Shown here piece after piece: positions 1-64,000 of a stretch of DNA of 64,000 nt. The stretch is from Nitrosomonas ureae (GTDB taxonomy: Bacteria; Pseudomonadota; Gammaproteobacteria; Burkholderiales; Nitrosomonadaceae): positions 1 through 64,000 of the forward strand of contig NZ_FNUX01000004.1 in the NCBI RefSeq assembly GCF_900108305.1, written 5' to 3'. Numbering within the stretch: the first letter of the stretch is position 1; each line of letters opens with the position of its first letter. The notes under the pieces are model-generated. The model made no database searches, was not told the DNA's origin, and worked only from the letters and a program-made list of their open reading frames with translations. The translations under genes were made by a program, and so were the position numbers.

Positions 1-2
1 TC

Positions 3-419
3 GGTAAATCCCGAGGTGGCTGGACCACCAGGATTCATCTGGTTGCCGCAGATGCCAGAACAGCCATAACCTTTGCCTTATCTCCGGGGCATGCGCATGA
101 TGCACCGGAAGGGCGACAACTCCTGTTAGCGCTCGGCCCCGTCCCTTCACCTACTCATCTGCTGATGGATCGTGCTTATGAAGGTGATCAAACCAGACAG
201 CTTGCATTGGAGCTCGGTTATATCCCGGTTGTCCCACCCAAAACTAATCGATTGGAGCCTTGGGAATATGACCGCGCCATGTACAAAAAACGCAATGAGA
301 TCGAAAGATTATTCCGCAGAATCAAGGGCTTTCGTCGAATATTCTCCAGATTCGACAAACTGGATATCATCTTTCTCTCATTCATCCATTTCGCTCTTAT
401 CGTCGAAGCACTTAGGTAG
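3..419 (+). CDS. IS5-type DDE transposase, C-terminal part (starts before the window)
   Basis: An open frame runs in from the left edge and ends at 419. The visible part begins G-K-S-R-G-G-W-T-T-R-I-H, a signature of the catalytic core of IS5-family transposases. It continues to M-D-R-A-Y-E-G-D, which holds the second catalytic aspartate, and to N-E-I-E-R-L-F-R-R-I-K, which holds the catalytic glutamate (NxxER type). The first aspartate would lie left of the window. The first ATG inside the window, at 165, is internal, so it is not the true start. The frame looks intact to its stop, so the element may be active. The DNA just after the stop (AGTGTTAACAGGCC) is a plausible right end of the element, but the left end is not visible for comparison. 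Confidence 0.85.
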   Translation, partial: GKSRGGWTTRIHLVAADARTAITFALSPGHAHDAPEGRQLLLALGPVPSPTHLLMDRAYEGDQTRQLALELGYIPVVPPKTNRLEPWEYDRAMYKKRNEIERLFRRIKGFRRIFSRFDKLDIIFLSFIHFALIVEALR

Positions 420-494
420 TGTTAACAGGCCATAGTAAAACTAAATAATCGTTAAAGATTGAATACCGGCGCAAGTAAGAAGCTGCGAATTACT

Positions 495-530
495 AACCCG
501 TTCTTGTGACGGGTTTTGTTATTACTTTTT
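495..530 (+). terminator. Terminator-like hairpin
   Basis: AACCCGT (495-501) pairs perfectly with ACGGGTT (509-515) around a 7-base loop, and a T-rich stretch follows on the plus strand. The orientation fits the end of transcription coming from the IS5-type element. Confidence 0.5.
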
Positions 531-540
531 TATTTTTTAA

Positions 541-629
541 TGAGGATGGAATTCGATCCCATGTGTCAGGATATAATCTGATCATCTGATTTCGAGTCAG
601 CGCCGCTATGGCCGCTTCGGTACCTCTCC
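541..629 (-). tRNA. tRNA-Ser (CGA)-like gene, degenerate 3' end
   Basis: Read on the minus strand, the sequence starts with the acceptor strand GGAGAGG and a CCG...CGG D arm. An anticodon loop CTCGAAA (anticodon CGA) follows, flanked by CTGA/TCAG. A long class II variable arm has a TCAG/CTGA stem, and a T arm comes next. The 3' side is abnormal. The T loop reads ATCGAAT instead of TTCGAAT. The acceptor 3' strand reads CCTCATT rather than CCTCTCC, so only four of seven acceptor pairs are good, and no CCA follows. It is therefore either a tRNA-Ser pseudogene truncated near its 3' end or a strongly diverged gene. The call as tRNA-Ser is firm; whether it works is doubtful. Confidence 0.6.
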
Positions 630-644
630 GGTTGTTAGAAATTC

Positions 645-683
645 AACATCCGCTGGATTTTTGTGAGATACCGGGCGGATGTT
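645..683 (-). terminator. Hairpin downstream of rpoH
   Basis: AACATCCGC (645-653) and GCGGATGTT (675-683) form a perfect 9-bp stem with a 21-base loop, about 30 bases past the rpoH stop. There is no clear T run on the minus strand, so termination is plausible but not certain. Confidence 0.4.
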
Positions 684-714
684 TCAAAGGATAATTTAAA
701 CTTTTACCTTTATG

Positions 715-1560
715 TTATGCAGAGGCTTTCATGGCATCGCGCATTTTCTGCATCGCCTTGACTTCAATCTGGCGAACGCGCTCTGCTGATACACCCAGTT
801 CATCGGCTAAATCATGTAGTGTTGCGGTATCTTTTTCCCTTAACCAGCGGGCTTCTATAATGTGGCGGCTGCGTTTATCCAGGCAATCAAGAGATTGCTT
901 CAGCCCCTTTTCACGCAGTTGATTGATTTGTTCTTTTTCCAGAAGCTGCGACGGTTCTGCGCCATCTGTCAAATAATTGATGGGGCTGAATGTGTCGTCC
1001 TCGTCTTCAGAGGCGGGTTCCAGAGAAATATCCGAACCGTTGAAACGTTTCTCCATCTCAACGACTTCTTCGGCTTTAACGCCCAATTGAGCAGCCATTG
1101 CATCCACCTCTTGCGGATTCATTGTGTCCAAGCCATGCTTCATGCTGCGCAGATTAAAAAATAATTTCCGCTGTTGCTTGGTCGTGGCAATTTTTACTAA
1201 ACGCCAGTTGCGCATGATAAATTCGTGAATCTCGGCTTTAATCCAATGAACGGCAAAAGACACCAACCGCACTCCCCGCTCTGGATCGAAGCGTTTAACC
1301 GCCTTCATTAGGCCGACATTACCTTCCTGAATTAGATCAGCTTGTGGAAGACCGTACCCCTTATAACCGCGCGCTATCGCAACTACAAAACGCAGATGAG
1401 ACATAATTAGCTGCTGTGCAGCTTCAATATCGCCGCTATTCCATAGTCGCCGCGCTAAACTTGTTTCTTCTTCCTGTGAAAGTATAGGGAAAGAATTAAC
1501 AGACTGAATATAACTTTCAATACTTCCACCCGTGGTAGGTAGTGTCAAAGCATTCGTCAT
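715..1560 (-). CDS. rpoH: RNA polymerase sigma-32 factor RpoH
   Basis: This is the alternative sigma factor that directs RNA polymerase to heat-shock promoters. The 281-residue product has the usual family length. Region 2 lies at about residues 45-120 and includes the D-L-I-Q-E-G-N-V-G-L-M-K-A-V core. The RpoH-box motif R-K-L-F-F-N-L-R is at 131-138; it is specific to sigma-32 and is linked to core binding and turnover. A region 4 helix-turn-helix lies at about 245-278 (L-G-V-S-A-E-R-V-R-Q-I-E). The ATG has a good AGGAG ribosome site about 9 bases upstream. The gene lies downstream of ftsX on the same strand, the classic ftsYEX-rpoH order, but has its own promoter with a CIRCE operator in the 116-base gap. 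Confidence 0.97.
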   Translation of the reverse strand: MTNALTLPTTGGSIESYIQSVNSFPILSQEEETSLARRLWNSGDIEAAQQLIMSHLRFVVAIARGYKGYGLPQADLIQEGNVGLMKAVKRFDPERGVRLVSFAVHWIKAEIHEFIMRNWRLVKIATTKQQRKLFFNLRSMKHGLDTMNPQEVDAMAAQLGVKAEEVVEMEKRFNGSDISLEPASEDEDDTFSPINYLTDGAEPSQLLEKEQINQLREKGLKQSLDCLDKRSRHIIEARWLREKDTATLHDLADELGVSAERVRQIEVKAMQKMRDAMKASA

Positions 1561-1612
1561 TGTAATAATCTCCTGATAATGGATTTGTGCCTGTGCGATA
1601 TAGCTATATGTA

Positions 1613-1642
1613 ATTTTAGCACTCCCATTCTGTGAGTGCCAA
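1613..1642 (-). promoter_or_regulatory. CIRCE (HrcA) operator overlapping the rpoH promoter
   Basis: TTAGCACTC-N9-GAGTGCCAA (1616-1642) matches the CIRCE consensus TTAGCACTC-N9-GAGTGCTAA with one mismatch and exact spacing. On the minus strand the same segment gives a sigma-70 promoter: -35 TTGGCA (1637-1642), an 18-base spacer and -10 TAAAAT (1613-1618). Bound HrcA would sit directly on this promoter. The rpoH start codon is about 55 bases downstream. HrcA control of rpoH has been proposed for betaproteobacteria; here the site is visible directly. Confidence 0.88.
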
Positions 1643-1676
1643 ATATTTAAAAAGTTTCGCTATAAATTCTTCCAGG

Positions 1677-2588
1677 TTATTCAGGTTCGATTTGCCAAAG
1701 ATGGCTTGCGACAGAAATGCGTGCACCTAACCATCCCAGCCAGGCAGAAAACAACAACAAGCTGATGCTGTCTTGTAGAGAAAGGTATCTCAGTTGTATC
1801 TCAAGGCCATAAAGCTGAGTGAGAGGCATGAGCTCCCCATTGAGTGCATCAATGCCCCATGCGATGATGAGCCACGCTGTAATGCCTCCGCACAATCCTT
1901 GAATGGCGCCAAAGTAAAGAAAAGGACGTTGGATAAAGCCGTCGGTTGCGCCAATGAGTTTGGATATTTCGATTTCATCACGTTTAGTCAGAATTTGCAG
2001 GCGGATGGTATTGAACATGATCGCAACGATTGAAATACTCAGCAATGTAGCTAACATGAGTACGACCGAGCGCCCCAGTTTAAGCAGTACGTTCAGGCGA
2101 TCTACCCAGGCTGAATCAAATTGTACATGCGCAATTTCCGGCCAGCTCTGCATGGTTAATTTCCATTGCTCCAGCGAGTCCGATGTATTCTCCCGAGTAT
2201 GGACGACAAAAGCATCCGGAAGAGGGTTATAGGTCAAATTGGCGGCGATATCGGTAAGTCCGCTGCTTTGTTGTAATTGAATTAGCGCACTATCCTTGGA
2301 AATAAATTGATAGTTCACGATTCGTGAATCCTCTTGCAGGCGTTGCTGGATCTTGTCGATATCTTCCTTTGACGCATCCTGTTTAAGAAACAAGCTGATT
2401 TGCGGGGAGCCGGCCGTTTGACCGGATATGGATTGCAAGTTTTCCATCAGTACATAGACGCCGGTCGGCAGGCTAAGCGCGATACCCATCACAGTGATGC
2501 TCAGCAGAGTGGTAACAGGTGTGGAAGCCAGTCGCTTGAGTGTGTGAAAAAATACAAACCCGTGTTGCGTCAGCCATGCGCGCATCAT
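1677..2588 (-). CDS. ftsX: Cell division protein FtsX
   Basis: FtsX is the membrane partner of the ATPase FtsE. The complex acts at the division septum and switches on peptidoglycan hydrolases through periplasmic activators. The 303-residue protein shows the family layout: a cytoplasmic N terminus, a first membrane segment at about 24-46, a periplasmic domain of about 120 residues, and three membrane segments in the C-terminal half (about 170-195, 222-247 and 270-292). The conserved stretch I-M-F-N-T-I-R-L-Q-I-L-T-K-R-D-E-I-E-I follows the second segment. The start overlaps the ftsE stop by four bases (ATGA type), so the two are translationally coupled. Confidence 0.95.
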   Translation of the reverse strand: MMRAWLTQHGFVFFHTLKRLASTPVTTLLSITVMGIALSLPTGVYVLMENLQSISGQTAGSPQISLFLKQDASKEDIDKIQQRLQEDSRIVNYQFISKDSALIQLQQSSGLTDIAANLTYNPLPDAFVVHTRENTSDSLEQWKLTMQSWPEIAHVQFDSAWVDRLNVLLKLGRSVVLMLATLLSISIVAIMFNTIRLQILTKRDEIEISKLIGATDGFIQRPFLYFGAIQGLCGGITAWLIIAWGIDALNGELMPLTQLYGLEIQLRYLSLQDSISLLLFSAWLGWLGARISVASHLWQIEPE

Positions 2589-3238
2589 GCAGCTAATTTT
2601 CCTTGTTTAAGTGACAGAATCCGATGCTGCGTGTCGTCCAGCAGAGAGGCATCATGCGTTGCGATCAGGATGGTGACACCTACCTGATTGAACGATTTGA
2701 ACATGGCCATGATATCCCGGGCATATTCAATATCCAGATTACCCGTTGGCTCATCGGCAATCAGGATAGCGGGCCGGTGAACGACTGCACGTGCAATACA
2801 CAGCCGCTGCCTTTCACCGCCTGATAGGGTGATGGGCATGACTTTTTCTTTTTTTAACAGGCCAACTTTATCCAGAGCGGCACGCACTCGGGACATCGCC
2901 GTGTTGTTGTCAAAATCGCTGATTTGCAGCGGCAATAAAACATTTTCAAAAACATTACGGTCAAACAGAAGCTTGTGATCCTGAAAAATGAAACCGATCT
3001 TGCGTCTTAAATAGGGAATTGCGGCAGATTTGAGTTGGGCGATATTTTGCCCGCTGATTGCGATTACGCCGGAAGTCGGGCGTTCTATTGCAGCAATCAG
3101 CTTTAACAGTGTGCTTTTACCGGCACCTGAATGACCGGTTAAAAATACCATTTCGCCGGACTCCACCTCAAGTTCAACGTTGTTCAGAGCAATGTAGCCG
3201 TCGGGATAACGCTTGGAGACATTCTTGAAAGTAATCAT
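2585..3238 (-). CDS. ftsE: Cell division ATP-binding protein FtsE
   Basis: FtsE is the ATPase subunit of the FtsEX complex. From the chosen start (M-I-T-F-K-N-V-S-K-R-Y) the product is 217 residues, the normal length. Motifs are Walker A G-H-S-G-A-G-K-S-T near residue 35, the ABC signature L-S-G-G-E-R-Q-R near 137 and Walker [13 protein letters not shown] near 157. The frame is open upstream to an ATG at 3298 inside ftsY, but that would add 20 residues not seen in the family. I therefore prefer 3238, although no strong ribosome site precedes it. Confidence 0.95.
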   Translation of the reverse strand: MITFKNVSKRYPDGYIALNNVELEVESGEMVFLTGHSGAGKSTLLKLIAAIERPTSGVIAISGQNIAQLKSAAIPYLRRKIGFIFQDHKLLFDRNVFENVLLPLQISDFDNNTAMSRVRAALDKVGLLKKEKVMPITLSGGERQRLCIARAVVHRPAILIADEPTGNLDIEYARDIMAMFKSFNQVGVTILIATHDASLLDDTQHRILSLKQGKLAA

Positions 3239-3260
3239 AGGGTTTTGTTCATTGTAGCGT

Positions 3261-4286
3261 TCAATCCAGAAGCGCTTCAACAAATTCTCTGGCATCAAAT
3301 GGTCTCAGGTCATCCAAACCTTCGCCCACACCAATAAAACGCAATGCCGGAGGATTCTCCGGATATTGTCCTGCGATAGCTGCGACCACGCCACCTTTTG
3401 CGGTGCCATCCAATTTGGTCAGGATCAGGCCGGTAACATTCAGCGCGTCGTTAAAGGCTCTGACTTGCGTAATTGCATTTTGTCCCGTGTTGGCATCCAA
3501 TACCAGCAGCACTTCATGCGGTGCATCCGGTATGGCCTTGGCGATCACGCGTTTCACTTTTTTAATCTCTTCCATCAAATGTAGCTGAGTGGTCAGGCGT
3601 CCAGCCGTATCCGCCAGTACGATGTCTATACCGCGCGCTTTAGCTGAGTTGACGGCGTCATAAATTACAGCGGCCGGATCGCTCTTTTTATCCGGATCAC
3701 TGTCCGGGGCTATTACGGTAACATTGTTCCGCTCCCCCCAAGCGATCAATTGCTCACGCGCAGCCGCACGAAAAGTATCGCCGGCAGCCAGTAGTACTGA
3801 TTGACCTTGGGTTTGAAAGAATTTGGCAAGTTTGCCGATCGAAGTTGTTTTTCCTACGCCATTGACACCCGTTATCATGATGACGAAGGGTTTATGCGTG
3901 GTGGTATCCAGTGGTTGGGCAAGCGGTTCCAGCATGGTGATCAGAGATTCCTTAAGCGCTTGCTTTAACTGTATGGAATCTGTCAACGCATTGCGCTTGA
4001 CTTGTTTGCGCAGATTTTCAAGTAATTGATGTGTTGCGTTGACGCCTATGTCGGAGGTTAACAGGATAGTTTCCAGTTCTTCGTAAAGTTCCTCATCAAT
4101 CTTGCCGCCGCCAAACAGTCCCGATAGCTGTTTCCCCAGATTCTGCCGGGTGCGTGAAAGGCCTTGTTTAAGCTTGCTGGCGAAGCTGATGGATTCCTCC
4201 GGTGGAGATTCGGATTCCACAGCGGATTTGACTGGAGTTTCGCTCGAATCTCCAGGATCTTTTTTGGATTTAAAAAAACTAAACAT
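3261..4286 (-). CDS. ftsY: Signal recognition particle receptor FtsY
   Basis: FtsY is the membrane-associated GTPase receptor that docks SRP-ribosome complexes at the Sec translocon. The 341-residue protein has a short acidic A domain (about 1-40), the four-helix N domain (about 41-125) and the GTPase G domain. Motifs include the P-loop G-V-N-G-V-G-K-T-T at 141-149, D-T-F-R-A-A-A-R-E-Q-L, D-T-A-G-R and T-K-L-D-G-T-A-K-G-G. It is the first gene of the ftsYEX set and is divergent from the M16 protease gene, with 76 bases between the starts that must hold both promoters. Confidence 0.97.
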   Translation of the reverse strand: MFSFFKSKKDPGDSSETPVKSAVESESPPEESISFASKLKQGLSRTRQNLGKQLSGLFGGGKIDEELYEELETILLTSDIGVNATHQLLENLRKQVKRNALTDSIQLKQALKESLITMLEPLAQPLDTTTHKPFVIMITGVNGVGKTTSIGKLAKFFQTQGQSVLLAAGDTFRAAAREQLIAWGERNNVTVIAPDSDPDKKSDPAAVIYDAVNSAKARGIDIVLADTAGRLTTQLHLMEEIKKVKRVIAKAIPDAPHEVLLVLDANTGQNAITQVRAFNDALNVTGLILTKLDGTAKGGVVAAIAGQYPENPPALRFIGVGEGLDDLRPFDAREFVEALLD

Positions 4287-4362
4287 TCTGGTAGGCTCTC
4301 AATATGCAGAGGAATTCTCAAACCTCAATTTTATTCTGTTTACTTACTTTAGGTTGGTAAAA

Positions 4363-5766
4363 ATGATATCTGATTACCGTATCACTTTTTTTTGCATTTT
4401 TTCAATTTGTGGATTTTTGTTGGTGGTCAATCCGCTGGCTTCATCATCGGCATTTGCCAATCCGCATGAGTATGTGCTCGATAATGGCCTTAAATTGATT
4501 GTAAAACAAGATCATCGTTCACCGGTTGTGGTGACGCAAATCTGGTACAAGGCGGGCAGCATTGATGAAGTCAATGGTGTAACCGGTGTTGCGCATGTTC
4601 TGGAGCATATGATGTTCAAAGGCACTGAGAAAGTCCCCAATGGTGAGTTCTCAAAAAAAATTGCAGCAGCCGGAGGGCGTGAGAATGCTTTCACGAGTTA
4701 CGATTACACTGCTTATTATCAACAATTGCATAAAGACCATTTACCGATGGCGATGGAACTGGAAGCGGATCGAATGCGCAATCTCATTTTAACCAAAGAA
4801 GAATTTGATAAGGAAATCAAGGTGGTGATGGAGGAAAGAAGATTGCGTACGGATGACCAGGCGCGTTCGTTACTGTATGAAAAAATGATGGCTGTTGCTT
4901 TTCAGTCTCACCCTTACAAGAATCCGATCATTGGCTGGATGAATGATCTGGAAAATATGAGAGTGGAAGATACGCAGGAATGGTATGACCGCTGGTACGC
5001 GCCTAATAATGCAACCTTGGTTGTCGTCGGGGATGTTGATGCAGATGAGGTGTTTCGTCTAGCAAAAAAATACTACGGTTCGATTCAATCACACTCTTTA
5101 TTCACGATCGATGCTCGTAAACCACAGACCGAACCACCGCAATTAGGCACTAAACGGATAACCATCAAGGCATCGGCAGAATTGCCTTATCTCATCATGG
5201 GATTTCATGCGCCTGCGATTAAAAATGTTAATGAAGATTGGGAACCCTATGCGTTGGAAATATTGGAAGGGGTGCTGGATGGTCATGCTTCAGCCAGGTT
5301 GAGCAAGTCATTAGTGCGGGAAAGTCAAATCGCTAATTCTGCCAGTGCCGGTTATGGTGCGATTGCGCGCGGCCCAAGCATTTTTTTTCTGAGTGCAGTA
5401 CCTGGCACGGGCAAAACAGTAGCTGAATTGGAGCAGGCGCTGCGTTCCGAGATCGAGAAAATTATTCAAGGAGGTGTTACGGAAGAAGAGCTGAACCGAG
5501 TGAAGGCGCAGGTAATTGCGGGTCATGTGTATCAACGGGATTCGACTTTTTCTCAAGCTATGCAGCTGGGTAGATTGGAGAGTACAGGATTATCTTATCG
5601 TGATACGGATACCATTCTGGATAAGTTGAAAGCGGTTACTGCTGAACAGATACGTGATGTGACAAAAAAATATTTTACTGATGAGGGTTTGACCGTCGCG
5701 ATATTGGATCCGCAGCCACTGGAACAGAAAGCTCCGAAAAAAATACCCAGTGGTTTAAGACACTAG
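4363..5766 (+). CDS. M16 family zinc protease (pitrilysin-like), periplasmic
   Basis: The product from the chosen ATG is 467 residues. It begins with a signal peptide ending near S-S-A-F-A-N. The inverted zinc motif H-V-L-E-H is at residues 78-82, with the third zinc ligand E in the V-V-M-E-E-R-R-L-R segment near 157. The second, non-catalytic half of the M16 fold includes the usual R-x-x-x-Y-x region. The longer open frame reaching back to 4102 lies over ftsY on the other strand and is not used. In many proteobacteria this gene is followed by a second M16 paralogue without the zinc motif. None follows here, so this enzyme may act alone or pair with a distant gene. The natural substrate is unknown. 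Confidence 0.9.
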   Translation: MISDYRITFFCIFSICGFLLVVNPLASSSAFANPHEYVLDNGLKLIVKQDHRSPVVVTQIWYKAGSIDEVNGVTGVAHVLEHMMFKGTEKVPNGEFSKKIAAAGGRENAFTSYDYTAYYQQLHKDHLPMAMELEADRMRNLILTKEEFDKEIKVVMEERRLRTDDQARSLLYEKMMAVAFQSHPYKNPIIGWMNDLENMRVEDTQEWYDRWYAPNNATLVVVGDVDADEVFRLAKKYYGSIQSHSLFTIDARKPQTEPPQLGTKRITIKASAELPYLIMGFHAPAIKNVNEDWEPYALEILEGVLDGHASARLSKSLVRESQIANSASAGYGAIARGPSIFFLSAVPGTGKTVAELEQALRSEIEKIIQGGVTEEELNRVKAQVIAGHVYQRDSTFSQAMQLGRLESTGLSYRDTDTILDKLKAVTAEQIRDVTKKYFTDEGLTVAILDPQPLEQKAPKKIPSGLRH

Positions 5767-5782
5767 GAAGCGCTGAACAAGG

Positions 5783-5850
5783 GTCATTCCGAACATGGCA
5801 GGGGATCATTGTATCGATTGCTGAAAACTCTTTGTTGCGTTTGGAATGAC
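5783..5850. repeat. Inverted repeat downstream of the M16 protease gene
   Basis: GTCATTCCGAAC (5783-5794) and GTTTGGAATGAC (5839-5850) are inverted with one mismatch, about 44 bases apart. They could form a terminator stem between the convergent genes or belong to a dispersed repeat family. No second copy was noticed in the window. Confidence 0.35.
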
Positions 5851-5949
5851 AGATGCGAGTATTTCAGAGTTTATCTGGAATGAATTGAAACTCCGACAGC
5901 CGTATTAAAGGAGTTAATGAACCGCTGTCGAAGCAAAAATTGTAAGCGG

Positions 5950-6363
5950 TTATTCCTTCTTATCTCCGTGCGCATGATCGCCGTTTTGCTGTTGCTTGCC
6001 ATGATCGTGCATGTGTTTGCGCATTTTTTCCTTCATGCTGCGCCTTTCTGCTTCATCCAAGAAACCATCTTTGTTGGTATCTTTCTTGTCAAACATGGCT
6101 TCATGGTGCTTCATGAATTCCTCTTTGCTGATTTTGCCATCATTATTTGTATCCACTGATGACATTTTATGTTCACATTTGTGGCCATGGTCGTGTTGAC
6201 CTTCAGATTTTGTGTTGCTATGGCTATGTTCTGATTGCTGTCCGCTTTGGTGCTGATGGTTGCTGCCTTGGGCGGTATCTGCAGCGATGACCGGAGTTAC
6301 AAATTGCGTAACTAAAAAAGCAGTTCCGATAGCGATTGAAAGCAAGTTTCTTTTTAGATGCAT
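5950..6363 (-). CDS. Secreted His-rich EF-hand protein
   Basis: This is a 137-residue exported protein that should bind calcium and possibly transition metals. A signal peptide covers about residues 1-28 (M-H-L-K-R-N then a hydrophobic stretch ending V-I-A-A). A histidine/glutamine-rich linker follows at about 34-66. Two canonical EF-hand loops sit at 71-82 (D-T-N-N-D-G-K-I-S-K-E-E) and 95-106 (D-T-N-K-D-G-F-L-D-E-A-E), and a second His-rich tail closes the protein (about 117-133). An in-frame ATG lies four codons upstream at 6375. The inner ATG is chosen because GGAG is correctly spaced before it. The gene stands alone. The exact role is unknown; periplasmic metal or calcium buffering is an inference. 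Confidence 0.8.
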   Translation of the reverse strand: MHLKRNLLSIAIGTAFLVTQFVTPVIAADTAQGSNHQHQSGQQSEHSHSNTKSEGQHDHGHKCEHKMSSVDTNNDGKISKEEFMKHHEAMFDKKDTNKDGFLDEAERRSMKEKMRKHMHDHGKQQQNGDHAHGDKKE

Positions 6364-6503
6364 CTTGTTCTCCATAGATATTGATTGAGTGAAAAGGTTT
6401 GCGAAACCTCGTATTTTAGAAACGGGCGAATCTTAAAAGTTCGGAAATTAAATTTCATGCTGAGCGTAAATTAAATTTACTGACATGAGCTTTATCATCA
6501 TTC

Positions 6504-7049
6504 TCAGGCAACGATGAAGTGCTGCCGGTAATGCTTGAGTTCGTTAATGGAATCATAAATATCCGCGAGAGCCTCATGCTTGCTGTCTTTAGAGAAATTT
6601 GCCGCGATCTCCGGTTTCCAGCGTTTCACCAACTCTTTTAAAGTACTGACATCCAGATTGCGGTAATGAAAATAGGTTTCCAATTGTGGCATCGAACGAA
6701 CCATAAAGCGCCGATCCTGACAGATGGAATTGCCGCACATCGGAGAGATTCCTGATGGCACGTGCAATTTTAGAAATTCGATCATTTGTGTTTCCACTTC
6801 GGCTTCCGTCAATGTGGATGCTTTAACTTTATCAATCAGGCCCGACTTGGCATGGGTCGATTGATTCCATTTATCCATGCCATCCAGTATTTCATTGGGT
6901 TGATGCACGACCAGAACCGGACCTTCGGCAACCATATTCAGTTGTGAATCGGTTATAACTAAAGCGACTTCAATGATGCGATCGGTGTCTGGATTGAGTC
7001 CGGTCATTTCCATGTCGACCCAGATCAGGTTATTATTATCTTGTGCCAT
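6504..7049 (-). CDS. orn: Oligoribonuclease
   Basis: Orn is a 3'-5' exoribonuclease of the DEDDh family that degrades two- to five-base RNA and the dinucleotide pGpG. The 181-residue length is typical. Exo I is visible as W-V-D-M-E-M-T-G-L at residues 10-18, with D12 and E14 as metal ligands. The C-terminal part carries S-K-H-E-A-L-A-D-I, holding the catalytic histidine and last aspartate. It is divergent from the following M48 protease gene. Confidence 0.95.
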
Positions 7050-7139
7050 AATTATCTAAAATTTGAATGCAATGTGTTTAATTGTGTCATATTGCCATCA
7101 GTCAGTCACTTTTATAAACTTTTGTATTCAATTTACACT

Positions 7140-8396
7140 ATGCAAATATTTACATTGATTTTTTTGATCGCGCTATTACTTACCACGCTAACCCAGGTTT
7201 GGTTATCAGTCAGGCATATCCGTCATGTACGGATTCATCAGGACAGAGTGCCGGAAGAATTTGCCAGTCAGATCAGTTTGGCTGATCATAAAAAGGCGGC
7301 CGACTATACCTGCGCAAAAACTCGCGCAGGATACCCCAGCATACTCATTCATGCAGGGCTATTGCTCGCATTTACACTGGGTGGCGGATTAAATGTCCTG
7401 AGCGAATTCTGGGCCAACTGGTTAAATGATCCTTTGGCGCATGGCATGGTACTGATCATCAGCACTTTTTTCATTATGAGCGCCGCTGAAATACCATTAA
7501 GTTACTATCGTACTTTTGTAATCGAAGAGCAGTTTGGTTTCAACAAGATGACACCGGCGATGTTTTTTGCCGATTTGATCAAACAATCCGCGCTCGCCTT
7601 ATTGCTGGGCGCGCCTTTGTTATTTTTCGTACTGTGGTTGATGGAAAAAATGGGGGAGAGCTGGTGGTTGTATGCCTGGCTTGCCTGGATTGCGTTCAAC
7701 TTATTTGTGCTGGCAATTTTTCCCACGTGGATCGCGCCGCTATTTAATAAATTTACTCCACTGGAGGACGCTACGCTCAAAGCGCGTATCGAGCAATTGA
7801 TGAATAAATGTGGTTTTAAAGCCAGCGGATTGTTTGTGATGGATGGTTCGCGCCGCAGCAATCATGGCAATGCTTATTTCACCGGATTTGGCAAAACCAA
7901 GCGTATCGTGTTTTTTGATACGCTGCTGGCACGTTTGAATCCGGCGGAAATTGAAGCCGTCCTGGCGCACGAATTGGGGCATTTCAAGCATCGCCATGTA
8001 ATCAAGCGCATTATGATTTCATTTGCAATGAGCTTGGCATTTTTCTGGATTCTGGGCTATCTGATGGAACAGGGCTGGTTCTATGAAGGATTGGGAGTAG
8101 AGATTGCTTCCGTGCCGTCGACTGCGATGGCATTGTTGCTGTTTTTTCTGGTGATGCCGGTGTTTACCTTTTTGCTGCATCCAATATCAAGTATTTATTC
8201 ACGGAAACATGAATTTGAAGCTGATGCTTATGCAGTGCAGAATGCATCAGCAGATGATTTGATTCATGCACTGGTCAAGCTGTATCAGGATAATGCGGCA
8301 ACGCTCACGCCAGATCCGCTGCATTCGGCTTTTTATGATTCACATCCACCAGCATCAATCCGGGTGGCACATTTACAAAGTCAGGAGCAAGCATGA
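7140..8396 (+). CDS. M48 family metalloprotease, Ste24 / CAAX prenyl protease 1 type
   Basis: This is a multi-pass inner-membrane zinc protease of 418 residues. The zinc motif H-E-L-G-H is near residues 277-281, and the third ligand lies in K-H-E-F-E-A-D-A-Y-A near 357. Several hydrophobic segments (about 1-20, 62-80, 97-115, 145-168, 177-197, 291-311 and 326-350) match the Ste24 layout. Bacterial members are taken to act in membrane-protein quality control, since there is usually no prenylated CAAX substrate. The ATG at 7140 is preferred over an upstream in-frame ATG at 7041, which lies over the orn start and adds non-family residues. The stop overlaps the start of the next gene by four bases. 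Confidence 0.92.
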   Translation: MQIFTLIFLIALLLTTLTQVWLSVRHIRHVRIHQDRVPEEFASQISLADHKKAADYTCAKTRAGYPSILIHAGLLLAFTLGGGLNVLSEFWANWLNDPLAHGMVLIISTFFIMSAAEIPLSYYRTFVIEEQFGFNKMTPAMFFADLIKQSALALLLGAPLLFFVLWLMEKMGESWWLYAWLAWIAFNLFVLAIFPTWIAPLFNKFTPLEDATLKARIEQLMNKCGFKASGLFVMDGSRRSNHGNAYFTGFGKTKRIVFFDTLLARLNPAEIEAVLAHELGHFKHRHVIKRIMISFAMSLAFFWILGYLMEQGWFYEGLGVEIASVPSTAMALLLFFLVMPVFTFLLHPISSIYSRKHEFEADAYAVQNASADDLIHALVKLYQDNAATLTPDPLHSAFYDSHPPASIRVAHLQSQEQA

Positions 8397-8734
8397 ACAA
8401 TACCGCATGTGACTTATCATCCAAACAATGCAAGCCGTGCGAGGGCGGCGTGCCACCATTGTCCACCACTACGGTTGCTGATTATCTGAAGCAGATCGAT
8501 GGCTGGCAATTGCAGGACAAGCAGATCACCAAGACTTATGGGTTCAAGAATTATTATCAAACGATGGCGTTCGTCAATGCGGTGGCATGGATTTCGCACC
8601 GCGAAGATCATCATCCCGACATGCTGGTTGGCTACAACCAATGCGTGGTTACGTATACGACACATGCCATTGGCGGTTTATCCGAAAATGATTTCATCTG
8701 CGCGGCGAAAATCGACATGTTATTTTCAATTTGA
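8393..8734 (+). CDS. phhB: Pterin-4a-carbinolamine dehydratase
   Basis: This small enzyme dehydrates 4a-hydroxy-tetrahydropterin during recycling of the cofactor of aromatic amino-acid hydroxylases. The family is also found without a hydroxylase, where its role is less clear. The 113-residue protein has the core H-R-E-D-H-H-P-D (about 70-77), with the active-site histidines, then a V-x-x-x-T-H-A-I-G-G-L-S-E-N-D-F segment typical of the family. The N terminus is about 25 residues longer than the core and contains three cysteines (residues 6, 13 and 16). It overlaps the previous and next genes by four bases each, implying one transcript. Confidence 0.92.
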   Translation: MNNTACDLSSKQCKPCEGGVPPLSTTTVADYLKQIDGWQLQDKQITKTYGFKNYYQTMAFVNAVAWISHREDHHPDMLVGYNQCVVTYTTHAIGGLSENDFICAAKIDMLFSI

Positions 8735-9624
8735 GCCCCTGTCCCGATAAAACAAAGCGGCAGGCTCGATATCCAATCGGACAGGTAATTGCCGCGTTTG
8801 GCAGGCACTATTCGATTAAAACGACGAACGGCGAAATCATTTCCTGCGTCATGCGTGGCAAAAAAGGCGGTATTGCATGCGGTGATCGGGTTGAATATCA
8901 GCTTACCGCTGCGGAGCAAGGCGTCATCGAAGCGGTTTGTCCGCGTACTTCATTGTTATATCGCAGCGATGCATTCAAGGAAAAGATCATTGCCGCTAAC
9001 GTGACACAAGTCATCATTGTTGTTGCGGCGATTCCCAGCTTTAGCGAGGAATTGATCAATCGCTGCCTGGTTGCAGTGGAAAGCGAGAATATCGAGGTAT
9101 TGATTGTGTTGAATAAAGCCGATCTGGTCGAGCCAACACAAGTTGCGATGGCAACGTTGTCGCTTTACCAGGATTTAGGCTATTGCGTACTACCATTGTG
9201 CGCTCTGCAGGGTGTTTCAGCGTTACAGCCTTATCTATCCAACCATTTCAGCGTGTTGGCCGGTCAGTCGGGCATGGGTAAATCCACCTTGCTCAACGCA
9301 CTGGTTCCGCAGGCCCGGCGCGCCACCGCGGAAATTTCATTGGCACTTGATTCCGGCTGCCACACGACCACGCATTCGCAGCTTTATTCTCTTGATGATA
9401 ATAGCGCTATCATCGATTCCCCGGGATTCCAGGAATTTGGATTGAACCATATTGCAGAAGAAAGTCTGGCCTGGGGGTTCATCGAATTTCACCCTTACCT
9501 CGGGCAATGCAAATTCAATAATTGCCGTCATGTCACTGAGCCTGGTTGCGCAGTGGTACAAGCTGTTCAGCAAGGAAAGATTAACTCCAGGCGGCTGAAT
9601 TATTATCATCGACTGCTGCGCTAG
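8731..9624 (+). CDS. rsgA: Ribosome small-subunit biogenesis GTPase RsgA
   Basis: RsgA is a circularly permuted GTPase that assists late maturation of the 30S subunit. The 297-residue protein has an N-terminal OB fold (about 12-70). GTPase motifs come in permuted order: N-K-A-D (G4, about 129), G-Q-S-G-M-G-K-S-T (G1, about 177) and D-S-P-G (G3, about 229). A C-terminal zinc cluster reads C-K-F-N-N-C-R-H-V-T-E-P-G-C near 260. The start is a TTG that overlaps the preceding stop as TTGA; no good ATG exists before the OB fold. Confidence 0.95.
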   Translation: MSPCPDKTKRQARYPIGQVIAAFGRHYSIKTTNGEIISCVMRGKKGGIACGDRVEYQLTAAEQGVIEAVCPRTSLLYRSDAFKEKIIAANVTQVIIVVAAIPSFSEELINRCLVAVESENIEVLIVLNKADLVEPTQVAMATLSLYQDLGYCVLPLCALQGVSALQPYLSNHFSVLAGQSGMGKSTLLNALVPQARRATAEISLALDSGCHTTTHSQLYSLDDNSAIIDSPGFQEFGLNHIAEESLAWGFIEFHPYLGQCKFNNCRHVTEPGCAVVQAVQQGKINSRRLNYYHRLLR

Positions 9625-10055
9625 GCGATCTTGGTTTATCGGCTTCTGTTTTTGAGAAAAATCAGCTACCACAAGCCTTGCAACCTGTTATCCGCATTCC
9701 AGGGTGATGTGGCCTCACGAGCCAACTAAATTTGTTCAACGCTTAACCGGATATCACTGATCTGACATATAGATGAATGAATCGGGTGCCGGCGTTTTGT
9801 TATTGCTTGCTGGCCTTAATTCACGGGATCTATTATTTGATTGGATTTTCCTTTACATTACGAGCCTCGGATTTTGCGCTTGGTATCCGGGAGAGAGCTG
9901 CATTACAATTTGTTATACTCAAGTTTATCAATATTATTCAGTATGTTATTTTATATTCTTTATGCCGGTTATGACTGAATCCAGCCTCAATGCCTCCATT
10001 AATTAATGAAATAGTAATGGAATCTATTAGTAAGTTATCTTAATTGAACGGAAAA
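9625..10055. other. Intergenic region before the glycan cluster
   Basis: About 430 bases separate rsgA from the giant glycosyltransferase gene. No convincing gene, RNA or terminator is seen. Two short overlapping frames (9773-10006 and 9777-9974) encode hydrophobic strings without a ribosome site or family likeness, and may be chance or remains of a decayed membrane protein. The last 150 bases are AT-rich and probably contain the promoter of the next gene. Confidence 0.5.
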
Positions 10056-13000
10056 ATGTTGAAAAATTCACTTATTCCCCATCAGGCGGCTACACAAATT
10101 CCTGGTAATTGCATACTGGTTTTTGCGACCGAACCCGGCGATGAGGTATTCGGTTGTGGCGGAGCCATCATGCATCACGTTGAACAAGGCATTCCTGTGC
10201 ATGTCATCGTGGTATCTGACGGTGCGCATGATATAAGTGAGGAGAAAGCAACTGCCGAGTACACGCTGCAACGTCAGAATGAAAGCATTGCTGCCGCCGA
10301 TATCCTTGGCTATGGCACTCCCGTTTTCTGGCAATATCAGGATCGACAAGTCTGTTATGGAGAGAAGCTGATACAGGAAATTCAAACAGCTATTCACGCG
10401 ACCGGCGCTGACTTGGTCTATGTACCATCAATTTTCGAGATGCAACCGGATCACCGCGTGCTGGGCATGGCTGCCGTAGAGGCGGTCAGACGAATCGGCA
10501 AAGCGGTATGTTTAGCGTTATATGAAGTGAGCATTCCGTTGCACCCCAACCAATTGCTCAATATCAGTAACTGGGTAGCACGCAAAAAAGCTGCAATGGA
10601 ATGTTTTGTTTCACAAAATGCAATCCAGCGTTACGATTTGCATATTGCCGCACTTAATCGTTACCGTACTTATACTTTACCCGTCAGCGTAACCGCAGCG
10701 GAAGCTTTCATTCTAATCACGGCTGAGGAACTGTCCAACGATCCGCTCAAACTGTATCAATCGGAGCATGTTCGTCAAAGAGCCTTGGGGTTATTTCTGG
10801 ATAGCGGTGACGTACCGTTAGTCAGTATCATCATTCGTAGCATGGATCGCTCCACATTATCGGATGCGCTGGATTCTATCGCTTTGCAGACTTATCCGAA
10901 TATTGAAGTCGTCATCGTCAATGCCAAAGGGGCAGGGCATCGAGTAATCAATGAGTGGTGCGGCCGTTTTCCGGTCCGGATCGTTGGTGATAATGAGCCG
11001 CTGAACAGAAGCCGTGCGGCAAATATCGGTTTGAATTCAGCCAAAGGAAGCTACTTGATATTCCTGGATGATGATGATTTATTTTATCCGGAACATATAT
11101 CCAGCTTGCTGGTTGCTTTACAAAATAACTCAGATGCCCGATGTGCTTATGCCGGTGTAAATGTTGAGTATTATGTTGCCGGACAACTTGAAACTAATGC
11201 TGTGTTCAATGAATCATTCGATCCGCGCCGGCTTTGGGGAAGGAATTTTATTCCTATTCACGCCATGTTGTTTGAGAAGTCTTTGATTGCCATTGATCAT
11301 TGCAGCTTTGATGAAAACCTGGAAGTCTTTGAGGATTGGGATTTCTGGATGCAACTTGCGCAACACGGCGAAATATTACATGTCGATAAAATTACGGCCA
11401 TTTACCGCAATCATGGTCATTCAGGGATGGGATTGGAATACAGTGAAGATTTTGTAAAAACATCTAGAAGCAAAGTCTACGATAAATGGAAGAAGCTTTT
11501 GACTGGAGAGCAACTGGAAGGCTTGATTCAGTACAGAGAGGACATAATATCCGGTCTCCGCGCCTGTTTAGCTGAGAGCGGGCATCTGGCAGCTTCTCTG
11601 CGAAATCGTCTACAGCAGGATATGCTGGCCAGCAATCAACGCGAACAGTTACTGCAAGAAACTATCAATGATCAGCAGAAAGCGATTAATGATCAGCAGA
11701 AAGCGATCAATGACCAGCAGAAAGCGATCAATGACCTGTTTTATTCCACCTCATGGAAGATTACAGCGCCTGTACGATTTATAGCCCGGATTATTCGCGG
11801 ACAGTATGCCGAAGCGTGGGGCGGTTTGCGTCGTAGGATTTTGCCTCTGTTAAAAATTATCTATTCGTGGTTACCTGTTCGTTGGCGCAGCAAGGTATTG
11901 GATATCGGTTACCGGTTTGCGGGATCTCTCTTTGCTGGAATGGGACATTATGAGGTATGGCGGGCGAATGAAACTGGTTCTGCTGGTCAATTATCCAGGG
12001 ATCTTGACAGCTCTTTAACAGGAATGTGGGATCCTTCCACTATTTCCCCTTTGGCGAAGACGCCATCAGGGCGCATTGCAATTCATGCGCATATTTTTTA
12101 TGCGGATTTGGCGACAGAATTCGAGAGATATCTGAATAATATGCCATTTTCCTATGATTTATTTGTTTCAACGCCCCACGAGACAGCGAAGCAAAAATGT
12201 GAACAGGTTTTTTCCCGGTTACCTCGATTGGGGCGGTTGACCATCGCTATGGTACCCAATCGTGGGCGCGATATTGCGCCCATGTTCTGTACTTTTGGCG
12301 AGGTATTGCAGCAATATGATTATATTGCTCACATTCATAGCAAAAAATCACTGTACAACAATGGTGCTACGGATGGATGGCGGGAATACTTGCTAACAAA
12401 TCTGCTGGGAAGCAAGGCGCAAATACGGAGAATTTTTACGCTGCTGACCGGGGAAAAGCCGATCGGTTTTGTTTATCCCCAGAATTTCTCAAAGCTGCCT
12501 TACATGGCAAATACATGGCTTTCCAATCAGGTGAGTGGGCGCTTATGGTGCAATAAACTGGGTATTACAGAAATACCGGAAGGTTATTTTGACTTTCCTG
12601 CGGGATCAATGTTCTGGGCTCGTACAAAGGCATTGCAGCCATTGTTTGACGCGCGTATCAAAATCGAAGATTTCGCTGAAGAAGCAGGGCAAAAAGATGC
12701 AACCTTTGCGCATTGTATAGAACGTTTATTTGTATTGGTCACCAGACAATCCGGATTTAATGCTGCCATTCTTCGAGACAGCGGATCCAACAGTTGGTCC
12801 CGTTGGCATTTTGAGCAATATGTGTTGCGCAAACAGGAAGATGCACATAACAGAATGGCTGATCCAACATTGCGCATAGTTACTTTTGATATCTTTGATA
12901 CGTTATTGACTCGACCACTACTAGATCCTGAAATCGTTAAAAATATAATTGCCCATCGCGCTGGAGGTGATGAGGGCAAGCTTTATCTTAAATTTCGTTC

Positions 13001-14675
13001 CATTGCAGAAACTCAAGCACGCCAGAAAGCTGACCGTGATATTGGATTGGATGCCATTTTCGATGAATTTTCTATCCTGTCAGAACTCTCATTCGAGGCT
13101 GTAATGCGATTACGCAAGCTTGAAGAAGCTGCAGAGCTTGAAATTGTAGCTCCACGACCGGAAGCAATCGCTCTGATGCAATTTGCTATTTCCCTGGGTA
13201 AGCGTGTCATACTGGTCAGTGATAGGTACCTTTCCAAATTATGTGTTGAGGGGATATTGCGGCATCACGGTATCAATGGATGGCATGAGCTTTACTTGTC
13301 TGCCGGGAATGGATCGAGAAAAGATACCGGTGATTTTTATCGTCAACTCTTGATACAAGAAACTGCTTCTCCAAGCGAGATTATGGTTATCGGGGATGAC
13401 GAGCACTCCGATGTTCAAATACCTGGTGATATGGGAATCAGGATTCTGCACGTAATGCGGCCTGTTGAATTAGCTCGGGCAATGCCACGATTGGGATCCA
13501 TGATTGAGCGTTCGATATATTGTGAAGACATCAATGAGCAGCTTACCCTTGGAACCATCGTGCAGGGGAATTTCCATCCTTTGTTTTTTCCGCGCTTTAG
13601 CGCCTCCGATCTCGTTCCTTCGACACCTTGGGCCATTGGATATGCCGTTGTCGGACCATTGGTTCTATCCTTTGTGCAGTGGTTAGCGGCAAAAGCCGAG
13701 GCGGATGGTATCCAGCGTTTATATTTTCTGGCTCGCGAAGGCCAGTTACTGAAAATAGCTTATGATCTGTGGGTATCCAATAATGCCCATGCCATTGCAT
13801 CTGATTACCTGGTACTTTCTCGCCGTGCAGTGACTGTACCGATGATTTCGGATTTTAATGATATTCTTCAAATCGCGAGAGCGCAGTATCATCCGAATCA
13901 TCTGTCCGAATTTATACAAGTACGGTATGGATTGACGCTATCTCATGAAGATCTGGAAAATTTTGTGCGGCTTGGGTTGTGGCCAAAAAACAAGCTGGTT
14001 TCCGTTGAAAATGAAAATATCGGGCATCTGATGCCCGTATTGCAGGCTTTGGAAGAACGCATTTTGATCAATGCGCAGGCTGAGCGTCCTGGGTTATTAA
14101 CTTACCTGAGTGATCTGGGCTTAAATAAAAACCTTAAATCTGCTGTAGTAGACATTGGTTATGCAGCAACAATACAGGGCTGTTTGAATCGATTGATGGG
14201 GCAGACAATACACGGGTATTATTTAATGACTGTAGAACGCGCGCAGAAAATATCCTCGCAATATGGGGCAATCGCTCAGGGATGCGTTGCTCATTGCATT
14301 GATCCAAAAATTTATCCAATGCCGCCGATATTCGTTAAAAGCTTTTTGCTGGAAAAATTATTAAGCTCTGATGATGCACAAGTTGTTTGCTACCGGCAGA
14401 CAGATTCAAATGGCATTGTTCCTGAGTTTCGTCAGCTTGCTGACGAAGAGCGCCAATCCATGGCGACACGTGCGGAAATCAGGCGGGGAATAATGGATTT
14501 TATTAACCAATCGATCACAATACGGGATAAATTAGTCAGTGATTTTGAGATTCCTTTGGATATCGCAACCGAATTGTTTGACGAGTTTATCAAGCGCCCC
14601 TCTCAAGCAGAAAAAGATATTCTTGACGGGCTCACGCTGGATGACCATTACTGCGGACGAGGTCTTGTAAGTTGA
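10056..14675 (+). CDS. Giant multidomain glycan-synthesis protein: PIG-L-like, GT2, RgpF-like and HAD-like modules
   Basis: This 1539-residue cytoplasmic protein joins at least four modules. Residues about 20-225 resemble PIG-L/LmbE N-deacetylases, but the zinc motif reads T-E-P-G-D-E instead of A-P-H-P-D-D-E. Residues about 255-470 are a GT2 glycosyltransferase (V-S-I-I-I-R-S; L-D-D-D-D near 335). A short coiled coil of repeated I-N-D-Q-Q-K-A heptads lies at 537-560. Residues about 673-918 resemble rhamnan-synthesis protein F (N-R-G-R-D-I-A-P; H-S-K-K-S). Residues about 940-1130 are a HAD-like domain (F-D-I-F-D-T-L-L-T-R-P; V-I-G-D-D). A last domain, about 1190-1535, is shared with the gene at 14816-16810 and has no name I recognise. 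A TTG four codons upstream is possible, but the ATG at 10056 is preferred. The likely role is building or modifying a surface polysaccharide or glycoprotein glycan; the exact sugar chemistry is unknown. Confidence 0.85.
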   Translation: MLKNSLIPHQAATQIPGNCILVFATEPGDEVFGCGGAIMHHVEQGIPVHVIVVSDGAHDISEEKATAEYTLQRQNESIAAADILGYGTPVFWQYQDRQVCYGEKLIQEIQTAIHATGADLVYVPSIFEMQPDHRVLGMAAVEAVRRIGKAVCLALYEVSIPLHPNQLLNISNWVARKKAAMECFVSQNAIQRYDLHIAALNRYRTYTLPVSVTAAEAFILITAEELSNDPLKLYQSEHVRQRALGLFLDSGDVPLVSIIIRSMDRSTLSDALDSIALQTYPNIEVVIVNAKGAGHRVINEWCGRFPVRIVGDNEPLNRSRAANIGLNSAKGSYLIFLDDDDLFYPEHISSLLVALQNNSDARCAYAGVNVEYYVAGQLETNAVFNESFDPRRLWGRNFIPIHAMLFEKSLIAIDHCSFDENLEVFEDWDFWMQLAQHGEILHVDKITAIYRNHGHSGMGLEYSEDFVKTSRSKVYDKWKKLLTGEQLEGLIQYREDIISGLRACLAESGHLAASLRNRLQQDMLASNQREQLLQETINDQQKAINDQQKAINDQQKAINDLFYSTSWKITAPVRFIARIIRGQYAEAWGGLRRRILPLLKIIYSWLPVRWRSKVLDIGYRFAGSLFAGMGHYEVWRANETGSAGQLSRDLDSSLTGMWDPSTISPLAKTPSGRIAIHAHIFYADLATEFERYLNNMPFSYDLFVSTPHETAKQKCEQVFSRLPRLGRLTIAMVPNRGRDIAPMFCTFGEVLQQYDYIAHIHSKKSLYNNGATDGWREYLLTNLLGSKAQIRRIFTLLTGEKPIGFVYPQNFSKLPYMANTWLSNQVSGRLWCNKLGITEIPEGYFDFPAGSMFWARTKALQPLFDARIKIEDFAEEAGQKDATFAHCIERLFVLVTRQSGFNAAILRDSGSNSWSRWHFEQYVLRKQEDAHNRMADPTLRIVTFDIFDTLLTRPLLDPEIVKNIIAHRAGGDEGKLYLKFRSIAETQARQKADRDIGLDAIFDEFSILSELSFEAVMRLRKLEEAAELEIVAPRPEAIALMQFAISLGKRVILVSDRYLSKLCVEGILRHHGINGWHELYLSAGNGSRKDTGDFYRQLLIQETASPSEIMVIGDDEHSDVQIPGDMGIRILHVMRPVELARAMPRLGSMIERSIYCEDINEQLTLGTIVQGNFHPLFFPRFSASDLVPSTPWAIGYAVVGPLVLSFVQWLAAKAEADGIQRLYFLAREGQLLKIAYDLWVSNNAHAIASDYLVLSRRAVTVPMISDFNDILQIARAQYHPNHLSEFIQVRYGLTLSHEDLENFVRLGLWPKNKLVSVENENIGHLMPVLQALEERILINAQAERPGLLTYLSDLGLNKNLKSAVVDIGYAATIQGCLNRLMGQTIHGYYLMTVERAQKISSQYGAIAQGCVAHCIDPKIYPMPPIFVKSFLLEKLLSSDDAQVVCYRQTDSNGIVPEFRQLADEERQSMATRAEIRRGIMDFINQSITIRDKLVSDFEIPLDIATELFDEFIKRPSQAEKDILDGLTLDDHYCGRGLVS
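11664..11736 (+). repeat. 21-bp tandem repeat, about 3.5 copies, inside the giant gene
   Basis: Units start at 11664, 11685 and 11706, with a partial unit at 11727. Each is 21 bases with one or two changes and encodes the heptad I-N-D-Q-Q-K-A, so copy-number change would keep both the reading frame and the coiled-coil register. Confidence 0.9.
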
Positions 14676-14815
14676 CGGTTTTTTTATATCCCATAACATA
14701 AAGTTCTTCGCCAATAAAACCACGCACGGAGATGCCATTGCAACTTATTCTTCAGGTTTGGTGCTTGAGCCAGAAGCCACACCTGTGCAATTACTTGCAC
14801 AAATAGATGAATGGA
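14676..14815 (+). pseudogene. Possible coding remnant between convergent genes
   Basis: One plus-strand frame is open without a start codon from about 14670 into the next gene's 3' end. It reads in part F-F-A-N-K-T-T-H-G-D-A-I-A-T-Y-S-S-G-L, followed by a segment that would form an amphipathic helix. It looks protein-like and could be the tail of a lost gene of the glycan cluster. It is too short to assign, and chance is a real alternative. Confidence 0.2.
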
Positions 14816-16810
14816 TTAATGCGGCAAGAATGTCGCGAAATGTACGATGCCCATTCCGCAATAATGATCGTCGGTTGCTATGCTCATGATTTGAGCGCGC
14901 TCAGACTCCGAAGTGCCTTCCCAAAAATCTCGAAAAATATCAACGGCCAAATGCGGATCGATGCGTAATTTTCCAAGGCCGGAGTCTTTCATGGAGCGAT
15001 AGTCACGGGCAAAATCCAGCGCTCCTGCACGAAGTTCGGAACGTAACGGTATTGAAGCTTTTTCAGCTTCGCTCAAAGGATTGTATACGCCGGCTACAGC
15101 GTGATTGTCTTGATAGCGGTAATGACTGATTTGTGGATCATCCGATCCCATGAACATTTCCAGAGGAACGTTATAACGTAATAAGGGCGATTGATCGGGT
15201 GTGGCCAGGTCCTCACCAAAGCAACCCGAGATGCGCACACCGTGACGTGTGCGGACTTCTGCAGCGGCTGCGCGGGTTACCATGTAATAGCCCAGAATTT
15301 TTCGCTCTAGCAGGTCGCATAATCTGTCCTGGATAGTTCCCGCATAACCCACGTCGACCAGTGCCGCCACTCCTTCCGTTAACTTGATTTGCTGCAAATA
15401 GGACAGCATGGGTTCGCGTTCCATCGCTGCACGACGATGGATTGCATCCGACAGGGTTTCCAGTACCGCGAGCAGAGCGTCATCGATCTGACCCGCCTGA
15501 ATTTCTACCAGACGTTTGCGTGACCAAATGCCGCGTCGCTCCAAAGCTGTTAATGTCGTGTGATCCAATGTCAGGCCAAAACGGCGCAGCAGGAATTCAG
15601 GCAGTGAATTGGCCTGATAATCCGTGCGGGCAATGGCCAGAATATCCTCGTGTGATCGGATCATTGCGACCGAAACCGCGCGGCGTGATAGTACTAAATA
15701 ATTGGATTGCGGTGTATTGTGCCCTGCAGTTAATATCTCATGGATATCCTTCATGAGCTGTCCTTCGCGGGCAAGGAAATATAAACGATCAATGTTATCG
15801 GCATGGGCCTGTTCAATTAGCCATTCGCTAAAGGCCGCTAACAACGGACCCACAATCGCATAGCCAATGCCGTATCGTCCGCATTGGGTCAGTGATGCGC
15901 GATCCAGAAAGAATTGCCTGGATTGGGCTTGAAAGAAAGTGCGTACGATATTGCCCAGCACCAGCTCATCAGCGGTCGGGCCGGCTGATTTTACTTTTTC
16001 TATCCAGATATTGAGGCGTGGAAAATACCCTGCCAATGCCAGCGGGCTTTCCAGAGCCGCAATTTGAAAGCCCAGTTGCTGCGGAATCTGCTGATCTGAA
16101 ATGGGGTGATCGCCAATCATAACGGCCTGTTCTGGCAATATTCCTTCACTCTCTGCAATGTGGCGGAAAAGCGCTCCGGTAGATTTGCGCACGCCCACTT
16201 CGGACGAAATGTATAAGGCATCATATTCAAGGATATTGCACTTTTGCAGCATTTTTCTGATGGCGTCCGATGACAGAAACATATCACTGGCCAGCACCAC
16301 TTTTTTGCCAGCCCGTTTTACCGTTCCCAGTATCTCGATCATACCCGGCAATGGTTGTGCCAGGGACAATTCCACTGATTCTTCAATTGATTGCAGCTGC
16401 TTGGCATCGCCTTCGGCGGTGCCAAAAAGACGAACATATTCAGTGCATATATGAGCTAAACTGACATCGGAGCTTCCCGCTTCCCGCAATGACATTTCAG
16501 CTGCATGGCGTCGTTCCGGATAATGTTTGCAATTGATGCGCTTTGCGATCCAGTGCTTGGTATTTTCCGGATCAAGCAGCGGGCGTGTAATGAGCGTATC
16601 AAAAATGTCGAAAACTACCAATCTGATGTCCGGATGCTCAATTCTGGTCAATAGTGCATCGCGATCGAATAGCGCCTGGTAAGGGTGCGAGTGACCAATC
16701 GAGCGGCGCATTCGATTAAGAATTTCATTGATGGAGCGTTTTATTGTCGCTTTTGCTCCGTAGGTTTTCTGGTATCTCAATACCTTGCGGAGAAATTGGT
16801 GATTGGTCAT
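14816..16810 (-). CDS. HAD-like protein, paralogue of the C-terminal half of the giant glycan protein
   Basis: This 664-residue protein has a HAD-type domain at about 60-270 (V-F-D-I-F-D-T-L-I-T-R-P-L-L-D-P; L-A-S-D-M-F-L; M-I-G-D-H), then a second domain at about 310-655. It aligns along its whole length with residues about 935-1535 of the product of 10056-14675. Shared stretches include D-R-L-Y-F-L-A-R-E-G-Q-L/Q-R-L-Y-F-L-A-R-E-G-Q-L, N-Y-L-V-L-S-R-R-A-V and the C-terminal D-D-H-Y-C-G. The two genes converge, so the module was duplicated and one copy inverted, or one copy was fused to glycosyltransferase modules. The first aspartate of the HAD motif is present, so phosphatase or phosphotransfer activity is possible, but the substrate is unknown. 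Confidence 0.82.
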   Translation of the reverse strand: MTNHQFLRKVLRYQKTYGAKATIKRSINEILNRMRRSIGHSHPYQALFDRDALLTRIEHPDIRLVVFDIFDTLITRPLLDPENTKHWIAKRINCKHYPERRHAAEMSLREAGSSDVSLAHICTEYVRLFGTAEGDAKQLQSIEESVELSLAQPLPGMIEILGTVKRAGKKVVLASDMFLSSDAIRKMLQKCNILEYDALYISSEVGVRKSTGALFRHIAESEGILPEQAVMIGDHPISDQQIPQQLGFQIAALESPLALAGYFPRLNIWIEKVKSAGPTADELVLGNIVRTFFQAQSRQFFLDRASLTQCGRYGIGYAIVGPLLAAFSEWLIEQAHADNIDRLYFLAREGQLMKDIHEILTAGHNTPQSNYLVLSRRAVSVAMIRSHEDILAIARTDYQANSLPEFLLRRFGLTLDHTTLTALERRGIWSRKRLVEIQAGQIDDALLAVLETLSDAIHRRAAMEREPMLSYLQQIKLTEGVAALVDVGYAGTIQDRLCDLLERKILGYYMVTRAAAAEVRTRHGVRISGCFGEDLATPDQSPLLRYNVPLEMFMGSDDPQISHYRYQDNHAVAGVYNPLSEAEKASIPLRSELRAGALDFARDYRSMKDSGLGKLRIDPHLAVDIFRDFWEGTSESERAQIMSIATDDHYCGMGIVHFATFLPH

Positions 16811-16981
16811 GGATAAGTGATGAATTAAGAATTATTCTCAACAGAGTGTGATATTACACAGCTTTATTGAAATATTTTGAATCTCGTTAACAAAATATAA
16901 GACAGTATGAATGATTTTTGTTACCGCATTAAGTCACCGGGACTGATTTGTCCGGAGAGTTCTAGCAAATTTTCCGGTTTA

Positions 16982-17761
16982 TCAGTTTGTTATAAGATTT
17001 TCGAGATGGATTCTTAATTTTAACATTCTATACGACAAGTCTCGAAAGGGACCTTTCTTTTCAGCCTCTACAAAGGCTTCTGCATAACTTTCCTCTTCTT
17101 TTTTAGGAAGAAAAAGACCGCGATAGCTGGCTAACCCGATGATCGCAGAAAGATAATTGCAGTGGGAAAGGGGTAACGCATAGCAGGATATGGCCTGTCT
17201 CTTGAGATTAATTACACTGGTGATGTCCATCACCCGGGTAGCGGGAAGCGGACTCCAGATTTCATAAATAAATGCACGCGATGATGTTTTGCAGCGCTGC
17301 CAGCAGTTTAAAACGGCGTGGCCTATGGCGACATGGTCGCGATGATAATCAAGTACCGAAGGCAGAAACAGCCAATCCGGGTTAAATTGCCGCAGTAGCG
17401 TATCAACTTTGGTTTCAAAGCGGGGGGAATTGCGAAAACCGCCGTCCGGTTCATCGAGGAATTCCATGTCATTAATTCCCAATGTCGCTAACGATTCCAT
17501 CGCTTCCTTGCGTCGAATGATGGGTGCGTCGGCATCAAGGCTGCCGGCGCCGGAACCATCGGTGACGAAAATAACTTTGACAATGCATCCTTGTTGCCTC
17601 AGTAATGCCAGTGTGCCGCCGCAGCCCAGAATTTCGTCATCCGGGTGCGGAGCGAAAACGAGTATTTTCCCATTGTGGATGGGAGTAAGTGGTGTTGGCA
17701 ATGGACAAAGTCCTAGCCGGGCAATTTTAGTCTGCTGCAGCTTGGCGATAAATTGCTTCAT
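16982..17761 (-). CDS. PIG-L / LmbE family deacetylase
   Basis: This is a predicted zinc-dependent N-deacetylase acting on N-acetyl sugars or sugar conjugates. The 259-residue protein has the intact metal motif A-P-H-P-D-D-E at 37-43, then G-C-G-G-T, and the second motif H-R-D-H-V-A-I-G near 137. This contrasts with the altered motif in the giant protein upstream. The ATG at 17761 overlaps the end of the upstream GT4 gene by 35 bases and has a GGAT-type ribosome site. A TTG at 17779 is an alternative start. Together with the glycosyltransferase it suggests a two-step synthesis in which a sugar is transferred and then deacetylated. Confidence 0.9.
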   Translation of the reverse strand: MKQFIAKLQQTKIARLGLCPLPTPLTPIHNGKILVFAPHPDDEILGCGGTLALLRQQGCIVKVIFVTDGSGAGSLDADAPIIRRKEAMESLATLGINDMEFLDEPDGGFRNSPRFETKVDTLLRQFNPDWLFLPSVLDYHRDHVAIGHAVLNCWQRCKTSSRAFIYEIWSPLPATRVMDITSVINLKRQAISCYALPLSHCNYLSAIIGLASYRGLFLPKKEEESYAEAFVEAEKKGPFRDLSYRMLKLRIHLENLITN

Positions 17762-18908
17762 ATTTATCCGTAATTTCAATGATATCCGGCCATGAGTTAG
17801 CTCGTGTCAGCCCTTGCTGTGCAATTTGTTCGCGCAGCTTCCGGTCACTCAGCATGCGTTGCATCGCTTCCGTCAGAGCGTCAGTATCGGGTTCTGATAA
17901 TAGTGCGCCATCCTTTACAACTTCAGGTACACCGCCCACAGCGGTGCAAACCGCCGCTGTGCCTGCTACGAGTGATTCAAGATTTGCCAATCCGAATGAT
18001 TCGGAAGCTGAAGCGCTGACATACAAGTCGGCGGCACAAAGATATAAGCCGATATCTTCAGTGACCGCGAACAGAATCTCCCGTGAAAGTCTTGATTGCT
18101 GAGCCAGTTTTTGTAAAGTACTGTGATCGCCTTCACCCAGAATAACTAACTGGAGTTCTTTTTCCAGCTTAAGCCTGACGCATGCCTGGATGAGTAATGG
18201 ATATTGCTTGACCGGGGAGATGCGGCCAATACTTAATATATAAACCGCAGACTCGTTCCAGCCAAGACGATTTCTTGCATCCTCCCGGCTGTAGCGGTTC
18301 ACAACGGGGCGTGCATGGACCAGATGATGCCAGTGCGCAGGTAGCGGATGAATGGCTAGATCGTGTGCGATCTGAGAGACGCCGCGGCGAGTGGGTGCGA
18401 TTACCCAGAAAGCAGCGCGCAGTATGTTGGCTTCCCGATGGCGCATGAAACGCATCACGCGATGACCCAGATGCACGCCATCTTCGTGAATGGCTTGAGT
18501 ATAACAACCGAAACCATGTTCGGTGATGCCCCACACTGGCTTGTGATCGGGATAGAATCGCAGGAAAAAGCGCAAACTCATGGCGATATAGGGATCGTGG
18601 CAGTGTACGTGGGTATATTTCTGCGTAACTGCCAGTTTTGCGGCAAGACGTCCCATATTAAAGCGTTCCAGCAGAACCTGGAACAATGCGGGGAAATGGG
18701 TAGGTGTGTTTTTGATTCCGTGTAAGCAATTTAATAAAGCCAGGAGGCGTTGTTGCCAGAGCATAGCGCGTTGCCCTAAGTCGGCTTGGCAAAGATAGCC
18801 CACCTCGACTCCGCGGCGCTGGAATTCTTCAACAATGGGCGCCAAGCTGCGTCCCAGACCGTAACGCTGATCTGAACGGGTTTCACGTGTAACCATCAAA
18901 ATTTTCAT
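17727..18908 (-). CDS. GT4 family glycosyltransferase
   Basis: This 393-residue GT-B fold enzyme should transfer a sugar from a nucleotide donor. The N-terminal domain starts M-K-I-L-M-V-T-R-E with a glycine-containing loop (R-Y-G-L-G-R-S). The C-terminal donor domain has I-L-S-I-G-R-I-S-P-V-K-Q-Y (about 226-238) and the E-x7-E-type motif S-A-S-E-S-F-G-L-A-N-L-E near 300, then G-G-V-P-E-V-V. No membrane segment is seen, so it acts at the cytoplasmic face. It precedes and overlaps the PIG-L gene. Confidence 0.92.
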   Translation of the reverse strand: MKILMVTRETRSDQRYGLGRSLAPIVEEFQRRGVEVGYLCQADLGQRAMLWQQRLLALLNCLHGIKNTPTHFPALFQVLLERFNMGRLAAKLAVTQKYTHVHCHDPYIAMSLRFFLRFYPDHKPVWGITEHGFGCYTQAIHEDGVHLGHRVMRFMRHREANILRAAFWVIAPTRRGVSQIAHDLAIHPLPAHWHHLVHARPVVNRYSREDARNRLGWNESAVYILSIGRISPVKQYPLLIQACVRLKLEKELQLVILGEGDHSTLQKLAQQSRLSREILFAVTEDIGLYLCAADLYVSASASESFGLANLESLVAGTAAVCTAVGGVPEVVKDGALLSEPDTDALTEAMQRMLSDRKLREQIAQQGLTRANSWPDIIEITDKYEAIYRQAAAD

Positions 18909-19023
18909 GGCGATTAATGGTTCACTTGCGTGGAGATTGCGCTCATTGTCGTGCGTCTATTAATTAAAACGCTTATTTGCGTATCGTGAGCAACGGTTGC
19001 ATTTAAATTCAATATAAACTTAT

Positions 19024-20793
19024 TTAGCGAAAGTCCGCATCGCCGGACATCAGCCACCAATGGTTACGTAAAGAATCAATCGATGGCGCGTTATCCCAGG
19101 TGCTGGCGGGAATGCGAATATCCAGCATTTTCCGGTTGCCGCCGGCGACTGCAAAATGGGCGGCAAAGTTTTCCGTGATACGGCAAAATAATCGTTGCTG
19201 GCCATTAATGCCTGCCAACCGGCGGGCGTGCAGAACCAGAAGAGGAATTTCGGCCAATGGCGCTACGATATCGACGATTTCGCACCCGTGGGCATCATAA
19301 CGCAGTATCAGCACGCCCCGTGTCTGGTCGCCACCGCGGTTTTTTATCAATACGACCTGGTAGTGCTGGGTAGGATGATTAAGATAGCGGTGTTGTATAT
19401 AAGCCCAGTCGCGGATACCGACTAATGCAGTCTGCAGATCCTTGGCCATTTGCTGCCAGCACGCATTAACGATGAGCGCAATTTGCGCATTATTATCTAG
19501 TGCGGTGATAGGAAGTAATCGGGTGCGCCAGTGAGGAAATTTCGATAACGGTGACCAGGAGATTTCGGCCATTTTTCCAACTTCGCCATATAATCCGTGC
19601 CGTTCCGCAATTTTCATGTGCCGTTCGTTTGGAAATCCAAAGCCGATCAGATAAGGCTTGCCGTAACCAATATAATGTTCCAGAAAGGCAGCCGTCATCA
19701 GGAAAAAAGGGCCTTTCCGGGTCAGTACGCCGCGTTCGTTTGTGTCGACCATGACATCCGCGATTTGCACCGCTGTTTGGGGTTGTCCAAAAAATAGAAT
19801 CTTCCGGCCGACGCCGCCGTAGTGGGCAATCAGCTTACCTTTGCACCATACACCCAGTTCATGGCTTGCGTTTGAGCCATATTTCCATTGCCAGGTGGCT
19901 GGCGTCATCGTGTGATGGAATGTTTCCTTAAATAAATCAAAGAGCTTATGTTTTTGATCTTCCTTTAAAAGCTGCAAGCGCCACCGGGGTGTTGTTTTTT
20001 TTCTGAAACGCAACAAAGCGTAGCCGTATTGCCCGTTGGTATACTTTTCCCGGTTAATCCGGTTGGATTGCTCGAGTTGCGTCAGTTGCTCAGGGTTAAG
20101 GAAAAGATCCTTGATCAGCCTTTGCCGGTAGGTTGAAATGGCCTGTAACAAATAATCAAAAGTGGGTGCCGCCAGGACGGATAAATCCAGGTTTTCAATC
20201 AATTCAAACCCGGATCGCTCGGCCAGCATGATCATGTTCTTGAGTAAATGGAGACGTTCCAAATGTGTAATAGTGTGCTTCAGTGCAAATTCGCCCATTA
20301 CGATCAATTGTCCCGATGGCGATAGCAGGTCCAGCGCTTTATTAAAAATGACCGGTTGATCGATGTATTGCGCTGATTCCTTAAATAAAACAATATCGAA
20401 GCCTTGCGCATCGGCATTAAGAGTTTCCAGCGTATCGAGCGTGATGCTGCGGACATCATAACCCAGCTGGCTGAGCATGGATGAGGTGGCGGCTCCCGGG
20501 TCTATCCCCACTTCCACAATGCGGCAAGGAGGCGGTGGCAGCTTTGATAGCAGCAGTTCATGAGTTGATTGCTGCGCTGTCCGCATGCTGATTTTGTCGT
20601 TTTTAAACAAACCGAAATGTAAATCAGAAGCCACGCCTTCATGCAGGTGTAACGCATGGGCATATATATTGAGCGGAAACACCGGCGTTTCGCCAGGAGA
20701 GGCCGGGGCTGCCGTCATTGACGCAGCGGCATGAGTAGCCTGGCGGTAATGCTGAGTGCTTTGTATCGAATTGTGATTAATGGATTTAGTCAT
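19024..20793 (-). CDS. Methyltransferase-like and GNAT-like fusion protein of the glycan cluster
   Basis: This 589-residue protein seems to have two parts. Residues about 75-200 look like a SAM-dependent methyltransferase core: R-I-V-E-V-G-I-D-P-G-A-A-T, then F-D-I-V-L-F-K-E and L-L-S-P-S-G-Q-L-I-V. The glycine loop is imperfect, so activity is uncertain. Residues about 290-585 resemble GNAT acyltransferases found in polysaccharide clusters (T-W-Q-W-K-Y-G; V-M-V-D-T-N-E-R-G; I-G-F-G-F-P-N-E-R-H). The ATG at 20793 overlaps the upstream ABC ATPase gene by eight bases. The frame is open further upstream to 21072, but that part lies over the ATPase gene. It probably adds acyl or methyl decorations to the glycan; this is inferred from context. 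Confidence 0.75.
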   Translation of the reverse strand: MTKSINHNSIQSTQHYRQATHAAASMTAAPASPGETPVFPLNIYAHALHLHEGVASDLHFGLFKNDKISMRTAQQSTHELLLSKLPPPPCRIVEVGIDPGAATSSMLSQLGYDVRSITLDTLETLNADAQGFDIVLFKESAQYIDQPVIFNKALDLLSPSGQLIVMGEFALKHTITHLERLHLLKNMIMLAERSGFELIENLDLSVLAAPTFDYLLQAISTYRQRLIKDLFLNPEQLTQLEQSNRINREKYTNGQYGYALLRFRKKTTPRWRLQLLKEDQKHKLFDLFKETFHHTMTPATWQWKYGSNASHELGVWCKGKLIAHYGGVGRKILFFGQPQTAVQIADVMVDTNERGVLTRKGPFFLMTAAFLEHYIGYGKPYLIGFGFPNERHMKIAERHGLYGEVGKMAEISWSPLSKFPHWRTRLLPITALDNNAQIALIVNACWQQMAKDLQTALVGIRDWAYIQHRYLNHPTQHYQVVLIKNRGGDQTRGVLILRYDAHGCEIVDIVAPLAEIPLLVLHARRLAGINGQQRLFCRITENFAAHFAVAGGNRKMLDIRIPASTWDNAPSIDSLRNHWWLMSGDADFR

Positions 20794-22066
20794 TCTGAAT
20801 GATGAGGTTGTTTTCCCATTGATGAGGAATTGAAAAATATCCTTGCAAGCGTCCCGCTTGCGTGACTTGTAAAGTTGCAATGGCTTCTGCTGAATCATAC
20901 AGATGCAGGCCACGTTCGCACAATAAATAGATACTGACCTGATATTCTCCTTTGAGAAGCGGTAATCGTTCCAGCCTGAGGCCAATTTGCCCTGATCCAT
21001 CGGGTGATCGTTGAATCGCGAATTGATCTTCCCATGTGGCTGTACTGGTGATGATCCGGCCATCTTTGGCATGTAGCGTCATGGCGATATTCGGGCACGG
21101 AAGTGCAGGATCCGAAGCGAAGCTTACGTTGATCAGGATATTGGATTGGCTGCTGGCGATATCGGCATGCGCTGTGCAGATGTCATCCGCTATGAGTTGT
21201 ACTTTGTCCAGATGCGCGTTGCCGGATGGATGCCTTTTGTGCAGGACCGGGGCGCTTTCGCTTGCAAAATGTGTTGTGGCTGCCGGGTCAGTTGTACTTT
21301 GATCCAAAAATGACTGATAGGCCGATACCACCTGGGCGGATTCGCCATCTAATACCATCTTGCCTTTATTGAGCCAGATCGCACGAGCGCATAATGATTC
21401 AACCTGAAACAGCGAGTGCGAACAAAACAGGATTGTTTTACCCGCATCCCGCATTTGCATGATGCGAGTAAACGATTTTCGGGCAAACGCGCCATCCCCC
21501 ACCGATAAAGCTTCATCGATGATCAGGATATCGGGGTCGACATTGATGGCAACAGAAAATGCCAAGCGTACATACATGCCGCTGGAATATGTTTTTACGG
21601 GCTGATCAATAAAATCACGCACACCTGAGAAATCGATAATCTGTTCGATGCGCTCAGCAATTTCCAACTGATTTAACCCCATGATCGCCGCGCTCATCAA
21701 GGCATTCTCGCGCCCGGTAAACTCCGGGTTGAATCCGGCGCCGAGTTCCAGTAAGGCAGCGATACGGCCGTTTACCTGCACTTCACCGCAGGTGGGGGTT
21801 GCCGTGCCGCAAACCAGTTGCAGCAGGGTCGATTTTCCCGAGCCGTTTTGACCTACGATGCCTACGACTTCTCCCGGCATTATCGTTAAGTCGATATCGT
21901 TTAAAGCCCACAGCTCGCGGTAATATTGACGTGAACCCCACCATCCGTGCGGCCACAAAAACTGTTTTAAACGATCTCTTGGATGTTGATACAGCTGATA
22001 GCATTTGGATAGCTTCACGGTGTTAACGGCTGGCTCATAGCCCGAAGCGTTAAAGGACATCTGCAA
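20786..22066 (-). CDS. Polysaccharide ABC exporter ATP-binding protein, Wzt type
   Basis: This is the ATPase of a polysaccharide exporter. Residues about 12-245 form the nucleotide-binding domain: Walker A G-Q-N-G-S-G-K-S-T at 72-80, the family-variant signature Y-S-S-G-M-Y-V-R-L-A-F near 153, and Walker B I-L-I-I-D-E-A-L-S-V-G-D near 175. Residues about 285-426 form an extra C-terminal beta-rich domain, like the Wzt domain that recognises the end of an O-antigen chain. The gene follows its permease with a 17-base overlap. As that permease is broken, this ATPase may lack its normal partner. ATGs at 22066 and 22060 are equally possible starts. Confidence 0.9.
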   Translation of the reverse strand: MQMSFNASGYEPAVNTVKLSKCYQLYQHPRDRLKQFLWPHGWWGSRQYYRELWALNDIDLTIMPGEVVGIVGQNGSGKSTLLQLVCGTATPTCGEVQVNGRIAALLELGAGFNPEFTGRENALMSAAIMGLNQLEIAERIEQIIDFSGVRDFIDQPVKTYSSGMYVRLAFSVAINVDPDILIIDEALSVGDGAFARKSFTRIMQMRDAGKTILFCSHSLFQVESLCARAIWLNKGKMVLDGESAQVVSAYQSFLDQSTTDPAATTHFASESAPVLHKRHPSGNAHLDKVQLIADDICTAHADIASSQSNILINVSFASDPALPCPNIAMTLHAKDGRIITSTATWEDQFAIQRSPDGSGQIGLRLERLPLLKGEYQVSIYLLCERGLHLYDSAEAIATLQVTQAGRLQGYFSIPHQWENNLIIQND

Positions 22067-22604
22067 ACCCTTGGCGTGTTTTATTAAACCCGATCCAGGT
22101 GACGAAGGTCACGGGCAAATAATACGGAGCTACTTGGCTCCAATGCGGTAATTGTCCATGACGTATCATTGCTCGCGCTTGCTCAATAATAAAAATAAAG
22201 GGATTGAGAGTGAGGTTCAAGCTTAACCCCATGAGTAATAACAAGGCAAAAATAAATGTGTCGTCGTTGATATCATGGTGTTGGGGATCCGGACATACTT
22301 TAAGCGCAACGCTGAAAACAAAAGCATATATCGACAACATCAGGGCAGCATTAATGGGAGAGTATATTAATCCCCGGAACGAGCTTTGGTATCGGCTGAT
22401 CACTTTGCGCTTGATCATCTGCGGAATGAGCGGGGCCTGTTGCCACGAGCTGCGGAAGTTGTTCGGAAAAATAGTAGTATTAAACAGGTGCAAAGAAACT
22501 AAACTTGGAATATTGAAGGGTCTATTATCGCAGATAAACAAACGGAAATTAATAAGGAGTAGAACAAGACGGGTGCTTTTTATCTGTGGAATGGTGGCGG
22601 CCAT
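22050..22604 (-). pseudogene. Polysaccharide ABC exporter permease (Wzm/ABC-2), internal deletion
   Basis: The 184-residue frame has the family's start region (I-P-Q-M-I-K-R-K-V-I-S-R-Y-Q-S-S-F-R-G-L), a first membrane segment (S-I-Y-A-F-V-F-S-V-A-L-K) and part of a second (F-A-L-L-L-L-M-G-L). It then jumps directly to the end region (L-T-L-N-P-F-I-F-I-I-E-Q-A-R, then K-T-R-Q-G-F-A-D-V-L). Normal Wzm permeases have about 260 residues and six membrane segments. About 100-120 residues holding the central segments are missing, while the frame is preserved across the junction near 22215. The N-terminal 45 residues before the homologous part look non-native, so the start is unsure. It cannot form a normal channel. 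Confidence 0.8.
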
Positions 22605-23020
22605 TCCCGCAATCCCGCCTGATTATCTGAACTATTGATTATGTTCGCAGTCCATTCACTGCCCATGCGGTGGCCGTTGAAGCGCTATTGGCTTCAAATC
22701 CGGTGATTGTTGTAATACACACCCTTGTGCAAATGAATTGTTGGAATAAGCTCACTCTTATCCTGCATATGAGAATTTTAGCGTAAATTAATAGCGTTAT
22801 AATTGTTGTAATTACGCAACATGGTCTGTGAAAACTTCGGATGCAAACTTGCAAAGAGGTTTTGTTTTGGGCAGAATGGACTTTAACTTGGCTTTTGTGG
22901 TATTTTCTGCTAGGAAAATTTGAGTTGCGCAGAAGTTACATAGAGACAAAGTGAAAGTGAAAAACTTGCAAGTAATTTACTTTAGTATTTATTTTTAATT
23001 TTTATAACGAGGGAGCTCCC
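22605..23020 (+). promoter_or_regulatory. Long leader and promoter region of the S-layer-like gene
   Basis: These 416 bases hold no gene that I can support. The region separates the divergent glycan operon from the S-layer-like gene. The last part is AT-rich and ends with GAGGGAG placed six to eight bases before the ATG at 23021, a strong ribosome site fitting a highly expressed protein. I cannot assign -35/-10 boxes with confidence. Confidence 0.5.
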
Positions 23021-25534
23021 ATGGCTATAACAGCAGAACAACAAACTAGTATTCTGAAAGTTGCGATAGGTTTGTTTAATGCAGCACCAGGCAAGGTCTA
23101 TATGACCGAATTGGCGAATCTGGTTGATGCAAACGGTTTTAATATGTCAATCGATCAATTGGCTGATTTTCTGGATGATACTCCGGTATTCAAGGACAAC
23201 ATTCTGGTTGGTAACGTAACCATAGAAGATCAAGCGAACATATTGCTGAATAATTTTGGTCTTGCAGCGGATGATGATCCTGCCAGTGCCGGTTCACAAG
23301 CGAAAGCATTCTTTGAAGGTGGGCTTGCGGCGGGTAAAGGCCTGGGCGCCCTCGTCATTGAAGGGATCAATTATTTGAATGGCACTCCGGCACCGGAATT
23401 TGCCGCAACCAAAACCTTGCTGGATAATAAGGTTCTGGTCGCCAAAGCCTACTCAGCCACAGGTTCATCGACTGATATCGCGTTATTGCAGACGGTATTA
23501 AGCAAAGTGACCGGGGATGCTCCTTATACGCCGGAAGACGTGCAGCAAGCACTGACCGATAGCGGTGTGCCGACCGGTAGTGGATCGGGCTTTGCGTTAA
23601 TCGTGGGTGAAGATAGCCTGACCGGTACCAGCGGTGATGACGTCTTTACCGCATTGGCCATTCAGGATAACGTAGGCGGCGTGGTCAACTCGCTTGAATC
23701 CATTGACAGACTGGACGGCGGCACCGGTAACGATACGTTAACCGCAACGCTGATAGCCGGCGCAGCACCGTCTCTGACCAGCATCGAGAATATCATTGCG
23801 CGTTTTGGCGCGGGTACGACGCTTGATCTGGCAAACGCAACCGGCGTGCAATCGATCACCGTGCAATCGAGTACTGGCGCGGGTATGGTTGATAATATCG
23901 GCACTGCCGCTACTCTGGGGGTCAGAAATCAAGTCCAGAATGTGACATTCGCTGGCAATACCGCGACTACTCAGAACCTGAGTCTGGATACGGTGGGCAA
24001 TTTTACGACGCCAACAGTAACTGCCGTTGCTCTGGATGATGTTGCTACAACATTGAATCTTTCAACGAATAATTCAAATGCCGACATTTCTTCATTAACA
24101 CTTGTTGAAGAATTGACTTTAGCAGCAAGAGGATCGAATGAAATTCTTCAAGGGTTTGGTGGCACTGCGACAACCGCAACTATTACTGGTACGGGTAGCG
24201 TTGAGTTTCTGAATCCGTTTACTACCTTAGAAACATTGGATGCGGCCGGTAATTCCGGTGGTGTAACCGCGACATTGGACGGTAGTGCAGTCACTGTTAA
24301 CGGCGGTTCCGGCAATGATGACATTACCTATACCGAAGCAATGGCTGCGACAGCTGCTGTGGCATTAGGCGCGGGTGATGACACGTTTACGATTACGGTT
24401 GCAGCCGTTGATGGTGCAACGGCGGATGGCGGTGAAGGCAATGACGCTCTGGGTGTTGTTGATGGTGCTCTTTTGGATGCAGCCGCTCAGACTGTTTATA
24501 CCAATTTTGAAACACTGGAAATCGGTGGCGGTACCGGTACCTATGATATGGAAAATCTGCCAGGCTTGGTAGCAGTGACCATAGGCGCGGCTCTCACAGG
24601 TGCAGCAATCATAGACAATGCAGTGGCAGATACGACGGTGACCGTCAATGCGGAAGAAGGAACTGATTTGGCGCTGGGTCAAACGGTGGATTTCGCGTTG
24701 GCAACTGCAACGGGGTCTGCCGATAATGTGGACCTGACGCTGAATGCATTGGATGGAAATGATGATAGCGCAGCAAATGGCGTGATAACGGTGGATTCGT
24801 TCACTGCCAATGCCATTGAGTCTTTCACCATAGCTTCCAACGTTACGGTGATCGATCCTGAACTGGCAAATACCGATTACACCAATACAATCACTGCACT
24901 GGCCGGTGATGCGGTTGAAACATTGAATATCAGCGGCAATGCCAATCTGGATATTGCCGGCTTGACAGCCGCTACACTCAAAAAGATCGATGCCAGCACG
25001 ATGACGGGTGCATTGACAGTGAATGCGAGCGGAGCGAGTGGCGTTGAGTTTGTTGGCGGTGCAGCTAGCGATACTTATACCGGAACCGCGGATGGCGATA
25101 CCATTATCGGTAACGGCGGTGGCGATATAATCACACTGGGCGTCGGATCGGTAGACACCTTGATTCTGAATGCTGTGGGCGATTCCCAGTTGAATGCGGA
25201 TCTGGACGGGCATGATATTATTACTGGTTTTGGTGTTGCGGGTCAGCTGGACGTCATTGATCTGGGTGTTCTTGGGTTTACCGGTCAGCAAGCTTCAGCG
25301 CTGGCGAATAAAGGCGGTGCCGCGATTGCTTCGATTGCTGATGGTTCGGCAACGTCCATAACGGATTTCTTTGCTTCCGGCGGTGTAGACCGGGGTGTGG
25401 CAATCGGTGTCAGTGGCGGCAGTACCTGGGTGGTGATCGACGCGAACAAGGATGGTAACTTTACCTCGGGTGATGATGCCGTTGTCGAATTGGTAGCTGC
25501 CCCTGGTGTTACGCTGGCTAACTTTGGATTCTAA
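23021..25534 (+). CDS. Large RTX / S-layer-like surface protein
   Basis: This 837-residue acidic protein has no Sec signal peptide. It is rich in A, T, G, D, N and V and has almost no cysteine, as is typical of type I-secreted surface proteins. Residues about 1-180 form a helical N-terminal region. From about 195 on, beta-strand repeats dominate. RTX-like calcium motifs appear as G-T-S-G-D-D-V-F (about 207), G-G-T-G-N-D-T-L, N-G-G-S-G-N-D-D-I (about 427) and G-T-A-D-G-D-T-I-I-G-N-G-G-G-D (about 690). The C terminus reads G-H-D-I-I-T-G-F...D-V-I-D-L and ends in a hydrophobic F-G-F, as in type I secretion signals. It may form an S-layer or be a large adhesin. It lies next to the glycan cluster, so it could be the glycosylated protein. 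No type I secretion genes are in the window. Confidence 0.8.
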   Translation: MAITAEQQTSILKVAIGLFNAAPGKVYMTELANLVDANGFNMSIDQLADFLDDTPVFKDNILVGNVTIEDQANILLNNFGLAADDDPASAGSQAKAFFEGGLAAGKGLGALVIEGINYLNGTPAPEFAATKTLLDNKVLVAKAYSATGSSTDIALLQTVLSKVTGDAPYTPEDVQQALTDSGVPTGSGSGFALIVGEDSLTGTSGDDVFTALAIQDNVGGVVNSLESIDRLDGGTGNDTLTATLIAGAAPSLTSIENIIARFGAGTTLDLANATGVQSITVQSSTGAGMVDNIGTAATLGVRNQVQNVTFAGNTATTQNLSLDTVGNFTTPTVTAVALDDVATTLNLSTNNSNADISSLTLVEELTLAARGSNEILQGFGGTATTATITGTGSVEFLNPFTTLETLDAAGNSGGVTATLDGSAVTVNGGSGNDDITYTEAMAATAAVALGAGDDTFTITVAAVDGATADGGEGNDALGVVDGALLDAAAQTVYTNFETLEIGGGTGTYDMENLPGLVAVTIGAALTGAAIIDNAVADTTVTVNAEEGTDLALGQTVDFALATATGSADNVDLTLNALDGNDDSAANGVITVDSFTANAIESFTIASNVTVIDPELANTDYTNTITALAGDAVETLNISGNANLDIAGLTAATLKKIDASTMTGALTVNASGASGVEFVGGAASDTYTGTADGDTIIGNGGGDIITLGVGSVDTLILNAVGDSQLNADLDGHDIITGFGVAGQLDVIDLGVLGFTGQQASALANKGGAAIASIADGSATSITDFFASGGVDRGVAIGVSGGSTWVVIDANKDGNFTSGDDAVVELVAAPGVTLANFGF

Positions 25535-25570
25535 TCCGTAGATTAGAAAACAAAACCAGTAACAAAACTA

Positions 25571-25602
25571 AAAAGCCACCCTGTTTCAGGGTGGCTTTTT
25601 TA
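25571..25602 (+). terminator. Rho-independent terminator of the S-layer-like gene
   Basis: AAAAGCCACCCTG (25571-25583) pairs perfectly with CAGGGTGGCTTTT (25587-25599) around a 3-base loop, and T residues follow. It sits 36 bases after the stop codon. Confidence 0.95.
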
Positions 25603-25735
25603 TTTGCAGTCTTCGGGAAAATGTCAGGAAAAGCTATCGCTTCAATAGCGATTGAACCACATGATCAGAATGGAAAATTGCGTGGTATGGGTGAATGGAA
25701 TTACCGCGATGGTATAGTGTTTGCGGATAAAAGAA

Positions 25736-26449
25736 TCAGTGCTTTGTAGCGGATGTTGACACTGCGCTGATTTCCGCATGAAGTTGCTGGCAAGCCAGAA
25801 GCGGATTACCGGCCTGAGTGATTGGCCGGCCAATCACCAGATAATCGGCGCCGTTGCGGATGGCCTGCTGTGGCGTCGTGATTCTCCGCTGATCATCCGC
25901 ACTATCGCCGTGCGGGCGGATGCCCGGCGTTACCAGGCAAAAGCGCTCACCTAATTGCTGCCGCAGATGGGCGGCTTCCAGTGCGGAGCAAACAACGCCA
26001 TCCAGCCCGCATTCATCAGCGAGCCGCGCCAGGCGGTCGACGATCTGCTCAGGTTGACCGGCCAGGCCAATATCGGCAAGATCGTTTTGATCCATGCTGG
26101 TCAGCAACGTGACCGCGATCAGTTTGGTTGTGCCCGGAGTTATCGCCTCCCGCGCAGCTTGCAGCATCTTGCGGCCTCCCAGTGCGTGCACATTCACCAT
26201 CCACACGCCTAAATCAGCGGCGGCCTGGCAAGCCCTGGCAACCGTATGGGGAATATCGTGGAATTTAAGATCAAGAAATACATCGAATCCCCTGGTCATG
26301 AACTGCTCGAGGAGTTGCGGGCCGGTCGCGGTGAATAATTCCTTTCCGACTTTCAACCGGCATAGTTGAGGATCAAGCTGATGCGCTAACTGTAAGGCGC
26401 TTTTACCATCCGGGAAATCCAGCGCCACAATAATGCGGGGTTCATGCAT
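25736..26449 (-). CDS. pyrF: Orotidine 5'-phosphate decarboxylase
   Basis: PyrF converts OMP to UMP in the last step of pyrimidine synthesis. The 237-residue TIM-barrel protein has the catalytic motif D-L-K-F-H-D-I-P, with D60, K62 and D65. It also has the phosphate-binding segments T-P-G-I-R-P near the C-terminal third and V-I-G-R-P-I-T. It lies 15 bases downstream of lapA. In many betaproteobacteria lapB sits between these two genes; here it does not. Confidence 0.96.
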
Positions 26450-26464
26450 GAAGCTAAGCGATGT

Positions 26465-26674
26465 TTAATCGTTCGAGTTACACCGGCAGCGGGCGGAAAT
26501 CATGGCAATAAGAGCGCCCAGTGCAAAGAATATCAAAAGTACGACACTGAGGGGCAGTTCTATGGACTGTTCCATGGTGTACTGGAGCATAACGGGCTGC
26601 GAATTTTTGGATGCAAATACCGCGAGTATTGCAAAGACTACAATACGAAAAAGCCAGGCAACTAGATTCATCAT
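26465..26674 (-). CDS. lapA: LapA-domain membrane protein
   Basis: This 69-residue inner-membrane protein has two hydrophobic segments (about 4-20 and 41-60), separated by the short N-S-Q-P-V-x-L-x-Y linker typical of the LapA (DUF1049) family. In E. coli LapA works with LapB in the control of LPS synthesis. The C terminus is short and lacks a long coiled coil. The gene lies between a MITE-like element and pyrF, and no lapB follows. ATGs at 26674 and 26671 are both possible. Confidence 0.85.
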   Translation of the reverse strand: MMNLVAWLFRIVVFAILAVFASKNSQPVMLQYTMEQSIELPLSVVLLIFFALGALIAMISARCRCNSND

Positions 26675-26741
26675 AATGAGTAGAGTCCGTACAGGTTATT
26701 AGAGAAGTGAATAAATTATAAGCTCAAAACAAGCCGGGTAC

Positions 26742-26892
26742 TTAAGGAAACGCTGATTAATTGACTGCACGGGCGAATCATTTCGTTGCGCGGTACTCAC
26801 GCCTTCGCCTATCTTGTTGATATGTCTCAGTTGTTGCGTTCCGAGCGTCTCGTGCTTCATCTCGTTCGCCGAATTAATCAGCGTTTCCTTAA
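26742..26892. mobile_element. MITE-like element with 21-bp perfect terminal inverted repeats
   Basis: The left end (26742-26762) begins TTAAGGAAACGCTGATTAAT, and the right end (26872-26892) is its exact reverse complement over 21 bases. The 151-base element has no coding capacity, and its interior is also partly self-complementary. The outermost TTAA could include a duplicated target. A second copy, lacking the right end, is at 62157-62256, so this is a dispersed family. It lies between ihfB and lapA. Confidence 0.9.
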
Positions 26893-26953
26893 TATGTTAT
26901 GACCTAAGCCAAAGATTGATGCAATGATGCAGGATAGCATTAAGCATTTGATG

Positions 26954-26993
26954 GTATCCTGCGCGGCATTTCGTCACATGCCACGCAGGATAC
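26954..26993 (-). terminator. Strong hairpin after ihfB
   Basis: The 16-base arms (26954-26969 and 26978-26993) pair with a single mismatch around an 8-base loop, just downstream of the ihfB stop. There is no T run on the minus strand, so it may be a terminator or an mRNA-stabilising stem at the operon end. Confidence 0.6.
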
Positions 26994-27012
26994 TCATTTC
27001 GTTTGATAAAAA

Positions 27013-27303
27013 CTATTTCTTATCCGTATAGTCCACCCGTTCACGCATTTCTTTACCCGCCTTGAAGTGTGGCACATATTTCTCCGGAACTTTGACTTTT
27101 TCGCCAGACTTGGGATTGCGCCCGATGCGTGGCGGCCTGTAGTTCAAATCGAAACTGCCAAAACCGCGTATTTCTATGCGTTGACCACTGGCCAGGCTTT
27201 TAGCCATGGCATCAATGATCGTTTTGACTGACAGCTCGGCATCTTTTGCAACCAGCTGGGGAAAGCGTGCTGCAAGCCGGGTAATTAATTCAGATTTCGT
27301 CAT
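27013..27303 (-). CDS. ihfB: Integration host factor subunit beta
   Basis: This is one subunit of the DNA-bending heterodimer IHF. At 96 residues it has the family size. It starts [10 protein letters not shown] and carries the DNA-binding arm [12 protein letters not shown] at 56-67. The sequence G-F-G-S-F is at 48-52, as in IHF/HU proteins. It follows rpsA by only nine bases, the usual cmk-rpsA-ihfB order. Confidence 0.96.
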
Positions 27304-27312
27304 GAAATATCC

Positions 27313-29025
27313 TTATTGCTCAGTGTTTTTACTATCCATTTTTGCTTTCAGTAAAGCGCCCAGACTGGTTGTTCCTGCATTGGCCGGAGCTTTGATTTTT
27401 TGCATGGCGCTTGACTCATCCGATTTATCTTTTGCCTTAATCGAAAGATTAATGGTGCGGTTTTTGCGATCCACATTGATGATCATGGTTTCGACCGTAT
27501 CGCCTTCTTTCAGGAAAGTGCGAATGTCTTCAACCCGGTCACGCGAGACTTCGGATGCGCGCAAATACCCCTCGATATCATCAGCGAGCGCGATGACAGC
27601 GCCTTTGGGATCAATTGATTTTACCGTACCCGTAACGATGCTGTTTTTATCGTTCTCGGCAACGAAGCTGGTGAAAGGATCGCCTTCCATTTGCTTGATG
27701 CCCAATGAAATGCGCTCGCGCTCGACATCGATGGATAAAATCAGGGCTTCGATTTCATCGCCTTTTTTATAATTGAGCACGGCCTCTTCACCCGGCTGAT
27801 TCCAGGATAAATCAGATAAATGGACCAGGCCATCGATATTTCCAGGCAGTCCGATAAATACGCCGAAGTCGGTGATGGATTTGATTTGGCCGCGAACCTT
27901 GGCATTCTTATCATGCGTGGCGGCGAATTCTTCCCAGGGGTTAGCCTGGCATTGCTTCATGCCCAGTGAGATACGGCGGCGTTCTTCGTCGATTTCGAGG
28001 ATCATGACTTCAACTTCATCGCCCAGTTGCACGATCTTGGAAGGATAAACATTTTTGTTGGTCCAATCCATTTCTGAAACATGCACCAATCCTTCGATAC
28101 CTTGTTCGATCTCGATAAAAGCGCCGTAGTCAGTCAGGTTGGTCACTTTGCCGAACAAGCGGGTGCGTGCCGGATAACGGCGCGACAAACCTACCCAAGG
28201 ATCTTCGTTCAGCTGCTTCATCCCCAGTGAAACACGATTTTTTTCCTGGTCGAACTTGAGCACTTTGGCGGTAACTTCATCGCCGATATTGACGACTTCG
28301 GAAGGATGTTTAACCCGGCGCCATGCCAGGTCGGTAATATGCAACAAGCCGTCAATGCCGCCCAGATCAACAAATGCGCCATAGTCCGTGATATTTTTCA
28401 CGATACCCTGAACCACTGCGCCTTCCTGCAGGTTGGATAACAAGGTTTCCCGATCCGCGCCTTGTGTCGCTTCCAGTACAGCGCGGCGCGAAACAACCAC
28501 GTTATTGCGTTTCCGGTCCAGCTTGATGACCTTGAATTCCATTTCCTTATTTTCATAAGGCGTGGTGTCTTTAACAGGACGAATGTCAACCAGGGAACCA
28601 GGCAAAAACGCCCGTATGCCATTAATCATTGCGGTCAGACCACCCTTAACCTTGCCGTTGACCATGCCCGTTACAATCTTTCCGCTTTCCATGGCTTGTT
28701 CCAAGTCATGCCAGGCGGTCAGGCGCTTGGCCTTGTCACGGGAAAGGCGGGTTTCGCCATAGCCATCTTCAAGGGATTCGATGGCAACGCTGATAAAATC
28801 GCCCGGTTTAACTTCAATCTCACCCCGGTCATTTTTAAATTCTTCAACAGGAATAAAGCTTTCGGATTTAAGTCCGGCATTAACGATTACAATATTGTAA
28901 TCAACGCGGACGACCTCGGCGGTGATGACTTCACCAATACGCATTTCCTGCCGTGAGAGGCTTTCTTCAAAGAGTGCGGCGAAACTTTCGGGGGATTGTT
29001 GAGTTGCAGTGGAAGCATTAGTCAT
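27313..29025 (-). CDS. rpsA: 30S ribosomal protein S1
   Basis: S1 binds mRNA and helps start translation. The 570-residue protein has six S1 (OB-fold) repeats. The first two bind the ribosome, and repeats 3-6 are recognisable by recurring motifs such as [28 protein letters not shown] and [10 protein letters not shown]. The gene is between cmk and ihfB. The 128-base leader before it (29026-29153) is where S1 autoregulation would be expected, though I see no defined element. Confidence 0.97.
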
Positions 29026-29153
29026 TATAAAAAAAACCTGATTGATAATCCAACGGACTGGATGGCCAATGGACTGGTTAGTTAATAAAATGTTCGAATA
29101 ATAGATCTTTTCCTATTTTCGCTTATAGGCGTTGAGAAGAAATTTATCCATAT

Positions 29154-29834
29154 TCAAACGCTGGTTTGATGCACGGTTTCATTATACCAAGAGAGCACGA
29201 TGTCTTGTGCCTGAGATATGGTCAATGCCGAAGTATCCAGTAATCGTGCGTCTACACTCTGCCCAAGCGGGGCGATGCTACGAGTGCTATCACGTTCATC
29301 CCGTTTCTTGATATCATGCAAAAGGTCTGCCATGTTAGCACTTATTCCTTTCTCTTTCAACTGGTTATATCGTCGATGTGCGCGTATTTCGGCGCTGGCC
29401 GTTAAAAATATTTTTAGCGTGGCGTCGGGAAAGATAACTGACCCCATGTCGCGCCCGTCGGTAACCAGTCCCGGAGGTTGGCGAAATGCGCGTTGACGCT
29501 CTGTGAGCGTCGCCCGGACTTGGGAATATGCCGCTAATTGGGAAGCGAGCAAACCGCACTGTTCTGCGCGGATATCTTCTGTGACGATGGCGTCATCAAG
29601 ATAGATCTGTTCATTTTTGAATACGATGTCCAGGCGTTTGGCGATTTGGGCAATCTGATCAGCATCGTGGATATCGGTGTGCGATTGCAGTGTTTTCAAA
29701 GCAACCAGGCGATAAAGCGCGCCGCTATCCAGGTAATGAAATCCAATTTTTTGAGCTACTAATTGAGCAACGGTGCCTTTTCCCGATGCTGACGGGCCAT
29801 CAATGGTGATAACAGGTATTTTTTCGGTTTTCAT
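29154..29834 (-). CDS. cmk: Cytidylate kinase
   Basis: Cmk phosphorylates CMP and dCMP. The 226-residue protein has the P-loop G-P-S-A-S-G-K-G-T at 13-21, followed by L-D-S-G-A-L-Y-R-L and D-G-R-D-M-G-S-V-I-F-P-D, all diagnostic for bacterial CMP kinases. It lies 38 bases downstream of aroA and upstream of rpsA. Confidence 0.96.
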   Translation of the reverse strand: MKTEKIPVITIDGPSASGKGTVAQLVAQKIGFHYLDSGALYRLVALKTLQSHTDIHDADQIAQIAKRLDIVFKNEQIYLDDAIVTEDIRAEQCGLLASQLAAYSQVRATLTERQRAFRQPPGLVTDGRDMGSVIFPDATLKIFLTASAEIRAHRRYNQLKEKGISANMADLLHDIKKRDERDSTRSIAPLGQSVDARLLDTSALTISQAQDIVLSWYNETVHQTSV

Positions 29835-29872
29835 TAAGGATATTAGTGATTTGCATAAACGGTTCAGTGAAG

Positions 29873-31195
29873 TTATTTGATTTCAAAATGAACGATTTGC
29901 GACAGTTTTTCAAAATAATCGGGGAATGTTTTGGCCACGCAATCAGGATCGTTGATGCGCACGGGCGCCCCCAAGCAGGCCAGCGAGAAGCACATAGCCA
30001 TACGGTGATCATCGTAGGTATCAATCGCCGCGTGCGGAGTCAAGCCATGGATTGGAGGAGTAATGCGCAAGTAATCCTCGCCCTCTTCAACCATTGCGCC
30101 CAATTTCCTCAATTCAGTGGACATTGCTGTCAGGCGGTCTGTTTCTTTTAAGCGCCAGCTGGCAATGTTACGCAGCATTGTAGCGCCTTCCGCGAATAAC
30201 GCGATAACGGCAAGCGTCATCGCTGCATCGGGAATATGATTGCAATCCAGATCGATGGCGCGTAGAAATTTTCCGCTGTTACCGCTATTCGGACTACTGG
30301 CTTCAATCCAGTTTTCTCCCATGGATATTTTGGCTCCCATTTGCTCGAGCGCTGCAGCAAAGCGAACATCGCCTTGCACACTGTTACAGCCGACGCCTTC
30401 CACCCTCACCGGCCCATTACCGATGGCGCCGGCCGCGAGAAAATATGAAGCCGACGAGGCGTCGCCTTCGACGGATAGATGTCCTGGGCTGCGATACTTC
30501 TGTTGAGCCGGGATCACAAATTGCCGCCAACCGGTATGTTCCACCCGTATGCCAAAATGCTGCATTTGCGCAAGCGTTAATTCGATATAAGGTTGGGAGA
30601 TTAAGGTGCTCGTTACTTCGATGAGGGATTTCTTTCCGCTCAGAGGCAATGCCATCAACAATCCCGTGAGAAATTGGCTGGATACATCGCCTTTTACCGT
30701 AACGGTATGCGTATTGCCAACGATATGCGGGGTAAATGGTTTTATTTCCAGTGGTGGAAAACCGGGATTACCCAGGTAAGTGATATTCGCACCTAATTGC
30801 CGCAATGCATCAACCAGGTCCGCGATGGGTCGCTCGTGCATTCGTGGCACGCCCGATAGCCGATAATGTCCCTGCATTAAGGATAATACCGCAACCAATG
30901 GTCTAAAGGCGGTACCGGCATTGCCGAGAAATAAATCGGCATCGGTAACCGGGAATATTCCATTGATGCCGCAAATACGATAATTGTTTTTCCCGGTTTG
31001 AGTAACATTGACACCCAATTGGGTCAGTGCATCCAGCATATGCGCCGTATCGTCGGAAGCCAGTAAATCGTGAATCTGTGTGTCGCCTTGCGCGAGTGCG
31101 GCAAGTAGGAGAATCCGGTTGGAAATGCTTTTTGATCCAGGTAATCGTATTGTGCCTTGAGCTTTCCTGGCAAATGGTAGATCAAGCCACTTCAT
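29873..31195 (-). CDS. aroA: 3-phosphoshikimate 1-carboxyvinyltransferase (EPSP synthase)
   Basis: AroA catalyses the sixth step of the shikimate pathway. From M-K-W-L-D-L-P the product is 440 residues; an ATG five codons earlier (31210) is an alternative. Motifs are [10 protein letters not shown] near the N terminus, [12 protein letters not shown] near residue 90 and the C-terminal D-D-H-R-M-A-M. The class I glyphosate-sensitive motif L-G-N-A-G-T-A-F-R is typical. No other aromatic-pathway genes precede it here. Confidence 0.95.
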
Positions 31196-31500
31196 GGTTG
31201 GTATATGCAATTAAAATGAAGAATGATATCTCATAAGAACATTCGGAGCGTAATTTTATTGATCGGGCAGGCAGGCTGAATTTGCTCGTATTACCCGAGC
31301 CGATGATTTATCTCCTTTGGAAAAATCTTTATCATGCTATCTTGTTTAAGGTAATCTATCGCAGTAAATTTTGAACCAAAAGCAATCAGCTAACGTAAAA
31401 CGTTTGGTTTTGAAATGATGTTATCGGATATCGCAGTTTATTGCGAGCATCTACAAGATAAATTTATCGTACTATTATCAATAACAAAGAGGTTTTATAA

Positions 31501-31752
31501 ATGGAAATGGAAGACACAGAAATTGTTTTAATGTTCTCTTTACTGGCGATTCCTGTTGCCATCTGGTTGCAGTTGTGGGTGAAGGATCGCAGGGAGAGGC
31601 GGAAAAATACTTTGGGTGAAGAGGAATTTGAGAGTACATCGCGGGCATTTATATCCATCCTTATTGAAGGAACTGCCATGATAGGAGGGCTCATTATGAT
31701 AATTATGGCTACCAGCGGGGTGGGCAAATATATCCTCAATTTTTATTTATAA
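31501..31752 (+). CDS. Small two-pass membrane protein, unknown function
   Basis: This 83-residue protein has two hydrophobic segments (about 9-26 and 59-80), separated by a charged loop K-D-R-R-E-R-R-K and an acidic stretch E-E-E-F-E. AGAGG lies at a good distance before the ATG. I do not recognise a family. It stands alone between aroA and topB and ends at a strong hairpin. Confidence 0.65.
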   Translation: MEMEDTEIVLMFSLLAIPVAIWLQLWVKDRRERRKNTLGEEEFESTSRAFISILIEGTAMIGGLIMIIMATSGVGKYILNFYL

Positions 31753-31760
31753 ATCATGCC

Positions 31761-31796
31761 GAAGAATCCGGGCAATGTTTCATGCCCGGATTCTTC
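31761..31796. terminator. Strong bidirectional hairpin
   Basis: GAAGAATCCGGGCA (31761-31774) pairs perfectly with TGCCCGGATTCTTC (31783-31796) around an 8-base loop, between the convergent small membrane protein and topB genes. No T run follows on either strand, but stability and position suggest a shared terminator. Confidence 0.7.
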
Positions 31797-31855
31797 GTGA
31801 CCGGTCATCAATTTGTGATGGTGAAAAGGATAAAGGATATATTGTCTTAAGAGGG

Positions 31856-34372
31856 TCAGGAGGCGATATCACCAGTCGATTGGGTTTTTGATTGTTTTGT
31901 TTTGGATTTTGTTTCAGTTGTTTTTTTAGCAGCTTTTTGTTCAAACTCAAAACCTATTTTTCCATCTGAATTTCTAACCAGGTAAGCCGAAAAAGGTCTT
32001 CCTTTTTTGGAAATGAATTTTGTTAATAAATCGGTTTTTCCAGTTTCCAGCAATTTGGTGATTTGTGCACGATCAATTGGACGTGTAAGAATGATTTTCC
32101 CTGTTTTAAAATCACAGGTACGGGCAGCCCCGACAGATTTCTCGCAAACATACTGCATGCCGTGTTCATAAACGGCATGATTGCACTTGGGGCATTTACC
32201 TAGTGGAAGCTGCTCGCTGAAATCGATTTCCTCCTGATTTTCATCATTGTTGCCGAAATCAAATTTCATTTCCAGAGTGTCGGTAAGTCTGATGATGGCA
32301 TTAAAGGATTGTCCCATTCTGCTTCGGAAGCCTTGTAGCGGACCGACTTCGTGCCGGGTGATCAATGTTTCCATTTCTTCAACTTCAAATTGGCGCCCGG
32401 CCAGAATTTTCCACAGCGCAAAATCACACTTCTGGCATTGAAATTTTTTATAGGTTTCATGCACGATGCCGCCACACTTCGGGCAAGGAGACTTCAAAAC
32501 GGCAAAATCCCCCGCAATGGTTTCGCCGCGATGCGTCTTGGCTTGCTCTACCATGTGACGTGTCATCTCGGCAATTTTCTCCATGAATGCAGCGCGTTTC
32601 AGATTGCCCTGTTCAATCTGGCGTAACTGAAACTCCCAATTGCCCGTCAATTCGGGTGAGATAAGCTCGGGAATCTTAAGGCCGCGCAATAGCGTAATTA
32701 ATGAGAAAGCCTTTGCCGTTGGGTGCAATTCGCGGCCAATACGCTGGATATAATTTTCAAAAACCAGACCTTCAATAATCGCAGCGCGGGTAGCCGGTGT
32801 GCCTAAGCCTTTTGCGTTCATTGCAGCACGCAGCTCTTCATCTTCCACGAGCTTGCCGGCGCTTTCCATTGCGGAAAGCAAGGTTGCTTCATTAAATCTC
32901 GCAGGGGGGCGAGTTTGATTTGCGATGATGTCGATGGCTTCCGTGATGACGGATTCACCGGGAATAATGGCTACGAGCGTGCGGTCATCTTCCGCATCGT
33001 CCGGCTGCGCCGATTTTCCATAGACTGCTCGCCAGCCGGGATTGACCATGACTTTGCCTTCGGTTTTAAAAGGCTCGTTTTCAATCCGGGTGATACGGGT
33101 GGTGACCAGAAATTCCGCCGCTGGAAAAAAGATGGCCAGGAAACGTTTGGTAACCAGATCGTAAAGCTTGGCCTCCGCCTCGTTTAATTTTGTTGGATTT
33201 AATGAAGTCGGGATAATGGCGAAGTGATCTGAGATTTTGGCGTTGTTGAAAATACGCTTATTGGGCACAACCCAGTTTGATGCCAGAATCTGTTGGCAGA
33301 ATTTACCGTAACCGGTGTTTTGCAGGTTCTGCACGGTATCTTTAACGGTGCCGATATAGTCTTCCGGTAGAGCGCGTGAATCGGTTCGCGGATAAGTCAG
33401 CACCTTGTGTTTTTCATACAGTGCTTGCGCCAGGCCGAGTGTCGTTTTGGCTGAAAAACCAAAGCGGCTGTTGGCGTCGCGTTGCAGGCTGGTCAGATCG
33501 TACAATAATGGACAGATTTCCTTGCTGGGTTTGCTTTCCTCATTGGCGTGACCGGATTTTCCCTGGCATTTATCACGGATAATTTCAGCCTTTTTCTGTT
33601 CCCAAAGCCGTTCTGACCTGGATTCCTGATTGATTTTATCCTTGGTGAATTTCTCATCAAACCATTTGCCGGTATAATTGCCGCTACTGGCTGTAAAGGT
33701 AGCATGAATTTCCCAGTAATCCTGTGGACGGAATTTTTTGATTTTTTCTTCACGTTCAACAAGAATTGCCAAAGTAGGGGTTTGTACCCGCCCAACTGTG
33801 GTTTTATGAAATCCTCCTTCCTGGGAGTTGAATGCAGTCATGGCACGCGTGCCATTAATCCCAACCAGCCAGTCTGATTCTGATCGGCTGACAGCGGCTT
33901 CTGCGAGGGACTTTACTTCCGAGCTGTCCATTAATCGGGTAAATCCTTCACGGATCGCGTCGGGTGTCATGGATTGCAGCCAAAGACGTTTTACCGGTTT
34001 GCTGGTGCCGACATGGCGCAGAATATAATAAAAAATCAACTCGCCTTCGCGTCCGGCATCGCAGGCGTTTATCAATAAATCGACGTCCTTGCGTTTGATG
34101 AGTTTGCTCAGCAGCTTCAGGCGCGAGGAAGTTTTCTCTATCGGATTCAAATCAAAATGCGGAGGAATCACGGGTAAGTTTGTGAAACTCCACTTGCCAC
34201 GTTTTACTTCGTATTCTTCCGGGATGACTAGCTCGAGTAAATGGCCTACTGCCGAAGATATGACGTATTGATCATTCTCGAAAAAATCAGTGTTTTTGGT
34301 GAAATTACCCAGCGCTCGTGCGATATCTGCTGCTACTGAAGGCTTCTCAGCAATGATCAGAGATTTACCCAT
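31856..34372 (-). CDS. topB: DNA topoisomerase III
   Basis: TopB is a type IA topoisomerase that decatenates DNA. The 838-residue protein has the Toprim domain at the N terminus (I-I-A-E-K-P-S-V-A; N-A-C-D-A-G-R-E-G-E-L). The catalytic tyrosine sits in L-T-Y-P-R-T-D-S-R near residue 326. The C-terminal region holds zinc-ribbon-like parts (C-P-K-C-G-G...C-Q-K-C; C-P-K-C-N). The very C terminus is a Lys/Thr-rich tail. It is longer than E. coli TopB (about 650), as in many betaproteobacterial members that carry extra zinc-ribbon domains. Confidence 0.95.
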   Translation of the reverse strand: MGKSLIIAEKPSVAADIARALGNFTKNTDFFENDQYVISSAVGHLLELVIPEEYEVKRGKWSFTNLPVIPPHFDLNPIEKTSSRLKLLSKLIKRKDVDLLINACDAGREGELIFYYILRHVGTSKPVKRLWLQSMTPDAIREGFTRLMDSSEVKSLAEAAVSRSESDWLVGINGTRAMTAFNSQEGGFHKTTVGRVQTPTLAILVEREEKIKKFRPQDYWEIHATFTASSGNYTGKWFDEKFTKDKINQESRSERLWEQKKAEIIRDKCQGKSGHANEESKPSKEICPLLYDLTSLQRDANSRFGFSAKTTLGLAQALYEKHKVLTYPRTDSRALPEDYIGTVKDTVQNLQNTGYGKFCQQILASNWVVPNKRIFNNAKISDHFAIIPTSLNPTKLNEAEAKLYDLVTKRFLAIFFPAAEFLVTTRITRIENEPFKTEGKVMVNPGWRAVYGKSAQPDDAEDDRTLVAIIPGESVITEAIDIIANQTRPPARFNEATLLSAMESAGKLVEDEELRAAMNAKGLGTPATRAAIIEGLVFENYIQRIGRELHPTAKAFSLITLLRGLKIPELISPELTGNWEFQLRQIEQGNLKRAAFMEKIAEMTRHMVEQAKTHRGETIAGDFAVLKSPCPKCGGIVHETYKKFQCQKCDFALWKILAGRQFEVEEMETLITRHEVGPLQGFRSRMGQSFNAIIRLTDTLEMKFDFGNNDENQEEIDFSEQLPLGKCPKCNHAVYEHGMQYVCEKSVGAARTCDFKTGKIILTRPIDRAQITKLLETGKTDLLTKFISKKGRPFSAYLVRNSDGKIGFEFEQKAAKKTTETKSKTKQSKTQSTGDIAS

Positions 34373-34511
34373 GAGCTTTCCGGGAAAGATAATTTGCTGG
34401 CTCTGTATTATCGCGCATGATGGTTTTAACTGTTAAGTAGGGTGGCGGCGAGTGCATTGACTGCATTCATTCAAGCGGTTAATCGGTGTGAGCGAAGGAC
34501 GCGATTCAGTC

Positions 34512-34970
34512 TTAATGACGATAATGAGAGTCACTGACAATCAGCAGTTTTTCCAATACGGTATCGTCAGTAAGCTGATTCTGGATCCATAATTCTGTCA
34601 AAACAATCAATTTGATTTTCTCGAGACTGGATGAGCTCTCATTCATCATCAGCACACGATCAATTAATAATTCCCGTTGTAACGGATTAATGATGCCGGC
34701 TTGCTCCAGAAAAAAAATAAATCCTCGTCCTTCGGTATCGATTTTTTCTATTTCATATTCGGTAAAGCACCGGAAGGAATTGTTTTCGGCAAAGCTGGCT
34801 GGATAATTGCCAATGTCATGACGCTCAAGCTCAGAGAGCCAATTCAGTGTTTCGCTAATATCCTCGTCGGCAAATCCTGCCATGGTGAGTTTGCGCGTCA
34901 GCGTTGCAGAGTCAGGATAGCTTCCTGAATCAAAATAATTTTCAAATAAATAAACGAGTATATCGAACAT
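34512..34970 (-). CDS. smg: Smg family protein (DUF494)
   Basis: This 152-residue protein matches the Smg/DUF494 family: it starts M-F-D-I-L-V-Y-L-F-E-N-Y and has L-S-E-L-E in the middle. The family is commonly found next to dprA and topA/topB in proteobacteria, and its function is unknown. It lies downstream of dprA with a 49-base gap. Confidence 0.93.
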   Translation of the reverse strand: MFDILVYLFENYFDSGSYPDSATLTRKLTMAGFADEDISETLNWLSELERHDIGNYPASFAENNSFRCFTEYEIEKIDTEGRGFIFFLEQAGIINPLQRELLIDRVLMMNESSSSLEKIKLIVLTELWIQNQLTDDTVLEKLLIVSDSHYRH

Positions 34971-35019
34971 AATTGTGTCTATAAATACAGATAAGCGATT
35001 TTAGTTATAGTATCAAATG

Positions 35020-36117
35020 TCAATCAATTCGCTGATACCATCCTCCTGGTAGACTGCTGATCTGACCGTCAAGTTCAAGCGTTAATAGCATGGCTGATAC
35101 AACCTCAGCAGTCAAGCCGCTACGTGCGCACAGGGTGTCGATGTTAACCGTATCATAACCTACGTAATTGAGTAACAAAGAGTTTTCTGTCGATTGCCCG
35201 GTGGAGGATTCTTTTTTTCTATCTGGTGTGGTATCGATTAATGCCAGATGACTTAATTCGTCCAAAATGTCTTGCGTGTTTTCAACCAATTTTGCACCCT
35301 GCTTGATTAATGCGTGACAGCCTTTTGACAGGGGTGAATGAATAGATCCTGGGATTGCCATCACTTCGCGACCTTGTTCCAAAGCCTGGCGTGCTGTAAT
35401 CAGTGAACCGCTTTGCAATGCAGCTTCTACTACCAGGCAACCCTGGGTCATGCCACTGATGATGCGGTTTCTACGTGGAAAATTCCTGCCTATGGCGGGT
35501 GTGCCTAACGGAAATTCAGAAATCAGCGCACCTTCTTTCGCGAGTTTATGAGCCAAAGGATGATTTTTTGCCGGGTAAACGATATCTAATCCCGTTCCTA
35601 CAATGGCTATGCTGGCGGCAGAGCCACGTAAGCCGCCCTGGTGGGCGGCAGTGTCTATTCCAAGCGCCATGCCACTGATAATGCAAAGTCCGGCATTGCT
35701 GGCGGCCTCGGAAAAGGCTTCTGCATTGGATAGGCCTTGTGGCGTAGCATTGCGGCTGCCAACAACTGCCAGAGCAGGCTGCTGAAGGAGTTCTCGCCGG
35801 CCTTTAAAATAAAGCAATGGCGGTGGATCCGCAATATTGAGCAACTGTGCCGGGTAATCGGAATCAGCCAAGGTAATGACCGCGTTAACGGGATCTTCCA
35901 GCCATTTTAGTACATTTATAATATTGTCGCGATCAGGGCCTTGCTTGATGCGATGAGCCGTTGTTTTTTTTACGATACGTTCGAGCGCTGTGATGTGTGC
36001 CGCAAGGATCGCTGCAGGATTGCCAAAAGCAATCAGAAGCCGGCGGATAGATTCGCCGCCCAAACCATCAATCAGATTAAGACTTAGCCATGATTCAATA
36101 TCGGATGCATATTTCAT
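35020..36117 (-). CDS. dprA: DNA-processing protein DprA
   Basis: DprA loads RecA on single-stranded DNA during natural transformation. From M-K-Y-A-S-D-I-E the product is 365 residues, the family length. The Rossmann core shows V-V-G-S-R-N-A-T, I-S-G-M-A-L-G-I-D-T-A-A-H-Q-G-G and P-R-R-N-R-I-I-S-G. A C-terminal winged-helix domain occupies the last 70 residues. The frame extends upstream to 36249, but that part overlaps the LysM gene and is not used. The start lies 19 bases after the LysM stop. Confidence 0.95.
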   Translation of the reverse strand: MKYASDIESWLSLNLIDGLGGESIRRLLIAFGNPAAILAAHITALERIVKKTTAHRIKQGPDRDNIINVLKWLEDPVNAVITLADSDYPAQLLNIADPPPLLYFKGRRELLQQPALAVVGSRNATPQGLSNAEAFSEAASNAGLCIISGMALGIDTAAHQGGLRGSAASIAIVGTGLDIVYPAKNHPLAHKLAKEGALISEFPLGTPAIGRNFPRRNRIISGMTQGCLVVEAALQSGSLITARQALEQGREVMAIPGSIHSPLSKGCHALIKQGAKLVENTQDILDELSHLALIDTTPDRKKESSTGQSTENSLLLNYVGYDTVNIDTLCARSGLTAEVVSAMLLTLELDGQISSLPGGWYQRID

Positions 36118-36136
36118 GAAAGTTACAGCTATTATT

Positions 36137-37171
36137 TTAAGGAGTTTTGACCGCATCCAGTATTTTAATGGAATACGTACTCTGGACAACCAATGCGTAA
36201 GATATCTTGTCAAAAACGCGGAATACGAATGCCAGTCCCGTTCTCTCATCGGGTAGCTGTACCAGTTCCCCTGTCAGGGATTTATCTTGGCTTTTTCGGA
36301 AAATAGCAAGCACATGACCCATTTCAAGTCCATCCATTTGACCTTTATTCAAGGTAACGATGGCACCTTTGCCAATTTCGGTGATACCGCCATAAACTGA
36401 GATAATTCGTCCATTGACTGGAAAATCCGGGGCATGAGGTGCGTAGTTATTGAATATAGTTTTAGGTGCAGGAACGAGACGATCTCCTTTCAGGATTTCT
36501 TCCGTGGCCCGTGTGATGGTTACTGTGCTGACATTCGCTAGTGCAATGGCTTTTGCGTTGCCTAGGTAAGTTGCTTCATAACCGATAATCTGGTCTTTCT
36601 GATCGGGATCTTTTAACGCTTTGCCAGGACGGAAAATTTGCCATGTCGAACCTTTATCTTTTGGTAGTCCGCTGATATAAGCGGTATTGCCTGTGCTTAG
36701 AACCACTCGATTGTCGCTGGAGCCCAGAATATAGGGCGCGTTGTCAAGCCCATCCCTTTCAATGACCAAAGGTTGGCTGAGAAAAGGTTCGATAGCGGCA
36801 GCCGGGATACTGGGTATGGCTGCCGTATCGGATAATTCCGAACGAATTTTTGGAGATAATTTGACGGTTCTAACCTCATCTTCATTGTCCTCAAGGCTCA
36901 ATCGAAACCCATAAGGTGTTCTTCTCAGTATGACAATGTCACCGGGGTAGATGCGGTGAGGGTTTTTTACCTGGTCGCGATTGAATCCCCAGATCTCAGG
37001 CCAGCGCCAGGGATCGTTAAGAAATCTGGCGGCTATTCCCCATAACGTATCGCCGGGCACAACGACATGGCGATGGGGAGTGTCGCTTCGCAACAAATTA
37101 TTATCGGCGTTGACTGGCGGAATAGAAAACAGACCCAGGAATAAAATCATGGCTATAATAGGCTTTCGCAT
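36137..37171 (-). CDS. Secreted LysM-domain protein
   Basis: This 344-residue exported protein has a signal peptide of about 22 residues (M-R-K-P-I-I-A-M-I-L...V-N-A-D). One LysM peptidoglycan-binding module follows at about 34-85 (V-V-P-G-D-T-L-W-G-I-A-A-R-F...I-Y-P-G-D). The rest is a long C-terminal region found in the family next to dprA in betaproteobacteria. No catalytic domain is seen. It probably sits in the periplasm or outer envelope and is divergent from def. Confidence 0.93.
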   Translation of the reverse strand: MRKPIIAMILFLGLFSIPPVNADNNLLRSDTPHRHVVVPGDTLWGIAARFLNDPWRWPEIWGFNRDQVKNPHRIYPGDIVILRRTPYGFRLSLEDNEDEVRTVKLSPKIRSELSDTAAIPSIPAAAIEPFLSQPLVIERDGLDNAPYILGSSDNRVVLSTGNTAYISGLPKDKGSTWQIFRPGKALKDPDQKDQIIGYEATYLGNAKAIALANVSTVTITRATEEILKGDRLVPAPKTIFNNYAPHAPDFPVNGRIISVYGGITEIGKGAIVTLNKGQMDGLEMGHVLAIFRKSQDKSLTGELVQLPDERTGLAFVFRVFDKISYALVVQSTYSIKILDAVKTP

Positions 37172-37268
37172 GGACGATCCCCGTACAGGTTATTAGTCAT
37201 AATCAGAATAATTGGCTAATGATACGGTCTAAATGCGGTATTGAGTTTATTTATATACATAATTTTTT

Positions 37269-37772
37269 ATGGCTATTTTAAAAATATTACAATATCCGGA
37301 CGAAAAGCTACATACTGTAGCGGCACCTGTAGGACAGGTCACTGACAAAATCCGCACGTTGATAAATGATATGGCAGAAACTATGTATGCCGCGCCTGGG
37401 ATTGGATTAGCGGCAACACAAGTGGATGTGCATGAGCGTGTTATCGTTATTGACACTTCCGAAGCACGAAATGATTTGCTGGTTTTGATTAATCCGGAAA
37501 TCATGGCCAGCAATGGTATCTCGGATTATGAAGAAGGCTGCTTGTCAGTGCCAGGTATTTATGGAAAAGTCCAACGAGCTGAATCGGTTACGATACGGGC
37601 CTTGAATGCTCAAGGTGAATCATTTGTTTTGGATGCCGATGGATTGCTGGCTGTGTGTATTCAGCATGAAATGGATCATTTGGCAGGAAAAGTGTTTATT
37701 GAATATTGGTCCCGGCTCAAGCAGGTGCGTACTTTGGCGAAATTAAAGAAAAAACAGCGTAGTACAATGTGA
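37269..37772 (+). CDS. def: Peptide deformylase
   Basis: Def removes the N-formyl group from new proteins. The 167-residue protein has all three motifs: G-I-G-L-A-A-T-Q (44-51), E-G-C-L-S-V-P with metal ligand C92, and Q-H-E-M-D-H with H134, E135 and H138. The last motif normally reads Q-H-E-x-D-H, so it is intact. It leads a run of six co-directional genes ending with ntrX. Confidence 0.97.
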
Positions 37773-37884
37773 GCGCGGAGGCTTGCATGAGGATAGTCAT
37801 CTGATATTTTGCGGATTATTGCTTTCTTTCCATTGGCGGTATGAATTGCCGCTGCCTTAACTGATGAATCATCAATGCATTAGC

Positions 37885-38826
37885 ATGAAAATTATTTTTG
37901 CCGGAACCCCTGTTTTTGCTGCTACTGCACTGGAAGGACTGATCCATGCAGGGCATCAGATTGTAATGGTTTTAACCCAACCGGACCGCCCGGCTGGAAG
38001 AGGAATGAAAACGGTTGCAGGTGCAGTCAAGGTGTTGGCTCAGCAGCAGCATCTTGCGATACTGCAGCCAATGACACTTAGAACGCCGGAAATACAGGCG
38101 CAACTAGAGGCGTTACGTGCGGATGTGATGATAGTTGCGGCATATGGATTGATTTTGCCGCAAGCAGTGCTGGATATTCCTTGTCAAGGTTGTTTGAACA
38201 TCCACGCTTCGATTTTGCCGCGCTGGCGCGGCGCGGCGCCGATACAACGGGCGCTTCTGGCTGGTGATGCTGAAACCGGCATTACAATCATGCAAATGGA
38301 CGCGGGTCTGGATACGGGTAACATCTTGTTGAAGCACGAAATGAAGATCGCGCCGGACGATAGCACGCAATCCCTGCATGACCGGCTGAGTTTGTTAGGT
38401 GCATTGAGCATTGTAGAAGCCTTGGCTCAACTACAACAAGGAAAGCTTGTTCCAGTAGCTCAGAATGAAACGGAAGCTTGCTATGCCACCAAAATAACCA
38501 AGGCGGAAGCTGAAATTGACTGGCGGCTTCCAGCCGAGCAGATAGACCGCGTGGTGCGCGCATTTAATCCAGCTCCGGGTGCTTACACATCTTTCCAGGG
38601 AATGGTTTTGAAGATTTGGCAGGCAAAAATAATTGCAGGTGAATCCGGGCAGCCAGGTGAAATTGTTGCGGTAAGTCGCGAAGGCATAGTTGTGGCATGC
38701 GGTTCTGGCTGGTTACAAGTGGAAATGCTACAGAAGCCGGGAGGGAGAAAAATGAATGTGGCGGATTTTCTGACGGGCAATAATTTTCATCCAGGTGAAT
38801 GCTTTACTCCGGTTAATTTTTCATAA
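37885..38826 (+). CDS. fmt: Methionyl-tRNA formyltransferase
   Basis: Fmt formylates initiator Met-tRNA using 10-formyl-tetrahydrofolate. From M-K-I-I-F-A-G-T-P the product is 313 residues. The catalytic region has N-I-H-A-S-I-L-P-R-W-R-G-A-A-P-I-Q, close to the usual N-x-H-x-S-L-L-P-x-x-R-G, and M-D-A-G-L-D-T-G. A C-terminal OB-like domain follows. An ATG seven codons upstream at 37864 is less likely. Confidence 0.96.
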   Translation: MKIIFAGTPVFAATALEGLIHAGHQIVMVLTQPDRPAGRGMKTVAGAVKVLAQQQHLAILQPMTLRTPEIQAQLEALRADVMIVAAYGLILPQAVLDIPCQGCLNIHASILPRWRGAAPIQRALLAGDAETGITIMQMDAGLDTGNILLKHEMKIAPDDSTQSLHDRLSLLGALSIVEALAQLQQGKLVPVAQNETEACYATKITKAEAEIDWRLPAEQIDRVVRAFNPAPGAYTSFQGMVLKIWQAKIIAGESGQPGEIVAVSREGIVVACGSGWLQVEMLQKPGGRKMNVADFLTGNNFHPGECFTPVNFS

Positions 38827-38830
38827 GAAT

Positions 38831-40108
38831 ATGATAAGAACACAACTTGTTGCGGCTTCTGTAGTGGGTAAAGTATTAGCCGGAGCAAGCCTGACGGAGG
38901 TGTTGCAGGATGCTTGGCGTGTAGAATCATCACTATCGAAGCAGCAGAGAGGCGCTGTGCAGGATCTGAGCTACGGTGTATTGCGTTTTTATGGACAACT
39001 GGGAGCAGTCTTAGAGCTCTTGCTGAAAAAGCCGTTGCACGACAAAAGCCTGTGTCACCTACTGCTGGTAAGTTTATATCAATTGCAATATGGCCGGGTG
39101 CTGCCGCACACCGTGGTGGATCAGGCGGTTTCAGCTTCACGCTGCTTGGTGAAGGGCAGCGGGATGCAAGGATTGGTCAATGCGGTGTTGCGCAATTTTA
39201 TCCGGCAGCAGGAAAATTTGCTGAAACAAGCTGCTGAAAAAGAGATTGGACGTTATTCGCATCCGCAGTGGTGGGTTGATAAGCTGCGGCGGCAATATCC
39301 GAAAAATTTCGCAGCCATACTGAGCGCGAATAACAAGCGTCCTCCGATGACTCTACGGGTTAACCGGCGTAAGATCAGTGTGGAGGCGTACTGTGATTTG
39401 CTGGCGGAAAATGGGATGCAGGCTGAGTTGTTATGGCCGGGCGCGCTTCGATTGAGTCAACCCGTCAGGGTGGAATCTCTGCCAGGCTTTGCAATGGGAT
39501 TGGTAACGGTGCAAGACGCAGGTGCGCAACTTGCTGCGCCACTGCTGGACGTGCATGATGGCATGCGAGTGTTGGATGCTTGTGCTGCTCCTGGAGGTAA
39601 AAGCACGCATTTACTGGAATTGGCGAATATATCGCTGTCAGTGCTGGATAATGACCCGGAGCGGCTAATTCAAGTACAGCAAAACCTTGAGCGTTTGAGG
39701 ATGACATCGGAGCGATTAATTTGCGGTAATGCGGCGAATCCTGATGCATGGTGGAATAAGCAACCCTATGATCGAATTTTGGCTGATGTGCCCTGTTCTG
39801 CATCGGGTGTGGTATGCCGGCATCCTGATATTAAATGGCTTCGACGCGAGAGTGATTTGACTAAGTTTGTAGTAACTCAACAAGCAATACTGGACGCATT
39901 ATGGAAAATTTTACGTAAGAATGGTAAGTTGCTCTATGTGACTTGTTCAGTTTTTGCAGAAGAAAATACAATGCAGATTGAGAAATTTCTTAAACATCAT
40001 TCTGATGCACGCCAATTACCGCTTTCTGTGGCAGCGATGATTGATGGACAATTGTTACCTGATACTCAACATGACGGTTTCTTTTATACCTTGTTGCAAA
40101 AAACCTGA
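38831..40108 (+). CDS. rsmB: 16S rRNA (cytosine-967-C5)-methyltransferase RsmB
   Basis: The 425-residue protein has the NusB-like N-terminal domain (about 1-140) and a SAM methyltransferase domain. Motif I is D-A-C-A-A-P-G-G-K-S-T. The two cysteines of m5C enzymes are in D-V-P-C-S-A-S-G (motif IV) and T-C-S-V-F-A-E-E-N (motif VI). It starts four bases after the fmt stop. The usual def-fmt-rsmB order is present. Confidence 0.96.
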   Translation: MIRTQLVAASVVGKVLAGASLTEVLQDAWRVESSLSKQQRGAVQDLSYGVLRFYGQLGAVLELLLKKPLHDKSLCHLLLVSLYQLQYGRVLPHTVVDQAVSASRCLVKGSGMQGLVNAVLRNFIRQQENLLKQAAEKEIGRYSHPQWWVDKLRRQYPKNFAAILSANNKRPPMTLRVNRRKISVEAYCDLLAENGMQAELLWPGALRLSQPVRVESLPGFAMGLVTVQDAGAQLAAPLLDVHDGMRVLDACAAPGGKSTHLLELANISLSVLDNDPERLIQVQQNLERLRMTSERLICGNAANPDAWWNKQPYDRILADVPCSASGVVCRHPDIKWLRRESDLTKFVVTQQAILDALWKILRKNGKLLYVTCSVFAEENTMQIEKFLKHHSDARQLPLSVAAMIDGQLLPDTQHDGFFYTLLQKT

Positions 40109-40115
40109 TCGATAT

Positions 40116-40721
40116 ATGGATCGGGCGAAGCTATCGTATGTCAGTTCAGTTTTCTTATGGTTGATTCTATTTTTTCTGTTTCCGGCAGATACTGCGCAGG
40201 CGGAGGGCATCCAGATAAAAAATGTCAATTTGGTAGCGACGGGCGGGGGCTATGAAATTAGCGTGGATTCTGAAATCGCGCTTAACCCGACTTTGGAGCA
40301 GGCGCTCGAGAAAGGGATCGTACTTTACTTCGTATTCAAATACAGTCTGGTTGATGTGCGCTGGTATTGGCTGGATGACGAAGTCGTGCGCGGCAAATAC
40401 AGAGTCGGACTGAGGTATTATGCGCTTACGCGCCAGTATCATTTAAATCATGCTTCATTTTCACAGAGTTTTAATACGCTCAGTGAGGCATTGGGGGTTT
40501 TGGGCCGTTTGCGCAATTTTCCCTTAACAGTTAAATCAGAATTAAAGCAGGATGCTGAGTATATCGCGTCGCTGCGTATATGGCTTGATCTGACACGTAT
40601 GCCCAAGCCATTCCAGGTCGAGGCTCTGGGCTCCAGTCGATGGAATCTGAGTTCAGACAAATTGGAGTGGAGCATGAAATTACCTACGCCGGAGCAGCCA
40701 TTCCAGATGAAAGGCCAGTAA
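40116..40721 (+). CDS. DUF4390 exported protein
   Basis: This 201-residue protein has a signal peptide (about 1-27, ending D-T-A-Q-A-E). It belongs to the DUF4390 family that is regularly found between rsmB and the ntrYX-like pair in betaproteobacteria. The start is placed at M-D-R-A-K-L; the frame runs further upstream over rsmB. The stop TAA shares its last A with the next ATG (TAATG), so translation is coupled with the sensor kinase. The function is unknown; position suggests an envelope role linked to the kinase. Confidence 0.88.
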   Translation: MDRAKLSYVSSVFLWLILFFLFPADTAQAEGIQIKNVNLVATGGGYEISVDSEIALNPTLEQALEKGIVLYFVFKYSLVDVRWYWLDDEVVRGKYRVGLRYYALTRQYHLNHASFSQSFNTLSEALGVLGRLRNFPLTVKSELKQDAEYIASLRIWLDLTRMPKPFQVEALGSSRWNLSSDKLEWSMKLPTPEQPFQMKGQ

Positions 40722-42898
40722 TGAAGTATGTGCTCATTATTGGCTCAGGGCTGGGCGCAGTCATGTTGTTTCTCCTGGCTACAGCAGGCGCCAATACGGA
40801 GTTTTTTGAGCATAAGTACCGCTTGCTGCTGGTTATAAATGCTGCTTTTGTACTTTTCCTTATGGCAATCGTCGCAATATTGTTGTGGCGATTCAAGCGC
40901 AGACTTAAATCAGGTGTATTTGGATCCAAGCTGGCATTGCGATTAATGCTGGTTTTTTCCCTGATGGCAATACTTCCTGGAGCTTTGGTGTATGCCGTAT
41001 CAGTTCAATTCCTGGAGAAAAGTATTGAATCCTGGTTTGATGTGAAAGTGGATCGTGCTTTGGAGGGGGGGCTGAATCTTGGGCAGACTATGCTGGATAA
41101 CTTGTTGGAGGAGCTGCAGAAAAAAGCACAGGCCACGGCGTTGATACTGGCTGGAACTTCAGATCCCCCTTTGCTGATACTTAACGAATTATTATTGCAA
41201 ACCCAAGTGGAAGAATCCACTTTATTCAATCAGGATGGCAAGGTGATCGCATTCTCAAGCGAAAGTAATCTGGCCTTATTTCCTGAAAAGCCGAACGCGA
41301 TGGTAATGCGTCATATAAGAATCCAGAAAGCTTACAGCGCAGTTGAATCGTTAGACGATAGAGGTTTATATTTGCGTGTGGTTGTACCTGTCAACGTATT
41401 GAGCTTGAAAGAAGATATCCGGGTTTTGCAGTTATTGCAGCCGGTTCCTGTGCAGTTGGCCAAAGATGCTGAGCGAGTACAGGCAGGGTTCCGGGATTAC
41501 CAGGAACTTACATTATCACGTCATGGATTGACTCGATTGTATAGTGTGACATTGACATTGGCATTGTTATTATCCTTATTTTCAGCGCTGGCAACCGCAT
41601 CATTGCTCAGTGAGAAATTAAGCGCTCCGCTCGGCATGCTGGCGGAAGGGACGCGTGCTATTGCACAGGGCGATTACAGCCGCCGTCATTTGGTTCAAAG
41701 TGGCGACGAATTGGGTATATTGACAGAATCATTTAATTTGATGACGCAGCAGTTGCAAGAAGCGCAAGCAGTTGCGCAGCATAATCAGCAGCAAGTGGAA
41801 AGCGCCCGGGCACATCTGGAGAGTATTCTGGCGAATCTTTCATCCGGCGTATTAGTATTTGACGATCAATTGGCTTTGTCCAAAGCAAACCGCAGTGCAG
41901 AACAAATACTTCAGATACCTTTAATCAGTTTGGATGGTTCAATTATCGAGGGATGTGTAACCAATGAACCGCAATTGAATATGCTGATAACTGAAATCCG
42001 GGCAGGTTTTAATTCGGAAGAGGCAAGTGTTTGGCAGCGTCAACTAACACGCTCGGAAGATGGTCGCAATCAGGTTCTGCTGTTACGGGGCACGCGATTA
42101 CCTAAAATATCGGGTGGCGGCGGTGTGGTGGTTTTTGACGATATTACCAGCTTACTGCAGGTACAGCGCGCTGTAGCCTGGGGCGAGGTGGCGCGGCGTT
42201 TGGCACACGAAATTAAAAATCCATTGACGCCGATTCAGCTTTCTGCGGAGCGGGTACAACATAAATTAATCAATAAGCTCAGCGAAGAGGATGCGAAAAT
42301 ATTAAGGCGTTCTACCGATACCATTGTGAATCAGGTCGAGGCTCTGAAAAAAATGGTCAATGAGTTCAATCAGTATGCGCGTGTTCCTGAACTGGAACTG
42401 CAGCAATTGGATTTTAATCAGCTGGTTCGTGAAGTGCTGGCGCTCTATGAAACTGGAAGCATGGCGGTAGAAAATGGTAAGCATATACAAATCAAACAAA
42501 TATTGGCGGAAGAATTGCCGGGAGTTAGAGGAGATTCTGCGCAGCTACGCCAAGTGCTGCACAATTTATTGCAGAATGCACAGGATGCGTTAATTGATAC
42601 TCCGGAACCCGTGATAGAAGTGAAAACCGAAACGATGCATGGCGGTGTGCAGTTAAGTGTGCGTGATAATGGTTGCGGCTTTTCGGAAGAAATCAGAGCG
42701 CGGGTTTTTGAACCCTATGTTACGACCAAATTAAAAGGTACAGGCTTGGGTTTACCTATCGTCAAGAAAATTATTGAAGAACATGATGGGGTTATCCACA
42801 TTGAAAATATTAAGCCACATGGCGCGCAAATCTCAATTATCCTGCCGGCGGTGGAAAAAAATAAAACTACAGGAAATAACAGGCTGACACTCAATTAA
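40721..42898 (+). CDS. NtrY-type sensor histidine kinase
   Basis: The 725-residue membrane kinase has N-terminal membrane segments (about 4-22, 34-54 and 76-98), a periplasmic region, a further membrane segment near 280-302, a HAMP domain (about 303-355) and a PAS-like domain (about 370-480). The catalytic part has the H box R-L-A-H-E-I-K-N-P-L-T-P-I-Q-L near 494, N box L-H-N-L-L-Q-N-A-Q-D-A, G1 D-N-G-C-G-F and G2 G-T-G-L-G-L. The presence of HAMP and PAS makes it NtrY-like. Its partner NtrX follows after 148 bases. Confidence 0.93.
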   Translation: MKYVLIIGSGLGAVMLFLLATAGANTEFFEHKYRLLLVINAAFVLFLMAIVAILLWRFKRRLKSGVFGSKLALRLMLVFSLMAILPGALVYAVSVQFLEKSIESWFDVKVDRALEGGLNLGQTMLDNLLEELQKKAQATALILAGTSDPPLLILNELLLQTQVEESTLFNQDGKVIAFSSESNLALFPEKPNAMVMRHIRIQKAYSAVESLDDRGLYLRVVVPVNVLSLKEDIRVLQLLQPVPVQLAKDAERVQAGFRDYQELTLSRHGLTRLYSVTLTLALLLSLFSALATASLLSEKLSAPLGMLAEGTRAIAQGDYSRRHLVQSGDELGILTESFNLMTQQLQEAQAVAQHNQQQVESARAHLESILANLSSGVLVFDDQLALSKANRSAEQILQIPLISLDGSIIEGCVTNEPQLNMLITEIRAGFNSEEASVWQRQLTRSEDGRNQVLLLRGTRLPKISGGGGVVVFDDITSLLQVQRAVAWGEVARRLAHEIKNPLTPIQLSAERVQHKLINKLSEEDAKILRRSTDTIVNQVEALKKMVNEFNQYARVPELELQQLDFNQLVREVLALYETGSMAVENGKHIQIKQILAEELPGVRGDSAQLRQVLHNLLQNAQDALIDTPEPVIEVKTETMHGGVQLSVRDNGCGFSEEIRARVFEPYVTTKLKGTGLGLPIVKKIIEEHDGVIHIENIKPHGAQISIILPAVEKNKTTGNNRLTLN

Positions 42899-43046
42899 AT
42901 TATCAAGTCTGCAGGTGTAGAAAAGGCAAGTAAAATATTTCATGTGTTGGCATTCGTTACTCAATAAACTCCGAATCTATAATGTGCATGAAATTTTACA
43001 GTTAACCATAACTAGCTGATTAAATTTCAGTGGTGGAGAATTCCAA

Positions 43047-44309
43047 ATGATAACAAATAATACAATACTCATTGTTGATGACGAAATCGGTATACGCGAA
43101 CTATTGTCAGAAATTCTGCGTGATGAGGGATACCGTGTGGCGCTGGCAGAAAACGCTGAGCAAGCGCGTATCTGGCGGAATCAAACGCGTCCGGATTTGG
43201 TGCTGCTGGATATTTGGATGCCTGATACAGATGGTATTACGCTGTTGAAAGAATGGGTTAGTAATGGAATGTTGACGATGCCGGTGATTATGATGTCAGG
43301 GCATGGCACCATTGATACAGCGGTTGAAGCGACGCGCATTGGTGCATTTAGTTATCTGGAAAAACCGATACCACTGCAAAAACTGCTGAGTACCGTAAGC
43401 AAAGCTTTGCGGGGCGGGCAAAATAAGCAGCAATCAGCGCTTTCTCTGGCGAGCTTGGGCAAAGGCAGCTTGATTGCAGATCTGCGCAAAAGATTGGAAC
43501 AAGTGGTCAATCTGAAAGCACCCGTGCTATTGATGGGAGAGCCGGGTGCGGGGGCCGAAATATGTGCGCGCTTCATGCATCGCCCCAATACGCCGTGGAT
43601 AGAGCCTGAGACATTGGCTTCATTGGCAGAATCGCCGCTGGATTTGCTAGAGCCTGCGCGTGATGGTTTGTTGTTTCTCAAGGAAGTAGGTGAAATCAGC
43701 AAATTAGCGCAGAAAGGTTTGTTGCTGTTACTAAGCAAGCTGGAAAAATATAATGTACGGTTGGTTTGTGCGACATCGCATCCACTTGCGGAGTTGACTG
43801 CGCAAGGCGCCTATCATCCCAGATTATATGAAGTGTTAAGTGGTTTAAGTATCGGCATTCCGGCGCTGAGAGCACATCGGGAGGATATACCTGAATTAGC
43901 GAATCAAATTTTATCGCGCTTTGTTGAATCAGGCGAAGCTTCATCGGCATTACAGTTTACTACCGCTGCGCTGAATTGCCTGCGTAATTATGACTGGCCG
44001 GGCAATCTTACGCAGCTAACGGGTGTGGTACACTCTTTGGCATTAACATCCACCGGTGACGAAATTTCAGTCGAAGCAGTGCAGCAGGCAATGGTATTTC
44101 CAGAATCGTCTTCCGCCTCAGTGGCCCCGGAAATTCCTCTTGATCTTTCATTGCGCGAAGCGCGTGATTTATTCGAAAAAACTTACTTTGAAAGATTGAT
44201 TGATCAGGAGAATGGGAATATGACGCGTGTGGCTGAGCGGGCCGGGCTGGAGCGCACACATCTTTATCGCAAAATAAAATTATTGGGAATTAAGTTGCGA
44301 GGTAATTGA
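43047..44309 (+). CDS. NtrX-type response regulator with degenerate sigma-54 ATPase domain
   Basis: The 420-residue protein has an intact receiver domain (D11/D12, phospho-acceptor D55 in L-L-D-I-W-M-P, and K near 105). A shortened central AAA+-like domain spans about 150-330, and a Fis-type helix-turn-helix lies at 375-415. The central domain is degenerate. Walker A reads G-E-P-G-A-G-A-E, without the conserved GK. The entire segment with the GAFTGA loop is absent. Walker B reads G-L-L-F-L-K-E-V, with K for the catalytic D. It should thus bind DNA as a phosphorylation-controlled regulator but not activate sigma-54 polymerase. The pairing with the NtrY-type kinase is clear from position. Confidence 0.9.
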   Translation: MITNNTILIVDDEIGIRELLSEILRDEGYRVALAENAEQARIWRNQTRPDLVLLDIWMPDTDGITLLKEWVSNGMLTMPVIMMSGHGTIDTAVEATRIGAFSYLEKPIPLQKLLSTVSKALRGGQNKQQSALSLASLGKGSLIADLRKRLEQVVNLKAPVLLMGEPGAGAEICARFMHRPNTPWIEPETLASLAESPLDLLEPARDGLLFLKEVGEISKLAQKGLLLLLSKLEKYNVRLVCATSHPLAELTAQGAYHPRLYEVLSGLSIGIPALRAHREDIPELANQILSRFVESGEASSALQFTTAALNCLRNYDWPGNLTQLTGVVHSLALTSTGDEISVEAVQQAMVFPESSSASVAPEIPLDLSLREARDLFEKTYFERLIDQENGNMTRVAERAGLERTHLYRKIKLLGIKLRGN

Positions 44310-44558
44310 TCCTCAATAAGCGGTGTATTACCCGACAGAATTGGTTTGGATATAAAATTAAGCTGTTTAGGAAAGAAAAATGGGTATTGCAAGTTTTAGG
44401 AAATAATTTTAGAATTCCCGCCTTTTGTATTTCCCTGTTCTTACAAATTCTTCGTTAGCAGATTAAGTATAGTAGTATAGTAATCGGTAATCGCGTTTTG
44501 TGAAATGCTGAGTCATTTTATTAACCCATGGCAATATCATCGTTGTTAAAAGGATTTC

Positions 44559-44726
44559 ATGATAAGAAGTTTTTCCCGCCGTAAGAAAAAACAATCGCTT
44601 AATTTATTTATATTCCTTCTTTTGACGTTTTTATCCCTAGGATTCCAAATAGTTTCAATCAAAGATGAATTAATTCCATATCCTGCGCAGCTTGAGAATC
44701 ATCAACCTGAAGAATCAATCTCTTAA
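44559..44726 (+). CDS. Small single-pass membrane protein, 55 residues
   Basis: This short frame begins M-I-R-S-F-S-R-R-K-K-K-Q, a strongly basic N terminus. A hydrophobic segment follows (about 14-32; N-L-F-I-F-L-L-L-T-F-L-S-L-G-F), then a polar acidic tail ending E-E-S-I-S. AAAGGA lies five bases upstream of the ATG. The positive-inside pattern suggests a true membrane protein with its tail outside. No family is recognised. Confidence 0.5.
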   Translation: MIRSFSRRKKKQSLNLFIFLLLTFLSLGFQIVSIKDELIPYPAQLENHQPEESIS

Positions 44727-45429
44727 TAAGTTATTCTGCTCATGTTATTGTTTGTTCAGCAATAAATTGAAAAATCCCTGAGGATGTGTTTGTTGTGCAC
44801 GGCCGGGCAGGAAAAGAGGCGCCCCGGATTAATCATCGAATAATAGTAAATGGATTTACCAGTTCAGGATTTCTATTTTTCTTGGCGACCTGATCAATCG
44901 TGAAAAAATATATACACTAAGAAGTGAGCATGGGTCCCGCTGGATCGCCGCATTATTTGTTGATTGATCCAGGAACTTTATAGGACAAGTTGACTAATTA
45001 TTTAGTATCAATTGTGACAAACCTACTACTTTCTGTGTTTATCAAATCCAAAGCAATTGACCATTCCCTATGATTCGCTTGAGATAAGTATTAAATAAAA
45101 TTAATTAATACTTTTAATAATGTGGAGTGATTATTCGCGATATTCCGTTTCATTCTGAATACGCAAAAGCGTGTAGTGCTCGTAGATCAGAAAGAAAAAT
45201 GATCAGCTGATAAGAAACTAAAAGCTGCATAAAACATGTATTGATAACTCAATCCGACTTAGGATTTTCATAGGACATTTCCTCATTTTTTTCAGTATGC
45301 TTTCAGGATATTCATCTCTATTCTAGGCTGAGTATTGGGTCTAGTATCTCGCCAGACAGGAAAGTTCTGACTAAGCTTCTCAACAAGGTTCGGAGTGAGC
45401 GGTAACTTACTATGATTGCCGCCGGATCG

Positions 45430-45445
45430 TGGAGTTATAAGTGCA
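45430..45445 (+). promoter_or_regulatory. Possible sigma-54 promoter of the PEP-CTERM gene
   Basis: TGGAGT (45430-45435) and TGCA (45442-45445) place GG and GC ten bases apart, as in -24/-12 promoters, about 68 bases upstream of the start codon. Only the core bases match TGGCAC-N5-TTGC. PEP-CTERM genes in related bacteria are often controlled by the sigma-54 regulator PrsR, which makes the site worth noting, but the match is weak. Confidence 0.3.
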
Positions 45446-45512
45446 ATCAGCTTATTTAGAGTTTTCATAATGTTCTGTTGTTTTTGTTAATAATTATTTT
45501 CTGGAGCGTGTA

Positions 45513-46154
45513 ATGAAAAATTCTTTACGATTAACAGTGGCTTCTATGGCGCTTTGCTTTGGTTTGTTTTCGATAACCCACGTAAAAGCGGCTTCGATTT
45601 CCTATGCAGATCAGGGCACACCCGTTCAAAATTCTTACACTTTTACAGCAACAACCACAGGTTATATTGGCGCTTACTTTCAAGAGAGCTCTGCAGCTTA
45701 TACCAATGCGCTGTCTTTACTCGTGAATGGCGTAGTTACACCACAGTCATCAATGGGAGTGCTGAACAATCAAACTTCAAACGTGGGAGATTATGTCAAT
45801 CTTGGTTACGTTAATGCGGGAGATATTCTTACATTCCAGCTGAAAGTTCTCGATACCGGAGATATCTGGAATTCCAATTCCGCATCTAATGCCGATGGAG
45901 TAAATCACATTTATTCAACCGGGTTTTCCGGAGATACGGTTCTTGGTATTCCCGCCGGTACTTATGTGGGGTTTGAAGATGTTCATGGTGGCGGGGATTT
46001 TGATTATAATGATCAGGCATTTATATTCACAAACATCAGTACATTGGCAGAGAAACATATAAGCCCTGTACCTGAGCCGGAAACTTATTCTATGTTGTTG
46101 ATAGGGTTGGGATTGGTGGCTTTTACAGTACATTCTAGAAAAAGAAGAATGTAA
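45513..46154 (+). CDS. PEP-CTERM-sorted surface protein with DUF4114-like domain
   Basis: This 213-residue exported protein has a signal peptide (about 1-26, ending V-K-A-A). The middle region is rich in T, S, G and N and carries F-E-D-V-H-G-G-G-D-F-D-Y-N-D-Q-A-F, resembling the calcium-binding D-x-D-Y-N-D motif of DUF4114 domains. The C terminus is a PEP-CTERM signal: P-V-P-E-P-E-T-Y, a hydrophobic helix and a basic end R-K-R-R. Such proteins are cleaved and attached by an exosortase, usually together with exopolysaccharide. No exosortase is in the window. Confidence 0.9.
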   Translation: MKNSLRLTVASMALCFGLFSITHVKAASISYADQGTPVQNSYTFTATTTGYIGAYFQESSAAYTNALSLLVNGVVTPQSSMGVLNNQTSNVGDYVNLGYVNAGDILTFQLKVLDTGDIWNSNSASNADGVNHIYSTGFSGDTVLGIPAGTYVGFEDVHGGGDFDYNDQAFIFTNISTLAEKHISPVPEPETYSMLLIGLGLVAFTVHSRKRRM

Positions 46155-46485
46155 TTTCAACATTACTAATCACTGTTTTTCCTTTTCCAGTTATTAGATC
46201 TGGCAGCAAAGAAAATGGGGCGGAAATACTATTCGCATTTGCTTCATTTTCTTTTGCGTAATTCACAGAATCAATGAGCAAATAGTGTCGGCTTACATTT
46301 AATATTTTTATCTTTAGCGTCCCTGTTTTGTGGCCGGTTCTGATGCAATTGAAGCGCGTGCAAAGAGGTTTCACGTGTCCAATTCACTGGATGCCGGCCA
46401 GATCGATTTTATCATCTGAATTTTTATACATATCGCTGTTCTAAAAAACTTTAATGAAATTCATAAGGCGATCGAGTCATTCAGT
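46155..46485. other. Intergenic region
   Basis: These 331 bases lie between the PEP-CTERM and dioxygenase genes. A weak hairpin (GTAAT/ATTAC at 46152-46167), followed by a T-rich stretch, could terminate the first gene. No other feature is seen. Confidence 0.4.
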
Positions 46486-48100
<1,615 letters not shown>

Positions 48101-48143
48101 TCATTAATCTAAGATGTAATTAACAGCTCTTCGATAAAACTGG

Positions 48144-48698
48144 ATGGTTAAAAAGGATTCCATCATGGATGAAGATGAAATATCACTGTTTCAAGCGGCC
48201 ATGCGTGATGTGGCGCCACTACCGGTGTCAGATAAAATAGTTACCAGGAGCATCAAGGTTCCACCGTTTCCACGCAAAAATAAGAACGAGGAAAATGCAG
48301 CGTCAGAAGATACGCTAACCGACAATATTTTTGTTGAAATTGAAGCAGGTGATGAGTGGTCTTTCGTGCAGCCGGGCATGCCGCATCAGACGTTGCGGCG
48401 TTTGCGGCGCGGTTATTGGAGGATTCAGGATGAACTTGACTTACATGGATATACGCGTGATGAGGCGCGACAGGCATTAAGCGCTTTTCTGAATATCTGT
48501 GCACAACAAAAATTTCGATGCGTTCGTGTCATACATGGCAAGGGGCTGAGCTCTAAAAACCGTGAACCGGTTTTAAAAACGAGAATCGGAAATTGGCTGA
48601 TGCAACGTAATGATGTGCTGGCCTTCTGTCAGGCAAGACCGGAAGATGGCGGCGGCGGCGCTATTCTTATTTTGCTCAAAGCCAAAGTCAAAGTATAG
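48144..48698 (+). CDS. Smr domain protein
   Basis: This 184-residue protein has a C-terminal Smr domain (about 95-180) with the L-D-L-H-G-Y-T-R-D-E-A-R-Q-A-L and R-V-I-H-G-K-G motifs. Smr domains nick DNA or cleave RNA; some SmrB-type proteins act on collided ribosomes. The N-terminal 90 residues are variable. The ATG at 48144 is given; M-D-E-D-E at 48165 is an alternative. It converges on the DksA-like gene, with 20 bases between. Confidence 0.88.
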   Translation: MVKKDSIMDEDEISLFQAAMRDVAPLPVSDKIVTRSIKVPPFPRKNKNEENAASEDTLTDNIFVEIEAGDEWSFVQPGMPHQTLRRLRRGYWRIQDELDLHGYTRDEARQALSAFLNICAQQKFRCVRVIHGKGLSSKNREPVLKTRIGNWLMQRNDVLAFCQARPEDGGGGAILILLKAKVKV

Positions 48699-48718
48699 GC
48701 CGGTAAAACACTTCGCAG

Positions 48719-49090
48719 TCATAACGAAGGACCTGATTCTTGAGGGAAAGCCTTTTCGTATTGAGTCTGGCACTGAATACAACGTTGCGCGGATGGATAT
48801 ACTAATAACCGCTCAAACCCGATCTCGTTACCACAGTCAATACAGTCACCGAACTCCAGTTCGCTCAGATACTTCATCGACATTTCCAATTCGCGCATTT
48901 CATTGATTTGCCGGTCAACTAATGCGGTATCAATATCATCCGGTATATTGTTGACATACTCCGCCAGCTCAAAATCACTGACATCCTCAGCGTGTGCAAG
49001 CTCGTTACGTATTTCTTTTTGTAGATACAGATAACGTTTATGTAACGCAGCTTTCAACCGGATTAACTGCTCTTCAGTAAAATTTGCCAT
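48719..49090 (-). CDS. DksA/TraR family zinc-finger regulator
   Basis: The 123-residue protein has a helical coiled-coil region (about 5-75) carrying D-x-x-D-x-A at its tip (D51, D54, A56), as in DksA proteins that modulate RNA polymerase. A four-cysteine zinc finger follows: C83-x2-C86...C104-x2-C107. It is shorter than E. coli DksA (151) and comparable to TraR-like or short DksA paralogues. It probably binds RNA polymerase through the secondary channel and alters transcription in stress. Confidence 0.88.
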   Translation of the reverse strand: MANFTEEQLIRLKAALHKRYLYLQKEIRNELAHAEDVSDFELAEYVNNIPDDIDTALVDRQINEMRELEMSMKYLSELEFGDCIDCGNEIGFERLLVYPSAQRCIQCQTQYEKAFPQESGPSL

Positions 49091-49187
49091 GTTGCCTCCT
49101 TTTCCTGTTTTACCTTATATGTTGACTGAGATGGAATTTTCAATCTTTGATGAAAATCAAAAGAGCGTAATTCCGTTCGATAGTGTG

Positions 49188-49727
49188 CTATGCGCTATAT
49201 GCCTGCAACTGTTTCAAATCTGCAATCACTGCGGAGGAATTGTGCGCGGCACTAGCCGACAAATACATGCGTGCAATTTTTCCGTGCGGATCGATTAAAA
49301 ATGTATTGCGCCTGGCAAACTTGATAATGCCCAGATTAATAAGCGAATAATATCGAGCGGCCGTTTCCGCGGTGGTATCCGCCAATAGCGGAAATTGCAG
49401 ATGAAATTTTTGAGCAAATTCTGCATGACTGTTTGTATCATCCACACTCACGCCAATCACTTCGGCATCCAGCTCTGTCAATTGCTGAAGGCTATCACGA
49501 AAAGTGCAAGCTTGCTTGGTGCACCCGGGCGTATCGTCTTTCGGATAAAAATATAATGCCAGCCACTTACCCTGAAAGTCTGCCAGAGTATGTATTTTTC
49601 CAAATTGATCCATCAGTTTGAATTCAGGTGCAGGCTGTCCCAGCTTTAGTGCTTTTTGAGTTGTGGAAAAGAACCAGAACATGAAGCCCACCGCGATAAT
49701 CGACAAGATAATGGCTAACCATTCCAT
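49188..49727 (-). CDS. Membrane-anchored thiol peroxidase, Bcp/PrxQ type
   Basis: From M-E-W-L-A-I-I the 179-residue product starts with a membrane anchor (about 4-21) and then carries a full AhpC/Bcp domain. The peroxidatic motif is D-T-P-G-C-T-K-Q-A-C, with C69 peroxidatic and C74 resolving in C-x4-C, as in BCP/PrxQ enzymes. Membrane anchoring is unusual for a family that is mostly cytoplasmic. The frame is open back to 49802, but the additional residues are not family-like. The transposon at 49827 lies just upstream of this gene's promoter region. Confidence 0.88.
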   Translation of the reverse strand: MEWLAIILSIIAVGFMFWFFSTTQKALKLGQPAPEFKLMDQFGKIHTLADFQGKWLALYFYPKDDTPGCTKQACTFRDSLQQLTELDAEVIGVSVDDTNSHAEFAQKFHLQFPLLADTTAETAARYYSLINLGIIKFARRNTFLIDPHGKIARMYLSASAAHNSSAVIADLKQLQAYSA

Positions 49728-49818
49728 AATACTTTCATCCTCATTCGTTATATATATGTCGTACAGATCAAGGCCGCACTCATCAGTCGACCAGAGGAAC
49801 ACCCTGTTTAAAATGACT

Positions 49819-49826
49819 TGTCAATT
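49819..49826. repeat. Target-site duplication, left copy
   Basis: TGTCAATT directly precedes the left terminal repeat of the transposon and is identical to 53035-53042. Confidence 0.95.
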
Positions 49827-49875
49827 GGTAGTGTCTCAGTTTGAAATCTGCTGCACTTGAACTTGTTTGCATCAA

Positions 49876-49888
49876 TGCTATCATAGCA
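49876..49888. promoter_or_regulatory. Palindrome upstream of the small motif protein
   Basis: TGCTATCATAGCA is a perfect 6+1+6 palindrome that ends two bases before the ATG at 49891. It overlaps the place of a ribosome site and may be an operator or translational control site. Confidence 0.5.
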
Positions 49889-49890
49889 GT

Positions 49891-50139
49891 ATGAGTAAAA
49901 GACCTAAAAATTTAGACTTAAATCAACTGGCAAAGTGCATTGTAGACGAAGCTATTGGTGAGATTGAACCAGAACCAGAAATAGATGAAAACAAAAAAGC
50001 CGCCATCGAATCAGGGCGGCTTGGTGGTCTTAAGGGTGGCAAAGCTAGGGCAGGTAAATTAACGCCAGAAGAGCGTTCAGATATTGCTAAAAATGCTGCT
50101 AATTCTCGCTGGGGAGATCATAATACGGAAAAAGATTAA
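49891..50139 (+). CDS. Small GGKARA-motif protein of the transposon
   Basis: This 82-residue protein has an acidic N-terminal half. The C-terminal motif K-G-G-K-A-R-A-G-K-L-T-P-E-E-R is followed by S-D-I-A-K-N-A-A-N-S-R-W-G. The same motif occurs near the N terminus of the P63C protein encoded opposite (50099-51130), and the two genes overlap tail to tail by 41 bases. The motif is common in small phage and mobile-element proteins and may be nucleic-acid binding; its function is not established. Confidence 0.7.
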   Translation: MSKRPKNLDLNQLAKCIVDEAIGEIEPEPEIDENKKAAIESGRLGGLKGGKARAGKLTPEERSDIAKNAANSRWGDHNTEKD

Positions 50140-51130
50140 TAGTTGTTCCCTTCTTTGGCAGGATATCGTCCATCATGCTCATAAAATGAATCCATTTGTT
50201 ACCAGGCTTATTTAAACAAGCTCTTTGCAAAGCTAAGATTGTAAACATTTGTTGAGAGAATAATTTATCTCCAGCCTCATTATTTAACCATTCATGATGT
50301 TTTCTAGCTCTATGTCCTTTTTCATTCTTGGGATTTCTATGATTTAACTCCTCTTTCAATCCAGGAATCAGTCGTTCCCAAACCAAGTCATTGGTATATG
50401 TACCAACAACGCTAAATCTATTCTTAGCCATCCCAGGCCATTCCCATCCTTTTAACTTATATATGTTTTCATAATATTCATCTGGGAATCTTTTAAACCA
50501 CGCGGCTAAATCTTTTTTTAGAACTTGATCAAAATAGTTTCTTAACCCGTCAGCTGGTCTTAGGTTTTGATAGCCTGTAGCTTCATCAATAAGAGCAACA
50601 ATACCAGTCTTGGCTAAACCACGCATTATCAATTCGCACTGAGCGGCAATAATGCTCTGTCTTGTTGTTTTTAACACCCCTAATATTCTAGCTTCCAACA
50701 TTCCTTCACATATATCTACAAGCATTTCTGCATTAAAACCGGCAATTATTCGACCTTGATATCTGCGTTTTTTAGGGAAAAAGTGGTCCTGGTTCTTGTG
50801 TTTATATATCAATGGCTTGAGTGTGTTGTTGCTTAATAATCTAGTCAATCGTGATCCAGGCTTTTGGCCGCTTTTTGGTAAATCCTCATCTACCAATTTC
50901 AGGATTTCTTGCATCCCTCTGCCAGCTATTAAACGCTCTCCGTCTTCTGTCACATAACAATCAACCTCTACGCCGCCAAGAGTTAATTTAGCACCGAGCA
51001 AGACTGTCGTCATAGATTTATCCCATTTTGAGTTTGCAGCATTTTTAGCAATATTGCTTCGTTCTTCAGGAGACAAAGATGCGGCTCTTGCTTTGCCGCC
51101 TTTTGATTTAGAGTCAGAGTTATTGTCCAT
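50099..51130 (-). CDS. P63C domain protein of the transposon
   Basis: This 343-residue protein begins with a GGKARA...L-S-P-E-E-R-S-N-I-A-K-N-A-A-N-S-K-W motif (about 11-35). A large helical domain follows, recognised as P63C-like by stretches such as I-I-A-G-F-N-A-E-M-L-V-D-I-C-E, R-G-L-A-K-T-G-I-V-A-L-I-D-E-A-T-G-Y-Q and W-F-K-R-F-P-D-E-Y-Y. The P63C domain is known from phage and mobile-element proteins and its role is unknown. The inner ATG at 51130 is preferred over 51142, because GGAG precedes it at the right spacing. Confidence 0.85.
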   Translation of the reverse strand: MDNNSDSKSKGGKARAASLSPEERSNIAKNAANSKWDKSMTTVLLGAKLTLGGVEVDCYVTEDGERLIAGRGMQEILKLVDEDLPKSGQKPGSRLTRLLSNNTLKPLIYKHKNQDHFFPKKRRYQGRIIAGFNAEMLVDICEGMLEARILGVLKTTRQSIIAAQCELIMRGLAKTGIVALIDEATGYQNLRPADGLRNYFDQVLKKDLAAWFKRFPDEYYENIYKLKGWEWPGMAKNRFSVVGTYTNDLVWERLIPGLKEELNHRNPKNEKGHRARKHHEWLNNEAGDKLFSQQMFTILALQRACLNKPGNKWIHFMSMMDDILPKKGTTINLFPYYDLPSEN

Positions 51131-51150
51131 TGCTTGCTCCATTTTTGATT

Positions 51151-51203
51151 GATGCTTGCAATTATATTATCGCAAGCATAAGATGTCAAAAAAATAATGC
51201 TTG
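51151..51203. promoter_or_regulatory. Triplicate ATGCTTGC repeat between divergent P63C and transposase genes
   Basis: ATGCTTGC occurs at 51151-51158, as its complement GCAAGCAT at 51171-51178, and again at 51196-51203. The first two form a perfect inverted repeat 20 bases apart, about two helix turns. They lie in the shared promoter region and look like operators for an element-encoded regulator. Confidence 0.6.
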
Positions 51204-51260
51204 CGATTACTGATTTATGATGTATAATTCAAACTGAACTTAATGCTTGAGGGTGATGAG

Positions 51261-52136
51261 ATGAACAAACTATCAATTGAAAAACGCGCAATGATACTTA
51301 CGATGCTTGTTGAAGGTAGTTCAATGCGTTCAGTCTCACGTATTGCTGATGTTTCAATTAATACCGTAACTAAATTGCTGGTTGATGCAGGTATCGTGTG
51401 CGCCGAGTATCAAAATGAGCATTTATTGAATATCAAAAGCAAGCGCGTTCAATGTGATGAGATTTGGTCTTTTTGTTACTCGAAAGAAAAGAATGTATCA
51501 CCAGAAGATAAAGGAATTCTTGGTCATGGCGATGTTTACACCTGGACAGCGATTGATGCAGATACTAAGCTTGCTATTTCATGGTTGGTTGGTCGACGTG
51601 ATTATGAGTATGCAGAAGAGTTTATTGGTGATCTAGCAAGCCGTTTAAGTGATCGTATTCAGTTAACTAGCGATGGTTATGGATGCTACATCAATGCAGT
51701 AGAAAAGATGTTTGGTGGTATGGTTGATTATGCAATGCTGGTCAAGATTTACGGTGAAGAGAATAAAAGCCAAAAACGTTACAGCCCAGCATCATTTGTT
51801 AGCTCAGAAAGACGTGTAATGGCTGGTAATCCTGATATGGACTATGTATCAACAAGCTATGTAGAACGCAACAATTTAACCATGCGTATGGGTATGCGTA
51901 GATTTACAAGATTAACAAATGGATTCAGCAAAAAGATTGAAAACTTAGCTCATGCAGTGGCATTGCATTTTATGCATTATAATTTTGTTCGGATTCACAA
52001 AACATTGAAAACCTCTCCCGCAATGGCCGCAGGTGTTACTAATACTCTTTGGTCAATGAATGATGTTGTTGCTTTGATTGATGCAAAAGAAGAATTGAAA
52101 GATAGAAGTAGGGGGAAATATAAAACAAGGATATAA
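51261..52136 (+). CDS. IS1-like DDE transposase
   Basis: The 291-residue product has an N-terminal helix-turn-helix (S-M-R-S-V-S-R-I-A-D-V-S-I-N-T-V-T-K-L-L, about 20-40). A DDE core follows: V-Q-C-D-E-I-W-S-F-C, T-A-I-D-A-D-T-K-L, and Y-V-E-R-N-N-L-T-M-R with the catalytic glutamate. The protein type is the long, single-frame transposase commonly annotated as IS1 family. The 8-bp duplication fits that family (8-9 bp). The ATG at 51261 has GAGG upstream; a start at 51243 is possible. Confidence 0.9.
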   Translation: MNKLSIEKRAMILTMLVEGSSMRSVSRIADVSINTVTKLLVDAGIVCAEYQNEHLLNIKSKRVQCDEIWSFCYSKEKNVSPEDKGILGHGDVYTWTAIDADTKLAISWLVGRRDYEYAEEFIGDLASRLSDRIQLTSDGYGCYINAVEKMFGGMVDYAMLVKIYGEENKSQKRYSPASFVSSERRVMAGNPDMDYVSTSYVERNNLTMRMGMRRFTRLTNGFSKKIENLAHAVALHFMHYNFVRIHKTLKTSPAMAAGVTNTLWSMNDVVALIDAKEELKDRSRGKYKTRI

Positions 52137-52137
52137 G

Positions 52138-52470
52138 TTATTTATTCGTCTTTTCGTTATTTGAATTTCTTTGAAACCATCCATCAACAATTTTAGTTAT
52201 TATTATAACTACATTATCAACCCCGCATTTATCAGCAAGCGCCAATAATCCAAATAATTCAAGTATCATAATTGCAATCGGGCCTCCCCAAGATGGCATA
52301 TGAATAAAAGCGATGATATTAATGATTATCATCATCGCTAAAACCCAATAAAAACGCTCTTCTAAAATACTGTTCTCTAAATCCTGAACTTTTGTTTCTA
52401 ATTCTTGAATTATAATGTCTTTCTGACTGGGTATGTCATTGCTTTTAAGTTTATCAAACCCATCTGCCAT
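52138..52470 (-). CDS. Small membrane protein, candidate toxin of a PanTA-like module
   Basis: This 110-residue protein has a polar N terminus with a short predicted coiled coil (about 18-38; E-L-E-T-K-V-Q-D-L-E-N-S-I). Two membrane segments follow (about 42-58 and 64-84), then an amphipathic tail. Its ATG overlaps the stop of the Panacea gene as TGATG, so the two are translationally coupled with the antitoxin first. Small membrane proteins are among the toxins known to pair with Panacea antitoxins. The toxin assignment is inference. Confidence 0.7.
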   Translation of the reverse strand: MADGFDKLKSNDIPSQKDIIIQELETKVQDLENSILEERFYWVLAMMIIINIIAFIHMPSWGGPIAIMILELFGLLALADKCGVDNVVIIITKIVDGWFQRNSNNEKTNK

Positions 52471-52901
52471 CAGAGATTATTATATTCATTAATTATTTTT
52501 TCATTCGGTATGGGAACATTCGCTCCTCTTATAAATGTCGTATCCCATGCCCCGTTTACTCTATGCGTCAGAGTAATTAAAGATCCGGGAGGAAAATCAG
52601 AAAATTGTTCTGCCGCCTCTTTTATAATTCTAGATTCTTCTCCCTCAGTCCATATTTTATTTCTATTAAAAACATCTTGCACTGGTTTATTGCCAAAAAA
52701 CTTAACCTTATAATACAAGCTAGGCAACACAGGCCCATATTCCCATGATTGGAATATTTCATCAATCAATGGCGAACCGTTATTCTCTCCCATGTGAACC
52801 ATATGGGCAAGATACAATATCTTTTGCATCTGGAGATTTGATAGTTTCCATCCAGAATAATGGCCAAGGGTTTTCGCCGCATCAAATACTGATATAGTCA
52901 T
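52470..52901 (-). CDS. Panacea (DUF4065, SocA-like) domain protein, candidate antitoxin
   Basis: This 143-residue protein is a stand-alone Panacea domain. It starts with V-F-D-A-A-K-T-L and carries the hallmark L-S-N-L-Q-M-Q-K-I-L-Y-L-A-H (about 20-33). P-L-I-D-E-I-F-Q-S-W-E-Y-G-P-V-L-P-S-L-Y follows (about 44-63). This domain acts as a promiscuous antitoxin that neutralises several unrelated toxin types. It leads a two-gene operon with the small membrane protein, in the usual antitoxin-first order. Confidence 0.88.
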   Translation of the reverse strand: MTISVFDAAKTLGHYSGWKLSNLQMQKILYLAHMVHMGENNGSPLIDEIFQSWEYGPVLPSLYYKVKFFGNKPVQDVFNRNKIWTEGEESRIIKEAAEQFSDFPPGSLITLTHRVNGAWDTTFIRGANVPIPNEKIINEYNNL

Positions 52902-53034
52902 TTTTCACCCTCCATAATTCTAATACAGCAATTAATTATTATTTATGTATTCTAAGGAATCTATCACGGAATAGCTAATTAAAGTTGTATATGGGGGTTA
53001 TTACAAAATTTTAAATTCAAACCGAGACACTACC

Positions 53035-53042
53035 TGTCAATT
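53035..53042. repeat. Target-site duplication, right copy
   Basis: TGTCAATT directly follows the right terminal repeat of the transposon and matches 49819-49826. Confidence 0.95.
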
Positions 53043-53854
53043 GCCTTTCTTGCGAGGAAGTGATAGTTTGGGCAAGATTCCATACGCATCACAACAAGTA
53101 GCAATTCAATAATACTGATGCCTAATTCATGACCAAAGAGTAAAACAAAAGTTTCAAAGGCATGTGTGTGAATACCATCAAAAATATGATTGAGCAGATT
53201 AAATTAAGTATGCTGGTAATGTTCTCATGCTTCTCCGGAATCGCCCCCTGAGAATGTAAAAAAAAACGCCTCATTTCAATTTTTGTTGCAGCATGCCCAT
53301 GCGTGAACCTCGCCTTATAGTTCAGTCTACTGGAAACCTGGAATTATGCATCGCTTATAGTTGTTCAGAGTGAGCATTGCGGAATGCTGGCACTGGTGTG
53401 TGAATTTCTTTGACGAATTGGCCTGATCGCTTAATTAATCTCATCGTCATGTATTTTTCGAGTCACGCTGAATCGCGTGCAGCATTGAAATCAGGGGAAA
53501 TCGGTTTCCTTGAAATGCAACGAATATTGCTCATCAGATTGCATTAACGGCTCCATCAAGGTGGATTTTCCTGACCTTGAGGTTTCAAAGATCACAATAA
53601 CTAAAAAACAAGAGAAATTTCTTCTTGGTATCTAAGAAAATGATTAAACTAACTTTTTATAAATTACGTATGACTAATTTTGGTACTGAATGGTGTCATT
53701 TATTTGCGATCAAAGAAACTGAATTTCGTTTTAACGGGCGGCGTGATAATCTTGTACCTTACAAGACTCGAGTGGTTAAATTTCTGTTTCCTTTAGCTTC
53801 ATAATATCGGTTGAAAGATAAAACGGGCTATTACAAACACTATCATTTCATCCA
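53043..53854. other. Intergenic region with IS remnant
   Basis: About 810 bases lie between the transposon and ydbH. No intact gene is seen. The distal part holds a possible IS1595-type transposase remnant (see 53640-53804); the rest shows broken frames and may be decayed mobile DNA. Confidence 0.5.
53640..53804 (+). pseudogene. Possible C-terminal remnant of an IS1595-type transposase
   Basis: A 54-residue frame includes K-E-T-E-F-R-F-N-G-R-R-D-N-L. This resembles the conserved C-terminal K-E-x-E-W-R-F-N-x-R-x-D segment of IS1595-type transposases. Upstream parts are not recognisable, so it is at best a fragment. Confidence 0.4.
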
Positions 53855-56320
53855 ATGATGAAACAATTAAAAACCGGATTACTTGTTCTGTTGAGCCTCA
53901 TTATTTTTGCAGGGGCGGGTCTTTATGCGTTCCGCAATTCCCTGCTGGAAATGCTCATCGATGATCAGTTACGCAAACAAGGTTTTCCGTTGCAATCCAT
54001 TGCGGTTCTCGATATTTCGCTTAATGCCTTCCGCTTGCATGAGTTGAAGGCGGGTAACAACGATGAATTGCAAGTGGGTAAAATTTTGCTGACCTGGCAG
54101 TTCAGTGATTTGCTCTCGGGAAAACCGGCATTAGTTGAAATTAGCGGTGTGGAAGTGATGCTTGATCTGAGTGCAGAGCGTTCTGCGCAGGATTCGATGC
54201 AATTTGCTACGACGGTATCCGGAGAAGATATCCGCATACCGTGGTTGCCTGTACTTTCACTGGAAGACTCAGTGATACGCCTCCATTCGGTTGCGGGTGA
54301 GGTGGCGATTGCTTTGTCGGGCAGCATTGTGCACGACCATTCAAATACTCAAATGATCCGGTTCGACACCATAATCTCTGGTTCACTGGGTCAGGCAAAG
54401 GGAGGGCTGGCAGCAACCCTGGATGCGCAGGGAAATATGCAAGGTAAGGTTGCTATTTCGGAGGGTATGCTGAACATTCCCGGGGTCAAAATTTCCAGCT
54501 TCTCAGGCGAAACCGCTTTTGCATTTGCAGCATTGCATTTGCAGCATGTGCAGACTGACTTCGCATTAGCGGGCATTAGCCTGCCCGAGCAGAAGTCAGA
54601 AAAACCAGTACCCGGGCAGATGAATGGGACGCCAACTGCATTGAGACTGAGTGATGCGGCGATTGATCACATTACCTTAAAAGGAAGCATTAACAGACTA
54701 TCGGATTCCTGGAACGGAGAACTTGATTTAGGTATTAAGGGAGGAAAGCTGACTGCCGGGCCCGCAGAAATTCATCAGCTATCGATGGCCTTGCCAATGC
54801 AGGTTAAGTTCAATCCAGACGGTTGGCGCATCGGATTACGCAATCCTGGTCAAGTTGCCCTGGGAAAGATCAATACCGGATATCCTCTGCGTTTCCGGGA
54901 TCCTCCAGGTTTCTCAATTTCCCAGGCTGATCTGAACGTAACTGGAGGCCCGCATGGATTAGCGCTTAAACATAATATCATTGTGGTGCCCGCTAACTTT
55001 ACTATGCTGGCTAAAAGCGATAAGCCTGCTGAAATTGAAGTAAACATTCATCCAGGAAAAATAGCTGCGGTGGGAGAAATGGATGCCAACAGAAACTATC
55101 AAGGACAGTTAATTCTCAGTGAGGCTTCCTTTAATCTGCCGCAATCCGCGATACAATTTAAAAATATCTCAACCGTTTTATATTTGAATGATAGCGAAAT
55201 TGGCAATGCTGCCGATTTCTCCATCGGCAAATTGCGGCATCTGGCGCCCGAACCTCTGTTTGCAGACTTATCCATCAGTGGCGACATCAGAAATAAGGCC
55301 AAGCAGGGAGAATCAACAGAGTATGCACTTAAAGTCACAGGTGGTGTTCCAGGTTTGCAGTTTCTAAAGATTAAAGGCGCACATGCGCTGGATAGTGGTA
55401 GTGGAACGCTCAAAGCGGAGATTATTCCGTTAAATTTCTTACCGGGCAATTTGCAGCCCGGCACACTTTCTCCTGCGTTGGCGCAGTTAGACAACGTAAC
55501 CGGCCAGCTTCGAGCGATCGCGCAATTAAAATGGTCTACAAAAGGTGTGCACAGCAGTCGCGGCGCATTTGAGATGAATAATGTTTCGTTTACGCATGAA
55601 ACTGCGAAAATAAAGGATCTGAATATTGCGCTGAATTTGAACAATTTGCTAACCCCAGGTAGTCCGCCCGGACAGAAAATCACGGTTGAACAGATTGATT
55701 TTGGAATTCCATTGGAAAATTTACTGGTTTCCTATCAGATTCTGGATACAAATCCTCCCCAAGTTGCGCTTGAGAAAGCACAATTCTCCATGATGGATGG
55801 TGTGATATCGGTGGCACCAGTTATTATTGATCCTGCGGCCAAACGCTCTGACATGCTGATATGGATCAGTAATATTGATCTGGAATCATTCTTTAACCTG
55901 ATCAAGGTTGATGGCCTTGCGGGAAGCGGACATCTGGATGGTCAGGTTCCATTGGCAATAGAAGAGAATCAATTAACGATAAAGAATGGACATCTTGCTG
56001 CCAAGGCACCAGGAATTTTGCATTTTCAATCCCAGAAAGCTTCGCAATGGCTTGCTTCCGCCGGAGAGGAAATGAATTTGTTGCTGCAAGCCATGCAGGA
56101 TTTTCATTACACTGAGCTATCATTGACTCTCGACAAATCGGTTGCACACGATTTTGTAGCCCAGCTTTCTTTGTTAGGGAATAATCCTAAGGTTAAAGAA
56201 GGGCAGGATTTTCGTTTGAACGTTAGGCTGGAAACGGATATAGACAAAATCCTGCAAAAGATTAACGACGGCTACAGCTTATCCCATGAAATTCTGCGCG
56301 GTTTGTTCAGGTTGCATTAA
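53855..56320 (+). CDS. ydbH: YdbH-type AsmA-like intermembrane phospholipid transport protein
   Basis: The 821-residue protein has an N-terminal membrane anchor (about 7-25) and a long periplasmic beta-rich region. It ends in the C-terminal domain of the YdbH family (K-V-K-E-G-Q-D-F-R-L-N-V-R-L-E-T-D-I-D-K-I-L). Together with TamB and YhdP, YdbH belongs to the AsmA-like proteins that form a hydrophobic groove for lipid flow between the membranes. It is the first gene of ydbH-ynbE-ydbL, which supports the call. Confidence 0.9.
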   Translation: MMKQLKTGLLVLLSLIIFAGAGLYAFRNSLLEMLIDDQLRKQGFPLQSIAVLDISLNAFRLHELKAGNNDELQVGKILLTWQFSDLLSGKPALVEISGVEVMLDLSAERSAQDSMQFATTVSGEDIRIPWLPVLSLEDSVIRLHSVAGEVAIALSGSIVHDHSNTQMIRFDTIISGSLGQAKGGLAATLDAQGNMQGKVAISEGMLNIPGVKISSFSGETAFAFAALHLQHVQTDFALAGISLPEQKSEKPVPGQMNGTPTALRLSDAAIDHITLKGSINRLSDSWNGELDLGIKGGKLTAGPAEIHQLSMALPMQVKFNPDGWRIGLRNPGQVALGKINTGYPLRFRDPPGFSISQADLNVTGGPHGLALKHNIIVVPANFTMLAKSDKPAEIEVNIHPGKIAAVGEMDANRNYQGQLILSEASFNLPQSAIQFKNISTVLYLNDSEIGNAADFSIGKLRHLAPEPLFADLSISGDIRNKAKQGESTEYALKVTGGVPGLQFLKIKGAHALDSGSGTLKAEIIPLNFLPGNLQPGTLSPALAQLDNVTGQLRAIAQLKWSTKGVHSSRGAFEMNNVSFTHETAKIKDLNIALNLNNLLTPGSPPGQKITVEQIDFGIPLENLLVSYQILDTNPPQVALEKAQFSMMDGVISVAPVIIDPAAKRSDMLIWISNIDLESFFNLIKVDGLAGSGHLDGQVPLAIEENQLTIKNGHLAAKAPGILHFQSQKASQWLASAGEEMNLLLQAMQDFHYTELSLTLDKSVAHDFVAQLSLLGNNPKVKEGQDFRLNVRLETDIDKILQKINDGYSLSHEILRGLFRLH

Positions 56321-56387
56321 GTTAGGCGGCGCTAAATTGCAGACATAGAGCGTTGTATGCTCATTATCGGAGAAGAGGAGTGCAATC

Positions 56388-56603
56388 ATGTGTAGAATTG
56401 AACGAATGACAAACACTATAATTACTTCAGTAATCTTGATTTCTTTCTGCTTGGTGATCGTATCCTGTGCGCCGACGGTTAAAGTGGAATCTCCTAAGGA
56501 ACCGATTACGATAAATCTCAATATCAAACTGGATGCTGATATTCGAGTGAAGCTTGAAGAGGAAGCAAAAAAAGATATAGCCGCCAACCCTGACATCTTC
56601 TAA
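56388..56603 (+). CDS. ynbE: YnbE-type outer-membrane lipoprotein
   Basis: This 71-residue lipoprotein has a lipobox I-V-S-C with C27 as the lipidated residue. The rest matches YnbE: a short beta segment (I-N-L-N-I-K-L-D-A-D-I-R-V-K-L) and an acidic end N-P-D-I-F. In E. coli YnbE oligomerises and caps YdbH at the outer membrane. The ATG at 56388 has AGGAG upstream; the ATG six codons later is an alternative. Confidence 0.9.
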   Translation: MCRIERMTNTIITSVILISFCLVIVSCAPTVKVESPKEPITINLNIKLDADIRVKLEEEAKKDIAANPDIF

Positions 56604-56627
56604 TAGTAAATGAGAAAGGAGAACATT

Positions 56628-56978
56628 ATGCAGCGTATTTCAAATATGATTTTTAAGAAATCTTTGCCAAAAGCTTTTGGGATCATTCTTCCGGTGTTGG
56701 CGCTCTATGCAATTCCGGTATGGGCCGACAGTCTCGAGAACCTGCGTGCGTCAGGTGCAATTGGCGAAGGTAGTACGGGATATGTTATCGCTAGAGAACC
56801 GGGTGCCCAGGCAGAGGCCGATGCAATTAATGCCAAGCGTAAAGTAATTTACCAGGAAAAAGCCGCTGCACAAGGGGTTGAACCTAGTCAGGTAGGAAAA
56901 GTATATGCTGAGGAAATTATCCAGAAAGTTCCAGCGGGAACCTGGATTCAAATTAATGGGCAATGGATAAAGAAATAA
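56628..56978 (+). CDS. ydbL: YdbL family periplasmic protein (DUF1318)
   Basis: This 116-residue exported protein has a signal peptide (about 1-34, ending V-W-A-D). It carries the YdbL/DUF1318 pattern: L-R-A-S-G-A-I-G-E-G-S-T-G-Y-V, N-A-K-R-K-V-I-Y-Q-E-K-A and the ending P-A-G-T-W-I-Q-I-N-G-Q-W. In E. coli YdbL affects YdbH/YnbE assembly. The ATG at 56628 is preferred over 56610, because AAAGGAG lies eight bases before it. Confidence 0.9.
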   Translation: MQRISNMIFKKSLPKAFGIILPVLALYAIPVWADSLENLRASGAIGEGSTGYVIAREPGAQAEADAINAKRKVIYQEKAAAQGVEPSQVGKVYAEEIIQKVPAGTWIQINGQWIKK

Positions 56979-57004
56979 GTAATTTTTTATCTTATTGCTG
57001 CATC

Positions 57005-58714
57005 TTAGGGATTCTGCGGCGCTTGCGATAATGGTTCTGCCACGCCATTCGAAAGTATAAAAACCCGGTCTGCTGCGTTAATAACCGCGGGTTGATGCGA
57101 AACAGCAATAATGGTCAGGCTCTTGGCCAGTTTCTGTAACGTTTCGCAAATCGTGCGTTCGCTTTCCGGATCTAATGCACTGGTAGGCTCGTCGAGAATC
57201 AGAAAAGACGGGTTATGCGCCAACGCTCGCGCAATCGCGATACGTTGCCGCTGCCCTCCGGAAAGTAAACCACCGCGCTCACCGACAACCGTTTGCAACC
57301 CTTCCGGCAATGCATTGACAAAATCCCAGGCACCAGCCTGACGAAGCGCCTGTTCCGCATCATTAATTGTCAATGTGGGCTCTCCAACCAGAATGTTATT
57401 CATCACGGTATCGTGCAATAGGATCGTATCTTGCGAGACATAGCCGATCATGTGGCGCCATTGCCGCAGATTGATATCATGCAAGGATATATTATCAATC
57501 CGGATTTCTCCGGATTGCGGCTCGGTCAACCCGCATAACAAATCCAGCAGAGTACTTTTACCTGCACCGGACGGTCCCATAACCGCGGTAAATGAGTTGA
57601 CGGGTATTTCCATATTCAAATCTTCGAATATGATTTTCTGTCCATAATTAAATTTTACATGCTGCAAGGCAATGCCTTTCTGCAAGGTAGGCTGTATTGT
57701 TCCGCTCGATCTCTCTGCCGCTGCGCGTGCATCTTCGGCTGCTTTCCGTAGCGCCCAATAAGCACTTTCTTGTGCAGCGAGTTGCTGATGCCTGCGTTGT
57801 GTCTTATTCAATAACCCCAGAATACGGGTCAGCAAAAATACCATCAGCATGACTTCAGGGAGAGATAATTCCCACACTACCAATGCAATATACAAACCGC
57901 TAGCGGTCAGCGCAGCAAGAATAGGCTCCTGCAGTGCTGTCAGAGCTGCCCGATTCATGACTTCCTTACGCGTCGCTTTTTCCAGGTGCTGCGTCTGTTC
58001 ATGTAAAATGGCGTCGGCTACATTATCACGCGCCATGGCTTTCAGCGATTTTACCGAACTGAGCACATCAGACAAATAAGTCAGCAGATGGCGTAACAAA
58101 TGAGTTTGTTTTGTGCCCGCCCGGCGGGTTGCACTGACCAGGCGATTCAACGCAATCAATAAAAACAAACCGATGACTAATGAAGCGAGCGTCGCTTCCC
58201 ATGAGATGAATAGCGCCACAATTGCATATACCATCACTTGAATAGCCAACGCCAGAACGTTCACACTGTGTTCAAAGCCGTTGGCGGCACGATAGGCTTC
58301 GGTTGCAATCGAATTTGCAAGAGATCCGACAGGCTGCCGCAAATAATAAGGCCAGCGGCTGGCTAGCAAAGCCTCGATCAAATCCAATCGTAACGCTGTG
58401 GCGACATGCGCAACTGTGTAACCTACTTGGCGATTCGCCAGCAATAGCACCAATCCCTTGAAAAACATACCGCCCACGATAATGATCAGAATTGCATCCA
58501 GCGTAGGTTCAATGCCGATATCTTGCAGCGTCGCTTCCATGAATTTACCGATACCGGAATCACCTGATCCGCCGGAATCGCCGACGGCTATCGATAGCAG
58601 CGGCAGCAATGCGGTTAGGCTCAATCCTTCGGCGATGCCCGCAATTAACAGCGCAAACAGAACAAACGCACTGCGCCGGGGAAAAACCATAATATACGTG
58701 AATAAGGTACGCAT
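57005..58714 (-). CDS. ABC transporter, fused permease and ATP-binding (exporter type)
   Basis: The 569-residue half-transporter has an N-terminal six-segment membrane domain (about 15-310) and a C-terminal ATPase. Walker A is G-P-S-G-A-G-K-S-T-L near residue 378, the signature L-S-G-G-Q-R-Q-R near 480, and Walker B F-L-I-L-D-E-P-T-S-A-L-D near 500. It would work as a homodimer. The layout is like lipid or peptide exporters of the MsbA group, but the substrate cannot be told. It converges on ydbL and is upstream of nothing clearly related. Confidence 0.88.
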   Translation of the reverse strand: MRTLFTYIMVFPRRSAFVLFALLIAGIAEGLSLTALLPLLSIAVGDSGGSGDSGIGKFMEATLQDIGIEPTLDAILIIIVGGMFFKGLVLLLANRQVGYTVAHVATALRLDLIEALLASRWPYYLRQPVGSLANSIATEAYRAANGFEHSVNVLALAIQVMVYAIVALFISWEATLASLVIGLFLLIALNRLVSATRRAGTKQTHLLRHLLTYLSDVLSSVKSLKAMARDNVADAILHEQTQHLEKATRKEVMNRAALTALQEPILAALTASGLYIALVVWELSLPEVMLMVFLLTRILGLLNKTQRRHQQLAAQESAYWALRKAAEDARAAAERSSGTIQPTLQKGIALQHVKFNYGQKIIFEDLNMEIPVNSFTAVMGPSGAGKSTLLDLLCGLTEPQSGEIRIDNISLHDINLRQWRHMIGYVSQDTILLHDTVMNNILVGEPTLTINDAEQALRQAGAWDFVNALPEGLQTVVGERGGLLSGGQRQRIAIARALAHNPSFLILDEPTSALDPESERTICETLQKLAKSLTIIAVSHQPAVINAADRVFILSNGVAEPLSQAPQNP

Positions 58715-58764
58715 AAACCGGTTATAAGAAATGATCGGAAAATGATGATTCGTTTACATAAGCA

Positions 58765-59454
58765 TCATACATGGGATACATCGCATAAAACTCCATCGAT
58801 CAGTTGCTGGATACGTTGCGCGCGATTGGCCAGACCCGCATCGTGTGTGACGATAATCAAGCTGGCATTGATTTTACGATTCAATTCCAGCATTAAGTCA
58901 AATACATGCTCAGCTGTTTTACGGTCAAGATTTCCTGTGGGTTCATCAGCCAGAATGCAGGCGGGGCGGGTAACCAAGGCACGTGCAACAGCGGCACGCT
59001 GGCGCTCACCGCCGGATAGTTCGCCCGGAGTGTGTGTCAAACGATGACTCAGACCAACCAGCTGTAACATTTCAGCTGCGCGATCATAGGCTTCCTGGTT
59101 TGGCAAGCGGCGGATCAGCAGCGGCATGGCTACATTTTCCAAGGCGCTGAATTCCATCAGCAAATGATGAAATTGGTATATAAAACCAAGAGAGCCATTA
59201 CGTAGCTGGCAGCGTTCTTCTTCGTTGATCCGGGCGATATCTTGCCCGAGAATCTCGATGCTCCCGCTGGTAGGCGCATCCAACCCGCCAAGCACATGCA
59301 GCAAAGTGCTTTTGCCGGAACCTGATGCGCCGACAATCGCCAGCATTTCTCCTTTGACCAGATCCAGGTTAACACCCTTTAACACCGGAACTGCCAAATC
59401 ACCTTGCGAAAACTGCTTGACCAGATTGCGGCAAGAAATAACCACCTCATTCAT
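58765..59454 (-). CDS. lolD: Lipoprotein-releasing ATPase LolD
   Basis: This 229-residue ATPase energises release of lipoproteins from the inner membrane. It has Walker [10 protein letters not shown] near 42, the signature L-S-G-G-E-R-Q-R near 145 and Walker [12 protein letters not shown] near 166. The start overlaps the end of lolC/E by eight bases. Confidence 0.95.
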
Positions 59455-60694
59455 AACGCAATGCCTCTGCAGGGTTTACTTTGGATGCGCGGTAGCTGGG
59501 ATAGATCGTTGCCAGTAAGCTGAGAACAAACGAGGTTACGGCAACGGTCGTGATATCCGCCATCTGCGGATCGGTTGGGATGGTGCTGATGTAATAAATT
59601 TCCCTCGATAGGAATTGAACATTAAACAAACCTTCAATAAACGCAACCACTTCACCTACATTATAAGCGAGCAGCATGCCACCGGCTACGCCAAGGATCG
59701 TGCCAAAGACCCCGATAAACGTTCCCTGAACGATAAATATTTTCATAATGCTGCGCGGACTTGCGCCGAGTGTGCGTAAAATCGCGATGTCAGATTCTTT
59801 GTCAGTGACTGCCATCACTAATGTGGAAACAATATTGAACGCTGCAACCGCAATGATTAGTGCCAGAATTAAAGACAACATGCGTTTCTCGATTTGGATT
59901 GCACGAAAATAATTGGCGTGCTGTCTTGTCCAGTCGCTGATATGACTGTCAATCGTCAGCATCGCGGGTAATTCCTGCACGACTTTGGGCGCCTGAAATA
60001 GATCCTTTAACTTCAAACGCACACCGGAGACATCATCGTTTTCCATGCGATACAGTTTTTGCGCATCGGACATGTGAATCAGAACTAGACCGGAATCATA
60101 TTCAAAATGCCCTACTTCAAAGATTCCAACCACAGTAAATTGTTTCAAACGCGGTAGAATGCCTGCGGGTGTGACTTGCCCTTGGGGCGAGATCAGAACA
60201 ATTTTATCACCGATGAAAGTACCCATCGCACGCGCCAGTTCCATGCCGATCACGATGCCGAATTCTCCCGGAATCAAATGATTCAAATCACCGCTGACCA
60301 TCGTTTTTGAGAAATCAGCTACTTGATCTTCCATTGCCGGCAATATGCCACGTACCAAAACACCTTGCACTACTTGATTATGTGACAGCATGCCCTGAGC
60401 GCTGACATAGGGTGCGGCGGCTTCCACTGCCGGGTGTTTAATGGCTTCTTCTGCCGTTTGCTGCCAATGGCTCAAATTGCCATGAAAACTACCAATCTGA
60501 ACATGCGAAGCAACACCCAGAATGCGTGTGCGCACTTCCTTCTGAAAGCCATTCATTACTGACATCACAGTAATTAATGCCGTCATTCCCAGCGTAATGC
60601 CCATCAGAGAGATTAAGGAAATAAAAGAAATGAAATGATTGCGTTTTTTGGCGCGCGTATAGCGCAAACCAATGAAAAGTTCATAGGGAGACAC
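59447..60694 (-). CDS. lolC: Lipoprotein-releasing permease LolC/E
   Basis: The 415-residue MacB-like permease has an N-terminal membrane segment (about 20-45), a periplasmic domain of about 210 residues and three C-terminal segments (about 270-295, 315-345 and 375-395). It starts [13 protein letters not shown], like LolC/LolE. Only one permease gene is present. Many bacteria outside the enterics use a single LolF-type permease as a homodimer, so it may be LolF rather than LolC or LolE. Confidence 0.93.
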
Positions 60695-60803
60695 GAATGA
60701 TAGTACCCGTAATAAGTTTGACTATGAAGTTTGCCACATTTAATACGCAGCTTAACAAAATAATCAGAAATTGTGATTAGGATTTACACTGCAAGCTTTT
60801 TCA

Positions 60804-61523
60804 TCAATAGCCGCCACGCGCTTCGTTGACCATTTCGGTGAGCTTTGCAATATCCAGCACATGCAAATCATGACCTTGACGCAATATCAATTTATTTCTG
60901 ATCAACATGTTCAGCTCGCGTGATACGGCTTCACGGTGCGTGCTAACCAGACTAGCAATTTCAGTTTGGGTGGGTGCCGGCGAAATGACAGCAACATTTC
61001 CGGATATCATGTGATTTTTCGCCAAACGCAGCAATTCTACCTGAATACGGTTACGTACCGCTAGCGTACTATAATCATAAACACGTTCGGTCAGGCGGCG
61101 CACCTGACCGGTTAGGCGTTTTAAAATAATTTCTGCGATCTGGCGGTTGCCATAAATCAGTTCCTGAAAATCCGATGCCGGCATTGATGCCAGTAATACG
61201 CTGCTCCTTGCGATCGCCGTGGCCGAACGGGGGTGGCCATCAATCGCCGTCAACTCACCAAACATTTCGCCCGTTGGCAAATCGCACAAAATAACTTCCT
61301 GTCCCGATAAGCTGTGATACATGATACGAATTTCACCCTGCACAATAAAAAAAGCGCTGTTGGTATGATCGTGATAGCGCACGATCTCATTTCCCACTTC
61401 ATAACGATGCCACCGGCAAGCGGCGGCAACCATTCCAATATCTCGCGGCGAAAGGCATTGAAATTCCTTGATCACAGACAGCATGGCGGTTGCACGGTCA
61501 GCCGAAATGTTTCGTGTGGTCAT
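60804..61523 (-). CDS. Crp/Fnr family transcription regulator
   Basis: This 239-residue protein has a cyclic-nucleotide-binding domain (about 15-130; G-E-M-F-G-E-L-T-A-I-D-G-H-P-R-S-A-T-A). A helix-turn-helix domain follows at about 160-225 (T-Q-T-E-I-A-S-L-V-S-T-H-R-E-A-V-S-R-E-L). The phosphate-binding R-S-A is present, so it may bind cAMP or another nucleotide. There are no Fnr-type N-terminal cysteines. The target genes are unknown. Confidence 0.92.
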   Translation of the reverse strand: MTTRNISADRATAMLSVIKEFQCLSPRDIGMVAAACRWHRYEVGNEIVRYHDHTNSAFFIVQGEIRIMYHSLSGQEVILCDLPTGEMFGELTAIDGHPRSATAIARSSVLLASMPASDFQELIYGNRQIAEIILKRLTGQVRRLTERVYDYSTLAVRNRIQVELLRLAKNHMISGNVAVISPAPTQTEIASLVSTHREAVSRELNMLIRNKLILRQGHDLHVLDIAKLTEMVNEARGGY

Positions 61524-61683
61524 TTCTTGCTGTCTTTCAGAATAGCTTTACTTTACGGTATCCGATCATTTTCTAAGATTCTGCCTTTCCATGAAATGAA
61601 TAATGATATATCAAATTCAGATTGATACGCTGTTTTGCAAAAAGTGATTAAGATATTCTATCGAAGCGATGCTGGATTACTGC

Positions 61684-62154
61684 TTAGTTCTGGCTGATTC
61701 TATCGTTAAGATGTTCGATCTTTACTTCATCTACACCATGCAAGCCAATTTTTTGGGCTGCGCCACGTGATAGATCAATAATTCTACCTTTCATAAAAGG
61801 ACCTCGATCATTAACCAGTACATCAACCTGGCGACCGTTCTTCAGATTGGTAACTCTGACTCTGGAGGGTAAGGGAAGTGTTTTATGCGCGGCAGTCAGG
61901 CCGTGCGGAACAAAGCGTGTTCCCATCGCCGTGCGATTGCCCGACTCTGAACCATACCAGGATGCATGACCGACTTCCCGGTATCCAACTGCTGTTCGCA
62001 GCGGATAATAGGTAACTCCGCGGACTTTATAAGGCTTGTTGTATGGCGCAGTAAGGTTGGGTGCACGCTGCTTGGAAATATCCGGGGAGCGTAACACATT
62101 GCCGGGAAACATCGAAGCGCAACCGCTGATCAGGCCGACGATCAATATCATCAT
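61684..62154 (-). CDS. rlpA: RlpA-type septal lipoprotein, signal peptide altered at MITE insertion
   Basis: This 156-residue protein has a lipobox L-I-S-G-C and a DPBB domain (about 60-150; H-A-S-W-Y-G-S-E-S-G-N-R-T-A-M-G, V-N-D-R-G-P-F) that cleaves peptidoglycan without stem peptides. It lacks the C-terminal SPOR domain of the E. coli protein. The start is uncertain. The ATG at 62154 lies three bases from a MITE copy and gives a very short signal (M-M-I-L-I-V-G-L-I-S-G-C) with no positive residue. The frame stays open through the MITE to 62301, which would add a basic N terminus. Confidence 0.85.
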   Translation of the reverse strand: MMILIVGLISGCASMFPGNVLRSPDISKQRAPNLTAPYNKPYKVRGVTYYPLRTAVGYREVGHASWYGSESGNRTAMGTRFVPHGLTAAHKTLPLPSRVRVTNLKNGRQVDVLVNDRGPFMKGRIIDLSRGAAQKIGLHGVDEVKIEHLNDRISQN

Positions 62155-62156
62155 GC

Positions 62157-62256
62157 TAAGGAAACGCTGATTAATTGGCTGCACGAGCGAATCACTTCGT
62201 TGCACGGTACTCGCGCCTTTGCCTATCTTATTGATATGTCTCAGTTGCTGTGTTCC
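62157..62256. mobile_element. Partial second copy of the MITE-like element
   Basis: About 100 bases match the first part of the element at 26742-26892 with scattered changes. The terminal repeat TAAGGAAACGCTGATTAATT is present at the left end and similarity ends near 62256, so the right end is missing or diverged. It directly abuts the rlpA start. Confidence 0.85.
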
Positions 62257-62516
62257 TGGCACCTTGCCCCTGACTTGCTTGCGATTTATTGAATGTTGCA
62301 TAGCGTGTTTAAAACACTTTTAATTTTATATCCGCATCGGATTATAACGGTATCAATTCGCCAAGATCTATTGCTGTGTGTGTTAATTCATCGGCAATAC
62401 TTGAATTCGCAGTAATCAGCAGCATATCATCAGCGCATTTCAATGCTGGTGTTGCAGACAATGGATGATTGCTAAAAGTGGTATGAGTATACTCGGTAAA
62501 AGAGGATTTAGAGATT

Positions 62517-63479
62517 ATGACGAACGACAATTATACTAGGAATGGCGTCATTGTACGCGAGAGTACTTATGGAATGCAGCGTGAACCCACTTTCTCCGGC
62601 ATTCTATCTTTCTTGCGGCGGAAATATAGTAAGGATATCGACGGCGCCGAACTGGTCGTCAGCGGTATTCCATTCGATTTGGCTGTCACCTACCGCTCTG
62701 GGGCTCGTTTCGGACCGCAAGCAATTCGCCTTGCCTCGGCAGAGGTTGCTTCGATAAAACCTTATCCATGGGGTTTTGATCCATTTGAGAATTTCACAGT
62801 GATTGATTTTGGTGATTGTTTTCTCGATGTCCATAATCCATTGACAATCCATCAAGCAATTGTCGAACATGCTCGCCATATTCTGGCATCAGGCGCGCGC
62901 ATGCTGACTTTCGGCGGCGATCACTATATTACTTATCCATTGCTGAAAGCACATGCCGAAAAGTTTGGTGAACCGCTTGCGTTAATCCATTTTGATGCGC
63001 ATAGTGATACTTGGCCGGATGATTCACCTGATTCTCTGAATCACGGTTCAATGTTCTACAAGGCGATAAAAGATGGGTTGATTGATCCTAAACATTCCGT
63101 GCAAATTGGTATCCGCACCTGGAACGATGATTTTATGGGTATGCACATTCTTGATTCCGCCTGGGTACATCGGCATGGCGCCGATGCCGTAGTTGCGGAA
63201 GTTGAACGCATAGTTGGCAACCGTCCAGCTTATTTCACTTTTGATATCGATTGTCTTGATCCTGCTTTCGCACCTGGCACCGGTACGCCGGTTTGTGGCG
63301 GTCTTTCCACTGCTCAGGCGTTAAGCATCATTCGTGGTTTTGGCACGCTTAATCTAATCGGCATGGATATTGTCGAAGTAGCACCCGCCTATGATCATAG
63401 TCAAATCACGGCACTGGCGGCTGCGCATATTGCATGTGATCTTATTTGCCTGCTGGCAAAACGTAAAGCGGAGAAATGA
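62517..63479 (+). CDS. speB: Agmatinase / ureohydrolase family enzyme
   Basis: This 320-residue arginase-family enzyme carries the two-Mn2+ ligands in G-G-D-H, F-D-A-H-S-D and F-D-I-D-C-L-D-P. It probably hydrolyses agmatine to putrescine and urea, producing polyamines. Substrate specificity cannot be told from motifs alone; guanidinobutyrase or a related activity is possible. The urea could matter in an ammonia oxidiser, but that is speculation. Confidence 0.88.
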   Translation: MTNDNYTRNGVIVRESTYGMQREPTFSGILSFLRRKYSKDIDGAELVVSGIPFDLAVTYRSGARFGPQAIRLASAEVASIKPYPWGFDPFENFTVIDFGDCFLDVHNPLTIHQAIVEHARHILASGARMLTFGGDHYITYPLLKAHAEKFGEPLALIHFDAHSDTWPDDSPDSLNHGSMFYKAIKDGLIDPKHSVQIGIRTWNDDFMGMHILDSAWVHRHGADAVVAEVERIVGNRPAYFTFDIDCLDPAFAPGTGTPVCGGLSTAQALSIIRGFGTLNLIGMDIVEVAPAYDHSQITALAAAHIACDLICLLAKRKAEK

Positions 63480-63533
63480 CGATGCTTCGGGGAAAGTTAT
63501 TCGGAATAGCTATCGATATTGAATTTGGAATTT

Positions 63534-64000
63534 CTAAAAAATATAGCGCAAATTGATACCACCTCCCCAATCAGGGCTGCGGTCTGAAAATCCTCTTATT
63601 CCGTAGGCATTCAGTCTGAAGTTTTTGGTGACTCGCTGCGAAATATATAGCATAAGATCCCTGCTATCTTCCAAACGTACAGGCGATTGCCCCATTGTGT
63701 AACTTGTTCCCATGGTGACAGTGGGGGACAATTGATATCCAATGCCTGCAGCGCCGTAGAGCACGTTATGAAAAGTAATCCCGGAGGGATTGCCCAGTAT
63801 TCTGTAACCGAAAGTTGCGCTCAGTGTAAACTTGGAAATTGATTTAAACAAATCGCCTTGAATAGCATAATCGACCTGGCCGCTTCCCATATTCTGTTTG
63901 GCGCTGGCTGTCGGGATTTTTAAACGAGTCGTAATATCAAAAATAATTCCCGTACGTGCATGATCAATTAAATTATAGCTGAATGCGGCAACGATATCCC
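63534..64000 (-). CDS. Outer-membrane beta-barrel protein, C-terminal part (starts beyond the window)
   Basis: The open frame extends upstream past the right edge; the ATG at 63890 is internal. The visible 155 residues show alternating hydrophobic beta strands with aromatic residues, a turn T-R-L-K-I-P-T-A, and G-S-G-Q-V-D-Y-A-I-Q-G-D. They end N-L-R-Y-I-F, with a terminal phenylalanine typical of BAM substrates. It resembles MetA/DUF-type transporter barrels; the substrate is unknown. Confidence 0.75.
   Translation of the reverse strand, partial: DIVAAFSYNLIDHARTGIIFDITTRLKIPTASAKQNMGSGQVDYAIQGDLFKSISKFTLSATFGYRILGNPSGITFHNVLYGAAGIGYQLSPTVTMGTSYTMGQSPVRLEDSRDLMLYISQRVTKNFRLNAYGIRGFSDRSPDWGGGINLRYIF

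Follow-up and report, generated by a model that had tools for sequence, protein, structure and literature searches.

The first 64,000 nucleotides of a Nitrosomonas ureae contig (NZ_FNUX01000004.1; the window) contain, at 49827-53034, five open genes between inverted repeats, and the question raised by this locus is whether they form one mobile unit and what the genes beside the transposase do in it. The 3,208-bp segment is a complete element. Its terminal inverted repeats (left, GGTAGTGTCTCAGTTTGAA, 49827-49845, plus strand; right, 53016-53034, minus strand) are identical at 18 of 19 positions, one being mismatched, and the 8-bp target sequence TGTCAATT is duplicated and abuts both ends (49819-49826 and 53035-53042). 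The uninterrupted insertion site is found in a relative (G090), where the target is present as a single copy, AATGACTTGTCAATT running into GCCTTT. The empty site that a preliminary description of this DNA had proposed to look for therefore exists, and its account of a complete element with inverted repeats, a perfect 8-bp duplication and five intact genes is confirmed. The element is present once in its own 3.19-Mb assembly. End-like sequences (at most 3 mismatches) form just one more inverted pair there, spanning 680 bp on C8; it was rejected as a second, non-autonomous copy, its ends being weak and a matching duplication being absent, and a 573-bp end pair in G102 was ruled out as an element copy in the same way. 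No Rfam model matched over 49700-53200.

The transposase was followed to 177 loci, 81 in a first set (window included) and 96 in a second set (viral-contig and related). Bounded loci were kept (59 of 81 and 49 of 96), and removal of near-duplicates left 106 elements; 67 of the 177 loci were excluded as unbounded, five of them having like ends without a matching duplication, and in the second set another two loci had only unlike, probably spurious ends as bounds. Copies in G023 and G092 are interrupted by contig ends. Fifteen genome loci (L220, L222-L235) and most partial matches stand outside the element count. Exact 8-bp duplications flank 103 of the 106 non-redundant elements, whose ends resemble those of the window element. 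Chance neighbourhood, in which end repeats and genes merely resemble an element, can be dismissed in spite of the single copy in the genome, since the duplication is perfect, 57 further first-set and 45 second-set loci (102 other bounded elements) share the end type and an exact duplication, and the G090 site is uninterrupted.

Elements of this family measure 1.3-4.4 kb and keep the order left end, GG gene, transposase, right end. Cargo lies in slot L, flanked by the GG gene and the transposase promoter, in slot R, from the transposase 3' end to the right end, or in both, and 104/106 elements carry a cargo ORF of at least 80 aa. Between the window element and L002 only parts 1-274, 1371-2302 and 3168-3208 align, and across the family cassette turnover is much faster than core turnover. 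The preliminary description would have doubted the unit if its ends were found bounding the transposase alone; no such case occurs among the 106 elements, and the two without cargo, L161 (1,323 bp) and L205 (1,365 bp), hold the GG gene as well as the transposase. Judging from these comparisons, the element is probably one member of an IS1-related "transporter" insertion sequence family, mostly proteobacterial, in which GG gene and transposase form the core and slots L and R take cassettes, here P63C in slot L and a Panacea pair in slot R.

The GG gene (49891-50139, plus strand) encodes an 82-aa core protein with the motif GGLKGGKARAxxLTPEERxxIAKxAAxxRW. It was taken at first for a passenger, a view that its distribution overturns: it lies inside 103/106 elements against 1/106 flanks, although the flanks comprise nearly twice as many bases, and it is retained in the core-only elements. 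It was also found in 44 of the 47 elements of the second set, which gave no input to the profile, and it co-diverges with the transposase (Mantel r 0.48, 0/999 permutations, n=96). Matches are weak only in L208, L214 and L217, and an intact GG frame is absent from L131 and L212. NCBI gives the name "histone H1" to some relatives. The predicted structure (pLDDT 78, pTM 0.36) has no PDB match at E <= 0.001, and a tblastn search of plasmids gave no match but was too insensitive, since annotation puts a "histone H1" at this position in the plasmid element L135. The protein may be a transposition cofactor or regulator. Ahead of the GG gene, the window element and L096 have TGCTATCATAGCA in common; a general palindrome in this position was discarded as not meaningful (20/58 against 16.1 expected).

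The DDE transposase (51258-52136, plus strand; 292 aa, with an alternative in-frame start at 51243) has three candidate catalytic residues, D67, D139 and E203, invariant in 59/59 aligned transposases, and would act at both ends, duplicating 8 bp of target. The label "IS1-like" given earlier holds only loosely: the protein passes Pfam DDE_Tnp_IS1 (PF03400; 25.6 bits, cut-off 24.1), but stays below NCBIfam IS1 (NF033558; 54.3 bits, cut-off 100), and the IS1595 profile NF033547 gives 17 bits against a cut-off of 75. IS1 family members make 8-9 bp target duplications and have ends starting with GG, which the 8 bp duplication and the ends GGTAGTG... match, and several plasmid relatives of the transposase are annotated "IS1 family transposase". 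In IS1 itself a frameshift links the two overlapping frames insA and insB, whereas the transposase here is a single open frame of 292-297 aa; the family differs further from IS1 and IS1595 by its constant GG gene and two cargo slots. A PDB sequence search with the transposase returned nothing usable. Upstream lies a promoter-like site, TTGCGA-16-TATAAT (51201-51228, plus strand), identified by consensus match only in a region where such sites are not in excess (11 against 13.0 in shuffles). At its -10, the inner decamer of the terminal repeat, TTCAAACTGA (51228-51237, minus strand), is a possible transposase autoregulatory site; the decamer occurs upstream of the transposase in 17/106 elements where 1.1 are expected, being thus enriched yet mostly absent.

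Slot R of the window element holds two genes on the minus strand, one for a 110-aa protein with two predicted membrane segments (52138-52470) and one for a 143-aa Panacea (SocA-like) antitoxin, PanA (52470-52901), which overlaps the start of the membrane gene. PanA scores 61.0 bits with PF13274 (cut-off 25.7) and falls below the SocA (type VI) equivalog NF047745 (80.1 bits against 190), while the membrane protein has no match in four family libraries. The same pair, in the same order, is present in Bordetella phage IFTN6 (PanA 41% identical, partner E = 1.8e-16); searches of viral contigs with both proteins found no relatives. A cargo order recurring outside any element had been named as a sign of chance neighbourhood, and it does recur for this pair; its presence on a phage argues instead for an independent module. 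Related elements in Nitrosomonas fill slot R with HicA and a HicB-like gene, with PemK, or with two predicted small membrane proteins; Pfam models run on the respective genomes confirm HicA and PemK, and the HicB-like gene is named from sequence and place. PDB sequence searches with PanA and with the HicA-, HicB- and PemK-like proteins yielded no usable match. The sister slots and the phage pair bear out the first view of PanA and its small neighbour as passengers. Membrane-depolarising PanT toxins, and PanAT pairs near transposase genes, are described by Kurata 2022 (PMC8832971). The window pair resembles these in that a Panacea antitoxin has a small membrane protein as its neighbour and in being conserved beyond the locus, and differs in its partner, which lacks family matches, and in lying inside a defined element. 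The membrane protein is a candidate toxin that PanA would neutralise; cells losing the element would then suffer, and the element would tend to persist.

An appreciable though minority chance is given to cargo serving mainly host phage defence (RosmerTA, PD-Lambda-2, PanAT, Abi-like), with the element as a vehicle in the manner of Tn7-like transposons. RmrT was found in 4/134 first-set cargo ORFs (one representative scanned singly), RmrA and PD-Lambda-2_B models were matched, and PD-T4-5-like, NYN, nSTAND and Abi_2 matches occur. However, PADLOC matched none of the 5 proteins of the window element, and family matches, the level at which the cargo was identified, are no proof of protection; genes for toxin-antitoxin pairs can moreover do both jobs, so that their holding of the element stands as an explanation too. 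Tn7-like transposons are larger. Their cargo is described as rich in defence genes (PMC8649781), and they differ in machinery from the present elements, with one or two cassettes each.

Slot L contains a phage-type P63C-domain protein of 347 aa (50099-51142, minus strand; PF10546, 92.5 bits), which matches phrog_2384 over residues 8-337 (301 bits), has phage and plasmid homologues and bears a GGKARA motif of its own at the N-terminus. P63C occupies slot L in 18/106 elements and does not co-diverge with the transposase (Mantel r -0.11, 881/999, n=17). Its predicted structure (pLDDT 81.6) has no PDB match at E <= 0.001, and a PDB sequence search returned nothing usable. Four boxes, TGCTTGC or its complement, lie at 51131-51137, 51153-51159, 51172-51178 and 51198-51204, around a promoter-like site for P63C, TTGACA-17-TATAAT (51161-51189, minus strand; 12/12 by consensus match only), and the fourth box overlaps the -35 of the transposase site. 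Such boxes (GCAAGCA/TGCTTGC) are found upstream of P63C in 15/18 cases within elements and in 7/8 non-element genes examined, the 7-mer being absent in 3/18. The initial listing of P63C as a toxin-antitoxin-like gene is revised: a role as a regulator of phage type is likelier than membership of such a pair. P63C may bind its four boxes and repress both itself and the transposase.

A broader proposal is that the phage-type regulators, P63C and XRE-ImmA, are exchangeable repressors that silence the transposase until damage or infection. XRE-ImmA pairs control some mobile elements, in the window element both the promoter-like site of P63C and the transposase -35 are overlain by boxes, and in 15/18 elements P63C and the transposase are divergently transcribed. 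This proposal appears doubtful as a whole, since a box falls on or within the predicted transposase promoter in just 6 of the 15 divergent P63C elements, a count without a chance expectation, no 7-mer box lies upstream of XRE-ImmA genes (0/35), and core-only elements do without P63C and XRE-ImmA.

On the transposase tree, cargo class is distributed at random (52 changes against a shuffled mean of 52.3); the tree has long branches, on which even modest exchange could give a random-looking pattern. XRE-ImmA/IrrE genes, held in slot L by 35/106 elements, have a weak link to the transposase (Mantel r 0.15, 8/999, n=35). Cassettes may be exchanged by recombination between elements via shared core blocks, or alternatively captured when the transposase uses the end of a neighbouring element. 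The composite L012 has an inner end following its transposase and carries, next to the outer end, a second GG gene in inverted orientation. Only 2/46 slot-R elements keep an inner end; capture into slot R therefore does not usually leave such a trace, and end capture may be rare. That the slots are harmless insertion places, their cargo being a random sample of accessory genes that do nothing for the element, is improbable. It accords with the cargo outside four named classes in 40/106 elements, with singletons making up 98/241 cargo ORFs, and with a transposase tree that cargo does not follow. The flank control counts against it, XRE-ImmA genes being present in 37/106 elements against 5/106 flanks (all five in the second set), as do the three types of toxin-antitoxin genes found at one and the same slot among closely related elements of Nitrosomonas and the PADLOC matches to RmrA and PD-Lambda-2_B models in the cargo of both sets. 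The swapping of toxin-antitoxin, phage-defence and phage-type regulator genes around a constant two-gene core suggests spread and persistence via carried survival modules. A more specific version of the core-and-cassette organisation, still tentative, would make the GG-transposase core obligatory, let phage-derived regulators in slot L gate the transposase and toxin-antitoxin pairs in slot R hold the element, with P63C as an autoregulated DNA-binding repressor whose operator is TGCTTGC.

Insertion sequences with passenger genes have been termed transporter IS (tIS), a term and concept found in PMC7986276. The window element has IS-type ends, a transposase and passengers; the passengers of a tIS play no part in transposition, and an action of P63C on it would bear on this assignment; the family resembles tIS in having IS-type ends and a transposase around passengers, and differs in that passengers are the rule, with two fixed slots and a conserved non-transposase core gene. 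Toxin-antitoxin genes of many types, repeatedly acquired at a defined place, are described for 39/190 Tn3-family elements (Lima-Mendez 2020, PMC7157771). Unlike these, the present elements are of small size, have an unrelated transposase, other toxin-antitoxin families and phage-type P63C or XRE-ImmA genes, and the window element has no resolvase gene. Such an architecture was not found described in the open-licence papers searched (ISfinder and TnCentral lying outside that scope). The novelty first suggested therefore extends to the family as far as these papers go, toxin-antitoxin cargo as such being already known, and these widespread tiny transposons, which keep a two-gene core and swap cargo, are apparently undescribed.

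From a single insertion, a family thus emerges with a testable anatomy of small core, two slots and rapid cargo exchange, as well as a conserved companion gene that can now be named and that annotation sometimes calls "histone H1". Partners of XRE-ImmA genes in the cargo, for example the 161-aa group K2, are candidate new toxins, and with these elements the question of whether transposons are stabilised by toxin-antitoxin pairs can be addressed in a compact system. The P63C proteins found in many phages gain a predicted binding site, TGCTTGC, and if the tentative reading given above is true, P63C would be a family of repressors whose operator can be recognised in phages, plasmids and transposons alike.

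The element at 49827-53034 is 3,208 bp long and is bounded by 19-bp inverted ends that match at 18 of 19 positions, with a perfect 8-bp direct duplication, TGTCAATT, just outside both of them. Its five genes, all with open frames, code for an 82-aa GGKARA-motif protein (GG, 49891..50139, + strand), P63C (50099..51142, - strand), the transposase (51258..52136, + strand), a 110-aa membrane protein (52138..52470, - strand) and the Panacea (SocA-like) antitoxin PanA (52470..52901, - strand). The preliminary description of a complete transposon with 19-bp ends (one mismatch), an 8-bp duplication and five intact genes is borne out by the sequence, and the empty site that it proposed to look for was found. 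A query that joined the two flanks and kept a single copy of TGTCAATT found matches in 30 of the 125 genomes of the host's family, its own included. Eleven of these relatives were aligned at the junction, which 10 of them span (L108 does not); genome G090 (locus L107) has a single TGTCAATT exactly there, and the remaining relatives diverge more. Since the ends and duplication are present in the window and G090 has an uninterrupted site with a single TGTCAATT, the insertion at 49827-53034 is real. An assembly-wide search found one copy in the host's own assembly.

A transposase scan of genome contigs gave at least 595 pattern matches, at least 574 of them relatives, and the best 80 loci were taken; with the window they form a first set of 81 loci, of which 64 have like ends, 59 of these with at most one mismatch in the 8-bp duplication and 58 with an exact one. 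The second set of 96 loci consisted of 80 of the 213 viral-contig relatives and 16 loci chosen from genomes, plasmids and one phage, and was bounded without the end consensus; 51 loci passed, and exclusion of two with unlike, probably spurious ends and of two near-duplicates left 47. There are 106 non-redundant bounded elements, 1,323 to 4,416 bp long, a count outside which stand 67 of the 177 loci (22 of the first set and 45 of the second) that were unbounded, partly through nearby contig ends, and 15 further genome loci. Exact 8-bp duplications are present in 103 of the 106 elements, whose duplications contain no obvious target motif. The prevalence of the element family is low: transposase matches occur in 13 of 125 genomes of the host's family at E <= 0.001 (some weak or partial), in 6 of 369 genomes of the class at 1e-40 and in 16 of 398 genomes of the phylum at 1e-50, the host's own genome being included each time.

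The GGKARA gene, initially taken for a passenger, belongs rather to the core of these elements. A GG-protein profile run in six frames at 1e-5 matched 103 of the 106 elements versus 1 of 106 flanks, the bases searched being 320,685 inside elements and nearly twice as many, 600,175, in flanks. The profile was built from 56 first-set proteins, which makes the first-set matches partly circular; among second-set elements, which did not contribute to it, 44 of 47 matched. The three elements missed (L208, L214 and L217) have weaker matches to open frames, and two others (L131 and L212) have a six-frame match without an intact frame. As a rule the gene follows the left end immediately, with a median start of 79 bp; in L194 it is on the opposite strand. 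Its sequence distances correlate with transposase distances (Mantel r 0.48, 0/999 permutations, n=96), a correlation that is weak for the XRE-ImmA cargo gene (r 0.15, 8/999 permutations, n=35) and absent for P63C (r -0.11, n=17) and for a 161-aa XRE-ImmA partner (r 0.06, n=17). In two elements (L161 and L205) the GG and transposase genes are unaccompanied by any cargo ORF of 80 aa or longer; the GG frame of L161 appears degraded near its end. GG matches were found in 14 of the 125 family genomes, 12 of them covering most of the profile; an end-like sequence (at most 3 mismatches) lies shortly upstream of 11 of these 12, and none was found at this place in genome G038. Some GG-type proteins are named 'histone H1' by NCBI; the predicted structure consists of a few helices, for which no PDB match was found.

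In 60 of the 106 elements 8-25 bp separate the transposase stop from the right end (exactly 9 bp in 52), so that the gene runs into the right repeat; in the 46 others the distance exceeds 150 bp. Alignment of the window element with its Nitrosomonas relative L002 is confined to three blocks: 274 bp at the left, the transposase region (1371-2302) and the final 41 bp. The two sequences diverge at most a few bases from the junction of transposase and repeat, and the right repeat of the window element lies about 880 bp beyond. These alignments place two cargo slots, slot L from the GG gene to the transposase promoter and slot R from the transposase to the right end.

Six Nitrosomonas elements were compared, with transposases about 85-93% identical to that of the window. 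The window element carries P63C and the Panacea pair, and L002 has XRE-ImmA with a HigB-like gene and an empty slot R; L287 is similar by its ORFs (XRE-ImmA, a putative HigB-like gene, slot R empty). L286 has XRE-ImmA with HicA and a HicB-like gene, L298, which lacks matching 8-mers at its flanks, has P63C and PemK, and L096 has P63C, two predicted small membrane proteins and a broken transposase. HicA and PemK in those places score above Pfam cut-offs. Slot R therefore accommodates varied toxin-antitoxin genes while the element around it stays almost unchanged. The L096/L296 copy lies in a single-contig genome (G025); its ends and duplication are perfect, its transposase frame is interrupted by stops, and another, solitary end is found at 957303 of that genome. 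Genome G092 has a GG gene, no transposase match and eight exact copies of the end sequence, four of which lie no more than 150 bp from where a contig begins; an element present in several copies was probably lost there during assembly.

When the 241 cargo ORFs (80 aa or longer) were clustered locally, 98 remained singletons, and the clusters showed an XRE-ImmA/IrrE (Peptidase_M78) gene in 35 of the 106 elements, full-length P63C in 18, a ClpP/SDH-like gene in 7 and an nSTAND gene in 5; a 19th member of the P63C cluster is a 195-aa ORF beside XRE-ImmA in L072. In a flank control, XRE-ImmA was present in 37 of 106 elements versus 5 of 106 flanks. Family scans covered 134 first-set ORFs (of 158 chosen) and 107 second-set ORFs. 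Among the 25 most frequent families of each scan were Peptidase_M78 (19 first-set and 13 second-set ORFs), P63C (12 and 7), PADLOC RmrA models (up to 20 and 10) and PD-Lambda-2_B (14 and 12), the last two at E limits of 0.01 (first set) and 0.001 (second set), as well as RmrT (4 of the 134 first-set ORFs). Two uncharacterised XRE-ImmA partners, K2 (161 aa, 17 elements) and K3 (205 aa, 8 elements), gave no Pfam or PADLOC match when one representative of each was scanned, and are candidate new toxins.

Cargo class changes 52 times on the transposase tree (104 rows) versus a shuffled mean of 52.3, and 36 of the 60 shuffles needed no more than 52 changes; P63C alone gives 16 changes versus 16.1, and XRE-ImmA alone 30 versus 29.6. 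Close sister elements carry unlike cargo, as in the pairs L024/L134 and L027/L078. Because many forks of the tree are unresolved and its terminal branches are long, the result shows that cargo is exchanged rapidly in relation to the sampling, and gives no absolute rate. The composite element L012 (JAJZVW010000009.1, 2577-6014) has an intact inner end behind its transposase; further on come another cassette and, adjoining the outer end, a GG gene in inverted orientation. The target duplication of L012 flanks the outer pair of ends. This layout is as expected if the transposase had used the end of a neighbouring element, which would have captured that element's cassette. The same contig also holds a further relative, L073. 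L047 retains an inner end-like sequence (3 mismatches in 16), and none with at most 4 mismatches is left in the other 44 slot-R elements. For slot L, the simpler route would be recombination between elements at the left and transposase blocks that they have in common; no recombination junction was caught in the act among the elements compared. The GGKARA motifs of the GG and P63C genes form a 74-nt imperfect inverted repeat (70%; 50032-50105 and 51030-51103), which flanks the P63C cassette and could allow its inversion or recombination.

Insertion sequences with passenger genes, termed tIS, are already in print (PMC7986276). Toxin-antitoxin pairs were reported in 39 of 190 Tn3 elements (PMC7157771), and defence cargo in Tn7-like elements (PMC8649781). 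Full-text searches of open-licence papers found none on this element family.

PanA, the Panacea protein noted at first among the passengers, has a SocA_Panacea score of 61 bits (cut-off 25.7). Its 110-aa neighbour overlaps the PanA stop, has two predicted membrane segments and counts nine homologues, itself included, among the matches listed. In Bordetella phage IFTN6 a PanA (41% identity) is followed by a homologue of this protein (E 1.8e-16). Kurata and colleagues described PanT toxins that depolarise the membrane, and PanATs close to transposase genes (PMC8832971). The likeliest reading is that the 110-aa protein is a candidate membrane toxin held by PanA. On a Shewanella plasmid (L238, 1-2342), a PanA gene and a small two-segment membrane partner adjoin a TnsA-like gene, apparently another Panacea pair near a transposition gene. 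On an Acidiphilium plasmid (L134, 4883-5721), genes annotated as RES and Xre/MbcA toxin-antitoxin border the element at its right end and lie essentially outside it.

The P63C protein of the window matches a phage protein family over its whole length, and weakly the phage antirepressor Ant. The heptamers GCAAGCA/TGCTTGC occur upstream of P63C, often near -85, -62, -30 and -7: at least one lies within 200 nt upstream in 15 of 18 elements, versus 0.4 expected from shuffles, and in 0 of 35 cases upstream of XRE-ImmA. Eight of the 63 P63C-matching phage and plasmid records were inspected (three phages and five plasmids, from Deinococcus to Salmonella phage), and seven have upstream heptamers (L239, L240 and L303-L307; 0.10 expected), with none in L302. 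Two of the plasmid P63C genes (L303 and L306) have neighbours that code for a restriction endonuclease and a DNA methyltransferase. The 64 kb of the window contain 15 heptamers, with no excess over the whole, and four of them lie within one stretch of 74 bp (51131-51204). A perfect promoter-like site for P63C lies in the midst of these four boxes, and the -35 of the transposase promoter-like site is overlapped by one of them. From this arrangement P63C is predicted to be an autoregulated DNA-binding protein that would here also repress the transposase; the latter half of the prediction is weaker, since only 6 of 15 divergent P63C elements, that of the window included, have a box on or within the predicted transposase promoter. 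The TGCTTGC/GCAAGCA boxes thus represent a predicted operator for the uncharacterised P63C protein family.
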